NCBI RefSeq assembly: GCF_014304815.1
Contig: NZ_CP047958.1
Coordinates: 248,001 to 312,000, forward strand
Source of the DNA: Synechococcus sp. MIT S9220
GTDB taxonomy: Bacteria; Cyanobacteriota; Cyanobacteriia; PCC-6307; Cyanobiaceae
Direction: 5' to 3'
DNA: 64,000 nt
A program made the position numbers and the translations under genes. Numbering within the stretch: the first letter of the stretch is position 1; every line of letters begins with the position of its first letter. Shown in pieces: positions 1 through 64,000 of the stretch. The notes beneath the pieces were generated by a model. It was given only the letters and a program-made list of their open reading frames with translations, was not told the DNA's origin and ran no database searches.

Positions 1-210
1 TTGGCTGTGATGGTGGCTGAAGCTGTGGGATTTACGGGAACAATCAAATGGGATAGTCATAAACCGGATGGCACTCCAAAGAAACAGCTGGAGGTCAGCC
101 GCCTTGCCAGCCTGGGATGGCGGGCAAGGATTCCTCTCAATGAAGGACTTGTGAGTACTGTTGCCTTGTTTCGAAATGAGCTCGAGCAGCAAGCAGTGCG
201 GCTTTCATGA
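1..210 (+). CDS. fcl: GDP-L-fucose synthase, C-terminal part (5' end outside window)
   Basis: Only the last 69 residues are present. The enzyme is a short-chain NADPH epimerase/reductase that makes GDP-L-fucose from GDP-4-keto-6-deoxymannose for surface polysaccharide. The fragment has the family's C-terminal signature: a K-P-D-G-T-P-K-K-Q-L-E-V-S-R-L stretch, then L-G-W and a final helix beginning N-E-G-L. The true start lies upstream of the window, so the TTG at base 1 should not be taken as a start. A related epimerase of the same superfamily cannot be excluded from so short a piece. Confidence 0.85.
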   Translation: MAVMVAEAVGFTGTIKWDSHKPDGTPKKQLEVSRLASLGWRARIPLNEGLVSTVALFRNELEQQAVRLS

Positions 211-313
211 CAGCACCGGGTAGGCATTCATTATCTTTTCTTTCTGCTGAATATCTTGCCAGTTTGAGTTTAATCTTCTTCCAATGGGTTAAATCGCATT
301 GAAAGAAAGGTCA

Positions 314-340
314 CAAAAAAACCGAGTAAAACTCGGTTAC
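314..340 (-). terminator. Rho-independent terminator of the psbEFLJ operon
   Basis: Read on the minus strand, a 7-bp stem (ACCGAGT / ACTCGGT) with a 3-nt loop is followed by a run of seven T. It begins about 25 bases after the psbJ stop codon, as expected for the end of the psbEFLJ transcript. It lies between psbJ and the convergent fucose synthase gene. Confidence 0.8.
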
Positions 341-364
341 TTCGTCAAAATAATGATTTGAATG

Positions 365-565
365 TCAGGCAGAACCAACACCTGTGTACGAACCGTAGAA
401 GAACAATCCAACAACAAAGATGGCAGCCATGCCCCCTGCAGTCGCGATCAGCCATAGAGGCAATGTGCCCTCTGTCCAGCGTGAACGCCAAGCAACGGCT
501 GGTCGACCGTCGGGAAGACGATCTGGAATACGACCGTCCGGAAGACCTGATTTCTTACCACTCAT
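365..565 (-). CDS. psbJ: Photosystem II reaction centre protein J
   Basis: PsbJ is a single-span PSII subunit at the plastoquinone exchange side. The 66-residue product has a hydrophilic N-terminal extension of about 30 residues containing [13 protein letters not shown], then one membrane helix (about 36-58) and the conserved end [12 protein letters not shown]. Plant PsbJ is near 40 residues; to my knowledge this longer form is usual in marine Synechococcus. It is the last gene of psbE-F-L-J, 10 bases after psbL. Confidence 0.95.
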
Positions 566-575
566 GATTCAGACC

Positions 576-695
576 TCAGTTGAAGAAGTAGCTGGAGAAC
601 AAGATGCCTGTGACGAACACAAACAGAAGACCCAGATAAAGGCTGGTCCGGTTGAGTTCAACTGGCAAGGTATTGGGATTTTTGTTGCGCTCCAT
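576..695 (-). CDS. psbL: Photosystem II reaction centre protein L
   Basis: A 39-residue protein read directly from the minus strand. It starts M-E-R-N-K-N-P-N and ends S-S-Y-F-F-N, with one transmembrane helix in between. PsbL sits at the PSII monomer interface near QA and is needed for assembly and forward electron flow. Length and termini match the family. It lies between psbF and psbJ in the canonical order, 23 bases after psbF. Confidence 0.95.
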
Positions 696-718
696 GGTGT
701 CTCAGAACTGTTGGGGAA

Positions 719-856
719 TCAGCGGCGAATGAATTGCATGGCGGCCAAAGCGCCGATGAAGAACACCGCGGGAACTCCCAGGGTGTGAAGTGCAAGCCAG
801 CGAACCGTAAAAATCGGATAGACGCGAGGCTTTGAGGAAGTGGGTGTTTGAGTCAT
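719..856 (-). CDS. psbF: Cytochrome b559 subunit beta
   Basis: A 45-residue PSII subunit that with PsbE coordinates the b559 haem. The sequence runs M-T-Q-T-P, then [15 protein letters not shown]. His24 is the axial haem ligand, followed by the single membrane helix and the end M-Q-F-I-R-R. It starts 9 bases after the psbE stop, so the two haem-binding subunits are co-transcribed. Confidence 0.95.
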
Positions 857-865
857 GGACAGTCC

Positions 866-1114
866 TTATTTCAGGCGTGAGTCGAGGTTGGACTTGCCTT
901 CGAAGCGCTGACCAACCACAGGAGCTTTGCTCTCACTGACTTGGTAATACGAGTCAGGGCGAGGGGTTCCAAAAGCGTCGTAGGCGAGGCCTGTCGACAC
1001 GAACAGGAATCCTGCAAGAAAGATGGAAGGCAGTGTGATTGCGTGGATCACCCAGTAGCGAATGCTGGTGATGATCTCGAAAAACGGGCGTTCCCCGGTT
1101 GAGCCGGCGGCCAT
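866..1114 (-). CDS. psbE: Cytochrome b559 subunit alpha
   Basis: An 82-residue PSII core subunit. The R-Y-W-V-I-H-A-I motif places the haem-ligand histidine at residue 24, with one membrane helix (about 20-42) and a lumenal tail containing [10 protein letters not shown]. The ATG at 1114 gives the normal family length. It is the first of the four psb genes. The 109-base gap to ycf48 upstream is long enough to hold its own promoter, although all these genes lie on the same strand. Confidence 0.97.
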
Positions 1115-1223
1115 GACTTCGGGTGTATCAGCTCCGCGATCCTAAAGGCAGGAGTCTGGCGACTGCGCCAGACCCCTGCCAGTTGGTTACAGAGCGTTGT
1201 TCGCTGCTCGGTCTCAGTCGCTC

Positions 1224-2234
1224 TCAACTCAGCGCTGACCAGCGCAGCATCAGACCCCTCTCACCCAGCAGGAACGCATGCTGTTGGCGATCCGTGTCGT
1301 CGAAAACAAAGCGCGTGAAGTTGGTTGGGGCTTGAACGCTTTCTGGATCACGCTCCCAGCTGTTGCCCTCATCGCGGCTCACCAGCAAGGTGCCGTTGCC
1401 ACCACTGGCCCAGATCGCTCCGTCGTCGGACCAGGCCATGTCCAGATAGCCATAGCCATTGGTGATGGGAATAATCGGCTTGCTCCAGTTTTCGTTGTCA
1501 GCAGCGTCTTCGTTGAAGCGAATCTGAGCGCCACGAGCCACCATCCAGAGTTTGCCGTTGGGCTGGTAGCCAATGCTCTGCAGTCGTTGGCTGCTCACGC
1601 GTTGGTGAACCTGCCACACCGGTTGTCCTGGATCCCAGGTGGCGTAGAAGTTCCCCAGGCTGCTCACGCTCACGTAGGCACCATCAGGGCTGCGGCGTAG
1701 ATCACGGGTTGCACCCGCTGCATCGCTCACCTCGGCGTCCCAGCTACCCCCACCGTCGCTGGTTCGGTACACAGCGCCCACGTTGGTTGCCAGCTCTGCA
1801 CTGTTCGGACCAAGTGCCGTGATCAGGTACGGCTCTCCTGGCAGCTTGGTGTCCAGAAACAGGCGCGTCCAGTTCTGACCACCGTCGGTGGTGTGCATCA
1901 GGAGGCCTGGCTGACCGGCGATCCAGCCGTCATCGCCATCAAAAGCGATGCTTATCAGGCGGAAATTCTCTTCCTCCGGCAGATCCAGGCTGCGTTCGTT
2001 CCAGCTCGCACCTCCATCGTTGGTCTCCAGAATGAGCCGGTTGCTGCCCACCAGAAATCCATGGTCGGCGCTGGTGAAAGCGATATCCAGGGGGTTGGCC
2101 TGGGTGTTGAGATCGATCACCTGCCAGGGACTGGCAGTGGCGGTAGGAACTTTGGTGGTCACGCAACCGCCAAGTCCAAAGCCGATGCAGACCACAAGTG
2201 CCAATTGGGCTAGGGATTTGATCAGGGAATTCAT
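1224..2234 (-). CDS. ycf48: Photosystem II assembly and stability factor Ycf48/HCF136
   Basis: Ycf48 binds precursor D1 and early PSII assembly complexes on the lumenal side of thylakoids. The protein is built of beta-propeller (BNR-type) repeats, visible as recurring D-G-G-x-S/N-W segments. The ATG at 2234 gives a lipoprotein signal with lipobox L-G-G-C and Cys24 as lipidation site. A TTG start at 2267 would add 11 residues ahead of this signal and is less likely. It lies between rubA and psbE, a conserved PSII-assembly neighbourhood. Confidence 0.95.
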   Translation of the reverse strand: MNSLIKSLAQLALVVCIGFGLGGCVTTKVPTATASPWQVIDLNTQANPLDIAFTSADHGFLVGSNRLILETNDGGASWNERSLDLPEEENFRLISIAFDGDDGWIAGQPGLLMHTTDGGQNWTRLFLDTKLPGEPYLITALGPNSAELATNVGAVYRTSDGGGSWDAEVSDAAGATRDLRRSPDGAYVSVSSLGNFYATWDPGQPVWQVHQRVSSQRLQSIGYQPNGKLWMVARGAQIRFNEDAADNENWSKPIIPITNGYGYLDMAWSDDGAIWASGGNGTLLVSRDEGNSWERDPESVQAPTNFTRFVFDDTDRQQHAFLLGERGLMLRWSALS

Positions 2235-2312
2235 GCCGGATTGAGAACGAAGACAGGCTTGGAGCAATTCGGGTGATTCAGCGCAAAAGTCTTTGCGCCG
2301 ATCAATCAGTCA

Positions 2313-2783
2313 TTAACGCAGGGAATACAACGAGAGGAAGAAGGCGAATCCAAGAGCCAAGCTGCCGAAGATCAGTACATTCTTCTGCCCCGGGGTCAAA
2401 CGGTTGACACCCAGACCGAAATCGAGATTCTCTTCAAAACCACTGGCCTTCGAGCGAGGTCCGATGTCTCGGAAAGCACCAACTCTGCTGCGGCATACCG
2501 GACAGCGGAACGTGAAAGCATCAAGTTGCTGAAACGCGGTGCCAGATTCGATCCGCAATTTTTTGACCCCTTCTTCAGGGTCGTAAACAAATCCGCAGCT
2601 TCGGCACTCGAAACGGTGCGTCAGTGGATCACTTGCTTGTTCCGCCAGGGTTTTTTCTGGGGTGCGCACTTTGACCTCTGTTGAGGTCTCGTCTGAACCA
2701 GTCTCTTCAGAAACCTGCTGCTCTTCTGAATCAGTAATCGTCGGATTCGCAGGGTCCTGCGGTGCTTGGATTTCGTCGCTCAC
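2313..2783 (-). CDS. rubA: Membrane-anchored rubredoxin RubA
   Basis: A 156-residue protein with a variable acidic N-terminus (1-55), a rubredoxin iron site made by C60-x2-C63 and C94-x2-C97, and a C-terminal membrane helix (about 135-153). Family knowledge: the cyanobacterial/plastid RubA type is required for photosystem assembly. It opens the rubA-ycf48-psbEFLJ block and is divergent from ndhC with about 100 bases between the starts, which must hold both promoters. Confidence 0.92.
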   Translation of the reverse strand: MSDEIQAPQDPANPTITDSEEQQVSEETGSDETSTEVKVRTPEKTLAEQASDPLTHRFECRSCGFVYDPEEGVKKLRIESGTAFQQLDAFTFRCPVCRSRVGAFRDIGPRSKASGFEENLDFGLGVNRLTPGQKNVLIFGSLALGFAFFLSLYSLR

Positions 2784-2885
2784 CGCTGAAAGACCTGAAG
2801 GGAAAACACTCTATCGACGTCAGCTGGCCAAACGTCAGCCAGAGGCTGCAAATGCCAGACTGGCTCGCAGATCGGCTACGCCCAA

Positions 2886-3248
2886 ATGTTTGTACTCCCG
2901 GGCTATGACGCATTCCTCGGCTTTCTGCTGATTGCTGGGGCAGTGCCCGTGCTGGCCTTGGTGACTAACAAGCTTGTGTCGCCGCGGAGTCAGGTTGGTG
3001 AGCGAGAACTCACCTATGAATCGGGCATGGAGCCGATTGGCGGAGCTTGGATTCAGTTCAACATTCGCTATTACATGTTTGCGCTGGTCTTCGTGATCTT
3101 CGATGTGGAAACGGTTTTTCTCTATCCCTGGGCCGTTGCATTCCACCGACTAGGTATTTTGGCTTTCATAGAAGCGCTGGTGTTCATCACCATCCTCGTG
3201 GTGGCTTTGGCGTATGCCTGGCGCAAGGGCGCCCTGGAGTGGAGTTGA
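2886..3248 (+). CDS. ndhC: NAD(P)H-quinone oxidoreductase subunit 3
   Basis: A 120-residue NDH-1 membrane subunit with three helices. The loop after helix 1 contains [12 protein letters not shown], and the second helix contains I-F-D-V-E-T-V-F-L, both hallmarks of NuoA/NdhC. It is the first gene of ndhC-ndhK-ndhJ, which links the quinone-binding peripheral arm to the membrane arm in cyclic electron flow and respiration. Confidence 0.97.
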
Positions 3249-3252
3249 TCCC

Positions 3253-4026
3253 ATGACCTCATCGATCGAACGACCCGCAAAAACTGGAGAAGCCCCCTCG
3301 ATTCAGGCAGTCCGCGACCTGAGGGAATCCAGCTGCGGTCCCGTGGCTGGAGCTGCCGATGGCGTGCCGACGGTCACCCAGGACCTCAGCGAAAACATCA
3401 TCCTTACGAGCTTGGATGATCTGCACAACTGGGCTCGACTGAGCAGTCTCTGGCCACTTCTCTACGGGACGGCCTGTTGTTTCATCGAATTCGCCGCCTT
3501 GCTGGGCTCGCGTTTCGATTTCGACCGTTTCGGTCTCGTACCACGCAGTTCACCGCGCCAGGCCGACCTTTTGCTCGTCGCTGGCACGGTGACCATGAAG
3601 ATGGCACCTGCGTTGGTGCGTCTTTATGAGCAAATGCCCGAGCCTAAATATGTGATTGCCATGGGTGCCTGCACCATCACCGGTGGCATGTTTAGTTCGG
3701 ACTCAACCACGGCTGTGCGCGGCGTGGACAAGCTCATTCCCGTCGACCTCTACTTGCCTGGTTGTCCACCAAGACCAGAAGCGATCTTCGATGCGGTGAT
3801 CAAGCTGCGCAAGAAAGTGGCCAATGAATCTGTCGCCGACCGTCGTTTATTGATGCAGACCCATCGCTATTGCACGGTTGAGCATGCGATGACCCAGGTT
3901 GAGCCCATTGTCACTGGGGCTTACCTACGTGCTGAAACCCAGGTAGCTGCATTGAAGCCTGGCGCAGGTCTACCGATGCCCGCGCTTGAAACAGCCGAAC
4001 CCGTCAAGATCCCTGAGGAGTCATGA
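3253..4026 (+). CDS. ndhK: NAD(P)H-quinone oxidoreductase subunit K (NuoB-type, N2 cluster)
   Basis: A 257-residue subunit that binds the terminal [4Fe-4S] cluster N2. Visible ligands are the tandem cysteines in T-A-C-C-F-I-E-F, the cysteine of M-G-A-C-T-I-T-G-G, and that of P-G-C-P-P-R-P-E. The open frame extends back to 3214 inside ndhC, but the ATG at 3253, 4 bases after the ndhC stop, is the sensible start. The first 60 residues are variable; the NuoB core follows. It overlaps ndhJ by 4 bases. Confidence 0.95.
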
Positions 4027-4571
4027 GCCCAACTCCAGAGAAAGACACCAAAAAAGATTCTCCAGTTGCGACTGGTCCAGAGCCAGGCCCGGTCAGTCAA
4101 TGGCTTAGTCAGCAGGGCTTTGATCACACTGTTCTGGATCCCGACCATGTTGGAGTTGAGCAAATCGGCGTTGAGGCACTGTTTCTGCCCGTGATTGCCG
4201 CGGCTCTTAAAAGCCATGGATTTGATCATCTCCAGTGCCAGGGCGGCTACGACGAAGGACCCGGCCAACAATTAGTCAGCTTTTATCACTTCATTGCCAT
4301 GGCAGAAGTTGCCGATGGACGTGTGGATCAATTGCGCGAAGTGCGTCTGAAAGTGTTTCTATCCAGAGAGGGACAGCCCAGTATTCCCAGCCTCTATGGA
4401 CTATTCCGAGGCGCCGACTGGCAGGAACGCGAAACCTTCGACATGTTTGGGATCAATTTTGAAGGTCATCCCCATCCCAAGCGTTTGCTGATGCCCGAGG
4501 ATTGGACTGGTTGGCCCTTAAGGAAGGACTACGTCCAGCCTGATTTTTATGAGATGCAGGACGCTTATTGA
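4023..4571 (+). CDS. ndhJ: NAD(P)H-quinone oxidoreductase subunit J (30 kDa type)
   Basis: A 182-residue peripheral-arm subunit of NDH-1. The family signature [10 protein letters not shown]-x-F-E-G-H-P-x-x-K-R-L-L-M-P-E is present near residues 138-162, followed by the typical end P-L-R-K-D-Y. The start overlaps the ndhK stop (ATGA), indicating translational coupling. The N-terminal 30 residues are low-complexity and variable. Confidence 0.96.
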
Positions 4572-4574
4572 GGG

Positions 4575-4600
4575 CAATCAAGAAACTTTTTCTTGGATTT
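4575..4600. terminator. Possible weak terminator between ndhJ and the yvcK-like gene
   Basis: A 7-bp stem (CAAGAAA / TTTCTTG) with a 3-nt loop sits just after the ndhJ stop in the 49-base gap between two convergent genes. The T-run after it is short, so termination efficiency is doubtful. Confidence 0.35.
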
Positions 4601-4620
4601 AAACGTTTGATTGACTTGAA

Positions 4621-5982
4621 TTAGCTCGTTATCGAAGATTTTTCAGTCTTGTGCTTTCTGTAAAAGCGCATCACTCCAAGGGCAAGGCTGCGAGGGTCAT
4701 GACGCAGGGTCGCGGTGGGTCTGCTCCCTTGAAGTGGTGCTTCCATGACGTCGTAACCCTCAACCTCCAGTTCGCGGCGGTTGCAGGTCACCGGCTCAGC
4801 TCCGCGTGAGCGGTAATGCTTGATCAGTGGTGATTCCCCGATGGGCTCTTGAGCGAGCACGGCGTCAAACAGTCGATGACTGATGCCTAGAGAGGCCAGT
4901 TGCGCTTCGATGGCTCTGAGGTGTCCGCTCACATCGAGTCCATCCGTTTCTCCGGGCTGCGTCATCAGATTGCAGATGTAAAGCCTGGGTGCTCGGCTGC
5001 GCTGGATTGCGCTCACCAGCTCAGGCACTAACAGATTGGGCAGCAGTGAGGTGTAGAGGCTGCCTGGGCCCAGCAGAATTAGATCTGCTTGGGCGATCGC
5101 TTCTAAAGCCCTCGGCAGCGCTGGTGGGCGTTCCGGCAAGCAGCCCAGACGAACGATGGGGCTCGGTGCTTGTCCGATCGCCGATTCGCCTTCGATGCGG
5201 CGACCGTCCTCCAGTTCCGCCCAGAGCCGCACATCCACATTCGTGGCAGGTACCACCTGGCCCTGAACCGCCAGCACCCGGCTGGAGGCGGTGATTGCCG
5301 TTTCCAGGCTGCCGGTGATGGCAGTGAGCGCCGAAAGAAACAGATTGCCGAAGCTGTGACCTTCAAGGCCTCCTCCGGCGGAGAAGCGGTATTGGAAAAG
5401 TCTCGTCAGCAGCGGTTCTTCTGTGGATAACGCGGCCAGACAGTTGCGGATGTCGCCGGGTGGCTGCACGCCCAGTTCTCTGCGCAGCACGCCACTGCTG
5501 CCACCGTCATCAGCCACAGTGACGATGGCCGTGATGTGGCTGCTGTAACGCTTGAGGCCACTCAGCAGCGTGGACAGCCCGGTGCCGCCGCCGATGGCGA
5601 CGATGTTTGGCCCACGGTTGAGGCGGCTTTTCGCCCGCAGTGCATCCACCAACACGGTGTCTTTTTCTGGGGCCAGGGCCTGCTGGATGGAGCCGAAGCT
5701 GCGGCTCTGCCCCCAGAGCAGCAGGCCGACGCCCACTAGCAGCACTAATGGCCCAGTAATTCCCCTCGGCAAAACGCGAGTGATCCAGCTCAGAGATTCC
5801 TGGATGGCCCAGAGCATCCAGTAAATCGGCTGTAAGTCGGCCCAGACGGCAGCGCCCAGAAGCGCCAACATCAGTCCAATTCCTGAGGTGAGCAGCCAGC
5901 GCTTCACCACCAAACCTGGCTGCAGCCAACGCACCGCTCGGCGGGAGCGCAGCACTAGATCACGCTGCCGTGCTTCCTGCAT
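4621..5982 (-). CDS. YvcK/CofD-like family protein (gluconeogenesis factor type)
   Basis: The C-terminal 330 residues match the YvcK/CofD-like fold: a glycine-rich loop I-G-G-G-T-G-L-S at the domain start, V-T-V-A-D-D-G-G-S-S-G, and P-G-D-I-R-N-C-L. YvcK binds UDP-sugars and affects cell wall and carbon metabolism in Bacillus. Ahead of it are two membrane helices, an arrangement I associate with cyanobacterial members. The frame opens at 6123, but residues before the Met at 5982 do not look conserved; a TTG near 6030 is another possible start. The exact role here is not known from sequence. Confidence 0.85.
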   Translation of the reverse strand: MQEARQRDLVLRSRRAVRWLQPGLVVKRWLLTSGIGLMLALLGAAVWADLQPIYWMLWAIQESLSWITRVLPRGITGPLVLLVGVGLLLWGQSRSFGSIQQALAPEKDTVLVDALRAKSRLNRGPNIVAIGGGTGLSTLLSGLKRYSSHITAIVTVADDGGSSGVLRRELGVQPPGDIRNCLAALSTEEPLLTRLFQYRFSAGGGLEGHSFGNLFLSALTAITGSLETAITASSRVLAVQGQVVPATNVDVRLWAELEDGRRIEGESAIGQAPSPIVRLGCLPERPPALPRALEAIAQADLILLGPGSLYTSLLPNLLVPELVSAIQRSRAPRLYICNLMTQPGETDGLDVSGHLRAIEAQLASLGISHRLFDAVLAQEPIGESPLIKHYRSRGAEPVTCNRRELEVEGYDVMEAPLQGSRPTATLRHDPRSLALGVMRFYRKHKTEKSSITS

Positions 5983-6150
5983 GGCCCGGATGCGTTGACG
6001 GCGTCCGCGGTGGCTGGGGCTGGTCAAGTGCAATCCGGGGCCAGGGTCGTCGCTTCCCTTGCGATGAGGGAACTGTACGGAAGTTGGTCCTGATGGCCAT
6101 CCCCATTGGTGTAAACGAGGCAAGATGGGCGCGTAACGCGCAAAAGCCCC

Positions 6151-6963
6151 GTGCAGACCAGGCTGGACCCGACATCTCCAGCAACCCAGATTCCAGTGGT
6201 GGAGATGCGTGACCTCACGATGCAGTGGGGTTCTAAGCCGGTTTTGAACAATGTTTCGCTCTCGATGCAGCCAGGAGAGCGCATTGCTGTTGTTGGCCCT
6301 TCTGGTGCGGGAAAATCCACGGTTCTCAGGCTGCTAGCAGGACTTCAATTGCCGACGGCTGGGGAGCTGCGCCTGTTTGGCGAACCTCAGGAGTACCTGC
6401 GTCTCGATCAGCGCCGTCCAGCCGACGTGCGACTTGTGTTTCAGAACCCTGCATTGCTGGCCTCACTCACTGTTGAGGAAAATGTCGGCTTTCTATTGAC
6501 GCGCCTCGGTCGCATGAGCCCTTCCCAGATCGGTGAGCGGGTTCAGCAGTGTCTCGAGGCCGTTGGGCTGAATGATGTGGCCAACAAATATCCCGGCCAG
6601 CTCAGCGGTGGCATGCAGAAACGGGTGAGTTTCGCAAGGGCTCTCATTGATGATCCCGATCGCGAAGAGGGGGCGATGCCCTTGCTGCTTTACGACGAGC
6701 CGACTGCAGGGCTTGACCCTGTTGCATCAACCCGTATCGAGGATCTGATAGTGAAGACCACGACCGTGGCCCGCGGCTGCTCAGTGGTGGTCAGTCATGT
6801 GCGTAGCACGATCGAGCGTTCAGCGGAACGGATTGTGATGCTCTACGGAGGCCGTTTCCAGTGGGACGGCACGGTTGATGAGTATCGCTCCACCGACAAC
6901 CCTTACGTCGTTCAGTTCAGGACGGGTAACCTGCGCGGACCGATGCAGCCCTCCGATCAATGA
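6151..6963 (+). CDS. ABC transporter ATP-binding protein, Mla/Ttg2A-like
   Basis: A 270-residue nucleotide-binding subunit. Walker A is G-P-S-G-A-G-K-S-T (49-57), the signature is L-S-G-G-M-Q-K-R, and Walker B is L-L-L-Y-D-E-P-T-A-G-L-D. The M-Q-K-R after the signature is typical of the MlaF lipid-transport branch. It is followed 3 bases later by an MCE-domain gene, so the pair probably moves lipids between membranes. No MlaE-type permease is adjacent; it must be encoded elsewhere. Confidence 0.9.
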   Translation: MQTRLDPTSPATQIPVVEMRDLTMQWGSKPVLNNVSLSMQPGERIAVVGPSGAGKSTVLRLLAGLQLPTAGELRLFGEPQEYLRLDQRRPADVRLVFQNPALLASLTVEENVGFLLTRLGRMSPSQIGERVQQCLEAVGLNDVANKYPGQLSGGMQKRVSFARALIDDPDREEGAMPLLLYDEPTAGLDPVASTRIEDLIVKTTTVARGCSVVVSHVRSTIERSAERIVMLYGGRFQWDGTVDEYRSTDNPYVVQFRTGNLRGPMQPSDQ

Positions 6964-6966
6964 GCC

Positions 6967-7896
6967 ATGCGCCGTAGTGTCCGTGAAGCCTTAGTTGGGT
7001 TTTCGATTGTTGGAGCGATCGCAGGATTTGCCGGCACCATGCTATGGCTCAGAGGTGTCCGACTGGGGTCGGAGACTTGGACTGTCACCGCAGACTTCGC
7101 CAATGCCGGAGGACTGGCTGCTCGCTCCCCGGTGACCTTCCGGGGAATCATGATCGGCACGGTTCGATCCGTTGATGTCACTCCGATGTCGGTGAAGGCA
7201 ACGTTGGAGATCAATGCCGATGATCTGCAGCTGCCTTTGCCCGTGAAGGCAGCGGTCTCCTCGGCTTCACTTCTTGGAGGTGATTCACAGGTCGAGTTGG
7301 TCACAAGCGGTGCCCCGCTCCCAAAAAATGCGCCCAAGCCGAAATCAGGCCGTTGTCGCAATAGCGGAGTCCTTTGTAACGGAGCAACCATCCAAGGAGA
7401 GTCAGCGACGAGTCTTTCCGCCGTGACAGCCTCCCTGGAGCAGCTGCTCAATGAGGCTCAGAAGTCAAACCTGATCCCAACACTGGTGGAGTCCACCAAG
7501 CAGTTCGGGATCACCAGTCAGGACGCTTCGAAGTTTCTCAACACAGCTGATCTGGCGGCTGAAAATGTCGACACGCTGGTCCACCAGTTGCGCGCTGAAG
7601 TAGCCAGAGCCAAGCCCACCATTGAAAATCTCAATAGGGCCACGGCTGAGGCTGCCGATGCTGCTGCCCATATCAACAACCTGGCAGGAGCGATCGATAA
7701 CCCAGAAACGGTCAGTGATCTGAAGCAGACCGTTACCAATGCCCGTGATCTCACTGCTCGCATCGACTCGGTTGGTGGCGACATCGAACAGCTCACCGAT
7801 GACCCGCGCTTCATGAAGAGCCTGCGCAGCGTGATGATCGGGCTCGGCACCTTGTTCGAGGAGGTCTACCCGGCACAGACCGGCGGATCGAAGTAG
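6967..7896 (+). CDS. MCE/MlaD-family protein (Ycf22-like)
   Basis: A 309-residue protein with an N-terminal membrane anchor (about 9-30) and an MCE domain (about 38-120) containing the typical G-G-L-x-x-x-S-P-V-T-F-R-G stretch. A long helical region with coiled-coil character (about 150-270) follows. MCE proteins form hexameric rings or tubes that pass lipids between membranes; plastid relatives act in lipid import. It lies directly downstream of the Mla-type ATPase and is almost certainly its partner. Confidence 0.88.
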   Translation: MRRSVREALVGFSIVGAIAGFAGTMLWLRGVRLGSETWTVTADFANAGGLAARSPVTFRGIMIGTVRSVDVTPMSVKATLEINADDLQLPLPVKAAVSSASLLGGDSQVELVTSGAPLPKNAPKPKSGRCRNSGVLCNGATIQGESATSLSAVTASLEQLLNEAQKSNLIPTLVESTKQFGITSQDASKFLNTADLAAENVDTLVHQLRAEVARAKPTIENLNRATAEAADAAAHINNLAGAIDNPETVSDLKQTVTNARDLTARIDSVGGDIEQLTDDPRFMKSLRSVMIGLGTLFEEVYPAQTGGSK

Positions 7897-7906
7897 GTCT
7901 CCAGAG

Positions 7907-10066
7907 TCAAGTCACTGCATTGATCGCATCCATGGCAATGGCTGCGATGGCCTGATCGCTGGCCTTGGGTAGTTGCACGTATTTGCCACCGGCGGCTTCG
8001 GCTAGGTCTTTGCCCATGCCACTGCCTATGAATTTGCGCTCGGTGTCGATCACCAGCAGCTTGATGCCCAGCATTCGGTAACGCATCGCCACATCCAGCA
8101 CTTCCTTTTTGAGATCAGGCTTCTCTTCACCTTCCAGTTCAGGCTGGCCCAGTGAGGTGCTCAGCGGCACGTTGCCGCGCCCATCGGTGATCGCCACTAC
8201 CACCACCTGGCCCAGATCTCCTGTGGCCAGGGCATTGGCGCCAACCCGGGCTGCTTGGGTCAGTCCGTGGGCCAGCGGTGATCCGCCGCCGCAGGGCATC
8301 GATTCCAGGCGCCGGCGCGCTGCGGTGATCGAGCGTGTGGGCGGAAGCAGCACTTCGGCCTGGTCGCCTCGGAAGGGGATTAGCGCCACTTCGTCGCGGT
8401 TTTCATAGGCCTCGGTCAGCAGCCGAATCACAGCACCTTTGGCGCTCTGCATGCGGTTCAGGGCCATGGAACCGCTGGCATCCACCAGGAAGATCACCAG
8501 GGCTCCTGCCTGGCGTTGCAACAGCTTGGCGCGCAGATCGGCTTCCTCAACGATCACGTTGCGCCCAGGCTGGCGTTCGCGTCTTGCCTTCTGATAGGGC
8601 GCCGCTGCGCGCAGCGTGGCATCCACGGCGATGCGCCGTACGGGCCCTCTGGGCAGTATCGGTTTCACATAGCGGCCGCGGCTGTCGCTGAGCACCACCG
8701 AACGACTGCCGCTGCTGCCGCTTTTGCTCTTGGCAGCGTTGAACAGCAACAAGTCGGGATCAATGGAGACTGCCTCTGGATCGAGCATGAACTCCTCGGG
8801 GACCGAAGGCGGTGCTTCGTCTTGATCCAACTCTTCATTATCTGGGTTTTCGTCGTCGCTGTTGTCGTTGGAGTCTTCTTCGGGCGGGTCGTTCTGATCC
8901 TGATCCGAGCCTTCGGGCGGCGGCGGTTGGTTCTCAGGGTTCTGCTCGCCTGCCTCCGGCGGCGGTGGGTTCTGATCTTGAGGGGGTTCAGGCGGCGGCG
9001 GTGGCTCCATCTGCTGATCCGGCGGTGGCAGTTGCGATGCACGTGGCGCGATCACCAGGGCCACAGCCACCTGCAGGTCGTCCGCCTCCACCTGTTCACG
9101 GCCACTGAGTGCTGCATGGGCCTTGGCGACGCGCACGGCGTAAAGCTCGGATCGGTGCCCTTCCACGCCGCCGCGAACTGCTTCGGTCACGAGATACTCG
9201 ATCTGTTCATAACTGATGCGCACGTCCGGCAGCCACTGACGTGCCAGTAGAAGCTGGGTGGCCAGAGCATCGGTTTCCTCTTTCCAGCGCTCGGAGAAAC
9301 TGCGGCTGCACTGGCCATGGCTCAGCACCGCATTGGTAATTTCCACGCGTTCCTCAGTGCTCACCAACTGATTGGCTGAGAGGGCGATCGCAAAGCGGTC
9401 GAGCAGGTGGTCGCGGACGTTGCCCTCCTCGGGGTTGTAGGTGGCGATCAGCAGTGGCCTGCAGGGGTGGCTGAGGCTGAGGCCTTCCCGTTCCACCTGG
9501 TTTTCGCCGGCACCCACCGCGGCCAGCAGAAGATTGATGATGCCTTCATCGAGCAGGTTGAGCTCATCGACGTACAGCACTCCTCGGTGAGCTTCTGCGA
9601 GCAACCCCGGTTGGAATACTGTGCTGCCGCTGGCCAGTGATGCAGCTACATCCACGGCACCGACCAGCCGGTCCTCGGTAATGCCGAGTGGCACCTGTAC
9701 GAAGGGAGCGGGAATCACCTTGGAGGGTGGCTCGGTACTAAGTCGCTCTCGCCAGCTCGCATCCCATTCCTCTGGTCGGGTCGGGTCGAGGTTGAGCCCC
9801 GGTCCTTTAGGGAGATCTGCGTTGTCTTGATCCAGCACCTCGATTGGTGGCAGCAGGGCATGCAGGCCCCGTGCCAGAACGGATTTGCCGGTGCCTCGGC
9901 CGCCGGCGATGATCACGCCCCCCAGGCCGGGGTCCACCGCTGCCAGCATCAGCGACAGTTTCAGCGTTCCATGGCCAGTGATGGCTGCCAGTGGGAAGGC
10001 ACGGCTCGCCTGTTCTTGAGCAGCTGTGCTGGCCATGCCGCTAGCGACCCCTCCACCTGAAACCAT
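7907..10066 (-). CDS. chlD: Magnesium chelatase subunit D
   Basis: ChlD works with ChlI and ChlH to insert Mg into protoporphyrin IX, the first committed step of chlorophyll synthesis. Visible order: an N-terminal AAA+ domain with G-G-R-G-T-G-K-S, a proline- and acid-rich linker of about 75 residues, and a C-terminal von Willebrand A domain with MIDAS motif D-A-S-G-S-M. With the ATG at 10066 the product is 719 residues; the ATG at 10036 is an alternative. Frame upstream of 10066 would run into folK, so the longer start is rejected. Confidence 0.95.
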
Positions 10067-10072
10067 GAATGT

Positions 10073-10597
10073 TTGCCAGCCCTGCGCGTGAGCGCCAGTC
10101 TCGCTGATCAGCCTCAGTCTCTTGCCATTGCCCTTGGGGCGAACCTGCCCAGTGCCGCAGGTGTGCCTCGCCAGACGCTGATCACGGTGCGTCCTCAACT
10201 GGAGCAGCTTTTGATCTCCTGGGGCAGGTCTGCATCAGCAGAGATCCGCTGCTCCTGGTCGCCCCTGCTGGAGACGGCTCCAGTGGGCGGGCCACCAGGA
10301 CAGCCGCTGTACTGCAATGCCGTGGTGCTCTGTGCAGGTGTGCAGCGCTCCGCTTCCGAGGCTGCGGCGTTGCAGTTGCTCACGCAGCTACATCAGCTTG
10401 AGCGACGTTTCGGCCGAGATCGAGACCAGGAGCTGCCATGGGGTCCGCGCACTCTCGATCTGGATCTTCTCTTTTGGGGTGAGTGGCGTCTGGATCATCC
10501 GCAGCTGGTACTGCCTCACCCACGTCTGCATCTGCGCCAATTTGTTATGGAGCCCTTGCTGGCCGCTATGCAGCGCTCCGAGGATTGGTTTGGCTGA
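10073..10597 (+). CDS. folK: 2-amino-4-hydroxy-6-hydroxymethyldihydropteridine pyrophosphokinase
   Basis: HPPK transfers pyrophosphate from ATP to 6-hydroxymethyl-dihydropterin in folate synthesis. The 174-residue product shows the family motifs A-L-G-A-N-L, Y-C-N-A-V, L-E-R-R-F-G-R and [12 protein letters not shown], plus L-P-H-P-R-L. The ATG at 10073 is only 6 bases from the divergent chlD start, so promoters must lie inside the facing coding regions or the true starts are slightly further in (GTG 10088 here). Confidence 0.93.
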
Positions 10598-10754
10598 TCG
10601 CTCACCTTCTGTGGCCTAAACGTTCAGCGGAATATGGTTTAGCTAATTTGGCCCTGGAACCTATGAAGCCAGTATCTGGGCTCTATCAATTGTGTAAGAA
10701 AAATTTACCTTAAACCGGGAAACTAGCTTTGGGTGGAGGGTGCAGAATCTACCT

Positions 10755-11113
10755 CTAAAGGAGTTGCTCTAGGCTAATAGGTGCGCCGGCAGAGTAATAT
10801 TTGTGAGCAATTTTCCCAACTAGCTCTATATAGAGAGATGGTGATGCAGCCTTGCCAGGGCGAATAATTCGTATATTTGTCTCATCAAATAGAGCGCCTT
10901 TGGATATGTTCTTGTAAGTAGAGATTGAACGCCTGAGGGTACGACTTTTTTCTTCAGCCTTTCTGGGGCCATATGAAACAGAGCCTAGAGATTGCATGCT
11001 CTTTTGGTTTCAACAACAAGAGAGTGAAGTTCATGAGGCTCTAGGGAGAAAGCGCTGTCGACATCACCATCGGCACGGGCCAATGTGAAGTGCTTTTCCA
11101 CAACTGAAGCTCA
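10755..11113 (-). pseudogene. Remnant of N-acetylneuraminate/pseudaminic acid synthase (NeuB/PseI), frameshifted
   Basis: The open frame 10755-10997 encodes the C-terminal SAF (antifreeze-like) domain of NeuB/PseI: S-Y-G-P-R-K, R-R-S, N-I-R-I-I-R-P-G and the end G-A-P-I-S-L-E-Q-L-L. Directly upstream but in the next frame, about 10990-11110 encodes the end of the synthase barrel: V-V-E-K-H-F-T-L-A-R-A-D-G, then D-S-A-F-S-L-E-P. One base is missing at about 10990-10994, and an in-frame TGA sits at 11111-11113. The N-terminal two thirds of the gene are absent. The enzyme would condense a hexosamine with phosphoenolpyruvate to make a nonulosonic acid; this copy cannot. Confidence 0.85.
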
Positions 11114-11189
11114 AGAGGCAGGGTGCGGCAACGCATTACGTGGTCACTCCAGATCAGTAGGGATGCATCACAGCGGATAAGAATGCGTG

Positions 11190-11876
11190 TCATACCAGCT
11201 GCCGCAGCAAGCAAAACGCTTCTGCTGCGTCGACGCCCAACTGAGCGCCGCGCCAGCGTGCCAAGTGCTCTACAGCCTTAAGGGAGCGGGCATGAGGCCA
11301 GTCGCGCATTTCACTTGAATAGATCACCAAAGCTTCTCGTTTGCGCTCCCATTGATCTGAAATATCCACGAACCAGTTGGGATGAAAGGCCGGGGCAGAC
11401 CCCGGTGGCTGCCATTCCGTGCTGCTCGCCACCTCAAAACTGAGCAACCGCTTCACCACATGGCCAGGCGTGGGTCTGCATGCTGTCACCACCGCCTCAT
11501 GCAAGCGACGGTGATCGACATTGACATCACCAGAATGATGGACGTAAACACACTCAGGTTGGTGCTGGTCGACGCGTTCTTCGATGCGCTTGATGAGATC
11601 CAGACGATCCAAGGAATCCAAGCGATTATCTGGAAAATCGAGGAGTTCCACACCAACTACACCAAGAATTGATCCAGCTGCTTGTGCAGCTTTGGCCAGG
11701 CCTGAGAGTTCATCTTGAGCTTTGGCTCGATCGCGCTCTGGCTGGCGTGATGTTGAGCCTTCCACGACGATCAGCACCTGAACTTGATCGCCGGAATCGG
11801 CATGGCGGGCAATGGTTCCGCCGCAACCGAGCACTTCATCGTCGGGGTGGGCGGCAACAACAAGAATGCGTGACAT
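11190..11876 (-). CDS. PIG-L/LmbE family deacetylase
   Basis: A 228-residue intact protein. The N-terminus A-H-P-D-D-E-V-L-G-C-G-G is the zinc-binding and catalytic motif of N-acetyl-sugar deacetylases, and H-H-S-G-D-V-N-V-D-H-R supplies the other ligands. Start ATG 11876 overlaps the end of the upstream cytidylyltransferase remnant (stop 11878-11880), so it was in one operon with it. Such deacetylases occur in glycan loci and probably act on an N-acyl group of a nucleotide or surface sugar. It is the only undamaged gene among decayed neighbours. Confidence 0.85.
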   Translation of the reverse strand: MSRILVVAAHPDDEVLGCGGTIARHADSGDQVQVLIVVEGSTSRQPERDRAKAQDELSGLAKAAQAAGSILGVVGVELLDFPDNRLDSLDRLDLIKRIEERVDQHQPECVYVHHSGDVNVDHRRLHEAVVTACRPTPGHVVKRLLSFEVASSTEWQPPGSAPAFHPNWFVDISDQWERKREALVIYSSEMRDWPHARSLKAVEHLARWRGAQLGVDAAEAFCLLRQLV

Positions 11877-11877
11877 T

Positions 11878-12189
11878 TCAGGAACCAACTACCTCTTTCG
11901 CCAGACCTTGTCTTATCAGCTCGGCCCGGGACCAGTCGTCTTCCGTATGGATGACTTGCACGTGCCACCGGGGCAGGCGCAAAGGCTTATTGCCCTTTAA
12001 AAGGTTTGCAGCATGTAGCCATGCTTGCGGTCGACCCCAATAGAAATGGCCAGCATGGTCGAATGCAGGATCAAGATCCTGACTGCGCTTGCTGAATAAC
12101 TCTGGCTGCAGCATTTGAGCTAATCCCGAAACTACGTAAATCTTTAGTGTCCGCTGAATTAGTGAGGCATAGCTCGAATCTATTCCAAG
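11878..12189 (-). pseudogene. Remnant of pseudaminic/neuraminic acid cytidylyltransferase (PseF/NeuA), C-terminal part
   Basis: The in-frame Met at 12114 gives a 78-residue C-terminus with the PseF signature: P-E-L-F-S-K-R-S-Q-D-L, D-H-A-G-H-F-Y-W-G, then R-W-H-V-Q-V-I-H-T-E-D-D-W-S-R-A-E-L. Homology continues upstream of that Met (S-L-I-Q-R-T-L-K-I) to a TAG at 12190-12192, so the start is not real and the N-terminal half with the CMP-binding site is lost. The normal enzyme activates the sugar with CTP. Confidence 0.82.
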
Positions 12190-12256
12190 CTATCTGTTGT
12201 TCTCTCCAGGATCAAATCACGTTTGAAAATAAATATGTTCATTGAGCCAGGCGGGA

Positions 12257-12532
12257 TTACAGGGACAGCCCTTTGAGCAGAGCTGGCGATGCAGCGGACT
12301 CTGTCCCCGAGTTCAGCAAGAGGCTGATGGCCAGCCCAAGTCCAGCAATGTCGAGCAGGCTGCTGAGCACGCTCAGCAAGGTCTGCAAGGCGAGATGTCG
12401 CCAGCCAGCCTCCCGCGCTAAGGCCTTGAGGAGCTGCAGCTGCTGCAGCCGTGCTTGATCAGTCAGTGCGATGCGGAAACAAGGGAAGGTCGTCCGTCGA
12501 TCCTGACGCTCACCCGCCATGCTGGTGCCCAC
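12257..12532 (-). pseudogene. Truncated N-terminus of an ABC exporter (fused permease/ATPase type)
   Basis: The 91-residue frame resembles the start of type IV ABC exporters (MsbA-like): a charged leader, then one or two hydrophobic helices around L-Q-T-L-L-S-V-L-S-S-L-L-D-I-A-G-L-G-L-A. It ends at a stop at 12257, long before the ATPase domain, and the cytidylyltransferase remnant begins about 70 bases on. I infer that a deletion joined the two broken genes. The family call rests on only one segment and is moderately sure. Confidence 0.6.
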
Positions 12533-12546
12533 TGTCGTGAGAAGCC

Positions 12547-13107
12547 ATGGCTCCGCTGCCGGCTCCAGAGCCCTACGAGCTGCTGGAGACCATCGATGCC
12601 CTGGATGCGCGAAAAGTGCGCTTCGAGCGCAACCGCATCAGGTTGCCTATGGGGGTGGAGGGCAGTTTCGGCATCATCAAGCATCCAGGAGCGTCACTGG
12701 CTGTGCCAATCACCGATGAGGGGCAGGTGGTGGTGCTGCGTCAGTACCGCTTTGCTGTTCAGGCCAGGCTGCTGGAGTTCCCGGCAGGCACGCTGGAGGA
12801 CGGAGAAGATCCTTTGGAGTCGATGAAGAGGGAGCTCGGAGAGGAAGCCGGCTATAGCGCCGCTCGCTGGGATGCCCTTGGTCCCATGCTGCCTTGCCCT
12901 GGCTATTCCGATGAGGTGATTCATTGCTTCCTGGCCAGGGATCTCACGGCTCTGGAGAACCCCCCGGCAGGAGACGACGATGAAGATCTCGAGGTTCTGC
13001 AGATGAGTCCTGCCGAACTGGATGCTCGCCTGAGTTCCGGCGAGGAGTGGCTCGATGGCAAAAGCGTGACCGCTTGGTATCGGGCCAAGCAGTTGCTCGG
13101 TTTCTGA
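12547..13107 (+). CDS. Nudix hydrolase, ADP-ribose pyrophosphatase type
   Basis: A 186-residue protein. The Nudix box is complete: G-T-L-E-D-G-E, then R-E-L-G-E-E-A-G-Y, with A-G preceding it as in ADP-ribose pyrophosphatases. A proline-poor N-terminal strand region (F-E-R-N-R-I-R-L-P-M-G) fits the same group. It probably cleaves ADP-ribose or related nucleotide sugars. The photolyase gene starts 15 bases downstream on the same strand. Confidence 0.85.
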   Translation: MAPLPAPEPYELLETIDALDARKVRFERNRIRLPMGVEGSFGIIKHPGASLAVPITDEGQVVVLRQYRFAVQARLLEFPAGTLEDGEDPLESMKRELGEEAGYSAARWDALGPMLPCPGYSDEVIHCFLARDLTALENPPAGDDDEDLEVLQMSPAELDARLSSGEEWLDGKSVTAWYRAKQLLGF

Positions 13108-13121
13108 ATTCGCGACCACTG

Positions 13122-14600
13122 ATGAGTACCCCTCGCACGCTGTTCTGGCACCGCCGCGATCTGCGTTTGGCGGACAATTCAGGTCTTCAGGCGGCCGTGG
13201 CACTGGGCCAGGCTGTTACGGGCGTTTATGTGCTCGATCCGGATCTGATCACGCCACCACCCCAGCTGCCGCCGATGGCACCCGCTCGGTTGTGGTTTCT
13301 GGTGGAAAGCCTGGTTGAACTGCAACAGCGCTGGCGTCAGGCCGGGAGTCGCCTGTTGGTGCTGGCTGGTGATCCGGTTGTGCTGCTGCCGCAGTTGGCG
13401 GCCCTCCTGGACGCACCCACCATGGTTTGGAGTCGCGATGTAGAGCCCTATGCCCGCGAGCGCGACCGTCAGGTGGCCAAGGCTCTGCAGGCCGATGGGC
13501 GCAAGCTGCTGGTCGACTGGGACCAGCTGCTGGTGGCGCCGGAGTCTCTCAAAACCGGCGGAGGTGACCCTTACCGCGTGTATGGACCTTTTCTGCGCAA
13601 TTGGCGTGGTCAGGTCGAACGGCTCGGCCCACGCACCACACCAGCTCCAGAAGGCCTGCAGGATTTAAACCAGTCCCAGCTTCAGCAGATCAGCTCTGCA
13701 GAAGGAGATCTTGGTCGGCTTTGTTCCCAGGGACAGTCCGAGCTTGAGCGTTTGCGCAGCAGCCATGGCTTCGCTGGCACCGACTTGTGTCCTTGTCGCC
13801 CTGGAGAAATCGCAGCAGCGGATCAGTTGGCAACGTTTGCTGACGGTCCTCTGCTTGGCTACGAGCCTGACCGTAATTTTCCTGGGCAGCAGGGGACCTC
13901 ATTCTTAAGTGCGGCTTTGAGTGTCGGCACGATCAGTCCCAGGCAGGCATGGTGTGCTGCCCAGAGCGCCAAGGAGATCGTGCGCAGTGATGAACAGCAA
14001 CATGCGATCACGGTCTGGGAGCAGGAGCTGGGCTGGCGTGAGTTTTACCAGCAGGCCTTGTTCCATTTCCCCGAATTGGCGGATGGTCCTTACCGCGAGC
14101 AATGGCGACGCTTCCCCTGGGAGAACAGCGAAGAGTGGTTTGGATTCTGGAGAGAGGGCCAAACAGGGATGCCGATCATCGACGCAGCGATGCGTCAGCT
14201 CAACCAGAGCGGATGGATGCACAACCGCTGTCGCATGATCGTTGCTTCTTTTCTGGTCAAAGACCTGATCTGCGACTGGCGCTGGGGCGAGCGAGCCTTC
14301 ATGGAGCTGGAGGTGGACGGCGATCTTGCGGCCAACAATGGCGGTTGGCAGTGGAGTGCCAGCAGTGGGATGGATCCAAAGCCCTTGCGAATTTTCAATC
14401 CCGCGACGCAGGCATCAAAGTTTGACGCTGAAGCTGACTACATCCGTCATTGGTTACCTGAGCTGCGCCATGTGAACACCAAGGATCTGCTCAGTGGTGA
14501 GATCGGTGCACTGGAGCGACGCGGATACCCGGCGCTCCTGATTGATCACAAGAAACAGCAGGCCCACTTCAAGCAGCTGTACGCCACCATCCGTTCCTGA
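13122..14600 (+). CDS. phrA: Deoxyribodipyrimidine photolyase, class I
   Basis: Repairs cyclobutane pyrimidine dimers using blue light. The 492-residue product starts T-L-F-W-H-R-R-D-L-R-L-A-D-N-S-G-L (antenna-binding alpha/beta domain) and ends with the FAD domain: G-W-M-H-N-R-C-R-M, then N-N-G-G-W-Q-W and S-G-M-D-P-K-P. The open frame starts at 13047 within the Nudix gene; ATG 13122 is chosen because the family N-terminus begins there. Confidence 0.95.
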   Translation: MSTPRTLFWHRRDLRLADNSGLQAAVALGQAVTGVYVLDPDLITPPPQLPPMAPARLWFLVESLVELQQRWRQAGSRLLVLAGDPVVLLPQLAALLDAPTMVWSRDVEPYARERDRQVAKALQADGRKLLVDWDQLLVAPESLKTGGGDPYRVYGPFLRNWRGQVERLGPRTTPAPEGLQDLNQSQLQQISSAEGDLGRLCSQGQSELERLRSSHGFAGTDLCPCRPGEIAAADQLATFADGPLLGYEPDRNFPGQQGTSFLSAALSVGTISPRQAWCAAQSAKEIVRSDEQQHAITVWEQELGWREFYQQALFHFPELADGPYREQWRRFPWENSEEWFGFWREGQTGMPIIDAAMRQLNQSGWMHNRCRMIVASFLVKDLICDWRWGERAFMELEVDGDLAANNGGWQWSASSGMDPKPLRIFNPATQASKFDAEADYIRHWLPELRHVNTKDLLSGEIGALERRGYPALLIDHKKQQAHFKQLYATIRS

Positions 14601-14602
14601 GT

Positions 14603-15814
14603 TCAGGCCGCAACGCTGCAGGTTTGCGAATCCAGAGGAGCGGTTTGGATGAGCAGCGAGCGAAGCACGGAAATCACCTGTTCCTGCTGTTCGCTGGAGA
14701 GCTCCGGGAAGATCGGCAAACTCAGCACTTCGCTACAGAGCTGTTCGGTCACCGGCAGACGGGTGTCTTGATGTTGATCGGCGTAAGCCGGTTGGCAATG
14801 GATGGGAATGGGGTAGTAGATGATCGTGCTCACGCCCTTCTCTTGCAGGCTCTGTTTCAACCAATCGCGGCAATGACTGCTGGGTAATCCGAACTCACTG
14901 GGGGGATGGTTGGGGTTGGAGGAGATGTCAGCCGGGCAAACCGTGACACGCACCACAAACTGATTCCAGCCATGGCCGTTGCCAGCGGATGAATCGGGGA
15001 TGAGCAGGCCTGGCACATCTTGCAGCGCTTCGCGGTAGCGCTGGGCGATCTGCCGGCGGCGTTCTACCCATTGGGTCAGCCGGGGCAGTTTCACGTTGAG
15101 CACTGCGGCCTGCATGGCATCCAGTCGGCTGTTGTAACCGAGCTCCGTGTGCAGGTAGCGGCGGGGCATGCCGTGCACCGCCAGCTCGCGCATGCGCTGA
15201 GCAAGAGCTGCGTCGTGGCAGGTCACAGCTCCGGCATCACCCGCTGCGCCCAGGTTTTTGGTGGGGAAAAAGCTGAAGCAGCCAATGTCGCCCCAGCTGC
15301 CGACGGGTCGTCCATTCCAACTCGCCCCGGTGGCTTGAGCACAATCTTCAACAACGACAAGGTTGTGATCGTTGGCGATTGCCATCAACCGCGTCATGTC
15401 GACAGGCCGCCCAAACAAATGCACGGGGATCAGGGCTTTGGTTGAGGGCGTGATCGCAGCAGTGATTTGATTGAGATCGATCAGGTAAGTGCGTGGATCC
15501 ACATCCACAAACACCGGCGTCGCACCCACAGCGCTGATCGCTTCTGCTGTGGCAAAGAAGCTGAAGGAGGCTGTGATCACCTCATCACCGGCTCCGATGC
15601 CAAGGGCTCTCAGGGCCAGGATCAGGGCATCGGTGCCGCTGTTGCAGCCAACAGTGTGGGCAGTGCCGACCACTGCCGCGAAGGCCGTTTCAAACGATTG
15701 GATTTCAGTGCCACCGATGTACTGCCCGCTGCGCAACACACGCAGCGCGGCTTCATCGAGTTCCGGCCCCAGGTCGGCGAGCTGCTGACTGAGGCTGAAG
15801 GGAGGCACCTGCAT
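14603..15814 (-). CDS. DegT/DnrJ/EryC1/StrS family sugar aminotransferase
   Basis: A 403-residue PLP enzyme. F-S-F-F-P-T-K-N-L-G contains the PLP-binding lysine, and the N-terminus S-G-Q-Y-I-G-G-T-E-I and G-C-N-S-G-T-D-A-L are family motifs. Such enzymes aminate keto-sugar nucleotides for surface glycans. The frame continues upstream to 16168, but that is antisense to the next gene; the family start is at 15814. It begins 10 bases after the thioredoxin-like gene and ends 2 bases from the photolyase stop. Confidence 0.92.
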   Translation of the reverse strand: MQVPPFSLSQQLADLGPELDEAALRVLRSGQYIGGTEIQSFETAFAAVVGTAHTVGCNSGTDALILALRALGIGAGDEVITASFSFFATAEAISAVGATPVFVDVDPRTYLIDLNQITAAITPSTKALIPVHLFGRPVDMTRLMAIANDHNLVVVEDCAQATGASWNGRPVGSWGDIGCFSFFPTKNLGAAGDAGAVTCHDAALAQRMRELAVHGMPRRYLHTELGYNSRLDAMQAAVLNVKLPRLTQWVERRRQIAQRYREALQDVPGLLIPDSSAGNGHGWNQFVVRVTVCPADISSNPNHPPSEFGLPSSHCRDWLKQSLQEKGVSTIIYYPIPIHCQPAYADQHQDTRLPVTEQLCSEVLSLPIFPELSSEQQEQVISVLRSLLIQTAPLDSQTCSVAA

Positions 15815-15824
15815 GGATGGCACC

Positions 15825-16442
15825 TTAAGCCGGTGCCCCGAACCACGGTGGCTCTTGTCCGGGATGCCACTTGATGTTGCAGCCAACCGATGGTTGCTGG
15901 TCTTGGTTGACAGGCTGGCCATTGAGGACCGCTTCCACTGCCCTGCGCAGATCGCGGCCATCCAATGGCACCTCGTTTCCTGGGCGGCTGCCGTCGAGCT
16001 GGCCCCGATAGTGCAAGGTCTGAAGGCCTGCCTCATCGGGGCTGAACAGATAGAACTCCGGCGTGCAAGCGCCCTTGAGGGCTTTGGCCAGGTTCTGCTG
16101 CTCATCGAGCAGATAGGGAAAACGCCACTGCTGCTGTTTTGCCTGATGACGTAAGCCTTCGGGACCATCCTGTGGATGGGTGGTGAGGCTGTTACTGGAG
16201 ACGGCCAGCAGGGTCAAGGCTGGGCCGTAGTCCTCGGCGATCCTGCTCAGCTCGGGCTCCACATGCTTCACAAACGGGCAGTGAGCACAGATCAGCATCA
16301 CCAGCAGCGGTTGTGCGGGCAGCTCGCTGTCGCTGAGAGTGGCTGCGTCAGTGCCATTCCTCAAGCTTCCGCTCACCACGGGCAACTGGAAGGCAGGCAG
16401 CACCTCGCCAAGGGGCAGCATGGTCGAGGGAGTGAGAGCCAT
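15825..16442 (-). CDS. Thioredoxin-like/AhpC-TSA family protein
   Basis: A 205-residue thioredoxin-fold protein. The redox motif is C-A-H-C-P-F-V-K-H-V-E near residues 52-62, a CxxC. The domain continues with L-L-A-V-S-S-N and a cis-proline region G-A-C-T-P-E-F. This pattern marks the DUF899-unlike, CPxxK-type thioredoxin family found in many bacteria whose substrate is unknown. It lies directly upstream of the aminotransferase gene, probably in the same transcript. Confidence 0.8.
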   Translation of the reverse strand: MALTPSTMLPLGEVLPAFQLPVVSGSLRNGTDAATLSDSELPAQPLLVMLICAHCPFVKHVEPELSRIAEDYGPALTLLAVSSNSLTTHPQDGPEGLRHQAKQQQWRFPYLLDEQQNLAKALKGACTPEFYLFSPDEAGLQTLHYRGQLDGSRPGNEVPLDGRDLRRAVEAVLNGQPVNQDQQPSVGCNIKWHPGQEPPWFGAPA

Positions 16443-16514
16443 GGCGAACGAGCAACAAATGGTGCGTCAGCTTTCATCCTGGTTCAGACTCCGTCCCTCC
16501 GGTGCAAAGAACGC

Positions 16515-17072
16515 GTGCTCAGGCGTGCCAAGGCAGGTCGGATCTCAGGTGTCACGCTAGTTCTGGTGCTGACGGCCTGTTCGGGACCACAGAGGCCCAG
16601 CTGGAAAGTATTTCCGCTGCCGCGGCAGATGCCCCATGACGGCCTGGCGGTTGTGAGTCAGCCCGACGGCTTTGGTCTTCATTTCTTTCTGGAAACCGAC
16701 ACGGACGATCCAGCGGAATGCTCGCCGCGTTGGTTTCCCGATGCTGCACGTCTGTTCAACGGCAACGGCACAGCGCCTTTCAGTGCAGGGCTAGTGCCGC
16801 GGGAGGAATTTTTCGCTGCTGTGCGTCGCAGCGATGTGCGCCGCGCTCTGCAGACGCAGTTAAAAGCTCTCTGTCAGCAGCGTGCTCCAGAAGCCCGCTG
16901 GCGCTGGACGCCTCCGCCCAACGATGCATCGGAGTTGAGGCCTGTTGAGCTGCCGGCTTATGAGCGGCGCGATCTACTGAGGGATCCCGCCGAAGAAAAG
17001 CGGCTTGAGAAGGAACTCCTTGGTGACGTTCAGAAGCCTTCCCAGACCACCGGTTCAGCCTCGCGCCAATAG
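16515..17072 (+). CDS. Putative lipoprotein, unknown function
   Basis: The GTG at 16515 gives 185 residues that begin with a short basic leader and a hydrophobic stretch ending L-T-A-C, a good lipobox, so the protein is probably membrane-anchored. The rest has no domain I recognise; it contains many Arg/Glu near the end. The frame is open from 16176, but that part is antisense to the thioredoxin-like gene. Its last 43 bases overlap the convergent gene at 17030. Confidence 0.6.
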   Translation: MLRRAKAGRISGVTLVLVLTACSGPQRPSWKVFPLPRQMPHDGLAVVSQPDGFGLHFFLETDTDDPAECSPRWFPDAARLFNGNGTAPFSAGLVPREEFFAAVRRSDVRRALQTQLKALCQQRAPEARWRWTPPPNDASELRPVELPAYERRDLLRDPAEEKRLEKELLGDVQKPSQTTGSASRQ

Positions 17073-17458
17073 CGACTGAAACGTCCAAGCCGTGGTGGTC
17101 GCGGCATGGTTACGAACGGCTCTGGTTCAAGCAGTTCCACTGAGTAGTGCTCTTCGATTGCTGCAGCGATGCGTTCCAGGCGAGGGTCGACGGGGAGGCT
17201 GCTCAAGATGCCATCGGCGTTGTGACGCTTGGCGAAGGCGATCACTTCTTTGACCACAACGCCCTTGCGCAGGGTGATGGGTAGATCCAGGGCGCTTTCG
17301 TACAAAAAGCCAAGTCGTTTGCGGCTGATGCAGGCTTCCTGGATCCATTCAGTGTCAAAGACAAAGACGCCTGGGCTGTCCGGCTGCTCCAGCAGCGCCG
17401 GGTTGCTGGTACCGAGGGCTTCCTCGTGCACCCAGATGACGGGTCGTTGAAGAGGCAT
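17030..17458 (-). CDS. Photolyase N-terminal (alpha/beta) domain-like protein, split gene
   Basis: A 142-residue protein that looks like the antenna domain of a cryptochrome/photolyase: V-I-W-V-H-E-E-A-L (compare W-F-R-x-D-L-R in photolyases), S-P-G-V-F-V-F-D, K-R-L-G-F-L-Y-E-S, and a Rossmann-like end. It follows the gene for the matching FAD domain by only 3 bases. The two halves are therefore separate and in reversed order relative to a normal photolyase. Function as a dimer with its neighbour is inferred. Confidence 0.7.
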   Translation of the reverse strand: MPLQRPVIWVHEEALGTSNPALLEQPDSPGVFVFDTEWIQEACISRKRLGFLYESALDLPITLRKGVVVKEVIAFAKRHNADGILSSLPVDPRLERIAAAIEEHYSVELLEPEPFVTMPRPPRLGRFSRYWREAEPVVWEGF

Positions 17459-17461
17459 GGT

Positions 17462-18403
17462 TTATCGCTTGGGTCGGGCCATGGCCGCATGACCGCTTCG
17501 ATTCAGCCCCTGTTGTCGTCCTGAGCGTTGCTGCTGGTTGCGGTTGCGTCTGGCGGGAACATCACGAATGGCGCCTTGGCTTGCGAACAGCTGATCTTCC
17601 AGCTGCTCATAACTGCCCTCAAATGGACAGCGTTCGCTGCTGGAGCAGCTCCTGCAGAACTGGCCATCGCTAAACCGCTCAAGATTGCCTTTGTTGAAGA
17701 AGTAGGGCTTGTGGCTGAAGCTGCTGGCCACCCATTGCCAACTCAGATGGTTGCTGGAAGGGTCTCCATCAAGAAGATGCTCCAGAAACCAGTCTGCGCC
17801 AGCCTTCCAGTGCACTTTGCGCCAATGCACCACGTAAGCCGCCATCCACATGCGGGCGTGATTGTGCAGCCAGCCACGGGTGATGAGCTCGCTCTGGAAT
17901 CCGTCCATGCAGGCCAGACCTGTTGTTCCATTGCGGATGTCCTCAGGGAGCTCTCGGGCGTAGGAGCCAGGATCATGTCCGGTTTTCAGCTCTTCCTGGC
18001 TGTCGTGGATGCCATCGCCGAGGTCGCGCCACATCCGCTGCCAGAAATCGCGCCATCCCAGCTCATTGATCAACTTGCTTCCCTCGTCGCGGTTGCGAAT
18101 GCGCTGGAATACGGCGTCACGCACTTCCGCAAGGCTGAGCACACCGTGGCGGATGTAAGGGGATAAGCCAGTCACCGCGCCTTTGAGGTGATTGCGGCTT
18201 TTGGTGTAACGCCGCGGGTCGATTCGACTCAGTGTTGTCTCTGCGGCGTCTCGACCTCCGCGCAGCGGGCTGAGCCTGCCGTCAGCTTCTGGAAACTGTT
18301 CAGCCAGCAGGCGATCGAGGGCTCTGCGGTCCACAAGGTCTCTGGGAAGATCCCCTGGCTGTTCAGACCATGACAGAGAAGTTGGGCTGGGTTGCGGGGG
18401 CAC
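17462..18403 (-). CDS. FAD-binding domain of cryptochrome/photolyase family, stand-alone
   Basis: A 313-residue protein matching the helical FAD-binding half: L-S-P-Y-I-R-H-G-V-L-S, E-L-G-W-R-D-F-W, T-R-G-W-L-H-N-H-A-R-M-W, and D-P-S-S-N-H-L-S-W-Q-W-V-A-S. The N-terminal antenna domain is missing but is encoded by the next gene. Near the C-terminus a C-x2-C-x5-C motif (Q-F-C-R-S-C) may bind metal. It may repair DNA or sense blue light; the sequence does not settle which. Confidence 0.8.
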   Translation of the reverse strand: MPPQPSPTSLSWSEQPGDLPRDLVDRRALDRLLAEQFPEADGRLSPLRGGRDAAETTLSRIDPRRYTKSRNHLKGAVTGLSPYIRHGVLSLAEVRDAVFQRIRNRDEGSKLINELGWRDFWQRMWRDLGDGIHDSQEELKTGHDPGSYARELPEDIRNGTTGLACMDGFQSELITRGWLHNHARMWMAAYVVHWRKVHWKAGADWFLEHLLDGDPSSNHLSWQWVASSFSHKPYFFNKGNLERFSDGQFCRSCSSSERCPFEGSYEQLEDQLFASQGAIRDVPARRNRNQQQRSGRQQGLNRSGHAAMARPKR

Positions 18404-18523
18404 CGGACGATGGATTTCAGGGTGTCATCCTGTCGATCCAATGGCTCAAACGCGACCATTCCTGGAAGTTCGGGTCGGGGATGGTGGAGAATCCCCCCAA
18501 ACAGTTCAGCGAAGACCGGTCCG

Positions 18524-19306
18524 ATGCTTCTCGATCTCACGGGCAAGAAGATCCTCGTTACCGGCATCGCCAATAATCGATCGATTGCCTGGGGCATCGC
18601 GCAGCAGCTCAAAGCGGCGGGTGCCGAACTGGGCATCACCTATCTGCCCGACGACAAAGGTCGTTTTGAGACCAAGGTGCGTGAGCTCACTGCGCCGCTT
18701 GAACCCTCCTTGTTTCTGCCTCTGAATGTTCAGGATTCCGATCAGATGGAATCCGTTTTTGCAGAGATTCAGCAGAAGTGGGGCGTCCTCGATGGATTGG
18801 TGCATTGCCTCGCTTTTGCGGGCAAAGAGGAGCTGATCGGTGATTACAGCGCCACCAGCTCCGAAGGATTTGCTCGTGCACTCGAGATCAGTGCCTATTC
18901 CCTGGCTCCCCTTTGCCGTCATGCCAAGCCGTTGTTCAGTGAGAAAGCCGGCGTGGTCACGCTCACTTACCTAGGCGCTGAACGAGCCATTCCCAACTAC
19001 AACGTGATGGGTGTGGCCAAGGCCGCTCTGGAAGCGTCCGTGCGCTACCTCTCCGCTGAGCTCGGTCCTGACAAGCAGGTGCGAGTGAACGCCATCAGTG
19101 CAGGACCGATTCGCACCCTGGCCAGCTCCGCGATTGGCGGCATTCTCGACATGATTCACAACGTGGAGGAGAAAGCACCGCTGCGCCGCACCGTCACACA
19201 GACGGAAGTGGGTAACACCGCTGCATTCCTGCTGAGCGAGTTGTCGAGCGGAATTTCCGGCCAAACCATCTATGTGGATGCCGGCTACTGCATTAACGGC
19301 ATGTGA
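18524..19306 (+). CDS. fabI: Enoyl-[acyl-carrier-protein] reductase (NADH)
   Basis: The last reductive step of each fatty-acid elongation round. The 260-residue SDR protein has the FabI nucleotide motif G-I-A-N-N-R-S-I-A-W-G and the catalytic pair in Y-N-V-M-G-V-A-K (Tyr-x6-Lys). S-A-G-P-I-R-T-L-A-S is the conserved substrate-loop start. The ATG at 18524 is chosen; the longer frame from 18392 has no family resemblance. Confidence 0.96.
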   Translation: MLLDLTGKKILVTGIANNRSIAWGIAQQLKAAGAELGITYLPDDKGRFETKVRELTAPLEPSLFLPLNVQDSDQMESVFAEIQQKWGVLDGLVHCLAFAGKEELIGDYSATSSEGFARALEISAYSLAPLCRHAKPLFSEKAGVVTLTYLGAERAIPNYNVMGVAKAALEASVRYLSAELGPDKQVRVNAISAGPIRTLASSAIGGILDMIHNVEEKAPLRRTVTQTEVGNTAAFLLSELSSGISGQTIYVDAGYCINGM

Positions 19307-19389
19307 CTCTGCGCTGATGGGCCTTGGTCTGCGCCGTCTGTTTCGGCATGATCGGAACAGCGAAGTCGCCGCCTCCGGAGCTGAACAGC

Positions 19390-19995
19390 ATGCGTACGGG
19401 TGAGATCCATCGAGTCACCGGTGAAACCGATGTGAAGGTGTGCCTGGATCTGGACGGCAGTGGCAAGTGCCAGGCCAGCACCGGCGTGCCCTTCCTGGAT
19501 CACATGCTCCATCAGATCAGCAGCCATGGCCTGATCGATCTGGAGATCAATGCGGTGGGTGACACCCATATCGATGATCACCACTCCAATGAGGATGTGG
19601 GCATTGCTGTCGGACAGGCCTTGGCACAGGCGTTAGGTGATCGCCGCGGCATCGTGCGTTTCGGCCACTTCGTCGCGCCGCTGGATGAAGCGCTGGTGCA
19701 GGTCGTGCTCGATTGCTCCGGTCGACCCCATCTCTCCTACAACCTCACGATTCCGAAAGAGAAGATTGGTCGCTACGACACCGAACTCGTCAAGGAATTT
19801 TTCGTTGCGGTGGTCAATAACAGCGGCCTCACCCTCCACATCCGTCAGCTGGATGGAACCAATTCCCATCACATCGTTGAAGCCTGTTTCAAGGCCTTCG
19901 CAAGGGCTTTGCGCATGGCGACAGAGATCGACCCCCGGCGCGCTGGCGCGGTTCCGAGCAGCAAGGGTGTGCTCGAACAGGCTGGAGCGAACTGA
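19390..19995 (+). CDS. hisB: Imidazoleglycerol-phosphate dehydratase
   Basis: Sixth step of histidine synthesis. The 201-residue product has the metal-binding motifs [11 protein letters not shown] and D-D-H-H-S-N-E-D, and H-H-I-V-E-A-C-F-K. The ATG at 19390 ([10 protein letters not shown]) matches the usual family start. Further ATGs at 19348 and 19324 would add 14 or 22 residues and are less likely. It follows fabI by about 80 bases. Confidence 0.95.
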
Positions 19996-20045
19996 GTCTT
20001 CGCCGCGCTTCACAGTCCGTTACGAGAGGATGGGGACCACAGCAG

Positions 20046-21542
20046 TTGTTCTCCGTGACCGTCGCTACCGCCGCTGAACGTTTCAACCGGTCCGAATGGG
20101 CAAGCGCCTTCCGCAATGTGGAGCAGGAGCTCACCGATGTTGCGCTTCAGCCGGCGAGGGGCGAGGTTCCCTCCGAGCTACTGGGAACCCTCTACCGCAA
20201 TGGCCCTGGGCTGCTGGAGCGTGACGGTCAGCGCGTGCACCATCCCTTTGATGGTGACGGCATGATCACCGCGATTCAGTTCAATGCTGAGGGGGTTTCG
20301 CTGACCAATCGGTTTGTGCGTACCGCTGGTTGGCAGGCCGAGGAAGCGGCCGGCAAGGTGCTGTATCGAGGCGTGTTCGGAAGCCAGAAACCCGGAGGTC
20401 CGCTGGCCAATGCCTTCGATCTGAGGTTGAAAAACATCGCCAATACCGGCGTTGTGCAGCTTGGCGACCAACTGCTCGCGCTCTGGGAAGCTGCTGAACC
20501 CCATGCACTCGACCCCCACACCCTCGAGACCCACGGCATCAGCCTTTTGGGTGGTGTTTTGAAGAAAGGCGAGGCCTTCAGTGCCCATCCTCGCTTCGAT
20601 CCCGGTCATCACGATCGGCCGCGCATGGTCACCTTCGGGGTCAATACCGGCCCTCGCAGCACCATCCGCTTGATGGAATTCGCCACCGAAGATGATTCCG
20701 CCGCCGGGATCAAGGCAGGAGACCTTCTCAACGACCGTCGCGACAGCTTCAACGGCTTCGCTTTCTTGCACGATTTCGCCATCACTCCTAACTGGGCGGT
20801 GTTTCTTCAAAACGCGATCGACTTCAACCCGCTGCCTTTTGTTCTCGGCCAGAAAGGTGCGGCCCAGTGTCTGCAGTCGAAGCCGGATGGTCAGGCCAAG
20901 TTCTGGCTGATTCCACGGGACAGTGGCGCCCATGCTGGAGAGGTCCCACGGATTGTGGATGCACCCGAGGGCTTTGTGTTTCACCACCTCAATGCCTGGG
21001 AACAGGAGGGAGATGTGGTGGTGGAGAGCATCTACTACAGCGATTTCCCCTCGATCGGTCCCGATGTCGACTTTGCCGCTGTTGACTTCGATCTGATTCC
21101 TGAGGGGCTGCTTGAGCAGTGCCGCATCAACCTGCAGAACGCCACGGTGCAGACCACGCGCCTGAGCGAACGCTGCTGTGAGTTCGCGATGGTGAATCCC
21201 GAGAAAGAGGGGTTGCCCTGCCGTTTCGCCTGGATGGCGGCAGCAGCGCGTGAGCAGGGCAATGATCCGCTTCAGGTGGTCAAGAAACTTGACCTGGTCA
21301 GCGGTGAGCGCCAGATCTGGAGTGCTGTTCCCCACGGCTTTGTGAGTGAGCCACTGATGGTTCCCAGGCCTGGTGCCAGCGCTGAAGACGATGGCTGGGT
21401 GCTGGAACTGGTCTGGAACGGTGATCGCGAAGGGTCCGATCTTGTGATTCTTGATGCTGCTGATCTACGCGAGCTGGCGGTGTTCGAGCTGCCGTTGGCA
21501 ATCCCCCATGGCCTTCATGGCAGCTGGGTTGATGCCCGCTGA
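20046..21542 (+). CDS. Carotenoid cleavage oxygenase (RPE65/Diox family)
   Basis: A 498-residue non-haem iron enzyme that cleaves carotenoids or apocarotenoids. The four iron histidines sit in S-A-H-P-R-F-D, F-L-H-D-F-A-I-T, V-F-H-H-L-N-A-W and I-P-H-G-L-H-G-S-W. The N-terminal Y-R-N-G-P-G and H-P-F-D-G-D-G-M blocks are typical. Start is uncertain: TTG 20046 or GTG 20055. Substrate cannot be read from sequence; the cyanobacterial homologue with known structure forms retinal from apocarotenals. Confidence 0.93.
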   Translation: MFSVTVATAAERFNRSEWASAFRNVEQELTDVALQPARGEVPSELLGTLYRNGPGLLERDGQRVHHPFDGDGMITAIQFNAEGVSLTNRFVRTAGWQAEEAAGKVLYRGVFGSQKPGGPLANAFDLRLKNIANTGVVQLGDQLLALWEAAEPHALDPHTLETHGISLLGGVLKKGEAFSAHPRFDPGHHDRPRMVTFGVNTGPRSTIRLMEFATEDDSAAGIKAGDLLNDRRDSFNGFAFLHDFAITPNWAVFLQNAIDFNPLPFVLGQKGAAQCLQSKPDGQAKFWLIPRDSGAHAGEVPRIVDAPEGFVFHHLNAWEQEGDVVVESIYYSDFPSIGPDVDFAAVDFDLIPEGLLEQCRINLQNATVQTTRLSERCCEFAMVNPEKEGLPCRFAWMAAAAREQGNDPLQVVKKLDLVSGERQIWSAVPHGFVSEPLMVPRPGASAEDDGWVLELVWNGDREGSDLVILDAADLRELAVFELPLAIPHGLHGSWVDAR

Positions 21543-21666
21543 ATCAGTTCGATGTGGTGGCGACTGAAGCGGCGCCGCTGCCCAAAGCCAGCCTCAGTCT
21601 TGCGTTGGATGACTGCCTCAACTGCGCGATTCCCCCACACTGACGTTGAGCTGTCGGCAGTCAGGC

Positions 21667-22920
21667 ATGGAAGCAAGACGCAGCGATCGACTGCTCTGGG
21701 TCACGAGCCTGTTGTTCGTGGTCTGGCTGGTGTGGGTGGAATCCAGCTTTCAGTATTTCGAGGGTTCCCTGGGATCGGATCTGCGTCTGGATTCGGCAGG
21801 GGTGGCGCTGGTGGCCGGCAGCTTTCTGTTGCCCTATGGCCTGGTGCAAGTGCCCGTTGGTCGCCTGATTGACCGGGGCAAGGTCGAGCTTTGGCTGCTG
21901 CTGGCTGCATTGGCCGCTGCCTGTTGCAGTCTGGTGTTTGCCAGCAGCAACAGCCTGCCGGGGCTGCTGTTGTCGCGCATCGGCACAGGCATGGCCTGTG
22001 CTGTGGCGTTCCCGGCATCGGCGGTGCTCGCACGACGCAGCCTGCCAGCAGATCGCTTCGCTCTGGCGATGGGATTCACCGATGGCCTGTTGGGCGTCGG
22101 CGCCGCATTGGCGGCCGTGGTGCCCCTGCTACTGGGTCGCTCCGGCTGGCGTGATCTGGTGTTGTTTCAGGGGCTCTCAGTGGCCCTGATGGTGGCCCTG
22201 CCAATGCTTCTGCTCGGAGGCCGCCGGCGCGCGCCGGCTCAGTTGCCAACGGCAGAGCAGGACATGCGTGTGCAGCGCTGGACCAGGGCAGGAGTGAATC
22301 GCCTCATTCAGTGCTGCTTGCTCTACGCGTGGGGGCTTGGCTTCGTGTTCGGGATGGCGCAGTACGGCCTGCTCTCAAGCCTGAGGGGCTGGCCCAATTC
22401 ATTGATGGAAGGTCTCACCCTGATCATGTCGATTGGCCTGGTGGTGGGGATGGTGGCCAGCGGGGCTCTCGGCGGACGCCCTCAGCAACGTGGTGGTCTG
22501 CTTCTAGCTGGCACCGTGATCACGCTGCTCTCGTTGTTGCTGCTGATCAAGACCTCGCTGCCGCAGGGGGTTCTGATGCTTCCTGCCTTCAGCTTTGGTG
22601 TTGGCATCGGTACGTCCGTGCTGGCCTTCCCGATCGCGGAAGCGTCTGCACCTCCCGGGCAGACGGCGATGACCGTTTCGATCGTCAACACCTCAGGAAC
22701 AGTGATGGGCGGGCTGATGACGATCGTGTCTGGGTTGATTCTTCAGGCCTCTCCTCAGGGAGACCTGTCGCTGGTGCTGCTGATCTATGGCGCACTTGCC
22801 CTGTTTGGCGTTGCGATGGCCAGCTGGATCAGTTTCAGCTCTGAGCCGGCTGCCGCTGGCGCCATTCCTTCCAGGCCAGACGTGGTGCCGTCCAGAGACT
22901 CAGTAAAACCAGGGGAGTGA
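21667..22920 (+). CDS. MFS transporter
   Basis: A 417-residue membrane protein with about 12 hydrophobic segments. The loop between helices 2 and 3 reads P-V-G-R-L-I-D-R-G-K, the MFS signature (G-R-x-x-D-R). The C-terminal tail is Ala/Pro-rich. The substrate is unknown. The last 86 bases overlap the convergent BCCT transporter gene. Confidence 0.85.
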   Translation: MEARRSDRLLWVTSLLFVVWLVWVESSFQYFEGSLGSDLRLDSAGVALVAGSFLLPYGLVQVPVGRLIDRGKVELWLLLAALAAACCSLVFASSNSLPGLLLSRIGTGMACAVAFPASAVLARRSLPADRFALAMGFTDGLLGVGAALAAVVPLLLGRSGWRDLVLFQGLSVALMVALPMLLLGGRRRAPAQLPTAEQDMRVQRWTRAGVNRLIQCCLLYAWGLGFVFGMAQYGLLSSLRGWPNSLMEGLTLIMSIGLVVGMVASGALGGRPQQRGGLLLAGTVITLLSLLLLIKTSLPQGVLMLPAFSFGVGIGTSVLAFPIAEASAPPGQTAMTVSIVNTSGTVMGGLMTIVSGLILQASPQGDLSLVLLIYGALALFGVAMASWISFSSEPAAAGAIPSRPDVVPSRDSVKPGE

Positions 22921-24496
22921 CCGGCACGGCAGTGATCACAATGAAGGCCTGCAGAGCGTTGATCGAGGTGTTGTCGCCCAGGCTGGTGCCGATACGCAGC
23001 AACACCAGGGTGAGGCTGCCGATCATCAGAGCCCAGAACAACCGCAGCAGCGCTGGTGGTGTGCTCTTGGCACTGACCACCATGGCTGCGGCATAACTCA
23101 TGGAGTCGGCACTGGTGGCCATGAACAGGACCACCAACACAAGGCCGACCGGAATCAGGAGCCAGGACAGGGGAAGCTGGCCGAGAATCGCCAGTAGTGC
23201 TCCCGATTCACCGCTGGCTGTGAGCGGGCCGCTGATGGAGCCGGGGTTGGCGAGTTCCAGTTGCATGCCAGAACCGCCGAGCAATGTGAACCAGATGTTG
23301 GTCACGATCGGGCAGAGGATGGCCACTGCCAGCACCAGTTCGCGCAGAGTGCGGCCGCGGCTCACCCCTGCCGTGAACAGACCCATCAGCGGTGCATAGC
23401 CGAGGAACCAGCCCCAATAGAACACGGTCCAGCCATTCACCCAGTTGCCTGGACTGCTGTTGGGGGCAAGAGCCATGCGCGGCAGGTTGGTGAGATAGAG
23501 CCCGAATGCGCTGATGAAGTGCTGAACCAGCCAAAGCCCTGGGCCCAGCAGCAGCAGAGCTGCGGCAAGACCAAGGGTCAGCCAGACGTTCAGCTCAGAC
23601 AGCCACTTGATGCCTCGCTGGATTCCACTCACGGTGGACGTGGCAAACACTGCAGTGAGCAGCACCACCACCAAAGACTGGAGCCCGGCGCTGTCGGTGA
23701 AAGCAGGCAGCATCCCTGCGGCGTTGCTCAATTGAAGAGAGAGGAACCCCAGTGGTCCCACGGTTCCTGCGATGGCCGCCACCACGTAGAGGCCATCCGC
23801 GAGGTCTCCCAGGGGACCTTCCACCCAGCGGCTGGGAAGAATGCCAACCAGCAGCGTGCGTGGGCGCAAAGGTTCGCCGCGTTGCTCCTGGATCGAGAGT
23901 GTGATCGTCACCGTTGTTGCCACCAGAGCCCAGGCCAGGAATCCCCAGTGCAGGAAGCTCACGGCCAAAGAGGGATCAACTGCAGCTGCGGTCGATCCGT
24001 CAACTCCAACGAAATAGGGCGCGGGATCCCGGAAGTGGAACAGCGGTTCGGCTGCAGACCAGAACACACCTCCGCCGGCCAGCAGCGTGCAAATCAGCAC
24101 AGCACACCAGTCGAAGAACTTCAGGCTTGGTTTGGCTTCAGCTCCTCCCAGGCGCAAGCTCCCGATCGGGCTGATGGCCAGCACGATGGCAATCACAAAC
24201 AGCAGCAGCACCATCCACTGCCAGAGGCCGCCGAGAGCGTTGCTCACAATGGCTTTGCCTGAGCTGGTGAAATGCTGCGCCAGTTTGAGGTCAACGGCTG
24301 CGACCACCAGAAAGACCAGCAGCGGGCCTGCGCCGATCCACAGGGGCTTGCGTTGCCACCACGCGCTGGTTTCAGACGTGCCGTCCTGGAGGGTTGATGG
24401 GTCGGGCAAGGGAGATCTCTGGGCGAGAGGGGCTTTAGGCGCTGACGGCTTCGCGCTGATGACTCCAGCAGGAAAGATCCACAGCAGGAGTTTCAC
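22835..24496 (-). CDS. BCCT family transporter with altered aromatic box
   Basis: A 553-residue sodium- or proton-coupled transporter of the betaine/carnitine/choline family with 12 helices. The signature helix 8 reads W-T-V-F-Y-W-G-W-F-L-G-Y-A-P, followed by S-R-G-R-T-L-R-E-L. Aligned to BetP (W366...W377), the tryptophans at 374 and 377 are Phe and Tyr here, so the betaine box is changed. The start overlaps the flavoenzyme gene by 62 bases; a TTG at 24409 is another possible start. As the last gene of the four-gene operon, it likely carries the product of those enzymes. Confidence 0.9.
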   Translation of the reverse strand: MKLLLWIFPAGVISAKPSAPKAPLAQRSPLPDPSTLQDGTSETSAWWQRKPLWIGAGPLLVFLVVAAVDLKLAQHFTSSGKAIVSNALGGLWQWMVLLLFVIAIVLAISPIGSLRLGGAEAKPSLKFFDWCAVLICTLLAGGGVFWSAAEPLFHFRDPAPYFVGVDGSTAAAVDPSLAVSFLHWGFLAWALVATTVTITLSIQEQRGEPLRPRTLLVGILPSRWVEGPLGDLADGLYVVAAIAGTVGPLGFLSLQLSNAAGMLPAFTDSAGLQSLVVVLLTAVFATSTVSGIQRGIKWLSELNVWLTLGLAAALLLLGPGLWLVQHFISAFGLYLTNLPRMALAPNSSPGNWVNGWTVFYWGWFLGYAPLMGLFTAGVSRGRTLRELVLAVAILCPIVTNIWFTLLGGSGMQLELANPGSISGPLTASGESGALLAILGQLPLSWLLIPVGLVLVVLFMATSADSMSYAAAMVVSAKSTPPALLRLFWALMIGSLTLVLLRIGTSLGDNTSINALQAFIVITAVPVTPLVLLSLWTAPRLAWKEWRQRQPAQS

Positions 24497-25622
24497 CGCT
24501 GGCCAGTTGTGCCAGCGAGTCGCCGATCAGGGGCGCAAATTTGAAGGCTTGGCCTGAGCCGCCGGCAAACAGGCTCAGCTTTGGGCCTAGACGGTCCAGC
24601 ACGAAATTGACGTCGCTGGCCATCGAGTAGGGACTGATCACGGTTTCGACCCGTTCCTGGACGCCTTCGACTTCGTTGAACAGGAATGTATCGAGAAGTT
24701 CGACCAGCCTTGCCGGTGGCTCGGTGGTCATGGCATTGGGTTCTGCGACACGCAGCTCCCTGGGTGCCCAGTCGATTCCCGCCTTGATGCGTGGCCGACC
24801 ATCGCTGGTGTGGCTGAGCACCGGGAAGCCGTAATACAGGCCTCCGTCATCGCCGCGTTCCTTCTGGAAGCAGAACCATTGCGGATAACGATCCGCCAAT
24901 GCAGGGTCCACGGTGTAATGAGCCCAGAGCATCGGCCACACCTCGAGTTTTGGCGCGAGTCCAAGCGGAGCCAGCAACAGCTGGCTCCAGATGCCACAGG
25001 CCACGACCAGCTGTCCTGCGGCGATGTGGTGGCCATCCTCGAGAGTGACGCCACCACCGTCGGCATCCAGGTTCGCCACCGGGCAGTGTTCCACCAGTTG
25101 ATGGCCAGCATGACGGGCCGTGCTGATCCAGTGAGCAACAACCTTGTCGCTGCGCACTGCCCCAGCGGTGGGCTCAAACAGTCCGGTGAAATCGCTTTTC
25201 GGTTTTAGAGGAAAGCGGGTTGAAATCTGATCGGCATTCATTGCCTCATAGGGGATGCCCTGTTCGTCCATCACCCGGCGGGCCCCTGGGATCGACCCTT
25301 CGATCGTTTCCTCATCCCAGCTTTCGCCGTAAAACAGCAACCCATGGGTTTCGCGCAGCTGTTCTCCTGCGTAAATCTCTTCCTCACGCCAGAGCTTGTT
25401 GGCCTCCTGAGCCAGACGACAGAGCACGGGATCGGAATACATCTCCCGGAACATCCGGGTTTCGCCATAACTGCTGGCCTTGGCGTGCGCAAGGGTTTTG
25501 GCCTCGAGCAGCACCACGTCAGTGATGCCTCGACGAGCCAGGGATGCTGCACAGCTGAGACCAGCCATGCCGCCGCCGACAATCACCACCGAGGCCTTGG
25601 AAGGAAGAGCGGCCGAGCTCAT
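24435..25622 (-). CDS. FAD-dependent amine oxidase, sarcosine oxidase/NikD-like
   Basis: A 395-residue flavoprotein of the monomeric sarcosine oxidase family. The dinucleotide motif is V-V-I-V-G-G-G-M-A-G-L-S near residue 12; S-S-Y-G-E-T-R-M-F-R is the conserved active-site arginine segment; A-F-K-F-A-P-L-I-G is the C-terminal FAD loop, closest by eye to NikD (A-F-K-F-V-P-L-F-G). NikD makes picolinate from piperideine-2-carboxylate. The cysteine that binds FAD covalently in this family (C-M-Y-T) appears replaced by Ser (S-P-Y-S), so FAD may be non-covalent. ATG overlaps the dehydrogenase stop by 4 bases. Confidence 0.85.
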   Translation of the reverse strand: MSSAALPSKASVVIVGGGMAGLSCAASLARRGITDVVLLEAKTLAHAKASSYGETRMFREMYSDPVLCRLAQEANKLWREEEIYAGEQLRETHGLLFYGESWDEETIEGSIPGARRVMDEQGIPYEAMNADQISTRFPLKPKSDFTGLFEPTAGAVRSDKVVAHWISTARHAGHQLVEHCPVANLDADGGGVTLEDGHHIAAGQLVVACGIWSQLLLAPLGLAPKLEVWPMLWAHYTVDPALADRYPQWFCFQKERGDDGGLYYGFPVLSHTSDGRPRIKAGIDWAPRELRVAEPNAMTTEPPARLVELLDTFLFNEVEGVQERVETVISPYSMASDVNFVLDRLGPKLSLFAGGSGQAFKFAPLIGDSLAQLASGETPAVDLSCWSHQREAVSA

Positions 25623-26674
25623 GCCACGTCTCCGAAGCTGAGGCCGATCGGATCGGTCTCCCGTTCGGCGGTGACTTCCACAAGAGCTGCTCCAACCGAG
25701 AGGCCCTGATCGCGCTGATTGAGATAGTCAGTGGCTCTTTGGCGCACCTCGCTGCGCACGAAGGCGTAGACATCCTCCGCGCCTGCACCTTTCCAGGCGT
25801 CGGGTGAGAAGCGCTCGATCGAGTCGGCGATCACGGCACCGGCATTGACCAATGGATCCGGCAGCACACGGATGCCGCGCCGACGCAGGTCGTCGGCGAG
25901 CTGAGTGCTCTGGAAGGGAGCATTGGCTGCTGGAACAACAGATTTGACCCTCAGGCCAGAGGCGATCTCAGCATTGATCAGACCTGAGATCGAGCAGGGC
26001 AGCAGCAGATCCAGCTTCAGCTCCCACCAGGGACAGTCCTGATGCAGAGGAGTGGCACCAGGGAAGCCTGCACGTTCTGGACTGAGATCCACGGTGAACA
26101 CTGTCCAGCCATGTTGAACCAACACGCGAGCCACGGTGCCGCCGACGGCGCCACAGCCATGCACCAGCGCGCGGCCGGGTTTCGCTTCAGCCAGGGTCGA
26201 TTCGAGCACGGCTTCAACGGCGCCGAGGGTGCCATGAGCCGTTGCTGCGCTGGCATCCACAGGACTGCCGACGGCTGCCAGCACGTGGGGAGTGAGCTCC
26301 GTCAGGCGCTCCATATCCTCCAGGCTGGTATTGAGATCACAGCCGGTGATCATGGCTCCGTCCAGAGACTCCAGAAGCTCTGCGGTAATGCTGATCAGTT
26401 CGTCCTTCACCGCCTCCGGTTCGGCGGCGCGCGCCACGATCTTGCCGCCGGCGAAACCGGTGCCATAGAGGTCGTGCTTGTGGGTCATCAGCCCGGCAAG
26501 TCTCTGTCCGTCAGCAATGCAGGCCTCATCGCTGGGGTAATTGAGGAGACGCAGGCCACCGTTGGCCGGGCGGCGCGCATCGGTGTTCTCGGCCACCACG
26601 AACACCGACAGATGCTCGGAGACATGTTCAGCTAGCACCGAGACATCCGGCGCGGGTCGTGTTGTGGTTGTCAT
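25619..26674 (-). CDS. Glu/Leu/Phe/Val dehydrogenase family protein
   Basis: A 351-residue NAD(P)-dependent amino acid dehydrogenase. G-L-R-L-L-N-Y and G-F-A-G-G-K-I-V carry the catalytic lysine region, C-D-L-N-T the aspartate, and H-G-C-G-A-V-G-G-T the dinucleotide fold. The family interconverts amino acids and 2-oxo acids; the substrate is not fixed by these motifs. Context (flavoenzyme, N-methyltransferase type, betaine transporter) suggests 2-deamination of lysine or a similar amino acid. ATG 26674 overlaps the methyltransferase stop; the longer frame to 26725 is unlikely. Confidence 0.88.
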   Translation of the reverse strand: MTTTTRPAPDVSVLAEHVSEHLSVFVVAENTDARRPANGGLRLLNYPSDEACIADGQRLAGLMTHKHDLYGTGFAGGKIVARAAEPEAVKDELISITAELLESLDGAMITGCDLNTSLEDMERLTELTPHVLAAVGSPVDASAATAHGTLGAVEAVLESTLAEAKPGRALVHGCGAVGGTVARVLVQHGWTVFTVDLSPERAGFPGATPLHQDCPWWELKLDLLLPCSISGLINAEIASGLRVKSVVPAANAPFQSTQLADDLRRRGIRVLPDPLVNAGAVIADSIERFSPDAWKGAGAEDVYAFVRSEVRQRATDYLNQRDQGLSVGAALVEVTAERETDPIGLSFGDVA

Positions 26675-27711
26675 CAGGCCACTTTCTCCATCATTTGGTG
26701 GTGCTCCACGTAATCCAGGCTCCACTCAGAAGGGGCGTCCGCGATGCGTTGCTTAAGGCGCTTGTACACCTCATCTGCCACGGCATCTCCAGCAGTGCTG
26801 GCAAAGCTGTGTCGGCTCCAGCTGCGGATCGTGGCCATCAGTCCAGCCGCGAACGCTGCCGTATCGCCGTTCTCCTCCCAGCGGCGGCGGTAAGGGCACT
26901 TGACGTACACCGTGCGCTCATCCACCAGACGCAGGCCATTGCGGTAAGGCGCCGAGCTCTGATCTTTCAGCGGCGCCATGAACTCCTCGGGTGACTTGTA
27001 GAAGTTCAGCACCGTTCCCTTGCGGTACTGCTCTTCAGTGATCACGCCTTCGTCAGCAAGGCTCTTCCAGATCTGATGCAGCTGGTCGTGCACGTTGCGG
27101 GTTTCACCGCCGTTGTGGCCGAGGTATCGACCCTCTCCGTCGCGAGACAGGTTCACCGTCAGCAGGCGTCCACCCACTTTCAGCTCTTTGCTGCGCAATT
27201 CCAGAACGTAAGTCCAGTCTTTGAGCGCCTGCGCCGTGAAACGCTTCAGAGCATCGGCATCACCGGATGCCAGCACGTGGGTATGGGTATTCAGCGGTCC
27301 TGGCGACTCGCTCAGCCAGTGCATCGCGGTGGCGGAAAAGCCAAAGCTCACCGTGTTGGGACCCACCGATGGCTCATAGAAGCTGCGGGCGCTTACCAAC
27401 ACGGTGGGCTTGGGAGTGCGCGGAATCTGCAGTGCCAGATTTTCAGCAAGGGCAACGTTGTCGTTGCTGGGCAGATCATTGCCGATCAGGGTGAGGTGGG
27501 CCTGGGGCTGGTTGGCATGCAGGCGATCCAGCACCTGGTGCCACAGACCCACGGCCGTGCCGCCATCGGCAGCTCCGTAATCGATCAGGACATGGCTGTC
27601 AGCGGCAGCAAGTTGGTCAACACAAGTCAGGGCCCAGTCTGAGGCGGCTTCGATGCAAAGCAGAGCGCCTTCAGTCTGTGCGCTGTAACCGGTGGTCATG
27701 GCGATGGCCAT
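26674..27711 (-). CDS. SABATH family S-adenosylmethionine-dependent methyltransferase
   Basis: A 345-residue protein of the SABATH family, best known from plants, where it methylates carboxyls (salicylate, jasmonate) or ring nitrogens (caffeine, trigonelline). Motifs: V-L-I-D-Y-G-A-A-D-G-G for SAM, N-D-L-P-S-N-D-N (plant N-D-L-P-G-N-D-F-N), and S-A-T-A-M-H-W-L-S (plant S-S-Y-S-L-H-W-L-S). It is the first gene of the four-gene minus-strand operon. Met at 27699 is an alternative start. It is probably not a housekeeping methyltransferase. Confidence 0.88.
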   Translation of the reverse strand: MAIAMTTGYSAQTEGALLCIEAASDWALTCVDQLAAADSHVLIDYGAADGGTAVGLWHQVLDRLHANQPQAHLTLIGNDLPSNDNVALAENLALQIPRTPKPTVLVSARSFYEPSVGPNTVSFGFSATAMHWLSESPGPLNTHTHVLASGDADALKRFTAQALKDWTYVLELRSKELKVGGRLLTVNLSRDGEGRYLGHNGGETRNVHDQLHQIWKSLADEGVITEEQYRKGTVLNFYKSPEEFMAPLKDQSSAPYRNGLRLVDERTVYVKCPYRRRWEENGDTAAFAAGLMATIRSWSRHSFASTAGDAVADEVYKRLKQRIADAPSEWSLDYVEHHQMMEKVA

Positions 27712-27788
27712 CGACCTCGTCAGCGACAGATCACACCGTACAGGAACTGTTTGTCAGCACCTCGTCACAATCCGTGCATTGGCGGGTT

Positions 27789-28376
27789 TCACTGCTGAGA
27801 AAGCAGTTGGCGCAGGCGTGGTTCCAGCAAGCTGAAAGCACGACCACGGTGACCGTGGGCTTTTTTCTCCTTCAGAGACATTTCCGCGAACGTTTTTTGT
27901 GTGCCTTCAACTTCAAAAATCGGGTCGTAACCGAAGCCCTGATCACCCCTCGGTGATCGAGTAATCCAACCCTTGCACTGGCCCTCCACTTCGAGCAACA
28001 CCGTGCCGTCCGGTGCCGCCATACAGAGGGCTGCACAGAAGCGGGCGGTGCGGTTGTCTTCAGATTCGAGCGCTTGCAGCAGTCGTGCGATCCGTTCTGG
28101 ATCGCTGGGTGCGTAGCGGGCGGAGTGAACACCTGGAGCTCCCTCCAGAGCATCCACGCTCAGACCGGAGTCGTCTGCAAGAGCCCACTCCCCGGTCTCT
28201 GCAGCCACGGCAAGCGCTTTGATGCGGGCGTTGGCGGTGAAGGTGCTACCGGTTTCCTCGATCTCTAACCCTTCAGGCTGTGCTTTCACAATCAGTGGTA
28301 GTCCGCTGAGGAGACCTTCGAATTCCCGCACCTTGCCGGAGTTGCCGCTGGCGATCACCAGGCTTTGCGTCTGCAT
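27789..28376 (-). CDS. rdgB: dITP/XTP pyrophosphatase (RdgB/HAM1)
   Basis: House-cleaning enzyme that hydrolyses deaminated purine nucleoside triphosphates. The 195-residue product shows S-G-N-S-G-K-V-R-E-F at the N-terminus, A-D-D-S-G-L-S-V-D-A-L-E-G-A-P-G with catalytic Asp, and G-F-G-Y-D-P-I-F. The ATG at 28376 is chosen since the conserved N-terminus begins there; it is 2 bases after the upstream phosphomutase stop. The two genes are one transcription unit. Confidence 0.95.
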   Translation of the reverse strand: MQTQSLVIASGNSGKVREFEGLLSGLPLIVKAQPEGLEIEETGSTFTANARIKALAVAAETGEWALADDSGLSVDALEGAPGVHSARYAPSDPERIARLLQALESEDNRTARFCAALCMAAPDGTVLLEVEGQCKGWITRSPRGDQGFGYDPIFEVEGTQKTFAEMSLKEKKAHGHRGRAFSLLEPRLRQLLSQQ

Positions 28377-28378
28377 GC

Positions 28379-29842
28379 TCAAGCGCTCTCGGCAAAGCTG
28401 CGGGCCCAGGCGAGCACGGCCTCTACACGATCGCTGTCGGGTGCTTCGCAATACAACCGGAGTAGGGGTTCAGTGCCGGAGAAGCGCAGCATCAACCAGT
28501 GGCTGGGTCCAAGCCTCAGTTTCACACCGTCCGTCGTGATCACTTCCGACACGGTCTGTCCTGCGACTTCAGCCGGAGGCTGGGTTGACAGCAGATGCTC
28601 CAGGCGTCGGCGGGACTCCATATCGGCCAGGCGCAGATCAAGCCTGTCGTAATGACTCGAACCTCCGCAGCGCAGACGCAGAGCCTGCATTCGAGCTCCC
28701 AGTGGCTTGCCGCCCTGAACGAGAGCCTCCAGCACGAGCATGGCTGCGAACAGTGCATCGCGTTCAGGCAGGTGCATGCCGAAGCCAACGCCTCCCGACT
28801 CCTCCCCGCCGATCAGCACCTCACCCGCCAGCATCTCGGCTGCGATGTATTTGAAGCCCACAGGAAGCTCCAGCACCTGCCGGCCATGGTCTTCCGCCAC
28901 CAGACGCATCAGGTCGGAGCCACTCACGGTTTTGACCACGGTTCCAGGCAATTGCCTTGCTCCGGCGAGGTGATCGATCAGCAGTGGCATCAGTTGCTGG
29001 GTGCTGCAGAAACAACCGTGCTCATCGACTGCTGCGATGCGGTCGCCATCACCGTCGAAGACCAGACCCACTGCTGGCTGCCCGTTTCGACTGGAAGCCT
29101 GAACCGCAGCAATCAGTTCCTGCAAGTGAGCAGCGAGCGGTTCCGGAGGACAGCCACCGAAGAGAGGATCACGCTGGCTGCGGATCTCGCAAACGAGGCC
29201 CTCGGCATCGGTTCCGAGCAAATCAGACACACAACCTGCCGCAGAGCCATGCATCGGGTCCACGATCACCCGCAGGCCCATGGCCTTCAGCCCAGAGCTG
29301 ATGGCGCCCAGATTCAGCTGGGTTCGCAGCCCCTCAAGGTGTTCGCTGCGGGCGTCAAAGCGTGGCAGCTCTCCCGCAACCGGCGCGTTGATGCTGCCTG
29401 CAGCCAATCGCCGCTCCACCGCGGCAGTGAACGTGCCGTCCACGGATCCGCCGAACGGTCCTTTGATCTTTAAACCCAACCATTCGGGCGGGTTATGGCT
29501 GGCCGTGATCACAAGGGCTCCCAGTGCCCGGCGCTGCACCACGGTCCAGCTGCATGCCGGTGTGGGAACAGGAGTGCTCGTGACTAGGGGTTCCAAGCCA
29601 ACCCCGCGTACGGAAGAAGCGATCGCCTCCGCAAGTTCCGGTGCCAGGAAACGTCGGTCGTAGCCGATCACCACCGTCTTGCTGTTGAGCTGATCCGGTG
29701 CTTGATGGGCGAGTTCCTGGGCCGCCGCTGCCGCCACCGGCAGCAACCGCTCCACGGTGATGTCCACCCCGAGGATTCCTCGCCATCCGTCGGTGCCGAA
29801 ACGGATCGGAGCTGCGCTCAGAGGGAGGGGAGCCGACGCCAT
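28379..29842 (-). CDS. Phosphoglucomutase/phosphomannomutase family protein
   Basis: A 487-residue alpha-D-phosphohexomutase. R-F-G-T-D-G-W-R-G opens domain 1; T-A-S-H-N-P carries the phosphoserine; D-G-D-G-D-R is the metal loop; G-G-E-E-S-G-G-V-G-F is the sugar-binding loop. It interconverts hexose 1- and 6-phosphates, feeding glycogen, sucrose and nucleotide sugars. The ATG at 29842 is chosen; another in-frame ATG lies 18 bases upstream. Confidence 0.92.
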   Translation of the reverse strand: MASAPLPLSAAPIRFGTDGWRGILGVDITVERLLPVAAAAAQELAHQAPDQLNSKTVVIGYDRRFLAPELAEAIASSVRGVGLEPLVTSTPVPTPACSWTVVQRRALGALVITASHNPPEWLGLKIKGPFGGSVDGTFTAAVERRLAAGSINAPVAGELPRFDARSEHLEGLRTQLNLGAISSGLKAMGLRVIVDPMHGSAAGCVSDLLGTDAEGLVCEIRSQRDPLFGGCPPEPLAAHLQELIAAVQASSRNGQPAVGLVFDGDGDRIAAVDEHGCFCSTQQLMPLLIDHLAGARQLPGTVVKTVSGSDLMRLVAEDHGRQVLELPVGFKYIAAEMLAGEVLIGGEESGGVGFGMHLPERDALFAAMLVLEALVQGGKPLGARMQALRLRCGGSSHYDRLDLRLADMESRRRLEHLLSTQPPAEVAGQTVSEVITTDGVKLRLGPSHWLMLRFSGTEPLLRLYCEAPDSDRVEAVLAWARSFAESA

Positions 29843-29895
29843 GGCATGCCTGCAGTCCATCTGGATTTAGCAGTTGGCCGCCTTAACCTCGGGCC

Positions 29896-31461
29896 ATGGG
29901 TGACACCCCTTCTGCTGACAAGCCACTCACCGACCGACTGCTGCGCAGCTGGTCCCGCTGCCGGCGTCGGGCCTGGCTCGATCGCCATGGTGATCAGGGC
30001 AAGAGGGTTTACACCGCCCATCGCACCCTCCAGCTTGATGATCAGCAACGCAGTTTTGTTGCGTTACTGCCGCACAAGCCTGGACATGGGCTCGCTGCCT
30101 GCGAGCGGGGTGAAGTCGGTGTGGTGGGACTGCGGCTGCGTGGACGCACTGCGGAGGGATACAGCATCGAGGCGCATCCAGCTCTGCTGCAGCGCCAGCC
30201 CGGACGCAGTCGCTGGGGTGATTACATGTATCGCCCCGTCTTGGCCAGGCAGGGGCGACGACTCACCAGGGAGCATCGACTGCAGCTGGCGTTGGCAGCT
30301 CGTCTGCTCGCTCTGTTTCAGGACGCTCCTGTCAAGGACGGGCTGGCTCTGGCGGGAGCAGGCCGCTACCTCGAGAAGGAAACTGTTGCTCTCGGTGAGT
30401 CCCTGCAGCGTCAGCTGGATGAGGCACTGCGCAAACTGGCATCTGATCTGGAGCGGGCCGAGCCACCTCCGCTTGCTTCTGATCGGCGTAAGTGTTCGTT
30501 GTGCAGCTGGCGAGGTGTGTGCAACGCCGAGGCCCGCCGGGTTGGACATCTCAGTGAGGTCAGTGGTATTGGCGCCAAGCGACGGGAGATGCTCCTCGAG
30601 CTGGGGATTGATGGCCTGAAAGCACTTGCTGATGCTGATCCGCATCGTCTGGCGGAGCAGCTGCAGCGATTTGGAGAGCAACACGGAGCCGTGGCGGCTC
30701 CCCTCGTAGCTCAGGCTCGAGCCCAGCGGGATGGGCAGGCGCAGGCTTTGGCCGATTCCTTCGCCTTGCCAGAACTAAGGAATGCGCCTGGGGTACTGCT
30801 CTATGACATCGAATCAGACCCGGATGCCCGTGATGACTTTCTGCATGGATTTGTCTGTCTACCCCGGGATCCCGACGGCTGCTGGGCTCTTGATCGAGCC
30901 AGTTATCACCCTCTGTTGATGCTGCAGGAGCATGGTGAGAGGCGTTGCTGGCAACGCATCAAGCGATTTTTGAACCGTTATGAGGGCTGGCCCGTCTTGC
31001 ACTACGGCGAGACGGAGTCACTGGCTTTGTGCAAGATGGCCCAACGCCAGGCCGTCAGTGATGAGGAACGACAGGCCCTGCGTTGCCGGCTGGTCGATGT
31101 GCATGCCCGCTTGCGCACTCACTGGCGACTTCCCCTCAATAGTTATGGGTTGAAGACAGTCGCCGATTGGCTTGGATTCAGCTGGAGTCAGGCTGGGGTG
31201 GATGGTGCAAGGGCGCTGCTCTGGTGGAGGCAGTGGCGTGGCACCGGACCGCAAGACCGTGGGCATGTCCAGGCTCTGCGCTGGATCTTCACCTACAACC
31301 GTGATGATGGCTTGGCTACCTGGGCGGTGGCTGCATGGATGCTCGAAGTTGACAGTCGCTCTCAGCCTCGAGCGGGCGGGTCGCAGAAGCCACTGGGTCG
31401 TGTGATGGAGACCTCGACACCACTGTCTCCCGCTTGCAGTGTTTCCGCGTCGAGCGCCTGA
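29896..31461 (+). CDS. RecB-like nuclease of the TM0106 family
   Basis: A 521-residue protein with a RecB-family nuclease part at the N-terminus, a cysteine cluster C-S-L-C-S-W-R-G-V-C (about 196-205) typical of iron-sulfur RecB-like nucleases, an HhH-like segment (S-G-I-G-A-K-R), and a C-terminal RNase H-fold exonuclease part beginning L-L-Y-D-I-E-S-D-P. Its role is undefined in the family; DNA repair or transposition defence is guessed. The final 100 bases overlap ygfZ on the other strand. Confidence 0.82.
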   Translation: MGDTPSADKPLTDRLLRSWSRCRRRAWLDRHGDQGKRVYTAHRTLQLDDQQRSFVALLPHKPGHGLAACERGEVGVVGLRLRGRTAEGYSIEAHPALLQRQPGRSRWGDYMYRPVLARQGRRLTREHRLQLALAARLLALFQDAPVKDGLALAGAGRYLEKETVALGESLQRQLDEALRKLASDLERAEPPPLASDRRKCSLCSWRGVCNAEARRVGHLSEVSGIGAKRREMLLELGIDGLKALADADPHRLAEQLQRFGEQHGAVAAPLVAQARAQRDGQAQALADSFALPELRNAPGVLLYDIESDPDARDDFLHGFVCLPRDPDGCWALDRASYHPLLMLQEHGERRCWQRIKRFLNRYEGWPVLHYGETESLALCKMAQRQAVSDEERQALRCRLVDVHARLRTHWRLPLNSYGLKTVADWLGFSWSQAGVDGARALLWWRQWRGTGPQDRGHVQALRWIFTYNRDDGLATWAVAAWMLEVDSRSQPRAGGSQKPLGRVMETSTPLSPACSVSASSA

Positions 31462-32219
31462 CGCCTGACCAGGGCGAGGCCGAAACTGCTCCCTGTTGCC
31501 GTGTCTTTGGAAACGCTGGTGATAATTCCGGCACGCGAGTCATTCAGCTTGAGCTGATCGCCGCTTGTCAGGACCTTTTGAATCTCAGAGGTGCTTCGCC
31601 AGCAACGCAGCTGCTGTTTCACACCACCCCGTGACGCCAGCTTGGCCACGGTTTCCTGTCCGAGATAACAGCCTTTGTTCAGCTCGACCCAATCGGACAA
31701 ACCCAGTTCAAAGGGATTGGTGTCGCCAGTGAGCTCCTGATCTCCCAGCGGCCAGCCCTGCTTGTTCCGCCAGCATTCCAGTTCTGTGGCGTTGCAGGCT
31801 CTGAGTTCTGCCCAGGAGGTCGGTGGCTCGCTGGCTTCACTCAGCCAGATCACCTGGGTGAAGTCGGGCGCCTTTCCAGCTTCAAGGCGTTGCATCCGGC
31901 GCTGCTGGCGCTGCTCTCCCAGCCGCACTTGGTCTGCGGGAAAGATCACCCGATCAAACCCGCCAGCGACGCTGCTGCTGTCTCCGTTGAGCACGAGCAC
32001 ATCGGCGCCAGCCGAATCCAGGCGAATTTCAAGCAGGGCCTGCACGCGGCCTGTGGCATTGAGCCAACAGGCCTGGATCAGATCGCCGTGGGTGGAGCCA
32101 TCCACCCTGGCGCTGGTCTGGCCATGCAGAAAGCTGCTGCATCCTTGGCCCTCAAGACGGATGAGGGGGAATCGCGCATCCCAGATCAATGCTGTTGCGT
32201 CCTGATCCCTGCTCATCAC
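31362..32219 (-). CDS. ygfZ: Folate-binding YgfZ/GcvT-like protein
   Basis: A 285-residue protein with the diagnostic motif [11 protein letters not shown]. YgfZ/IBA57 uses tetrahydrofolate and assists assembly or repair of some Fe-S enzymes. The N-terminal [11 protein letters not shown] is also characteristic. It overlaps the pyrE stop by 4 bases, so it is translationally coupled, and its 3' end overlaps the RecB-like gene by 100 bases. Confidence 0.92.
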
Positions 32220-32797
32220 TGTTCAAGCTCCTTGGCTCTGGCAGCCACCTCGCTCAGTCGAAACAAGCTGACCAGCTCCAAGCCCGCTTGATCCATGGTC
32301 TCCTGACCACCTTCTTCACGATCCACGATGGTGACCACGCGCCGAACGGAATATCCGGCTTCTTTCAGCTGGTTAACAGCCTGGATCGAGGACCCACCGG
32401 TCGTGACGACGTCCTCCAGCACCGTCACGAGGGCACCTGATGTAGGCAATGGGCCTTCCAGCCAGGCACCAGTGCCATGGCCTTTGGCCTGTTTGCGCAC
32501 AATCAGTGCATTCAGATCACGGCCCTCCTGCGCCGCTGCCATGGCCACCCCGCTCACCAGGGGATCGGCCCCAAGCGTGAGCCCTCCAACGGCCGCAGCA
32601 TCGTTGTCCACCAGGGCCAGCATGGCGGGACTGAGCAGCGCCAGGCCGCTGCCACTGAGGGCCACCGGTTTGCAATTCACATAGTGTTCGCTGCTGCGAC
32701 CCGATGCGAGGGTGAACTGCCCGTGCCGATAAGCCTCCCGGGCCAGTCGGTCCAGCAGGGCCTGGCGATCCATGGATGGGTCGGAATTGACGGGCAT
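32216..32797 (-). CDS. pyrE: Orotate phosphoribosyltransferase
   Basis: Pyrimidine synthesis enzyme, 193 residues. The PRPP-binding motif is [12 protein letters not shown], with [11 protein letters not shown] at the N-terminus and R-K-Q-A-K-G-H-G-T as the flexible loop. The pairing with ygfZ is a tight two-gene operon. Confidence 0.95.
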
Positions 32798-32829
32798 GGG
32801 GCTGGTGCTTCGCGGATCCTCTGCCTAGT

Positions 32830-33378
32830 TTGCGCTCAGTGGTGCCTCCTCCCTTGGACAGGCTTCGATTCAGAACTTTGCTTCTGCTTCTGTCACTGAG
32901 TTCGTTTCAGGCAGCTGCAGTGGCTCGACCGGTGGTCTGCTCCACCACATTGGAGGCTCCTTCGACTGCGATCTCTGCAGGAGATGTGACTCCATCTCCG
33001 GTTGAGGTCACCCGTTGCGGGCCGGTGCAGAGCACTTCAGCCTTGATGGAAGAGCGCTTCTACAGCTGGACAGCTCCTTATGCCAGCGGTGTGGATCTCC
33101 TGCACCAGGTCACGGACCTGCTGGGTATTGCAGTTGCCGGGCCTCAGGGCAACCGCTTCATGGGATTCGGTTTCCCTGATCAGACGATTATTTGGGACGG
33201 GACTGCTATCGAGAACACCTACACGATGCTGCTTGAGGATCAGAGTGATCCGATTCCCTGGCGCACGGTTGATATTCCCAATGGCTTCAGTGGCAGCCTT
33301 GCCGAAGACATTGGCAGCCCATCCCCTGATCTCATTCAGGACGAGGATGCCTTTCAGCCGGTGCGTGCCCTGTGGTAA
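32830..33378 (+). CDS. Secreted protein of unknown function
   Basis: A hydrophobic segment (L-L-L-L-L-S-L-S-S-F-Q-A-A-A-V-A) followed by mature sequence suggests a signal peptide. The mature part is short (about 150 residues), with two cysteines that could pair and a central region rich in Phe, Pro and Asp. Start is uncertain: TTG 32830 or GTG 32839/32842. I recognise no domain. It ends 13 bases before the CAU tRNA. Confidence 0.6.
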   Translation: MRSVVPPPLDRLRFRTLLLLLSLSSFQAAAVARPVVCSTTLEAPSTAISAGDVTPSPVEVTRCGPVQSTSALMEERFYSWTAPYASGVDLLHQVTDLLGIAVAGPQGNRFMGFGFPDQTIIWDGTAIENTYTMLLEDQSDPIPWRTVDIPNGFSGSLAEDIGSPSPDLIQDEDAFQPVRALW

Positions 33379-33391
33379 ATCCACGGATCAG

Positions 33392-33464
33392 GGGGGTCTA
33401 GCAATCTGGTGAATGCAGCGAACTCATAATTCGCCTAAGGCGGGTTCGATCCCCGCGACCCCCA
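33392..33464 (+). tRNA. tRNA with CAU anticodon (Ile2 or elongator Met)
   Basis: A complete 73-nt cloverleaf: acceptor GGGGGTC/GACCCCC, D-arm GCA/TGC, anticodon stem GCGAA/TTCGC with loop CTCATAA, and T-arm GCGGG-TTCGATC-CCCGC. CCA is not encoded. The anticodon stem and loop resemble plastid trnI-CAU, so lysidine-modified tRNA-Ile is favoured over elongator Met. It is not the initiator, which would have GGG/CCC pairs in the anticodon stem. Confidence 0.9.
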
Positions 33465-33477
33465 TCGTTTGGTTCCA

Positions 33478-34791
33478 ATGCGCACCCTGCTGCTGATCGC
33501 GCTGCTGGTTCTTCCGGCTCTGTTTTCAGCTGCTGAGGTGGCTCTCCTGCGGCTCAGGCCAAGTCAGGTGCAGGCTCTCAGCGAGGAGGGCCGCCCTGGT
33601 GCCCAGTCGGTGCAGCGACTGCAGCGGCATCTGCGCATTGCTCTGCTGATGACACAGTTCGGGGCTTGCCTGTCGCTGGTAGCCCTGGGCTGGATCGGTC
33701 GTGGATTCGGTCAGCGCTGGTGGCCCCTGGAGGTTCCTGCTGGACGCTGGTGGGATCTCGCCTGGTTTTTGCTGCTGGTCGTGCTGGCCACCCTGGTTGC
33801 CGGCTTGCTTCCACGGGCCTGGGTGCTCAGCCGTCCCGAGTTCGCTGCCTTGCAGCTTGGACCTGTGCTCGAGGGCGCGATCCGGGTGCTGAGTCCACTG
33901 TTGTCGGCACTCGACAGCCTGGCTTCGCTGTTGCTGCGATTCGTAGGGCTCACCCAGCGCTGGGATGCACCAGTTCCTGCCCTCACGGCCGGCGAGCTGG
34001 AAACCCTGATCGAGAGTGGCGCGGTGACCGGTCTCAAACCCGACGAACGCAACATCCTCGAGGGTGTGTTCGCTCTGCACGACACTCAAGTCCGTGAGGT
34101 GATGGTGCCGCGATCCGGCATGGTCACCCTCCCCGTTGAGGTGCGTTTCGCGGAGCTAATGGAGGCGGTGCATCGCACCCGCCATGCGCGCTTTCCCGTG
34201 ATCGGTCAGTCATTGGATGATGTGCGGGGAGTTCTTGATCTGCGCCGTCTTGCCGAGCCGATCGCTCGAGGTGAGCTGCGCGAAGACTCCTGGCTTGAGC
34301 CCTACCTGATGCCTGCGCAGACGGTGCCGGAAACCAGCAACCTTGCTGATCTGCTGGCCATCATCCGCTCGGGTAACCCGTTGCTGCTGGTGGTTGATGA
34401 ACATGGCGGAACGGAGGGCCTGGTGACCGCAGCAGACCTCACCGGAGAAATTGTTGGCGATGAACCTGACGATGAAACCGATGAACCAGACCTGATGCCG
34501 ATGGAGGGCCAGCCGGGAACCTGGCTTGTTGCAGGAGATCTGGAGATTGTTGAGCTGAATCGCCAGCTGCAGCTGGATCTCCCGGAAGCCAGTGACCATC
34601 ACACCTTGGCCGGCTTCCTGCTGGAACGGCTCCAGCACATCCCTTCACCGGGCGAAGCATTGCGCCATCACAACATCCAGTTCGAGATTGTTGCCATGGC
34701 TGGTCCCCGCATTGTGAGGGTGCTTTTGGTCCTCATTGAGGAGCCAGATTCGCTGATCGACCCCGACAATCCTGACCAGGGATTGATGTAA
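33478..34791 (+). CDS. CNNM/CorC family transporter-associated protein (DUF21, CBS pair)
   Basis: A 437-residue protein. Four N-terminal hydrophobic helices form the DUF21 (CNNM) domain with the early S-A-A-E-V-A-L-L-R-L; a CBS pair follows, with V-R-E-V-M-V-P-R-S-G-M and V-D-E-H-G-G-T-E-G-L-V-T; the C-terminal CorC/HlyC domain closes it. The family acts in Mg2+/Co2+ homeostasis. The open frame begins with TTG at 33469, but ATG 33478 is more likely. It starts 13 bases after the tRNA. Confidence 0.9.
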   Translation: MRTLLLIALLVLPALFSAAEVALLRLRPSQVQALSEEGRPGAQSVQRLQRHLRIALLMTQFGACLSLVALGWIGRGFGQRWWPLEVPAGRWWDLAWFLLLVVLATLVAGLLPRAWVLSRPEFAALQLGPVLEGAIRVLSPLLSALDSLASLLLRFVGLTQRWDAPVPALTAGELETLIESGAVTGLKPDERNILEGVFALHDTQVREVMVPRSGMVTLPVEVRFAELMEAVHRTRHARFPVIGQSLDDVRGVLDLRRLAEPIARGELREDSWLEPYLMPAQTVPETSNLADLLAIIRSGNPLLLVVDEHGGTEGLVTAADLTGEIVGDEPDDETDEPDLMPMEGQPGTWLVAGDLEIVELNRQLQLDLPEASDHHTLAGFLLERLQHIPSPGEALRHHNIQFEIVAMAGPRIVRVLLVLIEEPDSLIDPDNPDQGLM

Positions 34792-34846
34792 TTCACTCCC
34801 TATTGCACTGATCACCGATAATCAGCCGGTTCGTGCAGTCCCACTG

Positions 34847-35851
34847 ATGACCGACGCCATGGTTCCGGTGAAGGTCGGCGTGATCGGGATCGGCAACATG
34901 GGTTGGCATCACGCGCGCGTGCTCAGCCTGCTCAAGGACGCGGATCTGGTTGGTGTTGCCGACCCTGACGCTCAACGTGGGGCTCTGGCCACCGAGCAGT
35001 TTGGATGTCGCTGGTTTTCTGATTACCGCACCATGCTCGAGGAGGTTGAGGCGGTCTGCATCGCGGTGCCGACCCTCCTGCATCACTCCGTTGGTCTGGC
35101 TTGCCTGGAGGCTGGCTCTCACGTGCTGATCGAGAAGCCGATCGCCGCCAGCCAGGAGGAAGCCGCTGCTCTGATTGATGCTGCCAGCCGAGTGGGCCGC
35201 TTGCTTCAGGTGGGCCATATCGAACGCTTCAATCCCGCGTTCCGTGAGCTCACCAAGGTGGTGGCCAACGAAGAGGTGGTGGTGCTCGAAGCCCGTCGTC
35301 ACAGCCCCCATGCCGATCGGGCCAACGATGTGTCCGTGGTGCTTGATTTGATGATCCACGATCTGGATCTGGTGCTCGAACTGGCCAGCTCCTCGGTGGT
35401 GCAACTGGCGGCGGCGGGTGGTCGCAGCTCGGAGGGCCCGATCGATTACGTCAACGCCACGCTCGGGTTTGAAAACGGCGTGGTGGCCAGTCTCACGGCC
35501 AGCAAGATGAGTCATCGCAAGATCCGAACGCTTAGTGCGCATTGCCGGGCCAGCCTCGTTGAAACCGACTTCCTCAATCACAACCTGCACATCCACCGCC
35601 GGGCCCACGAGTGGTATTCCGCGGATCACGGAGAGCTGCTCTACCGCAACGACGGCTTCATTGAGGAGGTGAGCACCACCTCGATTGAGCCTCTGTATGC
35701 CGAGCTCGAACACTTTCTGCAATGTGTTCGCGGACGAGAGACTCCGGCAGTCGATGGTCAGCAGGCTTCGAGAGCCCTGCGTTTGGCTGATCTGATTGAA
35801 CAGGCTGTGGAGCAGCCCGGCGTTGGTGTTGCGATCGAGACCCCCATCTGA
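34847..35851 (+). CDS. Gfo/Idh/MocA family oxidoreductase
   Basis: A 334-residue NAD(P)-dependent sugar oxidoreductase. The N-terminal fold is V-G-V-I-G-I-G-N-M-G-W-H-H; E-K-P-I-A-A-S is the conserved lysine motif; G-H-I-E-R-F-N-P is also typical. The family oxidises or reduces sugars or sugar nucleotides. Specificity is unclear. An in-frame ATG at 34859 is an alternative start. It converges on the large gene at 35858 with a 6-base gap. Confidence 0.9.
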   Translation: MTDAMVPVKVGVIGIGNMGWHHARVLSLLKDADLVGVADPDAQRGALATEQFGCRWFSDYRTMLEEVEAVCIAVPTLLHHSVGLACLEAGSHVLIEKPIAASQEEAAALIDAASRVGRLLQVGHIERFNPAFRELTKVVANEEVVVLEARRHSPHADRANDVSVVLDLMIHDLDLVLELASSSVVQLAAAGGRSSEGPIDYVNATLGFENGVVASLTASKMSHRKIRTLSAHCRASLVETDFLNHNLHIHRRAHEWYSADHGELLYRNDGFIEEVSTTSIEPLYAELEHFLQCVRGRETPAVDGQQASRALRLADLIEQAVEQPGVGVAIETPI

Positions 35852-35857
35852 TTGGGA

Positions 35858-38800
35858 TCAGTGCAGTCTTTCCTGATCCGCGAGTTCCCTCAGGGCTTCG
35901 ATCTGCCACTGCCGGCATTCGGCCGGAGATGACCGGTAGAACTGATCCCAGGCAGCGGCTTTGTGCTGGGAATAGTCCACGGTGTTCTGCTCGGGATGAC
36001 GATTCCTCCAGCCCACTCTCACGGCGTGGCCGATGACCACATCAAGGGCGATGTCGTCGTCGAAGCGCATGTCGGGATTGGCGGTTGAAAAGGCCATCAG
36101 CGAGAGCAGGCTTTCCGTGCAGAGCTGCCGGTATTCCGGAGCTCCAATGCGACTGAGCAGATGCTCCACCTGAATGGCGAAGTTGCGTTCGCCCGGGGTT
36201 TTCTCGCGAACCAGCGCGCTGGTCAGACGGTTGCGGCGCTCCAGTTTGTCGCCGATCACCAACCCACGGCAGTGGTGCAGCAGTGACCAGATCCCTGCAT
36301 AAAACTCTTTGGGCACCTGTTGCAGTGAGCCCAGGCGGATCCGGTGTTGCAGCCAGTCGCTACCGCTGGGGCTTTCATCCAGGGGTTCGGGGATGTTCCA
36401 TTGCACCTTGCCGCTCAGGTGCAACAGTTCCCGACGTTGCAGCGCGGCTCTGGCATGGTCAACGTCGGCCAGCACCGTGCGTAGGCGCAGGCTGATGCGG
36501 TGAGGAGGTTCATCGCACAGGGCTTCGAAGGCTTCGTCCTGACTGCTTTGCTGCTCGGCGGCCAGCTCTGATGTCAGCAGCAGCAGCAACTGCCCGAGCT
36601 GGAAGGTCAGAGAGCCTCGGATCATGCTCGGTTCGCGCCTGGCAATCCCGTCCAGTGCAAGCAACAACTCCTGCTGGAGCATCCGTTCGCGTCCGTCACT
36701 GCCGCAGGTGCGGTCGATCAGTGCTGCGATCGACTGGCTGGAGACAGGACTGGTCAGCCGGGAGTCGCTGCTGTAGTTGCGGCCGATCACGACCTGTTTC
36801 TGGCGGCTCAGCAGGTCCGTGAGTGCGTCTTCCAGTTGAGGATGAACCAGACCCATGGCCCCGGCGCAGCGTCTGGCCACGTTCCAGTCCTCCTGGCTGA
36901 GGCCGCGGCGATAGATCTCCTGCAGCAGGGTGGACAGCTCAACTGGAGTTCCCTTGGGTCCGCTGAGGATGGCTTGCTGACCGAGTCGTTGCGTCAACAG
37001 CTCCAGGACTTCCGCTTGTTCCCTTAGAGAATGGCTGCTCCACAGCCTCTGGCGTAGCTCTTCCAGGGGAATGTCATCTAGTTCCTGCTCCTGGGCCGCT
37101 GTCAGGTCACTCAGGTCTGTGGAGGCCTGCAGCAGTTCAGCTGCCTGTTCTGCCTTGTGAGGCTCGTTCGTGTTCTCTCTCTCATCTGGCAGTGTTAACC
37201 ACTGGGCTTTGCTGGCCAGGGTCTCAAGATCAGCGAAATCCACAGCAACGTCTTCGACGCTGCCGCTCTGCAGGCGTTGGGTGAGTTCCAGCAGAAGCGT
37301 TTGGTGTCTTTCCAGCAGAGCAGCTTGCACGGGGATCAGCAGCAGGGGTGCTCCCTGGCCCTGCCAATGCCGTTGGAGTAGATGCAGCTCGTTGACGATG
37401 CTTTCGATCAGCTGTCGTGGGTCATGGCTGAGAAAGAACGTGCCCTCCTCCAGTACTGCCGGCAGAAAAGCCAGTTGTTGTTCGCCTTGGCGATAGAGGC
37501 GAGCCGTCACCGCTGTTTCCGGTCGCAGTGGTGGGTGACCGCTGAGCCCCAGGGCGTCGTCGGCGCCAACGTTGCCTAACCGTTCTCGTAGGGCCTCAGA
37601 TGGCAGCACTGGTAGGTCAGCGGCTTCTGGATCGCTGACCGGTAACCCGAGCTTCTGCAGTTGTCGCGCGACGGCATCAGTTGCAGGAACCAGCGACACC
37701 AACACTGTGTCGGCTCCCAGCGTGGCGGGTAGTCGCCGTCCGCAGGGGTCAAGATCCTCCGCCTTGATCAGTCCATCCAGCAGCATCTCTCCAATCCAGG
37801 CAAGGCTCTGGGTCCAGAGCAGCGGCACGTTCTCGTTGGCAATGCGGCGCTGACTACCGGGTGCCCGCCGTTCCAGCTCCAGCTGTTCGGCGGGCACGAG
37901 GTAGAGCTCTGGGAACAGTCGTTCTCCATCGCGTTCCACCTGTAGTGCCTGCAGACGTTCACGCCAGAGGTTGGCCTCGTCCCAGCGCTGCTCGAAGCAG
38001 GCGGTGACCAATTCGTAGGCGAGAAACAGTGGCCATTCCGATTCGATTCCTTCAAAGGTGGCCAGTTCTTCACGTTCGTAGTGCAGCCGGGTGATGTCTT
38101 CCACCACCGTTTGATGACCATCCCTGCGAAAGCGTTTGTAGCCGTAGGGACCTCCCAGTTCGCGCCTGATCCGTCTGTTGGTGCGCTCCACCAGCGCCCG
38201 GTCTTCCACCGCCCAGGCGGGGTAGCCGATCACCGAGAGGCAGGCGCTGTCGACCTCTTTGCTGGCTGATTCACGCGGCAGCAGCCCCGTCAGGGCTCGT
38301 CTCAGACGCACCACAGCACCGTGGGGAATCAGCACCTGCATGCTTCCGTCTCCGTGGGACGCGCAGAGGTCAACCCCGTCCAGTGCCTCCAGTGCGGCTT
38401 TGGCCATGCCGATCGAACTGGCATTCCGTTCCGGCAGGCCGTGATTGCCCTTGTCGCCCCGCTCCCAGATCCCGTAATCGGCAACGCGGTAGGCCCTGGC
38501 CACGTAGTACACCAGGTTCTGGATGAAGGATGCTTCGTGGTGGTTATGGATCACAGCCAGACCACTGGAGCTCAGCTGGGCCAGCTGCAGCAGGAACAGT
38601 GATGTGGCATCCAGCTGCAGATGCCCCCATCCATCATCAGGAACGACCGGGGATCCACTGGCACTGTCGTATTTCGCATGCAGAGCATCCAGTGGATCGA
38701 GGCTGCTTTTGAAGCGCTCCACTTTTGCGGCCTGACGCATCATGGCGTTCAGTAATCCGCGCATCAGGTCGATGACGCGCTGTTCGAGCTCCCAGCAACG

Positions 38801-39091
38801 TTGACAGCTGCCTTGTTGGCGCCGGTGGGCGATCGCCAGCCCCCAGACGCACTGAATCGAATAAATGCAGTCGCGAACCCAGGCATCACCGTAATTGCCA
38901 TGCACGGTGTGGGCCGTACTGGCAGGCAGCAGCCCACTGATCGGGTTCTGTCGCTGCAGCACCACCCGTTCGATGGAGCGGTCGAGCTGTGTCAGTCGTT
39001 GCGCCCGCAGCTGATCCTCTTCACGGGTCGGGTTCGACAGAACCATGGTGGCTAACGCGACCGGATCTAGATTCTCTCGTGCAGCGGACAC
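35858..39091 (-). CDS. Phosphorylase kinase regulatory-subunit-like/GH15-type protein
   Basis: A 1077-residue protein. The N-terminal 400 residues resemble the glucoamylase-like (GH15) fold of phosphorylase b kinase alpha/beta subunits: N-Y-G-D-A-W-V-R-D, D-D-G-W-G-H-L-Q-L-D-A-T, N-P-I-S-G-L-L-P. The last 250 residues continue the family's C-terminal region, with a helical middle part rich in Leu/Gln. Cyanobacterial members have no proven role; a link to glycogen control is a guess. Start ATG 39091 is 4 bases from the divergent wecG-like start; the Met at 39046 is an alternative. Confidence 0.85.
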   Translation of the reverse strand: MSAARENLDPVALATMVLSNPTREEDQLRAQRLTQLDRSIERVVLQRQNPISGLLPASTAHTVHGNYGDAWVRDCIYSIQCVWGLAIAHRRQQGSCQRCWELEQRVIDLMRGLLNAMMRQAAKVERFKSSLDPLDALHAKYDSASGSPVVPDDGWGHLQLDATSLFLLQLAQLSSSGLAVIHNHHEASFIQNLVYYVARAYRVADYGIWERGDKGNHGLPERNASSIGMAKAALEALDGVDLCASHGDGSMQVLIPHGAVVRLRRALTGLLPRESASKEVDSACLSVIGYPAWAVEDRALVERTNRRIRRELGGPYGYKRFRRDGHQTVVEDITRLHYEREELATFEGIESEWPLFLAYELVTACFEQRWDEANLWRERLQALQVERDGERLFPELYLVPAEQLELERRAPGSQRRIANENVPLLWTQSLAWIGEMLLDGLIKAEDLDPCGRRLPATLGADTVLVSLVPATDAVARQLQKLGLPVSDPEAADLPVLPSEALRERLGNVGADDALGLSGHPPLRPETAVTARLYRQGEQQLAFLPAVLEEGTFFLSHDPRQLIESIVNELHLLQRHWQGQGAPLLLIPVQAALLERHQTLLLELTQRLQSGSVEDVAVDFADLETLASKAQWLTLPDERENTNEPHKAEQAAELLQASTDLSDLTAAQEQELDDIPLEELRQRLWSSHSLREQAEVLELLTQRLGQQAILSGPKGTPVELSTLLQEIYRRGLSQEDWNVARRCAGAMGLVHPQLEDALTDLLSRQKQVVIGRNYSSDSRLTSPVSSQSIAALIDRTCGSDGRERMLQQELLLALDGIARREPSMIRGSLTFQLGQLLLLLTSELAAEQQSSQDEAFEALCDEPPHRISLRLRTVLADVDHARAALQRRELLHLSGKVQWNIPEPLDESPSGSDWLQHRIRLGSLQQVPKEFYAGIWSLLHHCRGLVIGDKLERRNRLTSALVREKTPGERNFAIQVEHLLSRIGAPEYRQLCTESLLSLMAFSTANPDMRFDDDIALDVVIGHAVRVGWRNRHPEQNTVDYSQHKAAAWDQFYRSSPAECRQWQIEALRELADQERLH

Positions 39092-39095
39092 GCGG

Positions 39096-39842
39096 ATGGA
39101 AGTACTGACAACGGGTCCGCGCGATCAACGTCGTTGCCACGTTCTCGATATTCCCGTTGATGCCTGCAGGGATGTCACCGCCGCAGCCATCGGCCTGCAT
39201 GCGGAGGGTGGTGGTCAGATCGTCACGCTGAATGCAGAGATGACGATGCTTGCCCGCCGCAACATCGACCTGGGTGCTGTCATCCGCGCCGCGGATCTTG
39301 TGGTTCCTGATGGGGCAGGGGTGGTCTGGGCTCTCGCTCGCCAGGGCGTCAGGGTGAAACGCAGTCCAGGAATCGAGCTGGCCTGGTCGTTGCTCAATTA
39401 CGCCGAAGCCCATGGGTGGCGCGTCGCACTGGTCGGAGCGTCGCCTGAAGTGATGGACAGGCTGTGTGACCGCCTTGCTCAACAGAGTCCTGAACTGCAG
39501 CTTGTCTTCGCAGAACACGGATATCAGGACGCCAGTGCCTGGCCGGAGCTTGAAACAAGGTTGCGGCGACTCAGCCCTGATCTGGTGCTTGTGGCACTAG
39601 GGGTGCCACTGCAGGAGATCTGGATTCAGAGAATGCGCGACCAGCTGCCCGGTCTTTGGATGGGCGTCGGCGGCAGCTTTGATGTCTGGTCAGGTTTGAA
39701 GCAACGTGCCCCAGGTTGGACCAGCCGTTTGCAACTGGAATGGCTTTACAGACTGTTGCAAGACCCAAGCCGCTGGAGGCGCTACCTCGCACTGCCTCAC
39801 TTCGCCTGGTCGGTGCTGTGTCGCGGAAAGCGACAGCGCTGA
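39096..39842 (+). CDS. WecG/TagA/CpsF family glycosyltransferase
   Basis: A 248-residue glycosyltransferase (GT26) that adds N-acetylmannosamine-type sugars to lipid-linked intermediates of surface glycans. Motifs: V-T-L-N-A-E-M, P-D-G-A-G-V-V-W-A, A-L-V-G-A-S-P-E-V and V-A-L-G-V-P-L-Q-E. The frame is open from 39045, but ATG 39096 avoids overlap with the divergent neighbour. A WecA-type initiating transferase lies at 59033; the two may serve the same pathway. Confidence 0.9.
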   Translation: MEVLTTGPRDQRRCHVLDIPVDACRDVTAAAIGLHAEGGGQIVTLNAEMTMLARRNIDLGAVIRAADLVVPDGAGVVWALARQGVRVKRSPGIELAWSLLNYAEAHGWRVALVGASPEVMDRLCDRLAQQSPELQLVFAEHGYQDASAWPELETRLRRLSPDLVLVALGVPLQEIWIQRMRDQLPGLWMGVGGSFDVWSGLKQRAPGWTSRLQLEWLYRLLQDPSRWRRYLALPHFAWSVLCRGKRQR

Positions 39843-39847
39843 ACGCT

Positions 39848-39991
39848 TCAGCGGAAACCGACGGAGGCCTGCCAGACGAAGGCCAGCAACAGGAAAAACA
39901 GAGGAATGATCGGGAGGATGTCGACCAGCGGACCGAAAGCCTGATAGGCCTCTGGAAGTTGGGCCAGCAGATCAAGTGAGAAAGCAGCCAT
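39848..39991 (-). CDS. psbK: Photosystem II reaction centre protein K
   Basis: A 47-residue precursor: a cleavable N-terminus [11 protein letters not shown], then the mature protein starting L-P-E-A-Y, with one membrane helix and the conserved end V-W-Q-A-S-V-G-F-R. PsbK stabilises PSII near CP43. It is 29 bases downstream of tgt on the same strand. Confidence 0.95.
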
Positions 39992-40020
39992 CCCGGCGGA
40001 AAACGGTCAGTGAGCGGACG

Positions 40021-41145
40021 CTACCACGTGTGATGAGCCGGGGAGTCCTCTTCCCAGGGAGCGAAATCCTCTGAAAAACAGCCGTCCTTGATCGCCTGCC
40101 CCATGGCGGTGGTGAAGCGGATCAGATGCGTGAGGTTGTGCAGGCTGAGCAGGGTTAGCCCCAGCAGCTCATCACTGCGGATCAGGTGGTGCAGATAGGA
40201 GCGGCTGTGTTGACGGCAGGCCTGGCAGGGGCAGCTTGGATCCAGCGGTGTGTGGTCGTGGCGGAAACGGGCGTTGCGCAGATTCCAGCGTTCCCCACCC
40301 ACCAGGGCTGTGCCGTGCCGGCCAAGCCGTGTCGGCAAGACGCAGTCGAACAGATCGATCCCGTTGGCGACGGCAACGCTCATTTCCCTCAGAGTTCCGA
40401 TCCCCATCAGATAGCGAGGGCGATCATTCGGCAGCAGGGGAGTGACCTGGCGCACGATCCGATGCATGTCGTCCACCGGCTCGCCCACGCTGACTCCGCC
40501 GATGGCAATTCCCGGCAGATCGAAGCCGGCAACCGTCCTGGCGCTGGCGTCACGCAGGTGTGGGAAACATCCTCCCTGCACAATGCCGAACAGGGCCTGA
40601 TCGGACTTCTGATGGGCGCTTACGCAGCGCTCCAGCCAGGCATGGGTTCGACGACTGGCCTCCTCCACATCGTTCTCAGTTGCTGGATAAGGGGGGCATT
40701 GATCGAAGGCCATGGCCACGTCCGCCCCGAGTGCCATCTGGATCTCCATCGATCGCTCCGGGGTGAGCAGGATGCGGCTGCCGTTGCGTGGATTGCGGAA
40801 ATCCACGCCGTGGTCATCGATGCGATTGAGATCGCCAAGACTGAAGACCTGAAATCCACCGGAATCGGTGAGCATCGGTCCGTTCCAGCCCATGAACCGA
40901 TGCAGCCCACCCGCGGCCTCCACCACCGCTTCGCCCGGTTGCAGATGCAGGTGGTAGGTGTTTGACAGCACCATCTGGGCACCGGTGGTTGCCAGCTGGT
41001 CCGTGCTGACCCCCTTCACGGTGGCCAGGGTCCCCACCGGCATGAACCGCGGCGTATCGACGACTCCATGCGGGGTTGAGAAGGTTGCACAGCGCGCTTC
41101 CGTGCGCGAACAGTGAGCGCTGATCTTGAAGTCGAACACGCGCAC
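40021..41145 (-). CDS. tgt: Queuine tRNA-ribosyltransferase
   Basis: Exchanges guanine 34 for preQ1 in tRNAs with GUN anticodons. The 374-residue product has the catalytic region [10 protein letters not shown] and the zinc site C-P-C-Q-A-C plus a later His. The GTG at 41145 gives the usual length and N-terminus (V-F-D-F-K-I-S); the open frame to 41217 would overlap the divergent cobS gene and add unconserved residues. Confidence 0.95.
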
Positions 41146-41173
41146 CTCCGCCCGACCTCTGACCCTACGGTGA

Positions 41174-41989
41174 GTGAACTCCCTGATCTGCGCTGCTCTG
41201 CGGTCTGCCTCTCCCAATTGGTTGCGTGACCTGGCCGGTGCCTGGGTGTTTTATTCAGTGCTCCCTGGCTTGCCATGGCCCGTACCCCGTTTCGAGCGCA
41301 TTGCCCGTTTTGCTCCCTTGATCGGAGCCGTGATCGGTGGGCTGATGGCAGCCCTCTGGCTGTTGCTCAGTGCTTTGAACTGGCCACCTGTGGCGATCGC
41401 TCCTGCGGTCTTGGCTCTTGGTCTCTGGCTCACAGGTGGGCTTCATCTGGACGGACTGATGGACACGGCCGACGGTTTGGCTGCCGGGAACAGTCGTTGT
41501 CTCGAGGCCATGGATGACAGCCGTGTCGGGGCCAGTGGGGTTCAGGCGGCGTTCATCGCGCTGCTGCTCCAGTTTTCAGCGCTGGTTCAGCTGGGTCGGT
41601 TCGCTCCTGCGGCCCTGGTGGTCTCCGCGATTTTCGCGAGGGTCTCGCCGCTTTGGGCCATGGGCCGCTTCCCTTACCTACGCCAGCAGGACACGGGGAC
41701 TGCGGCGTTCCATCGCAGCAACTGGGGTGGTTGGCGTGAAGGCAACCCGACCCTGTTGCTGTTGCTTGCTACAGGCCTGCTGGTATGGGGGCTAGAGCCT
41801 CGGCTACTCATCGCGTGGGCCGGTGTTGCGTTGCTTGGGACCTGTGCAGCTCTTGGTCCTGCTGAGTGGCTGGGCCGGCGTCTGGGGGGACATACCGGCG
41901 ACAGCTATGGCGCCACATTGATGATCTGCGAAACGCTCACGCTGCTGGGTTTTGCGTTGCTTGTTCCTGCTCTGTTGTCGGCAGCTTGA
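41174..41989 (+). CDS. cobS: Adenosylcobinamide-GDP ribazoletransferase (cobalamin synthase)
   Basis: The last step of cobamide assembly, joining the nucleotide loop to adenosylcobinamide-GDP. A 271-residue membrane protein with several helices and the family motifs [20 protein letters not shown] and [12 protein letters not shown] start at 41174. Its 3' end overlaps the histidine kinase gene by 53 bases. Confidence 0.94.
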
Positions 41990-43082
41990 GCAGAAAGGCA
42001 TTGCCCTGCGCAGGCAGATCTGCATCCAGCGTCTTCGGTTCGGTGTGAAGGTTCAGTGAGCCTCCGCGGTTTTCCGCCAGGCGACGGGCCAGCGAAAGAC
42101 CCAGTCCAGAGCCTGGACGATCGGTGCTGTTGCTGCCACGTACTCCTTGCTGGAAAATGCGCTCATGCTCCGTGGCGGGAATGCTGGGGCCTGCGTCCCA
42201 GACGCAGATGGCATGGTTCAGGAGCTTCAGGCCCAGTGCGCAGCCGGGCGGGCTGTAGCGGAAGGCGTTTTCCAGAAGGTTGGCCACGATTTCAGCCATC
42301 ACGGCATCGGCGGCCGGGCGAGCGGCTTGGGTCCAGGCAGTCCACTGGTCAGGGCCATGCCAGGGCCTGTTTTGCAGGGTTGCTGTGGCAGAAGCCCTCT
42401 GGATTAGAGGATTGAGCAGGTCAGCCACGGTCAGGTCAGGAGCATCCACGGGAACGGGTGGTAGCAGCAGAGGTGTGGAGGCATCCGCCTCCAACCTGAG
42501 CTCGCCCTGGCCGATCCGGTCCAGGGACTGGAGATAACGATTCAGTTGATCCTGTTCCTGAATCAGGCTTTCCACCAATGAGCGCTGCTGATCGTCTGGG
42601 CCGATGCGACGCAGCAGAAGCTGGGCGTAAGTGCGCAGTGCTGTTAAAGGGTTGCGCAGCTGGTGCACCACCAGGTTCAGTTGCTGGCGTTGCTCGTCCA
42701 GCTGGTGGTGAAGCTTTCGGCGATCTTGTTCCAGACCGAGAATGCAAGCGAGCGTTTCCGCGCAGATCTGGAGGCGAGGGTCATGGTCGACGGGCCGGCC
42801 TGGCAGCGGTTGCTGCTCGGCACGCAGCACGCCTAGAAGCATGTTCTCGTGGCGTAAGGGGTACCAGCGACGTTCCTGAGCCACGCTGCGCAGGCTGGGG
42901 TCTTCGGCAATGGCTGGTGGCAGTGCTGAGTCGAGAGGCCACTGAGCCACAAGCGTCAGAGTCGGAGTGGAGCCCTGTTCACGGTCGGTGACATAAAGGG
43001 CAAGACGCGCCATGGCCGTCTCGACCCCAAGAGACTGCAGCTGCTGCTGCGCCAGCTCTAGGAACCGATCGGACAGTTGCAT
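41937..43082 (-). CDS. Sensor histidine kinase, GAF-like input (possible Hik2/CSK type)
   Basis: A 381-residue kinase without membrane helices. The N-terminal 140 residues look like a degenerate GAF domain. The phosphoacceptor His lies in V-V-H-Q-L-R-N-P-L-T-A-L-R-T; the ATPase has N-L-L-E-N-A-F-R-Y (N box), V-W-D-A-G-P and G-S-G-L-G-L-S-L-A-R-R. The layout and H-box resemble the cyanobacterial Hik2/chloroplast sensor kinase, which reports plastoquinone redox state. No response regulator is adjacent. The exact assignment needs comparison. Confidence 0.8.
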   Translation of the reverse strand: MQLSDRFLELAQQQLQSLGVETAMARLALYVTDREQGSTPTLTLVAQWPLDSALPPAIAEDPSLRSVAQERRWYPLRHENMLLGVLRAEQQPLPGRPVDHDPRLQICAETLACILGLEQDRRKLHHQLDEQRQQLNLVVHQLRNPLTALRTYAQLLLRRIGPDDQQRSLVESLIQEQDQLNRYLQSLDRIGQGELRLEADASTPLLLPPVPVDAPDLTVADLLNPLIQRASATATLQNRPWHGPDQWTAWTQAARPAADAVMAEIVANLLENAFRYSPPGCALGLKLLNHAICVWDAGPSIPATEHERIFQQGVRGSNSTDRPGSGLGLSLARRLAENRGGSLNLHTEPKTLDADLPAQGNAFLLKLPTTEQEQATQNPAA

Positions 43083-43472
43083 CAGCCGAACTGCATCACG
43101 GAATACAGACGGTCGTGCGGTACAGCATCTGGACTGCTTGCCAAATTGGGAAAAAGTCTTAAGATCGGAGATGCGACCGACAGCACGGCCCCTGGGAGGC
43201 CTTGCTCCTTCGTTGCTTCAATTGAGGTTGCACTTTCCGTGCCACCAAGGTTACAGCAGAGGTTGATGATCCCCTGTTGACATCGACATTTGTCGTTGCG
43301 AGCAATGGAGTGTGTCTTATTGCGAGCCGGCCTTCACCGGATTTCCGCAGTCCGAACGCTGATGACCTGAATTCTCCCCTTGCGGATCGATCAGGACATT
43401 GCTCGTCCAACGGCTCAGCCCAATAGCTCCCTTCAGTCCACCTCTCAGCTCCCGTCTGCGGGAGGCAACCTT
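43083..43472. other. 390-base intergenic region between sensor kinase and DUF3155 gene
   Basis: No convincing gene on either strand. It holds a candidate plus-strand promoter at 43138-43165 and a short inverted repeat CGACA-TT-TGTCG at 43284-43295 close to a TTGACA at 43277. A good ribosome binding site (GGGAGG) stands 6 bases before the DUF3155 ATG. The kinase start on the other strand faces this region too. Confidence 0.5.
43138..43165 (+). promoter_or_regulatory. Candidate sigma70 promoter for the DUF3155 gene
   Basis: TTGCCA at 43138-43143 and TAAGAT at 43160-43165 are separated by 16 bases. Transcription from here would give a leader of about 300 bases ahead of the DUF3155 ATG at 43473. 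Only sequence resemblance supports it. Confidence 0.4.
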
Positions 43473-43841
43473 ATGTCTAAGAAGCGCAAGCGGATTAGCC
43501 GCCGCCGTCTTGCCGGTCAGCGTGTTCTGGCCCACGTGGCCACGTTCCATCTTGAAACCGGTGAACACAAGCCCGTGACAGCGGCCCGCCGCTTCATCGC
43601 TGAAGGCTGTCTTGTTCCTCCAGCGTTATTGAATGTGCGTCGCAATGAGCACACCACCGACCGTTTTTTCTGGGGTGAAAAGGGCTTGTTCAGCGCACAG
43701 TATGCGGAGGAAAATCACTTTCTCTTCCCTTCGCTGCGCACGATCGTCGACCGCGTCGGCGAAGAAGTGATCTTTGAAGGCCTGGAACTGTCTTCCGACG
43801 ACTGGGAAGAGATGGAAGAGTACGAATACGCCTTCGTTTAA
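43473..43841 (+). CDS. DUF3155 family protein
   Basis: A 122-residue protein. The N-terminus M-S-K-K-R-K-R-I-S-R-R-R-L-A-G-Q is strongly basic and T-G-E-H-K-P-V-T-A-A-R-R-F-I is the conserved core; the C-terminus is very acidic (E-E-M-E-E-Y-E-Y). The family is cyanobacterial and has no known function. The basic head and acidic tail suggest binding to RNA or another polyanion, but this is inference. ATG 43473 is favoured over an upstream ATG at 43380 by the strong ribosome binding site. Confidence 0.85.
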   Translation: MSKKRKRISRRRLAGQRVLAHVATFHLETGEHKPVTAARRFIAEGCLVPPALLNVRRNEHTTDRFFWGEKGLFSAQYAEENHFLFPSLRTIVDRVGEEVIFEGLELSSDDWEEMEEYEYAFV

Positions 43842-43855
43842 TCAGGCGAGATGTT

Positions 43856-43883
43856 GTCCTGGTTGGGTTATTTCAACCAGGAC
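43856..43883. terminator. Bidirectional hairpin at convergent gene ends
   Basis: A perfect 10-bp stem (GTCCTGGTTG / CAACCAGGAC) with an 8-nt loop spans the end of the esterase gene, 15 bases after the DUF3155 stop. There is no long T-run, so it may be a weak terminator or a stabilising 3' structure for both transcripts. Confidence 0.45.
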
Positions 43884-44509
43884 GCGATCGATTCAGCCAT
43901 GGCTTCCTGAGCTTCCAGTGGAATGGTGTGTCCACCGGCGAAGGTTTTCAGGGTGCATTCATTGGATCCCGGCTTGAGGAGTGCAAGCAGCCGCTCTGCT
44001 GCCGCAGCCGGTACAACGTCGTCATTCTGGCCGTGTAGAAGCAGCACAGGTGGGCGGGTCGACGGTGGTTGCCATCCCGGATGGGGGTAGCCACTGCAGC
44101 TGATCACTCCTGCTAGTGGCAGGTTGCAACCCACGTGCAGGGCCATGGCACCTCCCTGGGAGAAACCGATCAGAACCGTTTGAGAGAGAGGAATCGTCTC
44201 CAAGTCGAGTTCTTCGATGCGATGGCGTAACTGTTGCGTTGCTGACGGCACGGCCTGCCAGTCAGACGGGAACAGGCCGTACCACTGGCGCCCCTGACCG
44301 CTTGGGTGAGCTTCGGGTGCCTGCAGTCCAATGCATTCCGCAGGAACTGTTGCTGCTGCCGCCAGCCCATCGCCAAGCGGTAGCAAATCCTCGGCATCTG
44401 CCCCCCAGCCATGCAGAAGCACCAGGCGAATGCGTCCCGGTTCCCGACCGGCATGAATCACTGAATCAGGCATCAACTGGTTGACCTGCTGCTGCGTAGG
44501 TTGGCCCAA
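43868..44509 (-). CDS. Alpha/beta hydrolase, phospholipase/carboxylesterase family
   Basis: A 213-residue esterase. The nucleophile is in G-F-S-Q-G-G-A-M-A; the oxyanion loop [11 protein letters not shown] and the acid/His pair (H-G-Q-N-D-D-V-V-P and G-G-H-T-I-P) complete the triad. The family includes acyl-protein thioesterases and general carboxylesterases. Met at 44473 is an alternative start. It is divergent from purH with about 24 bases between. Confidence 0.9.
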
Positions 44510-44532
44510 GGTCTCATTCCTGTCCTGCTGCC

Positions 44533-46116
44533 ATGGCTCCCACTGCGCTGCTGAGCGTGTCCGATAAGCGCGGACTGGTGCCTCTCGCTGAGGCTTTGCA
44601 TCACCGCTACGGCTACCAGTTGCTCTCCAGCGGTGGGACAGCCAAGGTCCTGAAGGAGGCTGGTCTGCCTGTCACTCCTGTGGCGGATCACACCGGCGCG
44701 CCCGAGATTCTTGGCGGACGTGTGAAGACGCTGCATCCCCGCATTCATGGCGGCATCCTTGCCCGACGTGGCGATCCCAGCCATGAAGCCGATCTGATCG
44801 CTCAGGAGATCGCACCAATCGATGTTGTGGTCGTCAATCTGTATCCGTTCCGGGAGACGGTGGCTGATCCAGCGGTGAGCTGGGACACCGCCATCGAGAA
44901 CATCGATATTGGTGGTCCCACGATGGTGCGGTCCGCTGCCAAGAATCACGCGCATGTCGCTGTGCTCACTGCCCCAGATCAGTACGACCGCTTTTTGGCA
45001 GCGCTGGATGCTTCAGGTGGGGCACTTTCTGATGCTATTCGTCGCCAGCTTGCTGTGGAGGCCTTTGCGCATACGGCGGCTTACGACGCTGCAATTACCC
45101 GTTGGATGCAGGTCAGGCCGGAGCTGAGTGACACAGACGATCCAACTGCGGCAGATCTCCCCTGGCTCGAAGCTTTGCCATTGCGTCAACGCCTGCGATA
45201 CGGAGAAAACCCCCATCAACACGCCAGCTGGTACAGCTCCAAGTCGGGCTGGGGCGGAGCGATCCAATTGCAAGGCAAAGAACTCAGCACTAACAACCTC
45301 TTGGATCTGGAGGCTGCCTTGGCAACGGTCCGAGAATTTGGCTACGGCACCACGGGTCGTCACCCCGCTAGTCGCGCTGCAGCTGTTGTGGTGAAACACA
45401 CCAACCCTTGCGGGGTGGCGATGGGTGATGGCACTGCTGCCGCACTTAGTCGGGCTTTAGATGCGGATCGGGTCAGCGCCTTTGGAGGCATCGTGGCCTT
45501 GAACGGTTGTGTTGATGCAACCGCTGCCCGTGAACTCACGGGTCTTTTCCTGGAATGTGTCGTTGCACCGGCGTTTTCGCCCGAAGCGAGGGAGATCCTC
45601 GCCGCCAAAGCCAATCTGCGCTTGCTTGAACTCTCCCCAGATTCGATTGATTCCGCCGGCCACGACCATGTGCGCAGCATTCTTGGTGGAGTCCTTGTGC
45701 AGGATCTTGATGATCAGCCGGTGAGTTCGGATGATTGGACCGTGGCAACTGAGCGAGTGCCCACCGCAAGGGAACGCGAAGATCTCTGTTTTGCCTGGCA
45801 ATTAGTCCGCCACGTTCGTTCCAATGCGATCGTCGTCGCCAGCGAAGGTCAGAGCCTCGGAGTAGGAGCTGGCCAGATGAACAGGGTGGGTTCGGCGCAG
45901 ATCGCCCTCCAAGCCGCGGGTGAGCGCAGCCGGGGTGCGGTGTTGGCCAGTGATGGCTTTTTCCCCTTCGACGACACGGTCCGCATGGCTGCAGAACATG
46001 GAATTACGGCTGTCATCCATCCAGGCGGCAGCAAGCGTGATGGGGATTCAATCCAGGCCTGCAATGAACTCGGCTTGTCGATGCTTCTGACTGGGCGTCG
46101 TCACTTCCTGCACTGA
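44533..46116 (+). CDS. purH: Bifunctional AICAR formyltransferase/IMP cyclohydrolase
   Basis: Last two steps of purine synthesis. The N-terminal IMP cyclohydrolase domain has L-S-V-S-D-K and [14 protein letters not shown]; the C-terminal transformylase has R-Y-G-E-N-P-H-Q and [10 protein letters not shown]. At 527 residues it has the family's full length. The ATG at 44533 is preceded by an ordinary spacing. Confidence 0.97.
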
Positions 46117-46197
46117 TGACCTGAACCGTCGGGAAGTTGAGGGAGTCCACGACCTGAGGGCTGCAGTTTTAGCCTTCGACCAGTCGTGTGATTTTTG

Positions 46198-46656
46198 ATG
46201 CCTCAGTCCCTGTCTTTTGGCCTCAACTTCGTGCATCCGCTGATGATGTGGCTGTTGCTCGCCGCAGGCGGCTACGCCATGTACTTGGGAATCAAGGCCA
46301 AGAAAGTGCGCACTGGGACTCCCGAGCAACGCAAGGCTCTCGTTAAAGGAAAATTCGCTCAGAGGCACTATCTCTGGGGCAGCGCTCTGATGGCCGTGAT
46401 GGTTTTCGGAACGCTGAGTGGAATGGCGGTGACCTATCTGAACAACGGCAAGCTGTTTGTAGGTCCGCATTTATTGGTTGGTCTTGTGATGACCGGAATG
46501 ATTGCAGCAGCCTCAGCTCTTTCACCCTTAATGCAACGTGGCAATCTTGTGGCGCGCAAAGCTCATGTCGGGTTGAACATGGGAATGCTCACATTGTTTC
46601 TCTGGCAAGCTGTCAGTGGTATGCAAATTATGAACAGAATTTGGACTAACCGCTGA
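46198..46656 (+). CDS. DUF4079 family membrane protein
   Basis: A 152-residue protein with four predicted helices (about 6-26, 60-82, 90-112 and 125-143). H-P-L-M-M-W-L, F-A-Q-R-H-Y and H-V-G-L-N-M-G are recurring histidine-containing segments, reminiscent of b-type cytochrome-like membrane proteins. The family is found in cyanobacteria and plastid-bearing organisms with unknown role. ATG 46198 is chosen over TTG 46195. Confidence 0.8.
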   Translation: MPQSLSFGLNFVHPLMMWLLLAAGGYAMYLGIKAKKVRTGTPEQRKALVKGKFAQRHYLWGSALMAVMVFGTLSGMAVTYLNNGKLFVGPHLLVGLVMTGMIAAASALSPLMQRGNLVARKAHVGLNMGMLTLFLWQAVSGMQIMNRIWTNR

Positions 46657-46680
46657 AGAGATTGATTGATGTTGATGGCA

Positions 46681-46818
46681 TCAACGATAAAAATCTTCTC
46701 GGGTAAGAGGAGTTTTTCTATCGTTACTTCTAACGTAAAAGAAAACGGTTGTAGCAACAGCCAGAAGGGGTACTGCTGTTAATAACAGGATTGCAATTGC
46801 CGTATAGTCTTGATACAT
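46681..46818 (-). CDS. Small single-helix membrane protein, unknown
   Basis: A 45-residue frame. A hydrophobic helix (about 6-29) is preceded by M-Y-Q-D-Y and followed by Y-V-R-S-N-D-R-K-T-P-L-T-R-E-D-F-Y-R. Size and layout resemble small photosystem or cytochrome b6f subunits, but I do not recognise it as one of them. A perfect -10 box (TATAAT, 46842-46847 on the minus strand) stands upstream. Because the frame is short, evidence beyond hydropathy and promoter is lacking. Confidence 0.6.
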   Translation of the reverse strand: MYQDYTAIAILLLTAVPLLAVATTVFFYVRSNDRKTPLTREDFYR

Positions 46819-46841
46819 CGAAGCTTTGAGGTAATTTCTTG

Positions 46842-46847
46842 ATTATA
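46842..46847 (-). promoter_or_regulatory. -10 box upstream of the small membrane protein
   Basis: On the minus strand the hexamer is TATAAT, preceded by TTG, and it lies 23 bases before the ATG at 46818. No good -35 hexamer is visible at the usual distance. A very short leader would result. Confidence 0.45.
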
Positions 46848-46968
46848 CAATAACTAGGCTAAGTAGCTTATGTCGTTCATCTAAGTTATTTATATTACAT
46901 AGATTGATGAGTTCAATTCTTTTTGGCAATGAAACCAAATCGTGCTGATCTGCGGTTGGTGAGCAGAA

Positions 46969-47187
46969 TCACTTCTGCTTTGCTTGTTGCCGCCCTTCTC
47001 GAAACGCATCTAGATCTCTTCTGGCAGACCAATAAATACTGAGTTGTTCGCAGGTTTTGGTTTCCATCCAGTTGGCTTCTGCTGCAACAACTCGTGCGTG
47101 CAGGGCTCTCTCGGTTTTCGTTTCAAACCGAATGGTTCCTTGGTCCAATGGAGCGTTGATGAAATAATCCCAATTCGGTTCAACCAT
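46969..47187 (-). CDS. Hypothetical protein, 72 residues
   Basis: A short soluble frame: M-V-E-P-N-W-D-Y-F at the start, several Ala/Glu/Arg residues, and a charged end Q-Q-A-K-Q-K. Amino acid use looks protein-like, and no domain is recognised. Another open frame (47010-47453) overlaps it in a different register, so the true gene structure here is unsure. Confidence 0.45.
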   Translation of the reverse strand: MVEPNWDYFINAPLDQGTIRFETKTERALHARVVAAEANWMETKTCEQLSIYWSARRDLDAFREGRQQAKQK

Positions 47188-47490
47188 TGGTCACTTGAGG
47201 TTGATTTATTTTGGCGGCTTCTTCTCCACAAAGTCGTCCATTCTTTATTGGCAAAGGAGTAATCGGCTGCTTGAATCCCTGTAAAAAGATTGAGCCCAGG
47301 GCTCTTTTGATTTGGGTCTAAGTGTAGTTCAGGCGGCTTTATTAAAGTTAACTTCCCCCTGCCGTCGAAGTCGAATTGAGTTGAGCCATGTATCCGGGCT
47401 TGGCAATTGTTGTTTAAGGGTTGGGATTGGCGACAGCTCGCACCCTTTCCCAAGTGTCATAGAATTGATTCCAATCGAAATAATGTTCAA
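47188..47490. other. 303-base AT-rich stretch with no assured gene
   Basis: It is crossed by part of a 147-residue minus-strand frame (47010-47453), whose composition is only weakly protein-like, and by short plus-strand frames. No promoter, RNA or repeat stands out. It may hold the broken upstream part of the 72-residue gene. Confidence 0.4.
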
Positions 47491-47685
47491 GTGCTAAAGC
47501 CGTTTTTGATATCTCTGCTGTACGTGAGCAGTTGTGTGCTGGCACTGTTTCAGGCAACGCGCGAATCAACACCGCAACCGATTGGACTTCTGATCTTTGC
47601 CATGGTGATGACGCCTGTACTGGTCAGCATCATTGCCGGACTTCCCGTGAATTGCATGTCTTTTCAGAGCAAGCAAATCGAATGA
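47491..47685 (+). CDS. Small two-helix membrane protein, hypothetical
   Basis: With GTG 47491 the product has 64 residues and two hydrophobic segments (about 3-18 and 29-52) joined by a polar turn R-E-S-T-P-Q-P. The upstream part of the open frame (from 47407) is polar and unlike the rest, so the GTG start is preferred. No family is recognised, and the gene itself is moderately supported. Confidence 0.45.
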   Translation: MLKPFLISLLYVSSCVLALFQATRESTPQPIGLLIFAMVMTPVLVSIIAGLPVNCMSFQSKQIE

Positions 47686-47780
47686 GTTTTATACGCTTCG
47701 AGAATGAAACAATCTTGTGTCTTGCAATGTTTTTGGCCGGTATAAGTAATTGATAAGTATTTAAGCCAATGCTCGTTATA

Positions 47781-48296
47781 TCACTGATTAGACTCTTCTA
47801 AAATTGTTTTGCACCAGGATTCCAGGCGATCTTGCGTTTTTTCTGATTCATTGTCTTCGTCAATCGGAAGCCCGCAAAACATCCCGTTGATCATGCTTTT
47901 TGAATCATCGAAAATATAGTCTTCACCTGATACATGACCAATCGACTTGCCACCAGCTTTTTGGAAGGCTGTATAAAGCTCCTCCATTGCATCACAGAAA
48001 AATTTGCTGAATGCTGCTGAATCTCCAAGACCAACGATAGCCACAGGTTTTCCTGAGCAATTGAGGGTTGGGATCTGTTCAATGTGTTCGTCCCATGCTG
48101 TTCCTGACCGCTTGACGTCTGAGCCAGTGTTCCAAGTTGGAGTACAGCAGATCAGTGCCTCGCAGGCTTCAATATCTTTGATGTCCTGCAAATCACTGAG
48201 CTCTTTCAGCTCAGAATCTGGAAGCAGCTGGTCGAGCCTCTCAGCAATGTCTTCCGTGTGACCAGTCGCTGATGCAAAGACAATCGTAAATTTCAT
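47781..48296 (-). CDS. Flavodoxin
   Basis: A 171-residue flavodoxin-fold protein that carries electrons with FMN. F-A-S-A-T-G-H-T-E-D-I-A is the phosphate loop; T-P-T-W-N-T-G supplies the first FMN-ring aromatic; V-G-L-G-D-S-A-A-F-S lies in the second loop. The acidic surface and length fit long-chain flavodoxins, which replace ferredoxin under iron stress. The loops are not identical to typical IsiB, so it may be a paralogue with another partner. Start ATG 48296 fits the fold. Confidence 0.85.
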   Translation of the reverse strand: MKFTIVFASATGHTEDIAERLDQLLPDSELKELSDLQDIKDIEACEALICCTPTWNTGSDVKRSGTAWDEHIEQIPTLNCSGKPVAIVGLGDSAAFSKFFCDAMEELYTAFQKAGGKSIGHVSGEDYIFDDSKSMINGMFCGLPIDEDNESEKTQDRLESWCKTILEESNQ

Positions 48297-48405
48297 AGAG
48301 AAACCTATCAACACTATTTTTTCTCGCCCTGAGGCTTTGATCAAATAGTATTTAACAATGTATTGTCACTTACTATACAGCTGAGTCCTGTGTAGGGCAT
48401 CCGAT

Positions 48406-48822
48406 TCAATCAGCTTCTAGTCCGTTGAATAATTCTTGATGGACTGCAAAAGTATGATAGAGAGACGTTGCATTTTCGGGTTGTAATTTAGTACCGTCGC
48501 ATGTATACGCGATTGCGCAAACTAAATTTCCCTGCCAAGCGATGTTGTCATCGCTTTGCTCTTCTGACCAAGCCATCATCGTTTTAAATTGATCAGGGAG
48601 TTGATCGCCAATCTTTTCGCATGCCTTGCAGAGTCGATATAAAGCGGGTGGCTTAGATGGCATCGACAACGCCTTCTTTAGGCTGAGTTCATTGAAGACC
48701 CCGATATACCGTATATACTCAAGAATTTCACTTTCAATGTCGCTGAGATCAGCCTGGCTGATGGCTTGATCGATCTCATTTGGATTGAGAGTTGGCCTCA
48801 TGTTTGGTTTTGCGATGTTCAT
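48406..48822 (-). CDS. Hypothetical protein, 138 residues
   Basis: A soluble, mostly helical, acidic protein. I-E-S-E-I-L-E-Y-I-R-Y-I-G-V and L-Y-R-L-C-K-A-C-E-K-I-G-D-Q-L-P stand out as regular helices; two cysteines lie three apart. It has no domain I recognise. It lies in the AT-rich segment, upstream of the flavodoxin gene on the same strand. Confidence 0.6.
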   Translation of the reverse strand: MNIAKPNMRPTLNPNEIDQAISQADLSDIESEILEYIRYIGVFNELSLKKALSMPSKPPALYRLCKACEKIGDQLPDQFKTMMAWSEEQSDDNIAWQGNLVCAIAYTCDGTKLQPENATSLYHTFAVHQELFNGLEAD

Positions 48823-48964
48823 GGATCAACAGGCATCCGTTCATTGTGTTTGGCCAGCGTTATCTCAGGCCGTATGAACTGATTCTTGATTTGCAGTCAT
48901 TTTGCTAAACTACAAGCCACGCGATCATCGAGTTTTCTTTGCTGAATTAAGCCTCGGTATGGGG

Positions 48965-49288
48965 TCAGTTGCTGATCTTCGACAAAAAGCTTGGCTTCAG
49001 GCTTGTTTGATAATTGATGTCTTCGATCATTTTTTGAGCACTTGTGTGAACGACGACGCTGATGTCTTGAGTCGTATTATGAATTTTCCAGAGACCAATT
49101 CGAATCTCTGATCTTGCGCAGGTCACTTGCCATGCATCGGGCGTCGGTGAGCCAACCTGCTTCACAGTGATTTTTGTCCAGTAATAGTCTCGTCGATGTC
49201 CAGTGATGAGCGTATAAGAGGTCGAACCATCTTCTTTTGTTTCTTTTTGGAAATTCAGCTCCAGAAGCTGCTGACTCCAGTCACCCAT
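48965..49288 (-). CDS. Hypothetical protein, 107 residues
   Basis: A small protein that looks like a beta-rich domain: S-T-S-Y-T-L-I-T-G-H-R-R-D-Y-Y-W-T-K-I-T-V, then W-Q-V-T-C-A-R-S-E. It ends in a polar tail. No family is recognised. The competing plus-strand frame at 48902-49111 is judged to be its shadow. Confidence 0.55.
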   Translation of the reverse strand: MGDWSQQLLELNFQKETKEDGSTSYTLITGHRRDYYWTKITVKQVGSPTPDAWQVTCARSEIRIGLWKIHNTTQDISVVVHTSAQKMIEDINYQTSLKPSFLSKISN

Positions 49289-49551
49289 GTTTGTGCATCA
49301 TTGCACTTTGATCTTAGTCGCCAATGAATTCATTCATGCATCTTTTTTGTCTTCAGTGCGATCCAATGATCACGGTTGTCCCGTGAATGGCTGAATCGGT
49401 GGTGGAGATTGGAGAATGCAAATCTCTATAAACTTTTTGCGACTTCAGTCGTGTTTTGATGAATTTATTTCTGTTTGAATGACTTAATCTGCGTCTTCTG
49501 ATTTAAAAGATGCCGCATTGATCGGCCAAGGAGGAATTGCCTGGATGGCAT

Positions 49552-50181
49552 TCATCCCTCTGTTGGACCAGCTTTCTTGTCAGCAGCAGGAGCGGCCTTC
49601 TTGTCAGTAGAAGGAGCGGCCTTTTTGTCAGCTGCGGGAGCAGCTTTCTTATCAGCAGCAGGAGCGGCCTTCTTGTCAGCAGAAGGAGCGGCCTTTTTGT
49701 CAGCTGCGGGAGCAGCTTTCTTATCAGCAGCAGGAGCGGCCTTTTTGTCAGCTGCGGGAGCAACTTTCTTGTCAGCAGAAGGAGCGGCCTTTTTGTCAGC
49801 TGCGGGATCAACTTTCTTGTCAGCAGCAGGAGCAGCTTTCTTATCAGCAGCAGGAGTTGCTTTCTTGTCAGCAGCAGGAGCGGCCTTTTTGTCAGCAGCA
49901 GGAGTTGCTTTCTTGTCAGCAGCAGGAGCAGCTTTCTTATCAGCAGCAGGAGCAGCTTTCTTATCAGCAGCAGGAGCGGCCTTTTTGTCAGCTGCGGGAG
50001 CAGCTTTCTTTCCAGCGGCAGGAGCGGCTTTCTTGTCAGCAGCTGCTGGTTTCTTTGGTTTTAGTTTGGATGTATCAAGGTTTTTCTCGCCAAAAGCTTT
50101 GTAGCCGAGTAAAACCAGGCCGCCCAACACTGGAATGGAAGTGATGCCGCCTACGGCAATCTCAAATCCTGACAATGCCAT
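49552..50181 (-). CDS. Lys/Ala/Pro tandem-repeat protein with N-terminal membrane helix
   Basis: A 209-residue protein. After M-A-L-S-G-F-E-I-A-V-G-G comes a hydrophobic helix (about 8-28), then about 20 copies of an 8-residue unit of consensus K-K-A-A-P-A-A-D and a short end. The tail resembles histone H1 or AlgP-type C-termini and should be extended, with paired lysines and one Asp per unit. ATG 50181 is preferred over ATG 50214. A role in coating DNA or in the cell envelope is possible; neither is shown. Confidence 0.75.
   Translation of the reverse strand: MALSGFEIAVGGITSIPVLGGLVLLGYKAFGEKNLDTSKLKPKKPAAADKKAAPAAGKKAAPAADKKAAPAADKKAAPAADKKAAPAADKKATPAADKKAAPAADKKATPAADKKAAPAADKKVDPAADKKAAPSADKKVAPAADKKAAPAADKKAAPAADKKAAPSADKKAAPAADKKAAPAADKKAAPSTDKKAAPAADKKAGPTEG
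49561..50040. repeat. 24-bp tandem repeats (about 20 units)
   Basis: Units of 24 bp encode the K-K-A-A-P-A-A-D octapeptide on the minus strand, with a few variants (K-K-A-T-P, K-K-V-D-P, A-P-S-A-D). Near-identity of units leaves long open frames in other registers. It should be prone to slippage and copy-number change. Boundaries are approximate. Confidence 0.85.
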
Positions 50182-50504
50182 TGTTGATTGGCTGATGAAG
50201 AGAAAAGATAACACATTGCCGTTTTCACAATTTGCAACAAATCAGGCCATCTAATCAGGGATTGTTGGGATTGATCCGAAGGATTGTTGAGGGCCCTTTT
50301 ATGGGAGATTCAGGGCTTCATGCTCGATTTGTTTCGTTCAGTGGCGACGACGATTGCATGTTTTTAAGAATGAATGGCGTTGGGTGAATACTGCGGAGCT
50401 TTAAGCATTTGAACGGAAATTTGGGAATAGCTAGGCAATATTCAGTGTTTGTTATCTGTCGTTGATTCTGTTGATGGTTTCTGCTGATCCTGGTAGGTCA
50501 ACTG
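50182..50504. other. 323-base intergenic region
   Basis: I see no gene, RNA or clear repeat here. It separates the tandem-repeat gene from the DUF1997 gene, and both lie on the minus strand. It is mixed in composition and contains no good -35/-10 pair that I can defend. Confidence 0.5.
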
Positions 50505-51176
50505 TCAGAAAGCAGCCCTTCGCCTTGGAGGGCATGCCAGTGCATGAGTGGCGTGGAAATCCTCTTGAACTTTCCAGGTCAGTCGGCGTGAAATCTGGCG
50601 CACGATCTGGCGCAGCAGGTGGTCGCCACTGGACTGAACTAGGCCGTTGGGGAGCATGGTGATCACTTTGGGGAGTGCAATCCAGACGGTGAGATCAAGA
50701 GACCAATTCACCCATGTTTGATCATGCTCCAAGTCGTTGATGGGTTGGTCAATCAGGCTCAGATTGGCTTGAAAATCAACGTCGTACAACTTCGCCAGAG
50801 CTGGATCGTGATCTGGAAGAGCAACGGTTTCAATTGCGTAACTCCTCTCTTGGCGCGGCAGCAGTCGTAGGCCGATGGTCGGCTCCACTTCGAAGCCGAA
50901 ATTCCCAAAGCGTCCAAGGGTCAGCGCGTAAGCCTGGGGATCGAGAGCTTCGACCTCCATGGGCGACGCACACCTGCGGAACCAACCCTGGTGTTGATCC
51001 AGATATTTCGCAATCGTGTCGGGATCCGCCCGCATTTCCATGCGGTCACTGAAGTGGCTGCGATAGCAACGCACCTGTGGGTCCACGTCTTCCTGGTGAC
51101 GTAGGGCTTCGTCGGATGGTCTCGACAAGAGCAGGACGGACGAGCCCCGATCAGGGGTATTGCTGTGATGAATCAA
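50505..51176 (-). CDS. DUF1997 family protein
   Basis: A 223-residue protein. The conserved part is R-S-H-F-S-D-R-M-E-M, Y-L-D-Q-H-Q-G-W-F-R-R-C-A-S-P and F-G-N-F-G-F-E-V-E-P, which I associate with the DUF1997 family found in cyanobacteria and plants. The fold may be SRPBCC-like (a lipid or pigment pocket), but no activity is known. It is 18 bases downstream of ispH on the same strand. Confidence 0.8.
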   Translation of the reverse strand: MIHHSNTPDRGSSVLLLSRPSDEALRHQEDVDPQVRCYRSHFSDRMEMRADPDTIAKYLDQHQGWFRRCASPMEVEALDPQAYALTLGRFGNFGFEVEPTIGLRLLPRQERSYAIETVALPDHDPALAKLYDVDFQANLSLIDQPINDLEHDQTWVNWSLDLTVWIALPKVITMLPNGLVQSSGDHLLRQIVRQISRRLTWKVQEDFHATHALACPPRRRAAF

Positions 51177-51194
51177 TGTAAAGCTTCGCGGCGA

Positions 51195-52394
51195 TCAATC
51201 TGCGTCGCTGATGGCGATCATGCGTTGGATCACGTGCTCTACCACTCGATCTGGGGTTGAAGCTCCAGACGTGATGCCAACTGTGATTGGCCCACTCGGT
51301 AAAAAGTCCGTGTCACGGGTTAAGTCTTCGCCGAGTGGTTTGTGCTCGATGCTGTTGTCCTCGCTGATTCGCTCCGGTGTGTCGATGTGGAACGAACGGA
51401 TGCCACGACTAATGGCAATTTCCTGAAGGTGGGTGGTGTTGGAGGAGTTGTACCCGCCGATCACGACCATGAGATCAAGGGGTTCGTCGACGAGGGAGAA
51501 CATCGCGTCTTGTCTCTCTTGGGTTGCGTCGCAGATGGTGTTGAAGGCCAGAAAGTGTTCGTTCAGTTGGATAGGACCGAACTTGGTCAGCATCGTGCGT
51601 TCGAACAGCCTGCCGATTTCCTCTGTTTCGCTTTTCAACATGGTGGTCTGATTGGCGACTCCGACACGCTCTAGGTCTCGGTCCGGGTCGAAGCCGGGAG
51701 AACAGGCATTGGCAAAACGGGCCATGAAGCTGTCTCGATCACCGTTTCCGAGGATGTAATCAGCGACATACTCAGCTTCCTCCAGATCCAGAAGCACGAG
51801 ATATGTCCCGGCAAAGGAGCTGGTGGCGAGAGTCTCTTCGTGTTTCACCTTCCCGTGAATAATCGAGGTGAACACATGCTTCTTGTGCTTTTCAACGGTG
51901 TTCCAAACCTTGGACACCCAGGGACATGTGGTGTCAACGATGTGGCAGCCACGATCATTGAGCAATTGCATTTCCTGAACGGTGGCCCCGAAAGCAGGAA
52001 GGATCACCACATCGCCATATTCCACACCTGAGAAGTCCTTCACTCCCTGGTCGACAGGGATGAAATGGACATTCATCTTGCGCAGATGATCATTCACCGA
52101 AGGGTTGTGGATGATTTCATTGGTGATCCACAGCCGTTCACTCGGATAGTGCTTGCGGGTCTCGTACGCCATGGCGACGGCGCGCTCCACTCCCCAGCAG
52201 AAACCAAAGGCCTCAGCCAATCGAACGTTTAAACGTCCATGGCTGAGTTGATAGCCATTTTCTCGGATGGATCCGATCAGGCTGCTCTGGTAGGCCTGTT
52301 CCAGGCTTCCAGCCACCTCTTCAGCGCGCCCGAAGCCGCGACGGTTATAGCGGTCGGAATTATGAAGAGAGCGCTTGAAGGCGTGGGTATCCAT
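51195..52394 (-). CDS. ispH: 4-hydroxy-3-methylbut-2-enyl diphosphate reductase
   Basis: Last step of the MEP isoprenoid pathway. The [4Fe-4S] cysteines are in [19 protein letters not shown] and [11 protein letters not shown]. With ATG 52394 the product is 399 residues, the longer cyanobacterial/plant type with an N-terminal extension ([17 protein letters not shown]). The frame to 52454 is not conserved. Confidence 0.96.
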
Positions 52395-52460
52395 GGCAGT
52401 GACTCTATGGGCTGTGGGTGGGAGCTGTCTTTTGCTGATGCCCGTACAGATCAAACCAAG

Positions 52461-52488
52461 AAAAATCCCCGGTCCTTGTGGACCGGGG
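52461..52488 (-). terminator. Rho-independent terminator of amt
   Basis: A 9-bp GC-rich stem (CCCCGGTCC / GGACCGGGG) with a 4-nt loop is followed by A-TTTTT on the minus strand, 22 bases after the amt stop. It separates amt from ispH transcription. Confidence 0.85.
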
Positions 52489-52510
52489 TTCAGCGTCTTC
52501 CAGGAGGACT

Positions 52511-53908
52511 TCAGTTGCCAGCAGAGGCGAAATCGGGATACGCCTCCATGCCATGTTCACCGATGTCGAGTCCTGTTTTCTCCTCATCTTCAGTGACTCG
52601 GATACCGCCAAAGAGAGCGCCGATGATTTTCCAGACAAGGAACGTAGTTACAACAGCCCAGACTCCATAGGCGATGACGCCGACGAACTGGATGCCCAGT
52701 TGGCTGGGGCCATGACCAGTCAACAAACCCTTGTCGTTATTGAAAAGGCCGACTGCGAGGGTCGCCCAGATTCCGCAAGTTCCGTGTACGGAAAAGGCAC
52801 CGACTGGATCATCAATTTTTAGAGAGTCAAGCCAGCCCACTGAGAAAACCACGAGCACACCAGCAACGAAGCCAACGACCCAAGCTGCTGGCATTGAAAA
52901 TCCGTCGCAACCTGCCGTGACACCAACCAAGCCAGCCAAAATTCCGTTGATGATCATCGTGAGATCAGGCTTGCCGCTGGTGAATTGACTCACCACCATT
53001 GCACCAATGCCGCCGCCGGCGGCCCCGAGAGTAGTGGTTACGGCTACGAAGGGAACTGTTTCGTTCATAGCCAGCACCGAGCCAGGGTTAAATCCATACC
53101 AGCCGATCCAAAGGATCAAGCACCCCAAAGTTGCGATGGCAAGGTTGTGGCCAGGAATAGCCTGTGGGCGATCCCCTAAAAACTTGCCAATTCTTGGTCC
53201 AAGAAGTGCAGCTCCAACCAGTCCAGACCAAGCACCGAAGGAGTGAACGATTGTTGATCCAGCGAAATCAATAAAACCAAGACGCGCAAGCCAACCCCCA
53301 CCAAGACCGGTAACTTCGTCAGGGAAGTTCCACTGCCAAGAACCGGCAATCGGATAAAGAATTCCGACCAAAATGAGTGAGAAAATAATGAACTCACCAA
53401 ACTTGATTCGTTCTGCGACTAAGCCGGAAACGATAGTGGCTGCAGTGCCTGCAAAGGCTGCTTGGAAGAGGAAATCAATGCTTGGAACAAGCTTGCTATC
53501 CGTGACCATTTCCGCGGTCACGGTTGGATCAAAGAACAACCCGCCGAATTTGAATACCCCTGGGATAACCCAGTCGGCGTTGTACATAATTTTGTAGCCA
53601 ATAAACCAGTAAGCCGTCACCGCAAGAGTGAAGACCACGAGATTTTTAGCGAGAATATTGACTGCATTTTTCTGGCGACACATTCCGGCTTCGACCATGG
53701 CGAAGCCAGCGTTCATGAAGATCACGAGGATGGCCGCGATCAAAAGCCACAGATTGTTGGCTAAAAACTGAGCGCTGAGTGCAGGTAAATTTGCTGCACG
53801 GGCCGAAAGACCGAAGATACCTAGCCCACACAATGCCAAGGGCACGCAGGCCAGCCAAAGCATTGAGCGACTGGACTTGAATCCTCGAATGCTCTGAAGG
53901 AGAAGCAT
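52511..53908 (-). CDS. amt: Ammonium transporter
   Basis: A 465-residue channel-like protein with a signal-like N-terminal helix and 11 membrane helices. [12 protein letters not shown] is the Amt signature in helix 1; the twin histidines lie in V-H-S-F-G-A-W-S-G and S-V-H-G-T-C-G. It takes up ammonium, the preferred nitrogen source. ATG 53908 has a purine-rich site 6 bases ahead; the frame extends to 53983. I looked for an NtcA box (GTA-N8-TAC) just upstream and saw none. Confidence 0.95.
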
Positions 53909-54078
53909 TGGACCTTCGATCAGGCTTGCCTCTTGGAGGCGCGCTTTGCGCCGCCGCGATGGCGGATGCAGAGCAGTTGTCATGGAAAAAAAGCGAAACT
54001 GCAGTTCAGATAGTTCTGATAGGAACCATCAGACCTGCACAAATTGCAGAAAAGCGAACACTTCCCGAGTCGCCGTTG

Positions 54079-54843
54079 CTACCGAATCGCTGATTGGCTG
54101 GACTGGACAGGGCGCTGGCCCTCCCACAGGATTCGATCGATTTCGAAGCTGAAGGCACAGGGCAAGACTTCAACGCCTGCCTTGGATGCTTCACGGAACA
54201 GCTCGCCGTAGCGCGGATCAGCGCTGTCCCCTGGGGCAAAACACGACACATCGGGGCGGCTCAGGCAGGGCACCAACACCCCACGTGCATCAGGAAGCAC
54301 AGCCATCAGCTCCTGCAGGTGTTTCTGTCCCCGTTCGGTGACTGTGTCGGGGAACAGAGCCAGCGCACCATCACACCAGGTGGTGTTTTTCACCTCCAGG
54401 TAGATCGGTCTTGGATCATGGGACTCCTCTTCGGGAGTGAGCAGCAGATCGATACGACTGCGGCGGTTCTCTCCGTAGGGCACTTCAGCGCGGATCCCCG
54501 CGATTGGCCCCAGGGCGTTGCGCAGGCAACCGGCCTCAATGGCGGCTCTGATCAGCCGATTGGGGAGAGCCGTATTGATTCCGACCCAACAGGAGCTCCC
54601 ATCAGCGCTTGGTACTTCCGCCTGTTCCCAGGTCCAGGCCAGTTTGCGCTTGGGGGAAGGGGCGTATCGCATCCTCACCCGACCTCCAGGGTGGAGCACG
54701 CCGGTCATCGGTCCGGTGTTGGCACAGTGCGCCGTCACCACTGAGCCGTCCTTGAGTTCCACATCGGCCAGAAAGCGCTTGTAGCGCTTGATCAGCACTC
54801 CCTCCGTTAGACGAGTGAACTCAAGCAGAGGGGTGCCGGTCAT
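54079..54843 (-). CDS. sfsA: Sugar fermentation stimulation protein family (SfsA)
   Basis: A 254-residue protein with the SfsA motifs R-Y-K-R-F-L-A-D-V, H-C-A-N-T-G-P-M-T-G, S-R-I-D-L-L-L and Y-L-E-V-K-N-T-T-W. The E-V-K region suggests a nuclease-like fold, and a nucleic-acid role is often assumed. The large open frame to 55290 is antisense to murJ; ATG 54843 is chosen because the family begins there. It lies head to head with murJ, 21 bases apart. Confidence 0.93.
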   Translation of the reverse strand: MTGTPLLEFTRLTEGVLIKRYKRFLADVELKDGSVVTAHCANTGPMTGVLHPGGRVRMRYAPSPKRKLAWTWEQAEVPSADGSSCWVGINTALPNRLIRAAIEAGCLRNALGPIAGIRAEVPYGENRRSRIDLLLTPEEESHDPRPIYLEVKNTTWCDGALALFPDTVTERGQKHLQELMAVLPDARGVLVPCLSRPDVSCFAPGDSADPRYGELFREASKAGVEVLPCAFSFEIDRILWEGQRPVQSSQSAIR

Positions 54844-54864
54844 GGAGGCGGGCTGACTGGCGCC

Positions 54865-56532
54865 ATGGTGCCTGGCGATGGTCCGAAGATCTCTTCCATT
54901 GACGGCATGGTTCAGCAGGCATCGATGGGGAGATCTCTTAAGCGCATCGCTCTGGTGGTCACCTATGGCACCTTGCTCAGCAAAGCTGGAGGGCTGATCC
55001 GTCAGCTGGTGATCGCTGCGGCGTTCGGAGTGGGTGCGGCCTATGACGCCTACAACTACGCCTACATCCTTCCCGGTTTTCTGTTGATTCTGCTGGGAGG
55101 GATCAACGGCCCGTTTCACAGCGCCATGGTCAGTGTGCTCAGCCGCCGGCCGCGTGAGGAAGGGGCCCATATCCTGGCCACCCTCAACACCACCGTGAGT
55201 GCCTTGCTGCTCGTGGTCACTGCGGTGTTGGTGCTCGCTGCCGATCCACTGATCACGCTTGTGGGTCCTGGATTGCCCTCGGATCTGCATCAGATCGCCG
55301 TGGCGCAGTTGCAGGTGATGGCTCCCATGGCACTTCTAGCAGGTCTGATCGGACTTGGCTTCGGGTCGCTGAATGCTGCCGATGAGTTCTGGATCCCCGC
55401 CATCTCACCGCTGATGTCGAGCGTGGCTCTCGTTCTTGGTGTGGGCGTGCTGTGGTGGCAGCTCGGGGCCGAGATCGCCCTGCCTGTGAATGCCCTCTGG
55501 GGTGGCGTGGTCCTGGCACTCTCCACACTGGTCGGGGCTTTGCTGCAGTGGTTGCTGCAGCTGCCGGCCCTAGCCCGTCAGGGGATGGCGCGCCTGCGCC
55601 TGTCCTGGGACTGGAGTCATCCCGGCGTGCGCGAGGTCTGGCGGGTGATGGGACCCGCCACGTTGTCTTCGGGAATGCTGCAGATCAATGTGTTCACCGA
55701 CATGTTTTTTGCTTCAGGCATCCTTGGTGCGGCAGCAGGCCTGAGCTACTCGAATCTGTTGGTCCAGACCCCATTGGGCCTGATCTCCAATGCTCTGCTG
55801 GTGCCATTGCTGCCCACGTTCTCCAGACTCACAGCTGCCGATGATCGGCTGCCGCTGATCGCCAGGATCCGGCAGGGACTGATGCTGTCGACCGCTTCGA
55901 TGCTGCCGCTTGGGGCCTTGTTTCTGGCTCTGTCGACACCCATCGTCGCCCTTGTCTATGAACGTGGCGCGTTTGATCAGCAGGCCGTGCAGCTGGTGAC
56001 CGGTCTGCTGATGGCTTATGGGATCGGCATGCCCGCTTATCTCGGCCGGGATGTGCTGGTTCGTGTTTTTTATGCACTTGGCGATGGAACAACCCCTTTC
56101 CGCCTCTCCATGGCGGGGATCGGCCTCAATGTGCTTTTTGACTGGGCGCTTGTGGGTGGCCCTTCCCCTTGGGGGCCTCAGTTCCCGATCAATCTCGGGG
56201 CTCCTGGGTTGGTTCTGGCCACTGTTCTGATCAATCTGCTCACCTGTCTTGCATTGCTCTTGGCGCTGCAGAAGCGACTGGGTGGATTGCCGCTGCGTGA
56301 GTGGGGGCTCGACGCACTCAAGCTCACCTTTGCGGCAGTGGCCGCAGGACTGGCGGCCTGGGCGCTCAGCCTTGGCGTTGCCTGGCCCGAGAACTTCGTT
56401 GGCCGACTGTTCCAGGTGGGACTTTCCGGTGCGTTGGGATTGCTGCTGTTTGTGCTATGCGCTCAGGCCTTGTCTGTCCCTGAGGTAAGCGAGATCAGCC
56501 GTGGGATTGCCAGCCGTTTCAGGCGTCGTTGA
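54865..56532 (+). CDS. murJ: Lipid II flippase MurJ
   Basis: A 555-residue membrane protein with about 14 helices that moves lipid-linked peptidoglycan precursors. The family segments S-K-A-G-G-L-I-R-Q, A-A-A-F-G-V-G-A-A-Y-D-A-Y and L-P-G-F-L-L-I-L-L-G-G-I-N-G-P are visible at the N-terminus. In-frame Mets at 54907 and 54925 are alternative starts. The stop region overlaps the next minus-strand gene by 14 bases. Confidence 0.93.
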   Translation: MVPGDGPKISSIDGMVQQASMGRSLKRIALVVTYGTLLSKAGGLIRQLVIAAAFGVGAAYDAYNYAYILPGFLLILLGGINGPFHSAMVSVLSRRPREEGAHILATLNTTVSALLLVVTAVLVLAADPLITLVGPGLPSDLHQIAVAQLQVMAPMALLAGLIGLGFGSLNAADEFWIPAISPLMSSVALVLGVGVLWWQLGAEIALPVNALWGGVVLALSTLVGALLQWLLQLPALARQGMARLRLSWDWSHPGVREVWRVMGPATLSSGMLQINVFTDMFFASGILGAAAGLSYSNLLVQTPLGLISNALLVPLLPTFSRLTAADDRLPLIARIRQGLMLSTASMLPLGALFLALSTPIVALVYERGAFDQQAVQLVTGLLMAYGIGMPAYLGRDVLVRVFYALGDGTTPFRLSMAGIGLNVLFDWALVGGPSPWGPQFPINLGAPGLVLATVLINLLTCLALLLALQKRLGGLPLREWGLDALKLTFAAVAAGLAAWALSLGVAWPENFVGRLFQVGLSGALGLLLFVLCAQALSVPEVSEISRGIASRFRRR

Positions 56533-56788
56533 GACGCACCTCTCGTTCTTCCCGAACCTGGATGGGGAGCTCGATGTGCTGGCGTCCCACCAACTGAGGG
56601 CCTTGCACGGACAAAATCCTTGCCTCGATTCCGAACTCCCGGAAAGCAGTGTCGATCTCCTGAATCAGAGCCTTTTCCACTTGTGCTTCCGGATCGACCA
56701 CTTTGCCGATTAGGCGCTCACCCAGGCGACCGATGCGCTGACGCACCACGTCGCGGGCATTGGTGACCTCGATGATGAGCACGCTCAC
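56519..56788 (-). CDS. Conserved hypothetical protein, 89 residues
   Basis: GTG 56788 gives a small soluble protein: V-S-V-L-I-I-E-V-T-N-A-R-D-V-V-R-Q-R-I at the N-terminus and H-I-E-L-P-I-Q-V-R-E at the C-terminus, with regular strand/helix alternation. The longer frame to 56977 overlaps the DUF3181 gene and is less likely. No family name is certain; the run of conserved-looking motifs supports a real gene. Confidence 0.6.
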   Translation of the reverse strand: MSVLIIEVTNARDVVRQRIGRLGERLIGKVVDPEAQVEKALIQEIDTAFREFGIEARILSVQGPQLVGRQHIELPIQVREEREVRLNDA

Positions 56789-56807
56789 TCCCTGAAGGTC
56801 AGCAACC

Positions 56808-57098
56808 TTATCGGCAGTGGTCCTCGAGAATCTGCTCCAGCTCGGAAAGTTGCGAGGACGGCAACAAGCGGGCCAACGGCAGTCGGCTGCTTCCAGCACC
56901 GATGGGAACTTGCACGGCCTCAAGTGCGCGTCGAGCGCAGACGGCTGGACCCTGGTCCAGCAGGGCACTGCATTCAATCGCCAGAGTCTCCGCTAAGCCA
57001 GCATCTCCGAGGTAGAGATGCCAGCCAGCAATCTGTAGATAGAGCCGTTCACTCAGGGTTGCAGAGAGGTCTTTTAGGTCAGCTGCATCCAGGGTCAT
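56808..57098 (-). CDS. DUF3181 family protein
   Basis: A 96-residue protein. A-L/T-L-S-E-R-L-Y-L-Q-I-A-G-W-H-L-Y-L-G-D-A-like segments match the cyanobacterial DUF3181 family, with a conserved I/V-P-L-A-R-L-L-P near the end. Function is unknown. It is followed 19 bases later by the 89-residue gene, so the two probably share a transcript. Confidence 0.82.
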   Translation of the reverse strand: MTLDAADLKDLSATLSERLYLQIAGWHLYLGDAGLAETLAIECSALLDQGPAVCARRALEAVQVPIGAGSSRLPLARLLPSSQLSELEQILEDHCR

Positions 57099-57128
57099 GG
57101 CGAGAAGGTGTTTTGAACCATCGTGCCG

Positions 57129-57383
57129 TCAGGATTCACGGCTGTCCGCATCCGCAGGAGGACGTTGCTTGACCACTACAGCTAGGTGGATCAACAGGGC
57201 GACAAACCAGATTTCAGTGAAGAGATCCAGATGATTCCAGGGATGTCGCATCGACTGCACAAACCACAGACCGCTGCTGAGTGCGACGAAAGCCCCCGCA
57301 TGCAGCGTGAAATTCACAATCCGGCTGTAGTGCCTGTACAAGGGATCTGTGTTGTCACCGGTGCCGTACCAGCGGATGGGCAT
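57129..57383 (-). CDS. Conserved hypothetical membrane protein, 84 residues
   Basis: Two hydrophobic stretches (about 24-44 and 55-72) with W-Y-G-T-G-D-N-T-D-P-L-Y at the start, and N-F-T-L-H-A-G-A-F-V-A-L-S-S-G-L-W-F in the first helix. The charged tail is short. No function is known to me. It precedes the DUF3181 gene by 30 bases on the same strand. Confidence 0.7.
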   Translation of the reverse strand: MPIRWYGTGDNTDPLYRHYSRIVNFTLHAGAFVALSSGLWFVQSMRHPWNHLDLFTEIWFVALLIHLAVVVKQRPPADADSRES

Positions 57384-57475
57384 TGGGAAGTGTCGTTGCA
57401 GTGCAACGATTCTGGCGCGCGGATGTGCCGCAGTTGACGAACGGCACCTTCGTGGGGTCAGATGGTGTGACGCAA

Positions 57476-57549
57476 GCGCTTGTAGCTCAGCGGATTAGAG
57501 CATCTGACTACGGATCAGAGGGTCGGGAGTTCGAATCTCTCCAGGCGCG
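57476..57549 (+). tRNA. tRNA-Arg (ACG)
   Basis: A 74-nt cloverleaf: acceptor GCGCTTG/CAGGCGC, D-arm starting TAGCTCAGC, anticodon stem CTGA/TCAG with loop CTACGGA (anticodon ACG, read as ICG after deamination), and T-arm GGGAG-TTCGAAT-CTCTC. CCA is not encoded. This tRNA reads CGU, CGC and CGA codons. Confidence 0.95.
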
Positions 57550-57555
57550 TTTGTG

Positions 57556-57582
57556 AAACTGCCCCAGGGCAGTTTTTTTTTT
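57556..57582 (+). terminator. Rho-independent terminator after tRNA-Arg
   Basis: An 8-bp stem (AACTGCCC / GGGCAGTT) with a 2-nt loop runs into ten T, starting 7 bases after the tRNA. It also marks the start of the glyA promoter region. Confidence 0.85.
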
Positions 57583-57654
57583 GCTCACGTCCTGTCATGT
57601 CACGTCACTGCAGGGCTTGTTGCTTACGATTTGGGCAAAGCAATATTGCGACGC

Positions 57655-58944
57655 ATGGCGGATTTCGCTACGGCCCCGATCAATGCATCCCTGGCATCAT
57701 CCGACCCGACCATTGCCGGTCTGATTGATCAGGAGCAGAAGCGTCAGGAGACTCATCTCGAGCTGATTGCCTCCGAGAACTTCGCGTCAAGGGCGGTGAT
57801 GGAAGCTCAGGGCTCCGTGCTCACCAACAAGTACGCCGAAGGGTTGCCGAGCAAGCGCTATTACGGCGGTTGTGAGCATGTTGATGCGGTCGAAGAGCTT
57901 GCGATCGAGCGTGCCAAGCAGTTGTTCGGTGCAGCCTGGGCCAACGTTCAGCCTCACAGTGGTGCTCAGGCGAACTTTGCTGTGTTTCTGGCACTGCTCC
58001 AGCCCGGCGACACGATCATGGGTCTCGACCTCTCCCATGGAGGCCATCTCACCCATGGTTCACCGGTCAACGTCAGCGGTAAGTGGTTCAACGTCGTTCA
58101 GTACGGCGTGGACAAGCAAACCCAGCGCCTTGATATGGAGGCGATCCGAGCGTTGGCTCTTGAGAAGAAGCCGAAACTGATTGTGTGTGGGTATTCCGCT
58201 TATCCCCGCATCATCGATTTCGCCGCCTTCCGCGCGATCGCCGATGAGGTGGGCGCCTATCTGCTGGCAGACATGGCCCATATCGCCGGTCTTGTAGCAG
58301 CGGGTGTTCATCCCAGCCCTGTTCCTCATTGCGATGTTGTGACGACCACCACGCACAAAACATTGCGCGGCCCCCGTGGCGGCTTAATCCTTTGCCGTGA
58401 TGCTGAGTTCGCCAAGAAATTCGATAAAGCCGTGTTCCCCGGTACTCAGGGCGGCCCTTTAGAGCATGTGATCGCTGCGAAGGCAGTCGCCTTTGGAGAG
58501 GCGTTGCTGCCCTCGTTTAAGTCGTACAGCCAGCAGGTGGTCGCCAATGCTGCCGCCTTGGCGGAGCGCTTGATCGAGCGCGGCATTGATGTGGTGAGCG
58601 GTGGCACCGAGAACCATGTGGTTCTTCTTGATCTAAGGGGAATCGGCATGACCGGAAAGGTCGCGGATTTGCTAGTGAGTGATGTCCACATCACCGCCAA
58701 CAAGAACACCGTTCCCTTTGACCCTGAATCCCCCTTTGTGACCAGCGGCCTGCGCCTGGGTACCGCAGCTCTCACCACACGTGGCTTTGATGTCGCTGCC
58801 TTCCGTGAAGTGGCGGATGTGATCGCTGATCGACTGCTCAATCCTGAGGACGATGCCATTCAGGCTCGTTGTCTCCAGACGGTTGCCAGCCTTTGCAGCC
58901 GTTTTCCCCTTTACGCCTCCGCCGCGGAGCCGGCGCTTGCCTGA
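57655..58944 (+). CDS. glyA: Serine hydroxymethyltransferase
   Basis: Converts serine and tetrahydrofolate to glycine and methylene-THF. The 429-residue product has the PLP lysine in [14 protein letters not shown], plus [11 protein letters not shown] and [15 protein letters not shown] 57655 gives the usual N-terminus and avoids the terminator; the open frame back to 57553 includes it and is rejected. Confidence 0.97.
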
Positions 58945-59032
58945 CTGGACTACGGAGCTGAATCCTGCATAGAGGTCTGCCTAGGATCCTGATGTTTCGG
59001 CCTCATCCTGGTCGCCACCTCCGGAGTTTTGT

Positions 59033-60178
59033 TTGACTCTCGCGAGTACTCCTCTCGCCGTTGCTGTCGGGATCTTCGTCACGTCGACGTTGATCACAAC
59101 AGCAATCGCGCCATTGGTGAGGCGGCTCGGACTCAGGCACGGCTTCACTGATACTCCCGACGCTCGGAAACAGCACAGTGTTCCGATGGTGCGTCTCGGC
59201 GGCATTGCCATGGTGCTGGGGTTCTGTTTGGCGCTTGGTCTCACCTGGTGGTTCGGGGGGTTCGGGATGTTGACTCCGGCTCGCGACCAGCTCATCTGGA
59301 CAACCTTGGCTGGATCACTGTGCTTTTTCGTAATCGGCCTGGCGGATGACCTCTTTTCTCTGTCTCCCTGGCCGAGATTGGCCGGTCAAGTGGCTGTGGC
59401 TGTGGTGGTCTGGTCGCAGGGTGTTCAGATCGGTGCAATTGATCTTCCCTGGCTCTCCAGCAGTGCCGAAGCCGTCATCCTTCCGGATGTGATCAGCCTT
59501 TTAGCCACGGTGATCTGGCTGGTTGGCATCACCAATGCGATCAACTGGTTGGATGGCCTCGATGGACTCGCGGCCGGTGTCGCCGGCATTGCTGCGGTCG
59601 GCCTGGTGTCCGTCAGCTTTTCTCTGCATCAGGTGGCCGCGGCTTTCCTGGCTGCAGCACTGGCTGGGTGCTGTTTCGGATTCCTGCGACACAATTTCAA
59701 TCCGGCCCGGATTTTCATGGGTGATGGTGGCTCCTATTTCCTGGGATTCAGCCTCGCGGCAATCAGCATCGTCGGTCCCGCCAAAGGAGTGACCACGGTC
59801 AGCTTGCTCCTGCCTCTGCTGATTCTCTCCCTCCCTTTGGCGGATATGTCTGCGGTGATCATGGGCCGCCTGCGCTCAGGTCGTTCACCCTTTTATCCCG
59901 ATCGTCGCCATCTTCACCACCGATTACTGCGCGCGGGTTTCAGTCACCGCCGCACTGTTCTGCTGATTTATGTGTTCACGCAATGGTTGGCCTCCATCGC
60001 CATGGTGGTGGCCAATGTGGAAATGCGGTTTCTCTGGCTGGGATTGGCCACGGCAATTCTTGTGGGAACCGTGATGGTGATGCAGCGACATCGCCAGAGC
60101 GACCTTTTTCTCGAGGCGACAGATCAAGAGCCTCATGAAGAATGCGCCCAGTCGTGCTGCTCGGATTCCCGTGGCTGA
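59033..60178 (+). CDS. WecA/TagO-type phospho-GlcNAc transferase (GT4 family)
   Basis: A 381-residue membrane protein with about 10 helices. [30 protein letters not shown] and H-L-H-H-R-L-L are the motifs of polyprenyl-phosphate N-acetylhexosamine 1-phosphate transferases. It starts lipid-linked synthesis of surface glycans, likely feeding enzymes such as the WecG-type protein at 39096. Start is TTG 59033. Its 3' end overlaps cinA by 44 bases. Confidence 0.92.
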
Positions 60179-61442
60179 TGCGTCCCCGCCTTCCGGGGTG
60201 GAGATTCTTTGCATTGGTACTGAGCTGCTGCTCGGCAACATCGTCAACGGCAATGCACGCTGGCTGGCTGAGCAACTGGCAGCTCTTGGATTGCCGCACT
60301 TCCGTCAGACGGTGGTGGGTGACAACCGTGATCGCTTGATCGCTGAAGTGCAGGCCATCTCGCGTCGTTCGCGGGTGTTGATCACCACGGGTGGATTGGG
60401 CCCAACGCCCGACGATTTGACGACGGAAGCCATTGCAGCAGCGTTTTCCACGCCGTTGGACGAACGTCCCGAGGTCTGGGACGACATCACAACCAAAGCG
60501 CGCAGTCGCGGGCGTACTCCTGGAGCCGAGACGCGCCGGCAGGCTCTTCTGCCGCGCGGTGCGGATGTGCTGTCCAATATCACTGGAACGGCTCCAGGAA
60601 TGATCTGGTCCCCGATTGAGGGATTCACAGTGCTCACCTTCCCTGGGGTCCCCAGTGAGATGCGGAGCATGTGGCAGGCCACGGCAGTGCCCTGGTTTCA
60701 ACGCTCGGGGCTGTCAAAAGGTGTGTTCAACAGTCGATTACTGCGTTTCTGGGGCATTGGTGAATCCACCCTGGCCGAACAGCTTCATGATCTGCTGGAT
60801 CAGAGCAACCCCACGGTGGCGCCCTATGCGGGTCGTGGTGAGGTCAAACTGCGCGTCACAGCTCACGCCACTTCCGAAGCAGAGTCGCTTCGGCTGCTGG
60901 ATGCCACCGAAGCTGAACTGCGTCAGCGCACCGGCTCGCTTTGTTTTGGTTGTGATGATCAGTCGCTGGCGTCGGTGGTTCTTGAACAGCTGCGCAAACA
61001 GCAACAAACCCTCTCGGTTGCGGAATCCTGTACCGGCGGTGGTTTGGGGGCCGAACTCACGGCGATCCCAGGATCCTCAGACGTTCTTCTGGGTGGTGTG
61101 ATCGCTTACTCGAATGCCCTGAAACAACGTCTTCTTGGCGTATCAGCTGAGCTGCTTGAGCAGTTCGGGGCGGTCAGTGATCCTGTGGCTCAAGCCATGG
61201 CTGAGGGTTCACGACGCGTCACGGGAAGCGACTGGTCGATGGCGGTGACGGGCATTGCCGGCCCTGGAGGTGGTTCGGCGGAGAAGCCTGTTGGCTTGGT
61301 CTACATCGCCGTTGCCGGTCCCGATGGTTGTTTCAGTCAGCCCATCCGTCTCGGTGAAACGCGAGGACGAGACTGGGTCCAGACCGTGAGCGTTGGAGAG
61401 GCTCTCAATCGATTGCGGTTGCGTCTGATGGAGGCTACGTAA
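60135..61442 (+). CDS. cinA: CinA family protein (nicotinamide-nucleotide amidase/pyrophosphatase)
   Basis: A 435-residue two-domain enzyme of NAD recycling and, in some bacteria, competence. The N-terminal molybdopterin-binding-like domain has C-I-G-T-E-L-L-L-G and [10 protein letters not shown]; the C-terminal amidase has A-E-S-C-T-G-G and T-G-I-A-G-P-G-G. The ATG lies inside the end of the WecA-type gene, so translation is coupled. Confidence 0.95.
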
Positions 61443-61485
61443 TGGATGTCGGCGATTAGTGTTAGCTGTTGACGGCTGACATCAG

Positions 61486-62889
61486 ATGAGCAGCGGAACC
61501 CTCTACGACAAGGTCTGGGATCTGCATTGCGTCGCGGATCTTCCCGGAGGTGCCACGCAGTTGTTCATTGGCCTTCATCTGATTCATGAGGTCACGAGTC
61601 CTCAGGCCTTCGCGGCCTTAGATGACAAGGGTCTTCCCGTGCGCTGCCCAGAACGCACAGTTGCCACCGTCGATCACATCGTTCCCACCATCAGTCAGGA
61701 GCGACCGTTTTCTGATCCTCTGGCCGAGGAGATGCTCAGCACCCTCGAGCGCAATTGCGCGCGTCACGGCATCACACTCAACGGACTGGGGAGTGGTCGG
61801 CAGGGAATTGTGCATGTGATTGCACCTGAACTGGGCCTCACCCAGCCAGGAATGACCGTTGCTTGCGGCGATTCCCATACCTCCACGCATGGAGCATTCG
61901 GGGCGATTGCCTTCGGTATTGGAACGAGCCAGGTGCGTGATGTGCTCGCCAGTCAGAGCTTGGCCATGAGCAAGTTGAAGGTCCGTCGGATCTGGGTCGA
62001 GAACCGACTCACTGATGGCGTCTTCGCCAAGGATCTGATCCTCCATGTGATTCGCACTCTGGGGGTGAAGGCTGGCGTCGGTTACGCCTATGAATTCGCA
62101 GGGCCTGCGATTGAGGCTCTCTCCATGGAGGAGCGGATGACCCTCTGCAATATGGCGATTGAGGGAGGTGCACGCTGCGGTTATGTCAATCCTGATCAGA
62201 TCACTTTTGATTACCTCAACGGTCGCGCCGAGGCTCCAGCAGCAGACATTTGGGACCGTGCTGTTGCCTGGTGGAGTTCACTCGCGTCAAACGATGATGC
62301 GACGTTCGATGATGAAATTCGCTTCGATGCGGCTGCCATCGCGCCCACGGTGACCTGGGGGATCACACCAGGACAGGGCATTGGTGTTGATGAACGCGTT
62401 CCGGTCTCTGAGCAGCTTGATCCGGCCGACCGCCCGATTGCTGAAGAGGCTTATCGCTACATGGATTTGGCTCCCGGACAGCCGATTGAAGGAGTGCCTG
62501 TTGATGTCTGTTTCATTGGCAGTTGCACCAACGGTCGCCTCAGTGATCTTCAGGCCGCAGCTGCTGTAGCTCGCGGTCGGCACGTCGCTGAAGGAATCAA
62601 GGCCTTTGTTGTGCCTGGCTCAGAACAGGTGGCTCGTGCCGCGATCAAGGAAGGCCTCGATCAGGTGTTTCGCGAGGCAGGCTTTGAGTGGCGTGAGCCT
62701 GGATGTTCCATGTGTCTGGCCATGAACCCTGACCGTCTTGAGGGCAGCCAGATCAGTGCGAGTTCAAGCAACCGCAACTTCAAGGGTCGTCAGGGCTCCG
62801 CCAGTGGCCGGACTCTGTTGATGAGTCCCGCGATGGTGGCCGCTGCTGCCATCGCTGGTCGAGTGAGCGATGTGCGCCAGCTGAGCTGA
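61486..62889 (+). CDS. leuC: 3-isopropylmalate dehydratase large subunit
   Basis: Leucine synthesis, isomerising 2-isopropylmalate with LeuD. The 467-residue product has [13 protein letters not shown] and the [4Fe-4S] cysteines in G-S-C-T-N-G-R and C-S-M-C-L-A-M-N-P. The small subunit gene follows after 61 bases, as usual. Confidence 0.97.
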
Positions 62890-62950
62890 GCGCGCATCGC
62901 ATTCAGTTCCATTCCACCGCTGACCTTTCTCCCACGCTGATTGATCTGTG

Positions 62951-63565
62951 ATGACTGAGACCATCGCCTTCCCTCAAGGCCCAATCGGCCATGTGTCGGG
63001 CCGAGGTCTTGTGCTTCGGGGTGATGACATCGATACCGACCGGATCATTCCAGCCCGCTTTCTTAAGTGTGTGAGCTTTGAAGCTCTTGGGGAACAGGCT
63101 TTTGCCGATGACCGCAAGGAACTGGCCGGTGAACACCCGTTTGACCAGGCAGAGCATCAAGGGGCTTCGATTCTGGTTGTTAACGACAATTTTGGCTGTG
63201 GTTCAAGTCGTGAACATGCGCCGCAGGCACTGATGCGCTGGGGGATTCGTGCTGTTCTGGGTGTGAGTTATGCCGAAATTTTTCAAGGCAATTGCCTCGC
63301 TTTGGGCATTCCCTGTGCCACGGCCACTCCTGATCAAATCTGCGCTCTTCAGGATGCGGTAGCAGCGGACCCCACTGCTGAATGGACGCTCGATCTTCAG
63401 GCCCTCACGTTCAGTGATGGATCAACGTCGCAGAGCATTTCTTTGGCTTCAGGCTCTCTGGACATGCTTCGCACTGGTCAGTGGGATGCCACGGGGCAGC
63501 TGGTGTCAAGAGACGCGGAGCTGACCCGCACGATGGCGGCACTCCCCTATCTGCATGGTTTTTAA
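62951..63565 (+). CDS. leuD: 3-isopropylmalate dehydratase small subunit
   Basis: A 204-residue swivelling-domain subunit. D-I-D-T-D-R-I-I-P-A-R-F and N-F-G-C-G-S-S-R-E-H-A-P are diagnostic. GTG 62948, immediately before the ATG, is the only nearby alternative. It forms a two-gene unit with leuC. Confidence 0.96.
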   Translation: MTETIAFPQGPIGHVSGRGLVLRGDDIDTDRIIPARFLKCVSFEALGEQAFADDRKELAGEHPFDQAEHQGASILVVNDNFGCGSSREHAPQALMRWGIRAVLGVSYAEIFQGNCLALGIPCATATPDQICALQDAVAADPTAEWTLDLQALTFSDGSTSQSISLASGSLDMLRTGQWDATGQLVSRDAELTRTMAALPYLHGF

Positions 63566-63645
63566 GCTCGCTGAGACCTTGTGATCAAGGGTCCACGGCA
63601 GACAGGGACCAGATTGTCTAAGACTGAGACAGTGGTACTGCTGCC

Positions 63646-64000
63646 ATGAACCAATTGCGACCGATTCAGCTCACCGCTGCCCTTCTGGTCAGCACACTGA
63701 TTCCCGTTGCTGTGACGAAGGCTGAACCTGTTCAGTCATTGCTCGTGCAGCCTCATGGATCTGCCAGGGAGCGATTGCTGACCAGCGGTGCCTGTTCCGG
63801 CTGTGATTTGCGATCGGCTCGTTTGCAGGGAGCCCATCTGATCGGTGCTGACCTTCGTGATGCCGACCTCCGAAACGCCGATTTGCGTGAAGCCAACCTT
63901 GAAGGGGCAGACCTAAGTGGTGCGCGTCTCGATGGCGCTGACCTGCAAGGCGCGCAACTCAGTAATGCTGATCTCTCAAGAACCGACCTGCGTCGTGCTG
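63646..64000 (+). CDS. Secreted pentapeptide-repeat protein (3' end outside window)
   Basis: ATG 63646 starts a product with an N-terminal signal peptide (L-T-A-A-L-L-V-S-T-L-I-P-V-A-V-T) and a segment with a paired C-S-G-C-D. Then A-D/N-L-x-x repeats begin (G-A-D-L-R-D-A-D-L-R-N-A-D-L-R), the beta-helix fold of pentapeptide-repeat proteins. The frame is open to the window end. Such lumenal or periplasmic proteins are common in cyanobacteria; their roles are mostly unknown. Confidence 0.88.
   Translation, partial: MNQLRPIQLTAALLVSTLIPVAVTKAEPVQSLLVQPHGSARERLLTSGACSGCDLRSARLQGAHLIGADLRDADLRNADLREANLEGADLSGARLDGADLQGAQLSNADLSRTDLRRA

Follow-up and report, generated by a model that had tools for sequence, protein, structure and literature searches.

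The closest described system is that of nikkomycin biosynthesis, in which the route from lysine through piperideine-2-carboxylate (P2C) to picolinate is established (PMC4021061). The enzymes concerned are NikC, a PLP-dependent lysine 2-aminotransferase, and NikD, a flavoenzyme of the sarcosine oxidase family that converts P2C to picolinate, and the picolinate is built into a peptide antibiotic. The operon described here also encodes a flavoenzyme of this family, but it has a dehydrogenase instead of the aminotransferase, and its product is proposed to be N-methylated, which would give homarine (N-methylpicolinate). Homarine is an abundant particulate solute of the open ocean and is present at millimolar levels in Synechococcus. 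The sequence-only reading named it as an abundant solute of marine Synechococcus; the corrected values for axenic cultures are 18 mM in WH8102 and about 0.2 mM in WH7803 (PMC8269262, PMC10134881). A 2021 field study describes genetic information on homarine synthesis and degradation as lacking (PMC8269247), and our searches of openly accessible journal papers turned up no genes for its biosynthesis.

The window analysed is a 64,000-nucleotide stretch of the genome of Synechococcus sp. MIT S9220, and it contains the following features.

22835–27711, minus strand: four-gene operon, in the order SABATH methyltransferase (MT), dehydrogenase (DH), flavoenzyme, BCCT transporter
27712–27788, minus strand: 77-base leader 5′ of MT, a probable promoter/leader from comparison of upstream regions
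26674–27711, minus strand: MT, SABATH-family SAM-dependent methyltransferase, 345 aa (PF03492); proposed picolinate N-methyltransferase, last step
26672–26676, minus strand: TGATG junction, in which the stop of MT and the start of DH have one base in common (from the sequence)
25619–26674, minus strand: DH, Glu/Leu/Phe/Val-type amino acid dehydrogenase, 351 aa (PF00208/PF02812); proposed L-lysine 2-dehydrogenase yielding P2C
25619–25622, minus strand: ATGA junction, DH stop and flavoenzyme start with a 4-base overlap (from the sequence)
24435–25622, minus strand: NikD-like flavoenzyme of the monomeric sarcosine oxidase family, 395 aa; proposed P2C oxidase yielding picolinate
22835–24496, minus strand: BCCT-family betaine-type transporter (PF02028), starting at GTG 24496 or later, e.g. 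at TTG 24409

The minus-strand operon stands where the sequence-only reading had placed it; all four genes are intact open reading frames, and their order is conserved across marine Synechococcus, far beyond what is expected by chance. The 4-base overlaps claimed among the first three genes are present at the DH/flavoenzyme junction (spacing of −4 at 55 Synechococcus loci) but not between MT and DH, where the stop (26676–26674) and the ATG start (26674–26672) overlap by a single base, with the same −1 spacing at 47 Synechococcus and 12 Prochlorococcus loci. The claimed 62-base overlap between the flavoenzyme and BCCT genes holds if GTG 24496 is the start but is lost with a later one such as TTG 24409, which begins 25 bases after the flavoenzyme stop (24437–24435). 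Similarity among the BCCT proteins of different strains mostly begins at residue 22–40, and a start such as TTG 24409 is therefore at least as likely as GTG 24496. The upstream-region comparison shows a leader block (CTGTACGGTG ... CGCTGACGAGGT-ATG) kept in most marine Synechococcus, and the 77-base segment upstream of MT is probably the promoter/leader of the operon.

The operon is present in nearly all marine Synechococcus; KORDI-52 has no copy, and in the assembly of CC9902 the MT gene carries a frameshift. The three enzyme genes form a cassette without the transporter in 16 of 266 Prochlorococcus genomes; these carriers are HLII/HNLC genomes and include a minority of high-light strains (MIT 9201 and MIT 9401), and MT is 55–57% identical to its Prochlorococcus counterparts. 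The contig scan for the operon used strict N-terminal MT peptides, which distant operons elsewhere could escape. Gene order, conservation and distribution, homology and the active-site residues are direct observations here, as is the presence of all four genes in WH7803, in which homarine has been measured; for this one strain, the comparison of gene presence with measured homarine proposed by the sequence-only reading is borne out. WH7803 contains far less homarine than WH8102 despite having the operon, and we count this observation against a role in homarine synthesis.

The flavoenzyme matches the DAO family (PF01266, 147 bits), and its best match in the PDB is NikD (phmmer E 3e-35), followed by bacterial sarcosine oxidase (3e-32). 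Structural modelling against NikD had been suggested from the sequence, and NikD does rank first (VIA Z 25.0–25.3 versus 23.9 for the next structure), although the model has a pLDDT of only 72.7. Four NikD residues, Arg53, Glu101, Asp276 and Lys358, are matched by R59, E108, D284 and K361; HMMER pairs and a separate alignment agree on the Asp276 equivalence. E108 lies in a four-residue insertion (EGxIxG), and this motif and GIDW are present in 117 of 117 near-full-length loci. All operon enzymes have the equivalents of Glu101 and Asp276, whereas sarcosine oxidases and SolA-like controls have neither (two control ORFs in the wrong frame and a third in which the region does not align were disregarded), and these NikD-specific acidic residues point to a four-electron oxidation. 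The description of the enzyme as NikD-like stands as to its closest solved relative, its structural ranking and the matched Arg53, Glu101 and Asp276, but does not extend to the flavin-stacking Trp355, which is replaced by Gln358 in all operon flavoenzymes, or to the cysteine that attaches FAD covalently (NikD Cys321, sarcosine oxidase Cys315), which is Ser330 here and Ser in every other distinct Synechococcus sequence except one, which has Asn. We count both replacements against the homarine reading, together with the divergent Prochlorococcus flavoenzyme, which by sequence scores slightly higher against sarcosine oxidase than against NikD.

The best NCBIfam matches of the flavoenzyme are the MSOX and SolA models, both below cut-off, and with a BCCT gene in the same operon they could suggest the handling of N-methylated amino acids or glycine betaine, with the transporter importing betaine, the sarcosine-oxidase-type enzyme demethylating it, and MT and DH having functions unrelated to this. 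However, all three of the sarcosine oxidase residues compared are replaced (His269 by Asp and His345 by Gln, as well as Cys315), the enzyme genes form a unit without the BCCT gene in Prochlorococcus, and betaine demethylation has no role for a dehydrogenase or a SABATH methyltransferase. We consider this explanation very unlikely, and sarcosine or betaine degradation as the main reading was rejected on the active-site residues.

DH is a member of the ELFV dehydrogenases (PF00208, 58 bits; PF02812, 32 bits), with leucine and tryptophan dehydrogenases as its best solved relatives. It shares with these and with phenylalanine dehydrogenases a two-domain fold (by homology), the cofactor-binding Asp203 and the catalytic Lys/Lys/Asp, the invariant K66, K78 and D113 corresponding to Lys68, Lys80 and Asp115 of leucine dehydrogenase. 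The substrate pocket differs: the hydrophobic Leu40 and Val294 of leucine dehydrogenase are Asn38 and Asp284 in all distinct DH sequences, and the second of these positions is Ser in glutamate dehydrogenase controls. The Asn/Asp pair would fit a basic side chain, for example that of lysine. DH falls below every NCBIfam cut-off, and its top match is the tryptophan dehydrogenase ScyB (97 bits, cut-off 600). This match, that of the flavoenzyme to the model for SolA, an N-methyltryptophan oxidase, and the presence of indole-3-acetic acid methyltransferase among the structures matched by MT could be taken to indicate a route from tryptophan or another amino acid to an indole acid derivative. Tryptophan dehydrogenase, however, has Met and Val where DH has its polar and acidic residues, and the residues that characterise sarcosine and N-methyltryptophan oxidases are missing from the flavoenzyme; of the alternatives we discuss, this one has the smallest chance of being correct.

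MT exceeds the Methyltransf_7 cut-off comfortably (PF03492, 81.2 bits versus 29.8), and the four family assignments of the sequence-only reading are all upheld, each gene being well over its Pfam cut-off. A fold model of MT (pLDDT 66.8) has SABATH enzymes as its top 13 structures, all above Z 13, with the next at Z 12.7. MT has the family signature and fold of salicylate methyltransferase, the caffeine-type N-methyltransferases and the mycobacterial fatty acid O-methyltransferase, but it is only 13–19% identical to solved members in structural alignments. Comparison with this same model leaves O- and N-methylating structures tied (Z about 21–24), which also counts against the homarine reading. 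Many SABATH enzymes are carboxyl O-methyltransferases, the nearest solved relative of MT is a fatty acid O-methyltransferase, and pipecolate oxidases also belong to the sarcosine oxidase family. The same early lysine steps could be followed by O-methylation or incomplete oxidation to give another pyridine or piperidine acid product (methyl picolinate, N-methylpipecolate or pipecolate betaine). We regard this as unlikely, though less so than the other alternatives: homarine itself has been measured in a strain carrying the operon, a volatile ester would need no BCCT carrier, and the NikD-specific acids suggest a four-electron oxidation.

The BCCT gene (PF02028, 422 bits, cut-off 27) is single copy and is the only BCCT gene in the genome. 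Its product resembles BetP, DddT and CaiT, matching solved members at E values of about 1e-36 to 1e-50, but has Phe and Tyr in place of Trp374 and Trp377 of BetP. None of the NCBIfam equivalog models for carriers of glycine betaine, carnitine or choline is matched above its cut-off (e.g. 292 bits against a cut-off of 650 for the glycine betaine model NF047988). The transporter could serve glycine betaine as well, a possibility we count against the homarine reading.

Taken as a whole, the operon probably directs homarine synthesis from lysine, a reading supported, short of proof, by the NikD-type residues, the lysine-compatible DH pocket and the presence of the operon in WH7803, and further favoured by the three enzyme genes occurring together in Prochlorococcus and by the enrichment there of BCCT genes in cassette carriers. 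We infer each of the enzymatic activities, the nitrogen as the methylation site and the cargo of the transporter. DH would oxidatively deaminate L-lysine at C2 to 2-keto-6-aminocaproate, which would close to P2C; the flavoenzyme would convert P2C with O2 to picolinate by a four-electron oxidation; MT would use SAM to methylate the ring nitrogen; and the BCCT protein may import or recapture homarine, and perhaps other betaines. A shrimp study reportedly proposes routes to homarine in animals that start elsewhere, and homarine could be made by another route (quinolinate decarboxylation or glycine/succinate condensation) with the operon serving an unrelated product. This seems improbable, as a homarine-producing strain carries the operon, which encodes every enzyme class required for the lysine route and shows NikD-type and lysine-compatible residues.

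We lean, with some reserve, towards regarding these as the first identified homarine genes, specifying a dehydrogenase-initiated route without covalent flavin, with MIT 9201, MIT 9401 and HNLC Prochlorococcus making homarine through the three-gene cassette. Because the operon has the parts expected for conversion of lysine to homarine, for which we found no published genes, the gene set is directly testable. It would make it possible to locate producers in metagenomes and metatranscriptomes, link the flux of homarine to Synechococcus and some Prochlorococcus, and permit knock-outs that probe homarine as a compatible solute; with the dehydrogenase, the route from lysine to picolinate that is known from antibiotics would gain a second entry.

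A conserved-peptide scan of IMG/VR revealed no relative of MT or the flavoenzyme, and a viral origin of the operon was rejected on this basis. A search of plasmids for a non-cyanobacterial copy of the module yielded distant relatives only; one candidate, on a plasmid of Rhizobium sp. CB3171, has a 30%-identical SABATH methyltransferase adjoining an oxidase, but was rejected since the oxidase is D-amino-acid-dehydrogenase-like rather than NikD-like. The BCCT gene is present, unlinked, in six Prochlorococcus genomes, four of which carry the cassette, an enrichment with a Fisher p of 1e-4 (uncorrected for kinship).

The host genome of the window is a single contig of 2,424,175 bases from a marine Synechococcus, and its named near relatives are the single cells AG-673-F03 and AG-679-A04 (97% identity in the methyltransferase). 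The four genes under study are, in transcription order:

27711–26674, minus strand, first: MT, a SABATH-type methyltransferase
26674–25619, minus strand, second: DH, an ELFV-type dehydrogenase
25622–24435, minus strand, third: the flavoenzyme, of DAO/sarcosine-oxidase type
24496–22835, minus strand, fourth: BCCT, a transporter

The sequence-only reading took these for an operon that could make and move homarine. The operon is confirmed, although its junctions require correction: of the 4-base overlaps assigned to the first three genes, that between DH and the flavoenzyme (ATGA) stands, whereas MT and DH share one base (TGATG). The 62-base overlap of the flavoenzyme and BCCT genes holds with the GTG start at 24496, but becomes a 25-base gap with a TTG start at 24409, and because BCCT similarity among strains begins mostly at residues 22–40, this start is uncertain. 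The 3′ ends of the BCCT gene and the plus-strand MFS gene (21646–22920) overlap by 86 bases (22835–22920), and by ~20 bases in another locus (L043).

The MT-DH-flavoenzyme-BCCT order is conserved across marine Synechococcus, mostly with HAM1/phosphoglucomutase genes on one side and carotenoid dioxygenase/MFS genes on the other, and the operon is present in records named WH7803 and RCC307. Of 31 genomes from the window's genus, 30 contain MT, and the one without it is 58% complete. In a sister genus the flavoenzyme occurs in 28 of 34 genomes; one complete genome there, presumably KORDI-52, has no match to the flavoenzyme, DH or BCCT. Across a phylum-wide set of 339 genomes, the flavoenzyme is confined to three genera of this family. 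As assembled, MT is frameshifted into two overlapping frames in G281 (L156; we take this to be CC9902) and G030 (L157), and the flavoenzyme is frameshifted in G162 (L159); these are either natural broken alleles or sequencing errors, and homarine levels in such strains would make a useful contrast. Some strains (G020, presumably CC9311, L041; G016, L042; G238, L040) have, elsewhere in the genome, an additional SABATH-like gene that is only distantly related (22–28% identity).

The closest PDB match of the flavoenzyme is NikD (E 3e-35), with bacterial sarcosine oxidases behind. Foldseek alone intermixes NikD and MSOX, but the suggested comparison of a flavoenzyme model with NikD ranks all four NikD entries best (Z 25.0–25.3; next 23.9), at a mean AlphaFold pLDDT of 72.7. 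The active-site positions considered are NikD Arg53, Glu101, Asp276 and Trp355 and MSOX His269, Lys265, His345 and Cys315; the His269/Lys265 numbering agrees with PDB titles. Arg53, Glu101, Asp276 and Lys358 of NikD correspond to R59, E108, D284 and K361, and MSOX Lys265 to K280. The E108 (within an insertion, IEGSIPG) and D284 motifs occur in all 117 near-full-length operon sequences. Neither MSOX nor a Thermomicrobium sarcosine oxidase has them, nor do those SolA-like controls that align in this region; in one such control a Glu lies close to the Glu101 column, but the insertion and Asp276 are both missing. Unlike NikD, the enzyme has Gln358 at Trp355 and Ser330 at the covalent-flavin Cys (Asn in one distinct sequence). 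It is thus NikD-like in the residues that distinguish it from sarcosine oxidases, yet we do not file it as NikD. FAD is probably bound non-covalently.

DH aligns with leucine and tryptophan dehydrogenases and keeps the leucine dehydrogenase catalytic Lys68, Lys80 and Asp115 and the cofactor-binding Asp203. At two side-chain pocket positions, which set specificity between glutamate and leucine dehydrogenases, Leu40 is replaced by Asn38 and Val294 by Asp284 in every distinct sequence from the two clades (71 sequences, one unread residue); the cyanobacterial glutamate dehydrogenases used as controls carry Ser at the latter position. The acid would fit a basic side chain, and to our knowledge lysine is the only common basic amino acid whose 2-keto acid closes to a six-membered ring able to become picolinate. 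We infer from these residues that DH may prefer lysine.

MT matches PF03492 above cut-off, and its model (pLDDT 66.8) finds solely SABATH structures at Z 19.6–23.7 (next 12.7), with fatty acid O-methyltransferase, caffeine-type N-methyltransferases and salicylate methyltransferase ranking close together, N- and O-methylating enzymes alike. The genome has no other BCCT gene than this one; its product is about equally similar to several BCCT proteins and scores below the cut-offs of the NCBIfam equivalog models for glycine betaine, carnitine and choline; homarine is its candidate cargo by association only.

Homarine synthesis is the best available reading of the operon and a reasonably probable one, with enzyme activities that are predicted. 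Nikkomycin biosynthesis provides an established case in which an aminotransferase and a sarcosine-oxidase-type enzyme convert lysine to picolinate via piperideine-2-carboxylate (PMC4021061); the proposed pathway is a new variant of this NikC/NikD route, and its chemistry is not categorically new. Axenic cultures of Synechococcus WH8102 and WH7803 contained homarine (PMC8269262), but a 2023 correction lowered the values ~25-fold, to 18 mM and about 0.2 mM respectively (PMC10134881), which makes 'abundant' a weaker claim than in the original publication. In the proposed comparison of gene presence with measured homarine, one strain, WH7803, has both, and presence or absence of the operon does not explain the difference between WH8102 and WH7803. 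The authors of a 2021 companion study noted a lack of genetic information on how homarine is made (PMC8269247), and we found no synthesis genes in the later open literature; the homarine reading makes this long-open question testable.

Of 266 genomes from one Prochlorococcus genus, 16 also have the flavoenzyme; the named carriers are MIT 9201, MIT 9401 and HNLC1. Inspected carriers have a tight three-gene cassette (51–57% identical) without the transporter and at a different genomic place, with a leader block that is conserved but differs from the block CTGTACGGTG ... CGCTGACGAGGT in the MT leader (27712–27788), which is kept between variable flanks in most marine Synechococcus. Six of the 266 have BCCT, and four of these six also carry the cassette (Fisher's exact p 1e-4, ignoring kinship; three of the four are apparently close relatives); in both genomes examined BCCT is unlinked to the cassette. 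The three enzymes are thus the functional core, with BCCT associated but separable. In these two genomes (G305 and G426; L189 and L190) the BCCT ortholog, 61–62% identical to the window's, is far from the homarine-type cassette, and in L190 it is, by eye, near urease genes.

A SABATH methyltransferase 30% identical to MT is encoded on a plasmid of Rhizobium sp. CB3171 (L174, 7226–12339), between transposon genes and together with a B12/radical SAM protein, a multi-span membrane protein (EamA-like by eye) and a D-amino-acid-dehydrogenase-like oxidase; this looks like a biosynthetic cluster, apparently undescribed.
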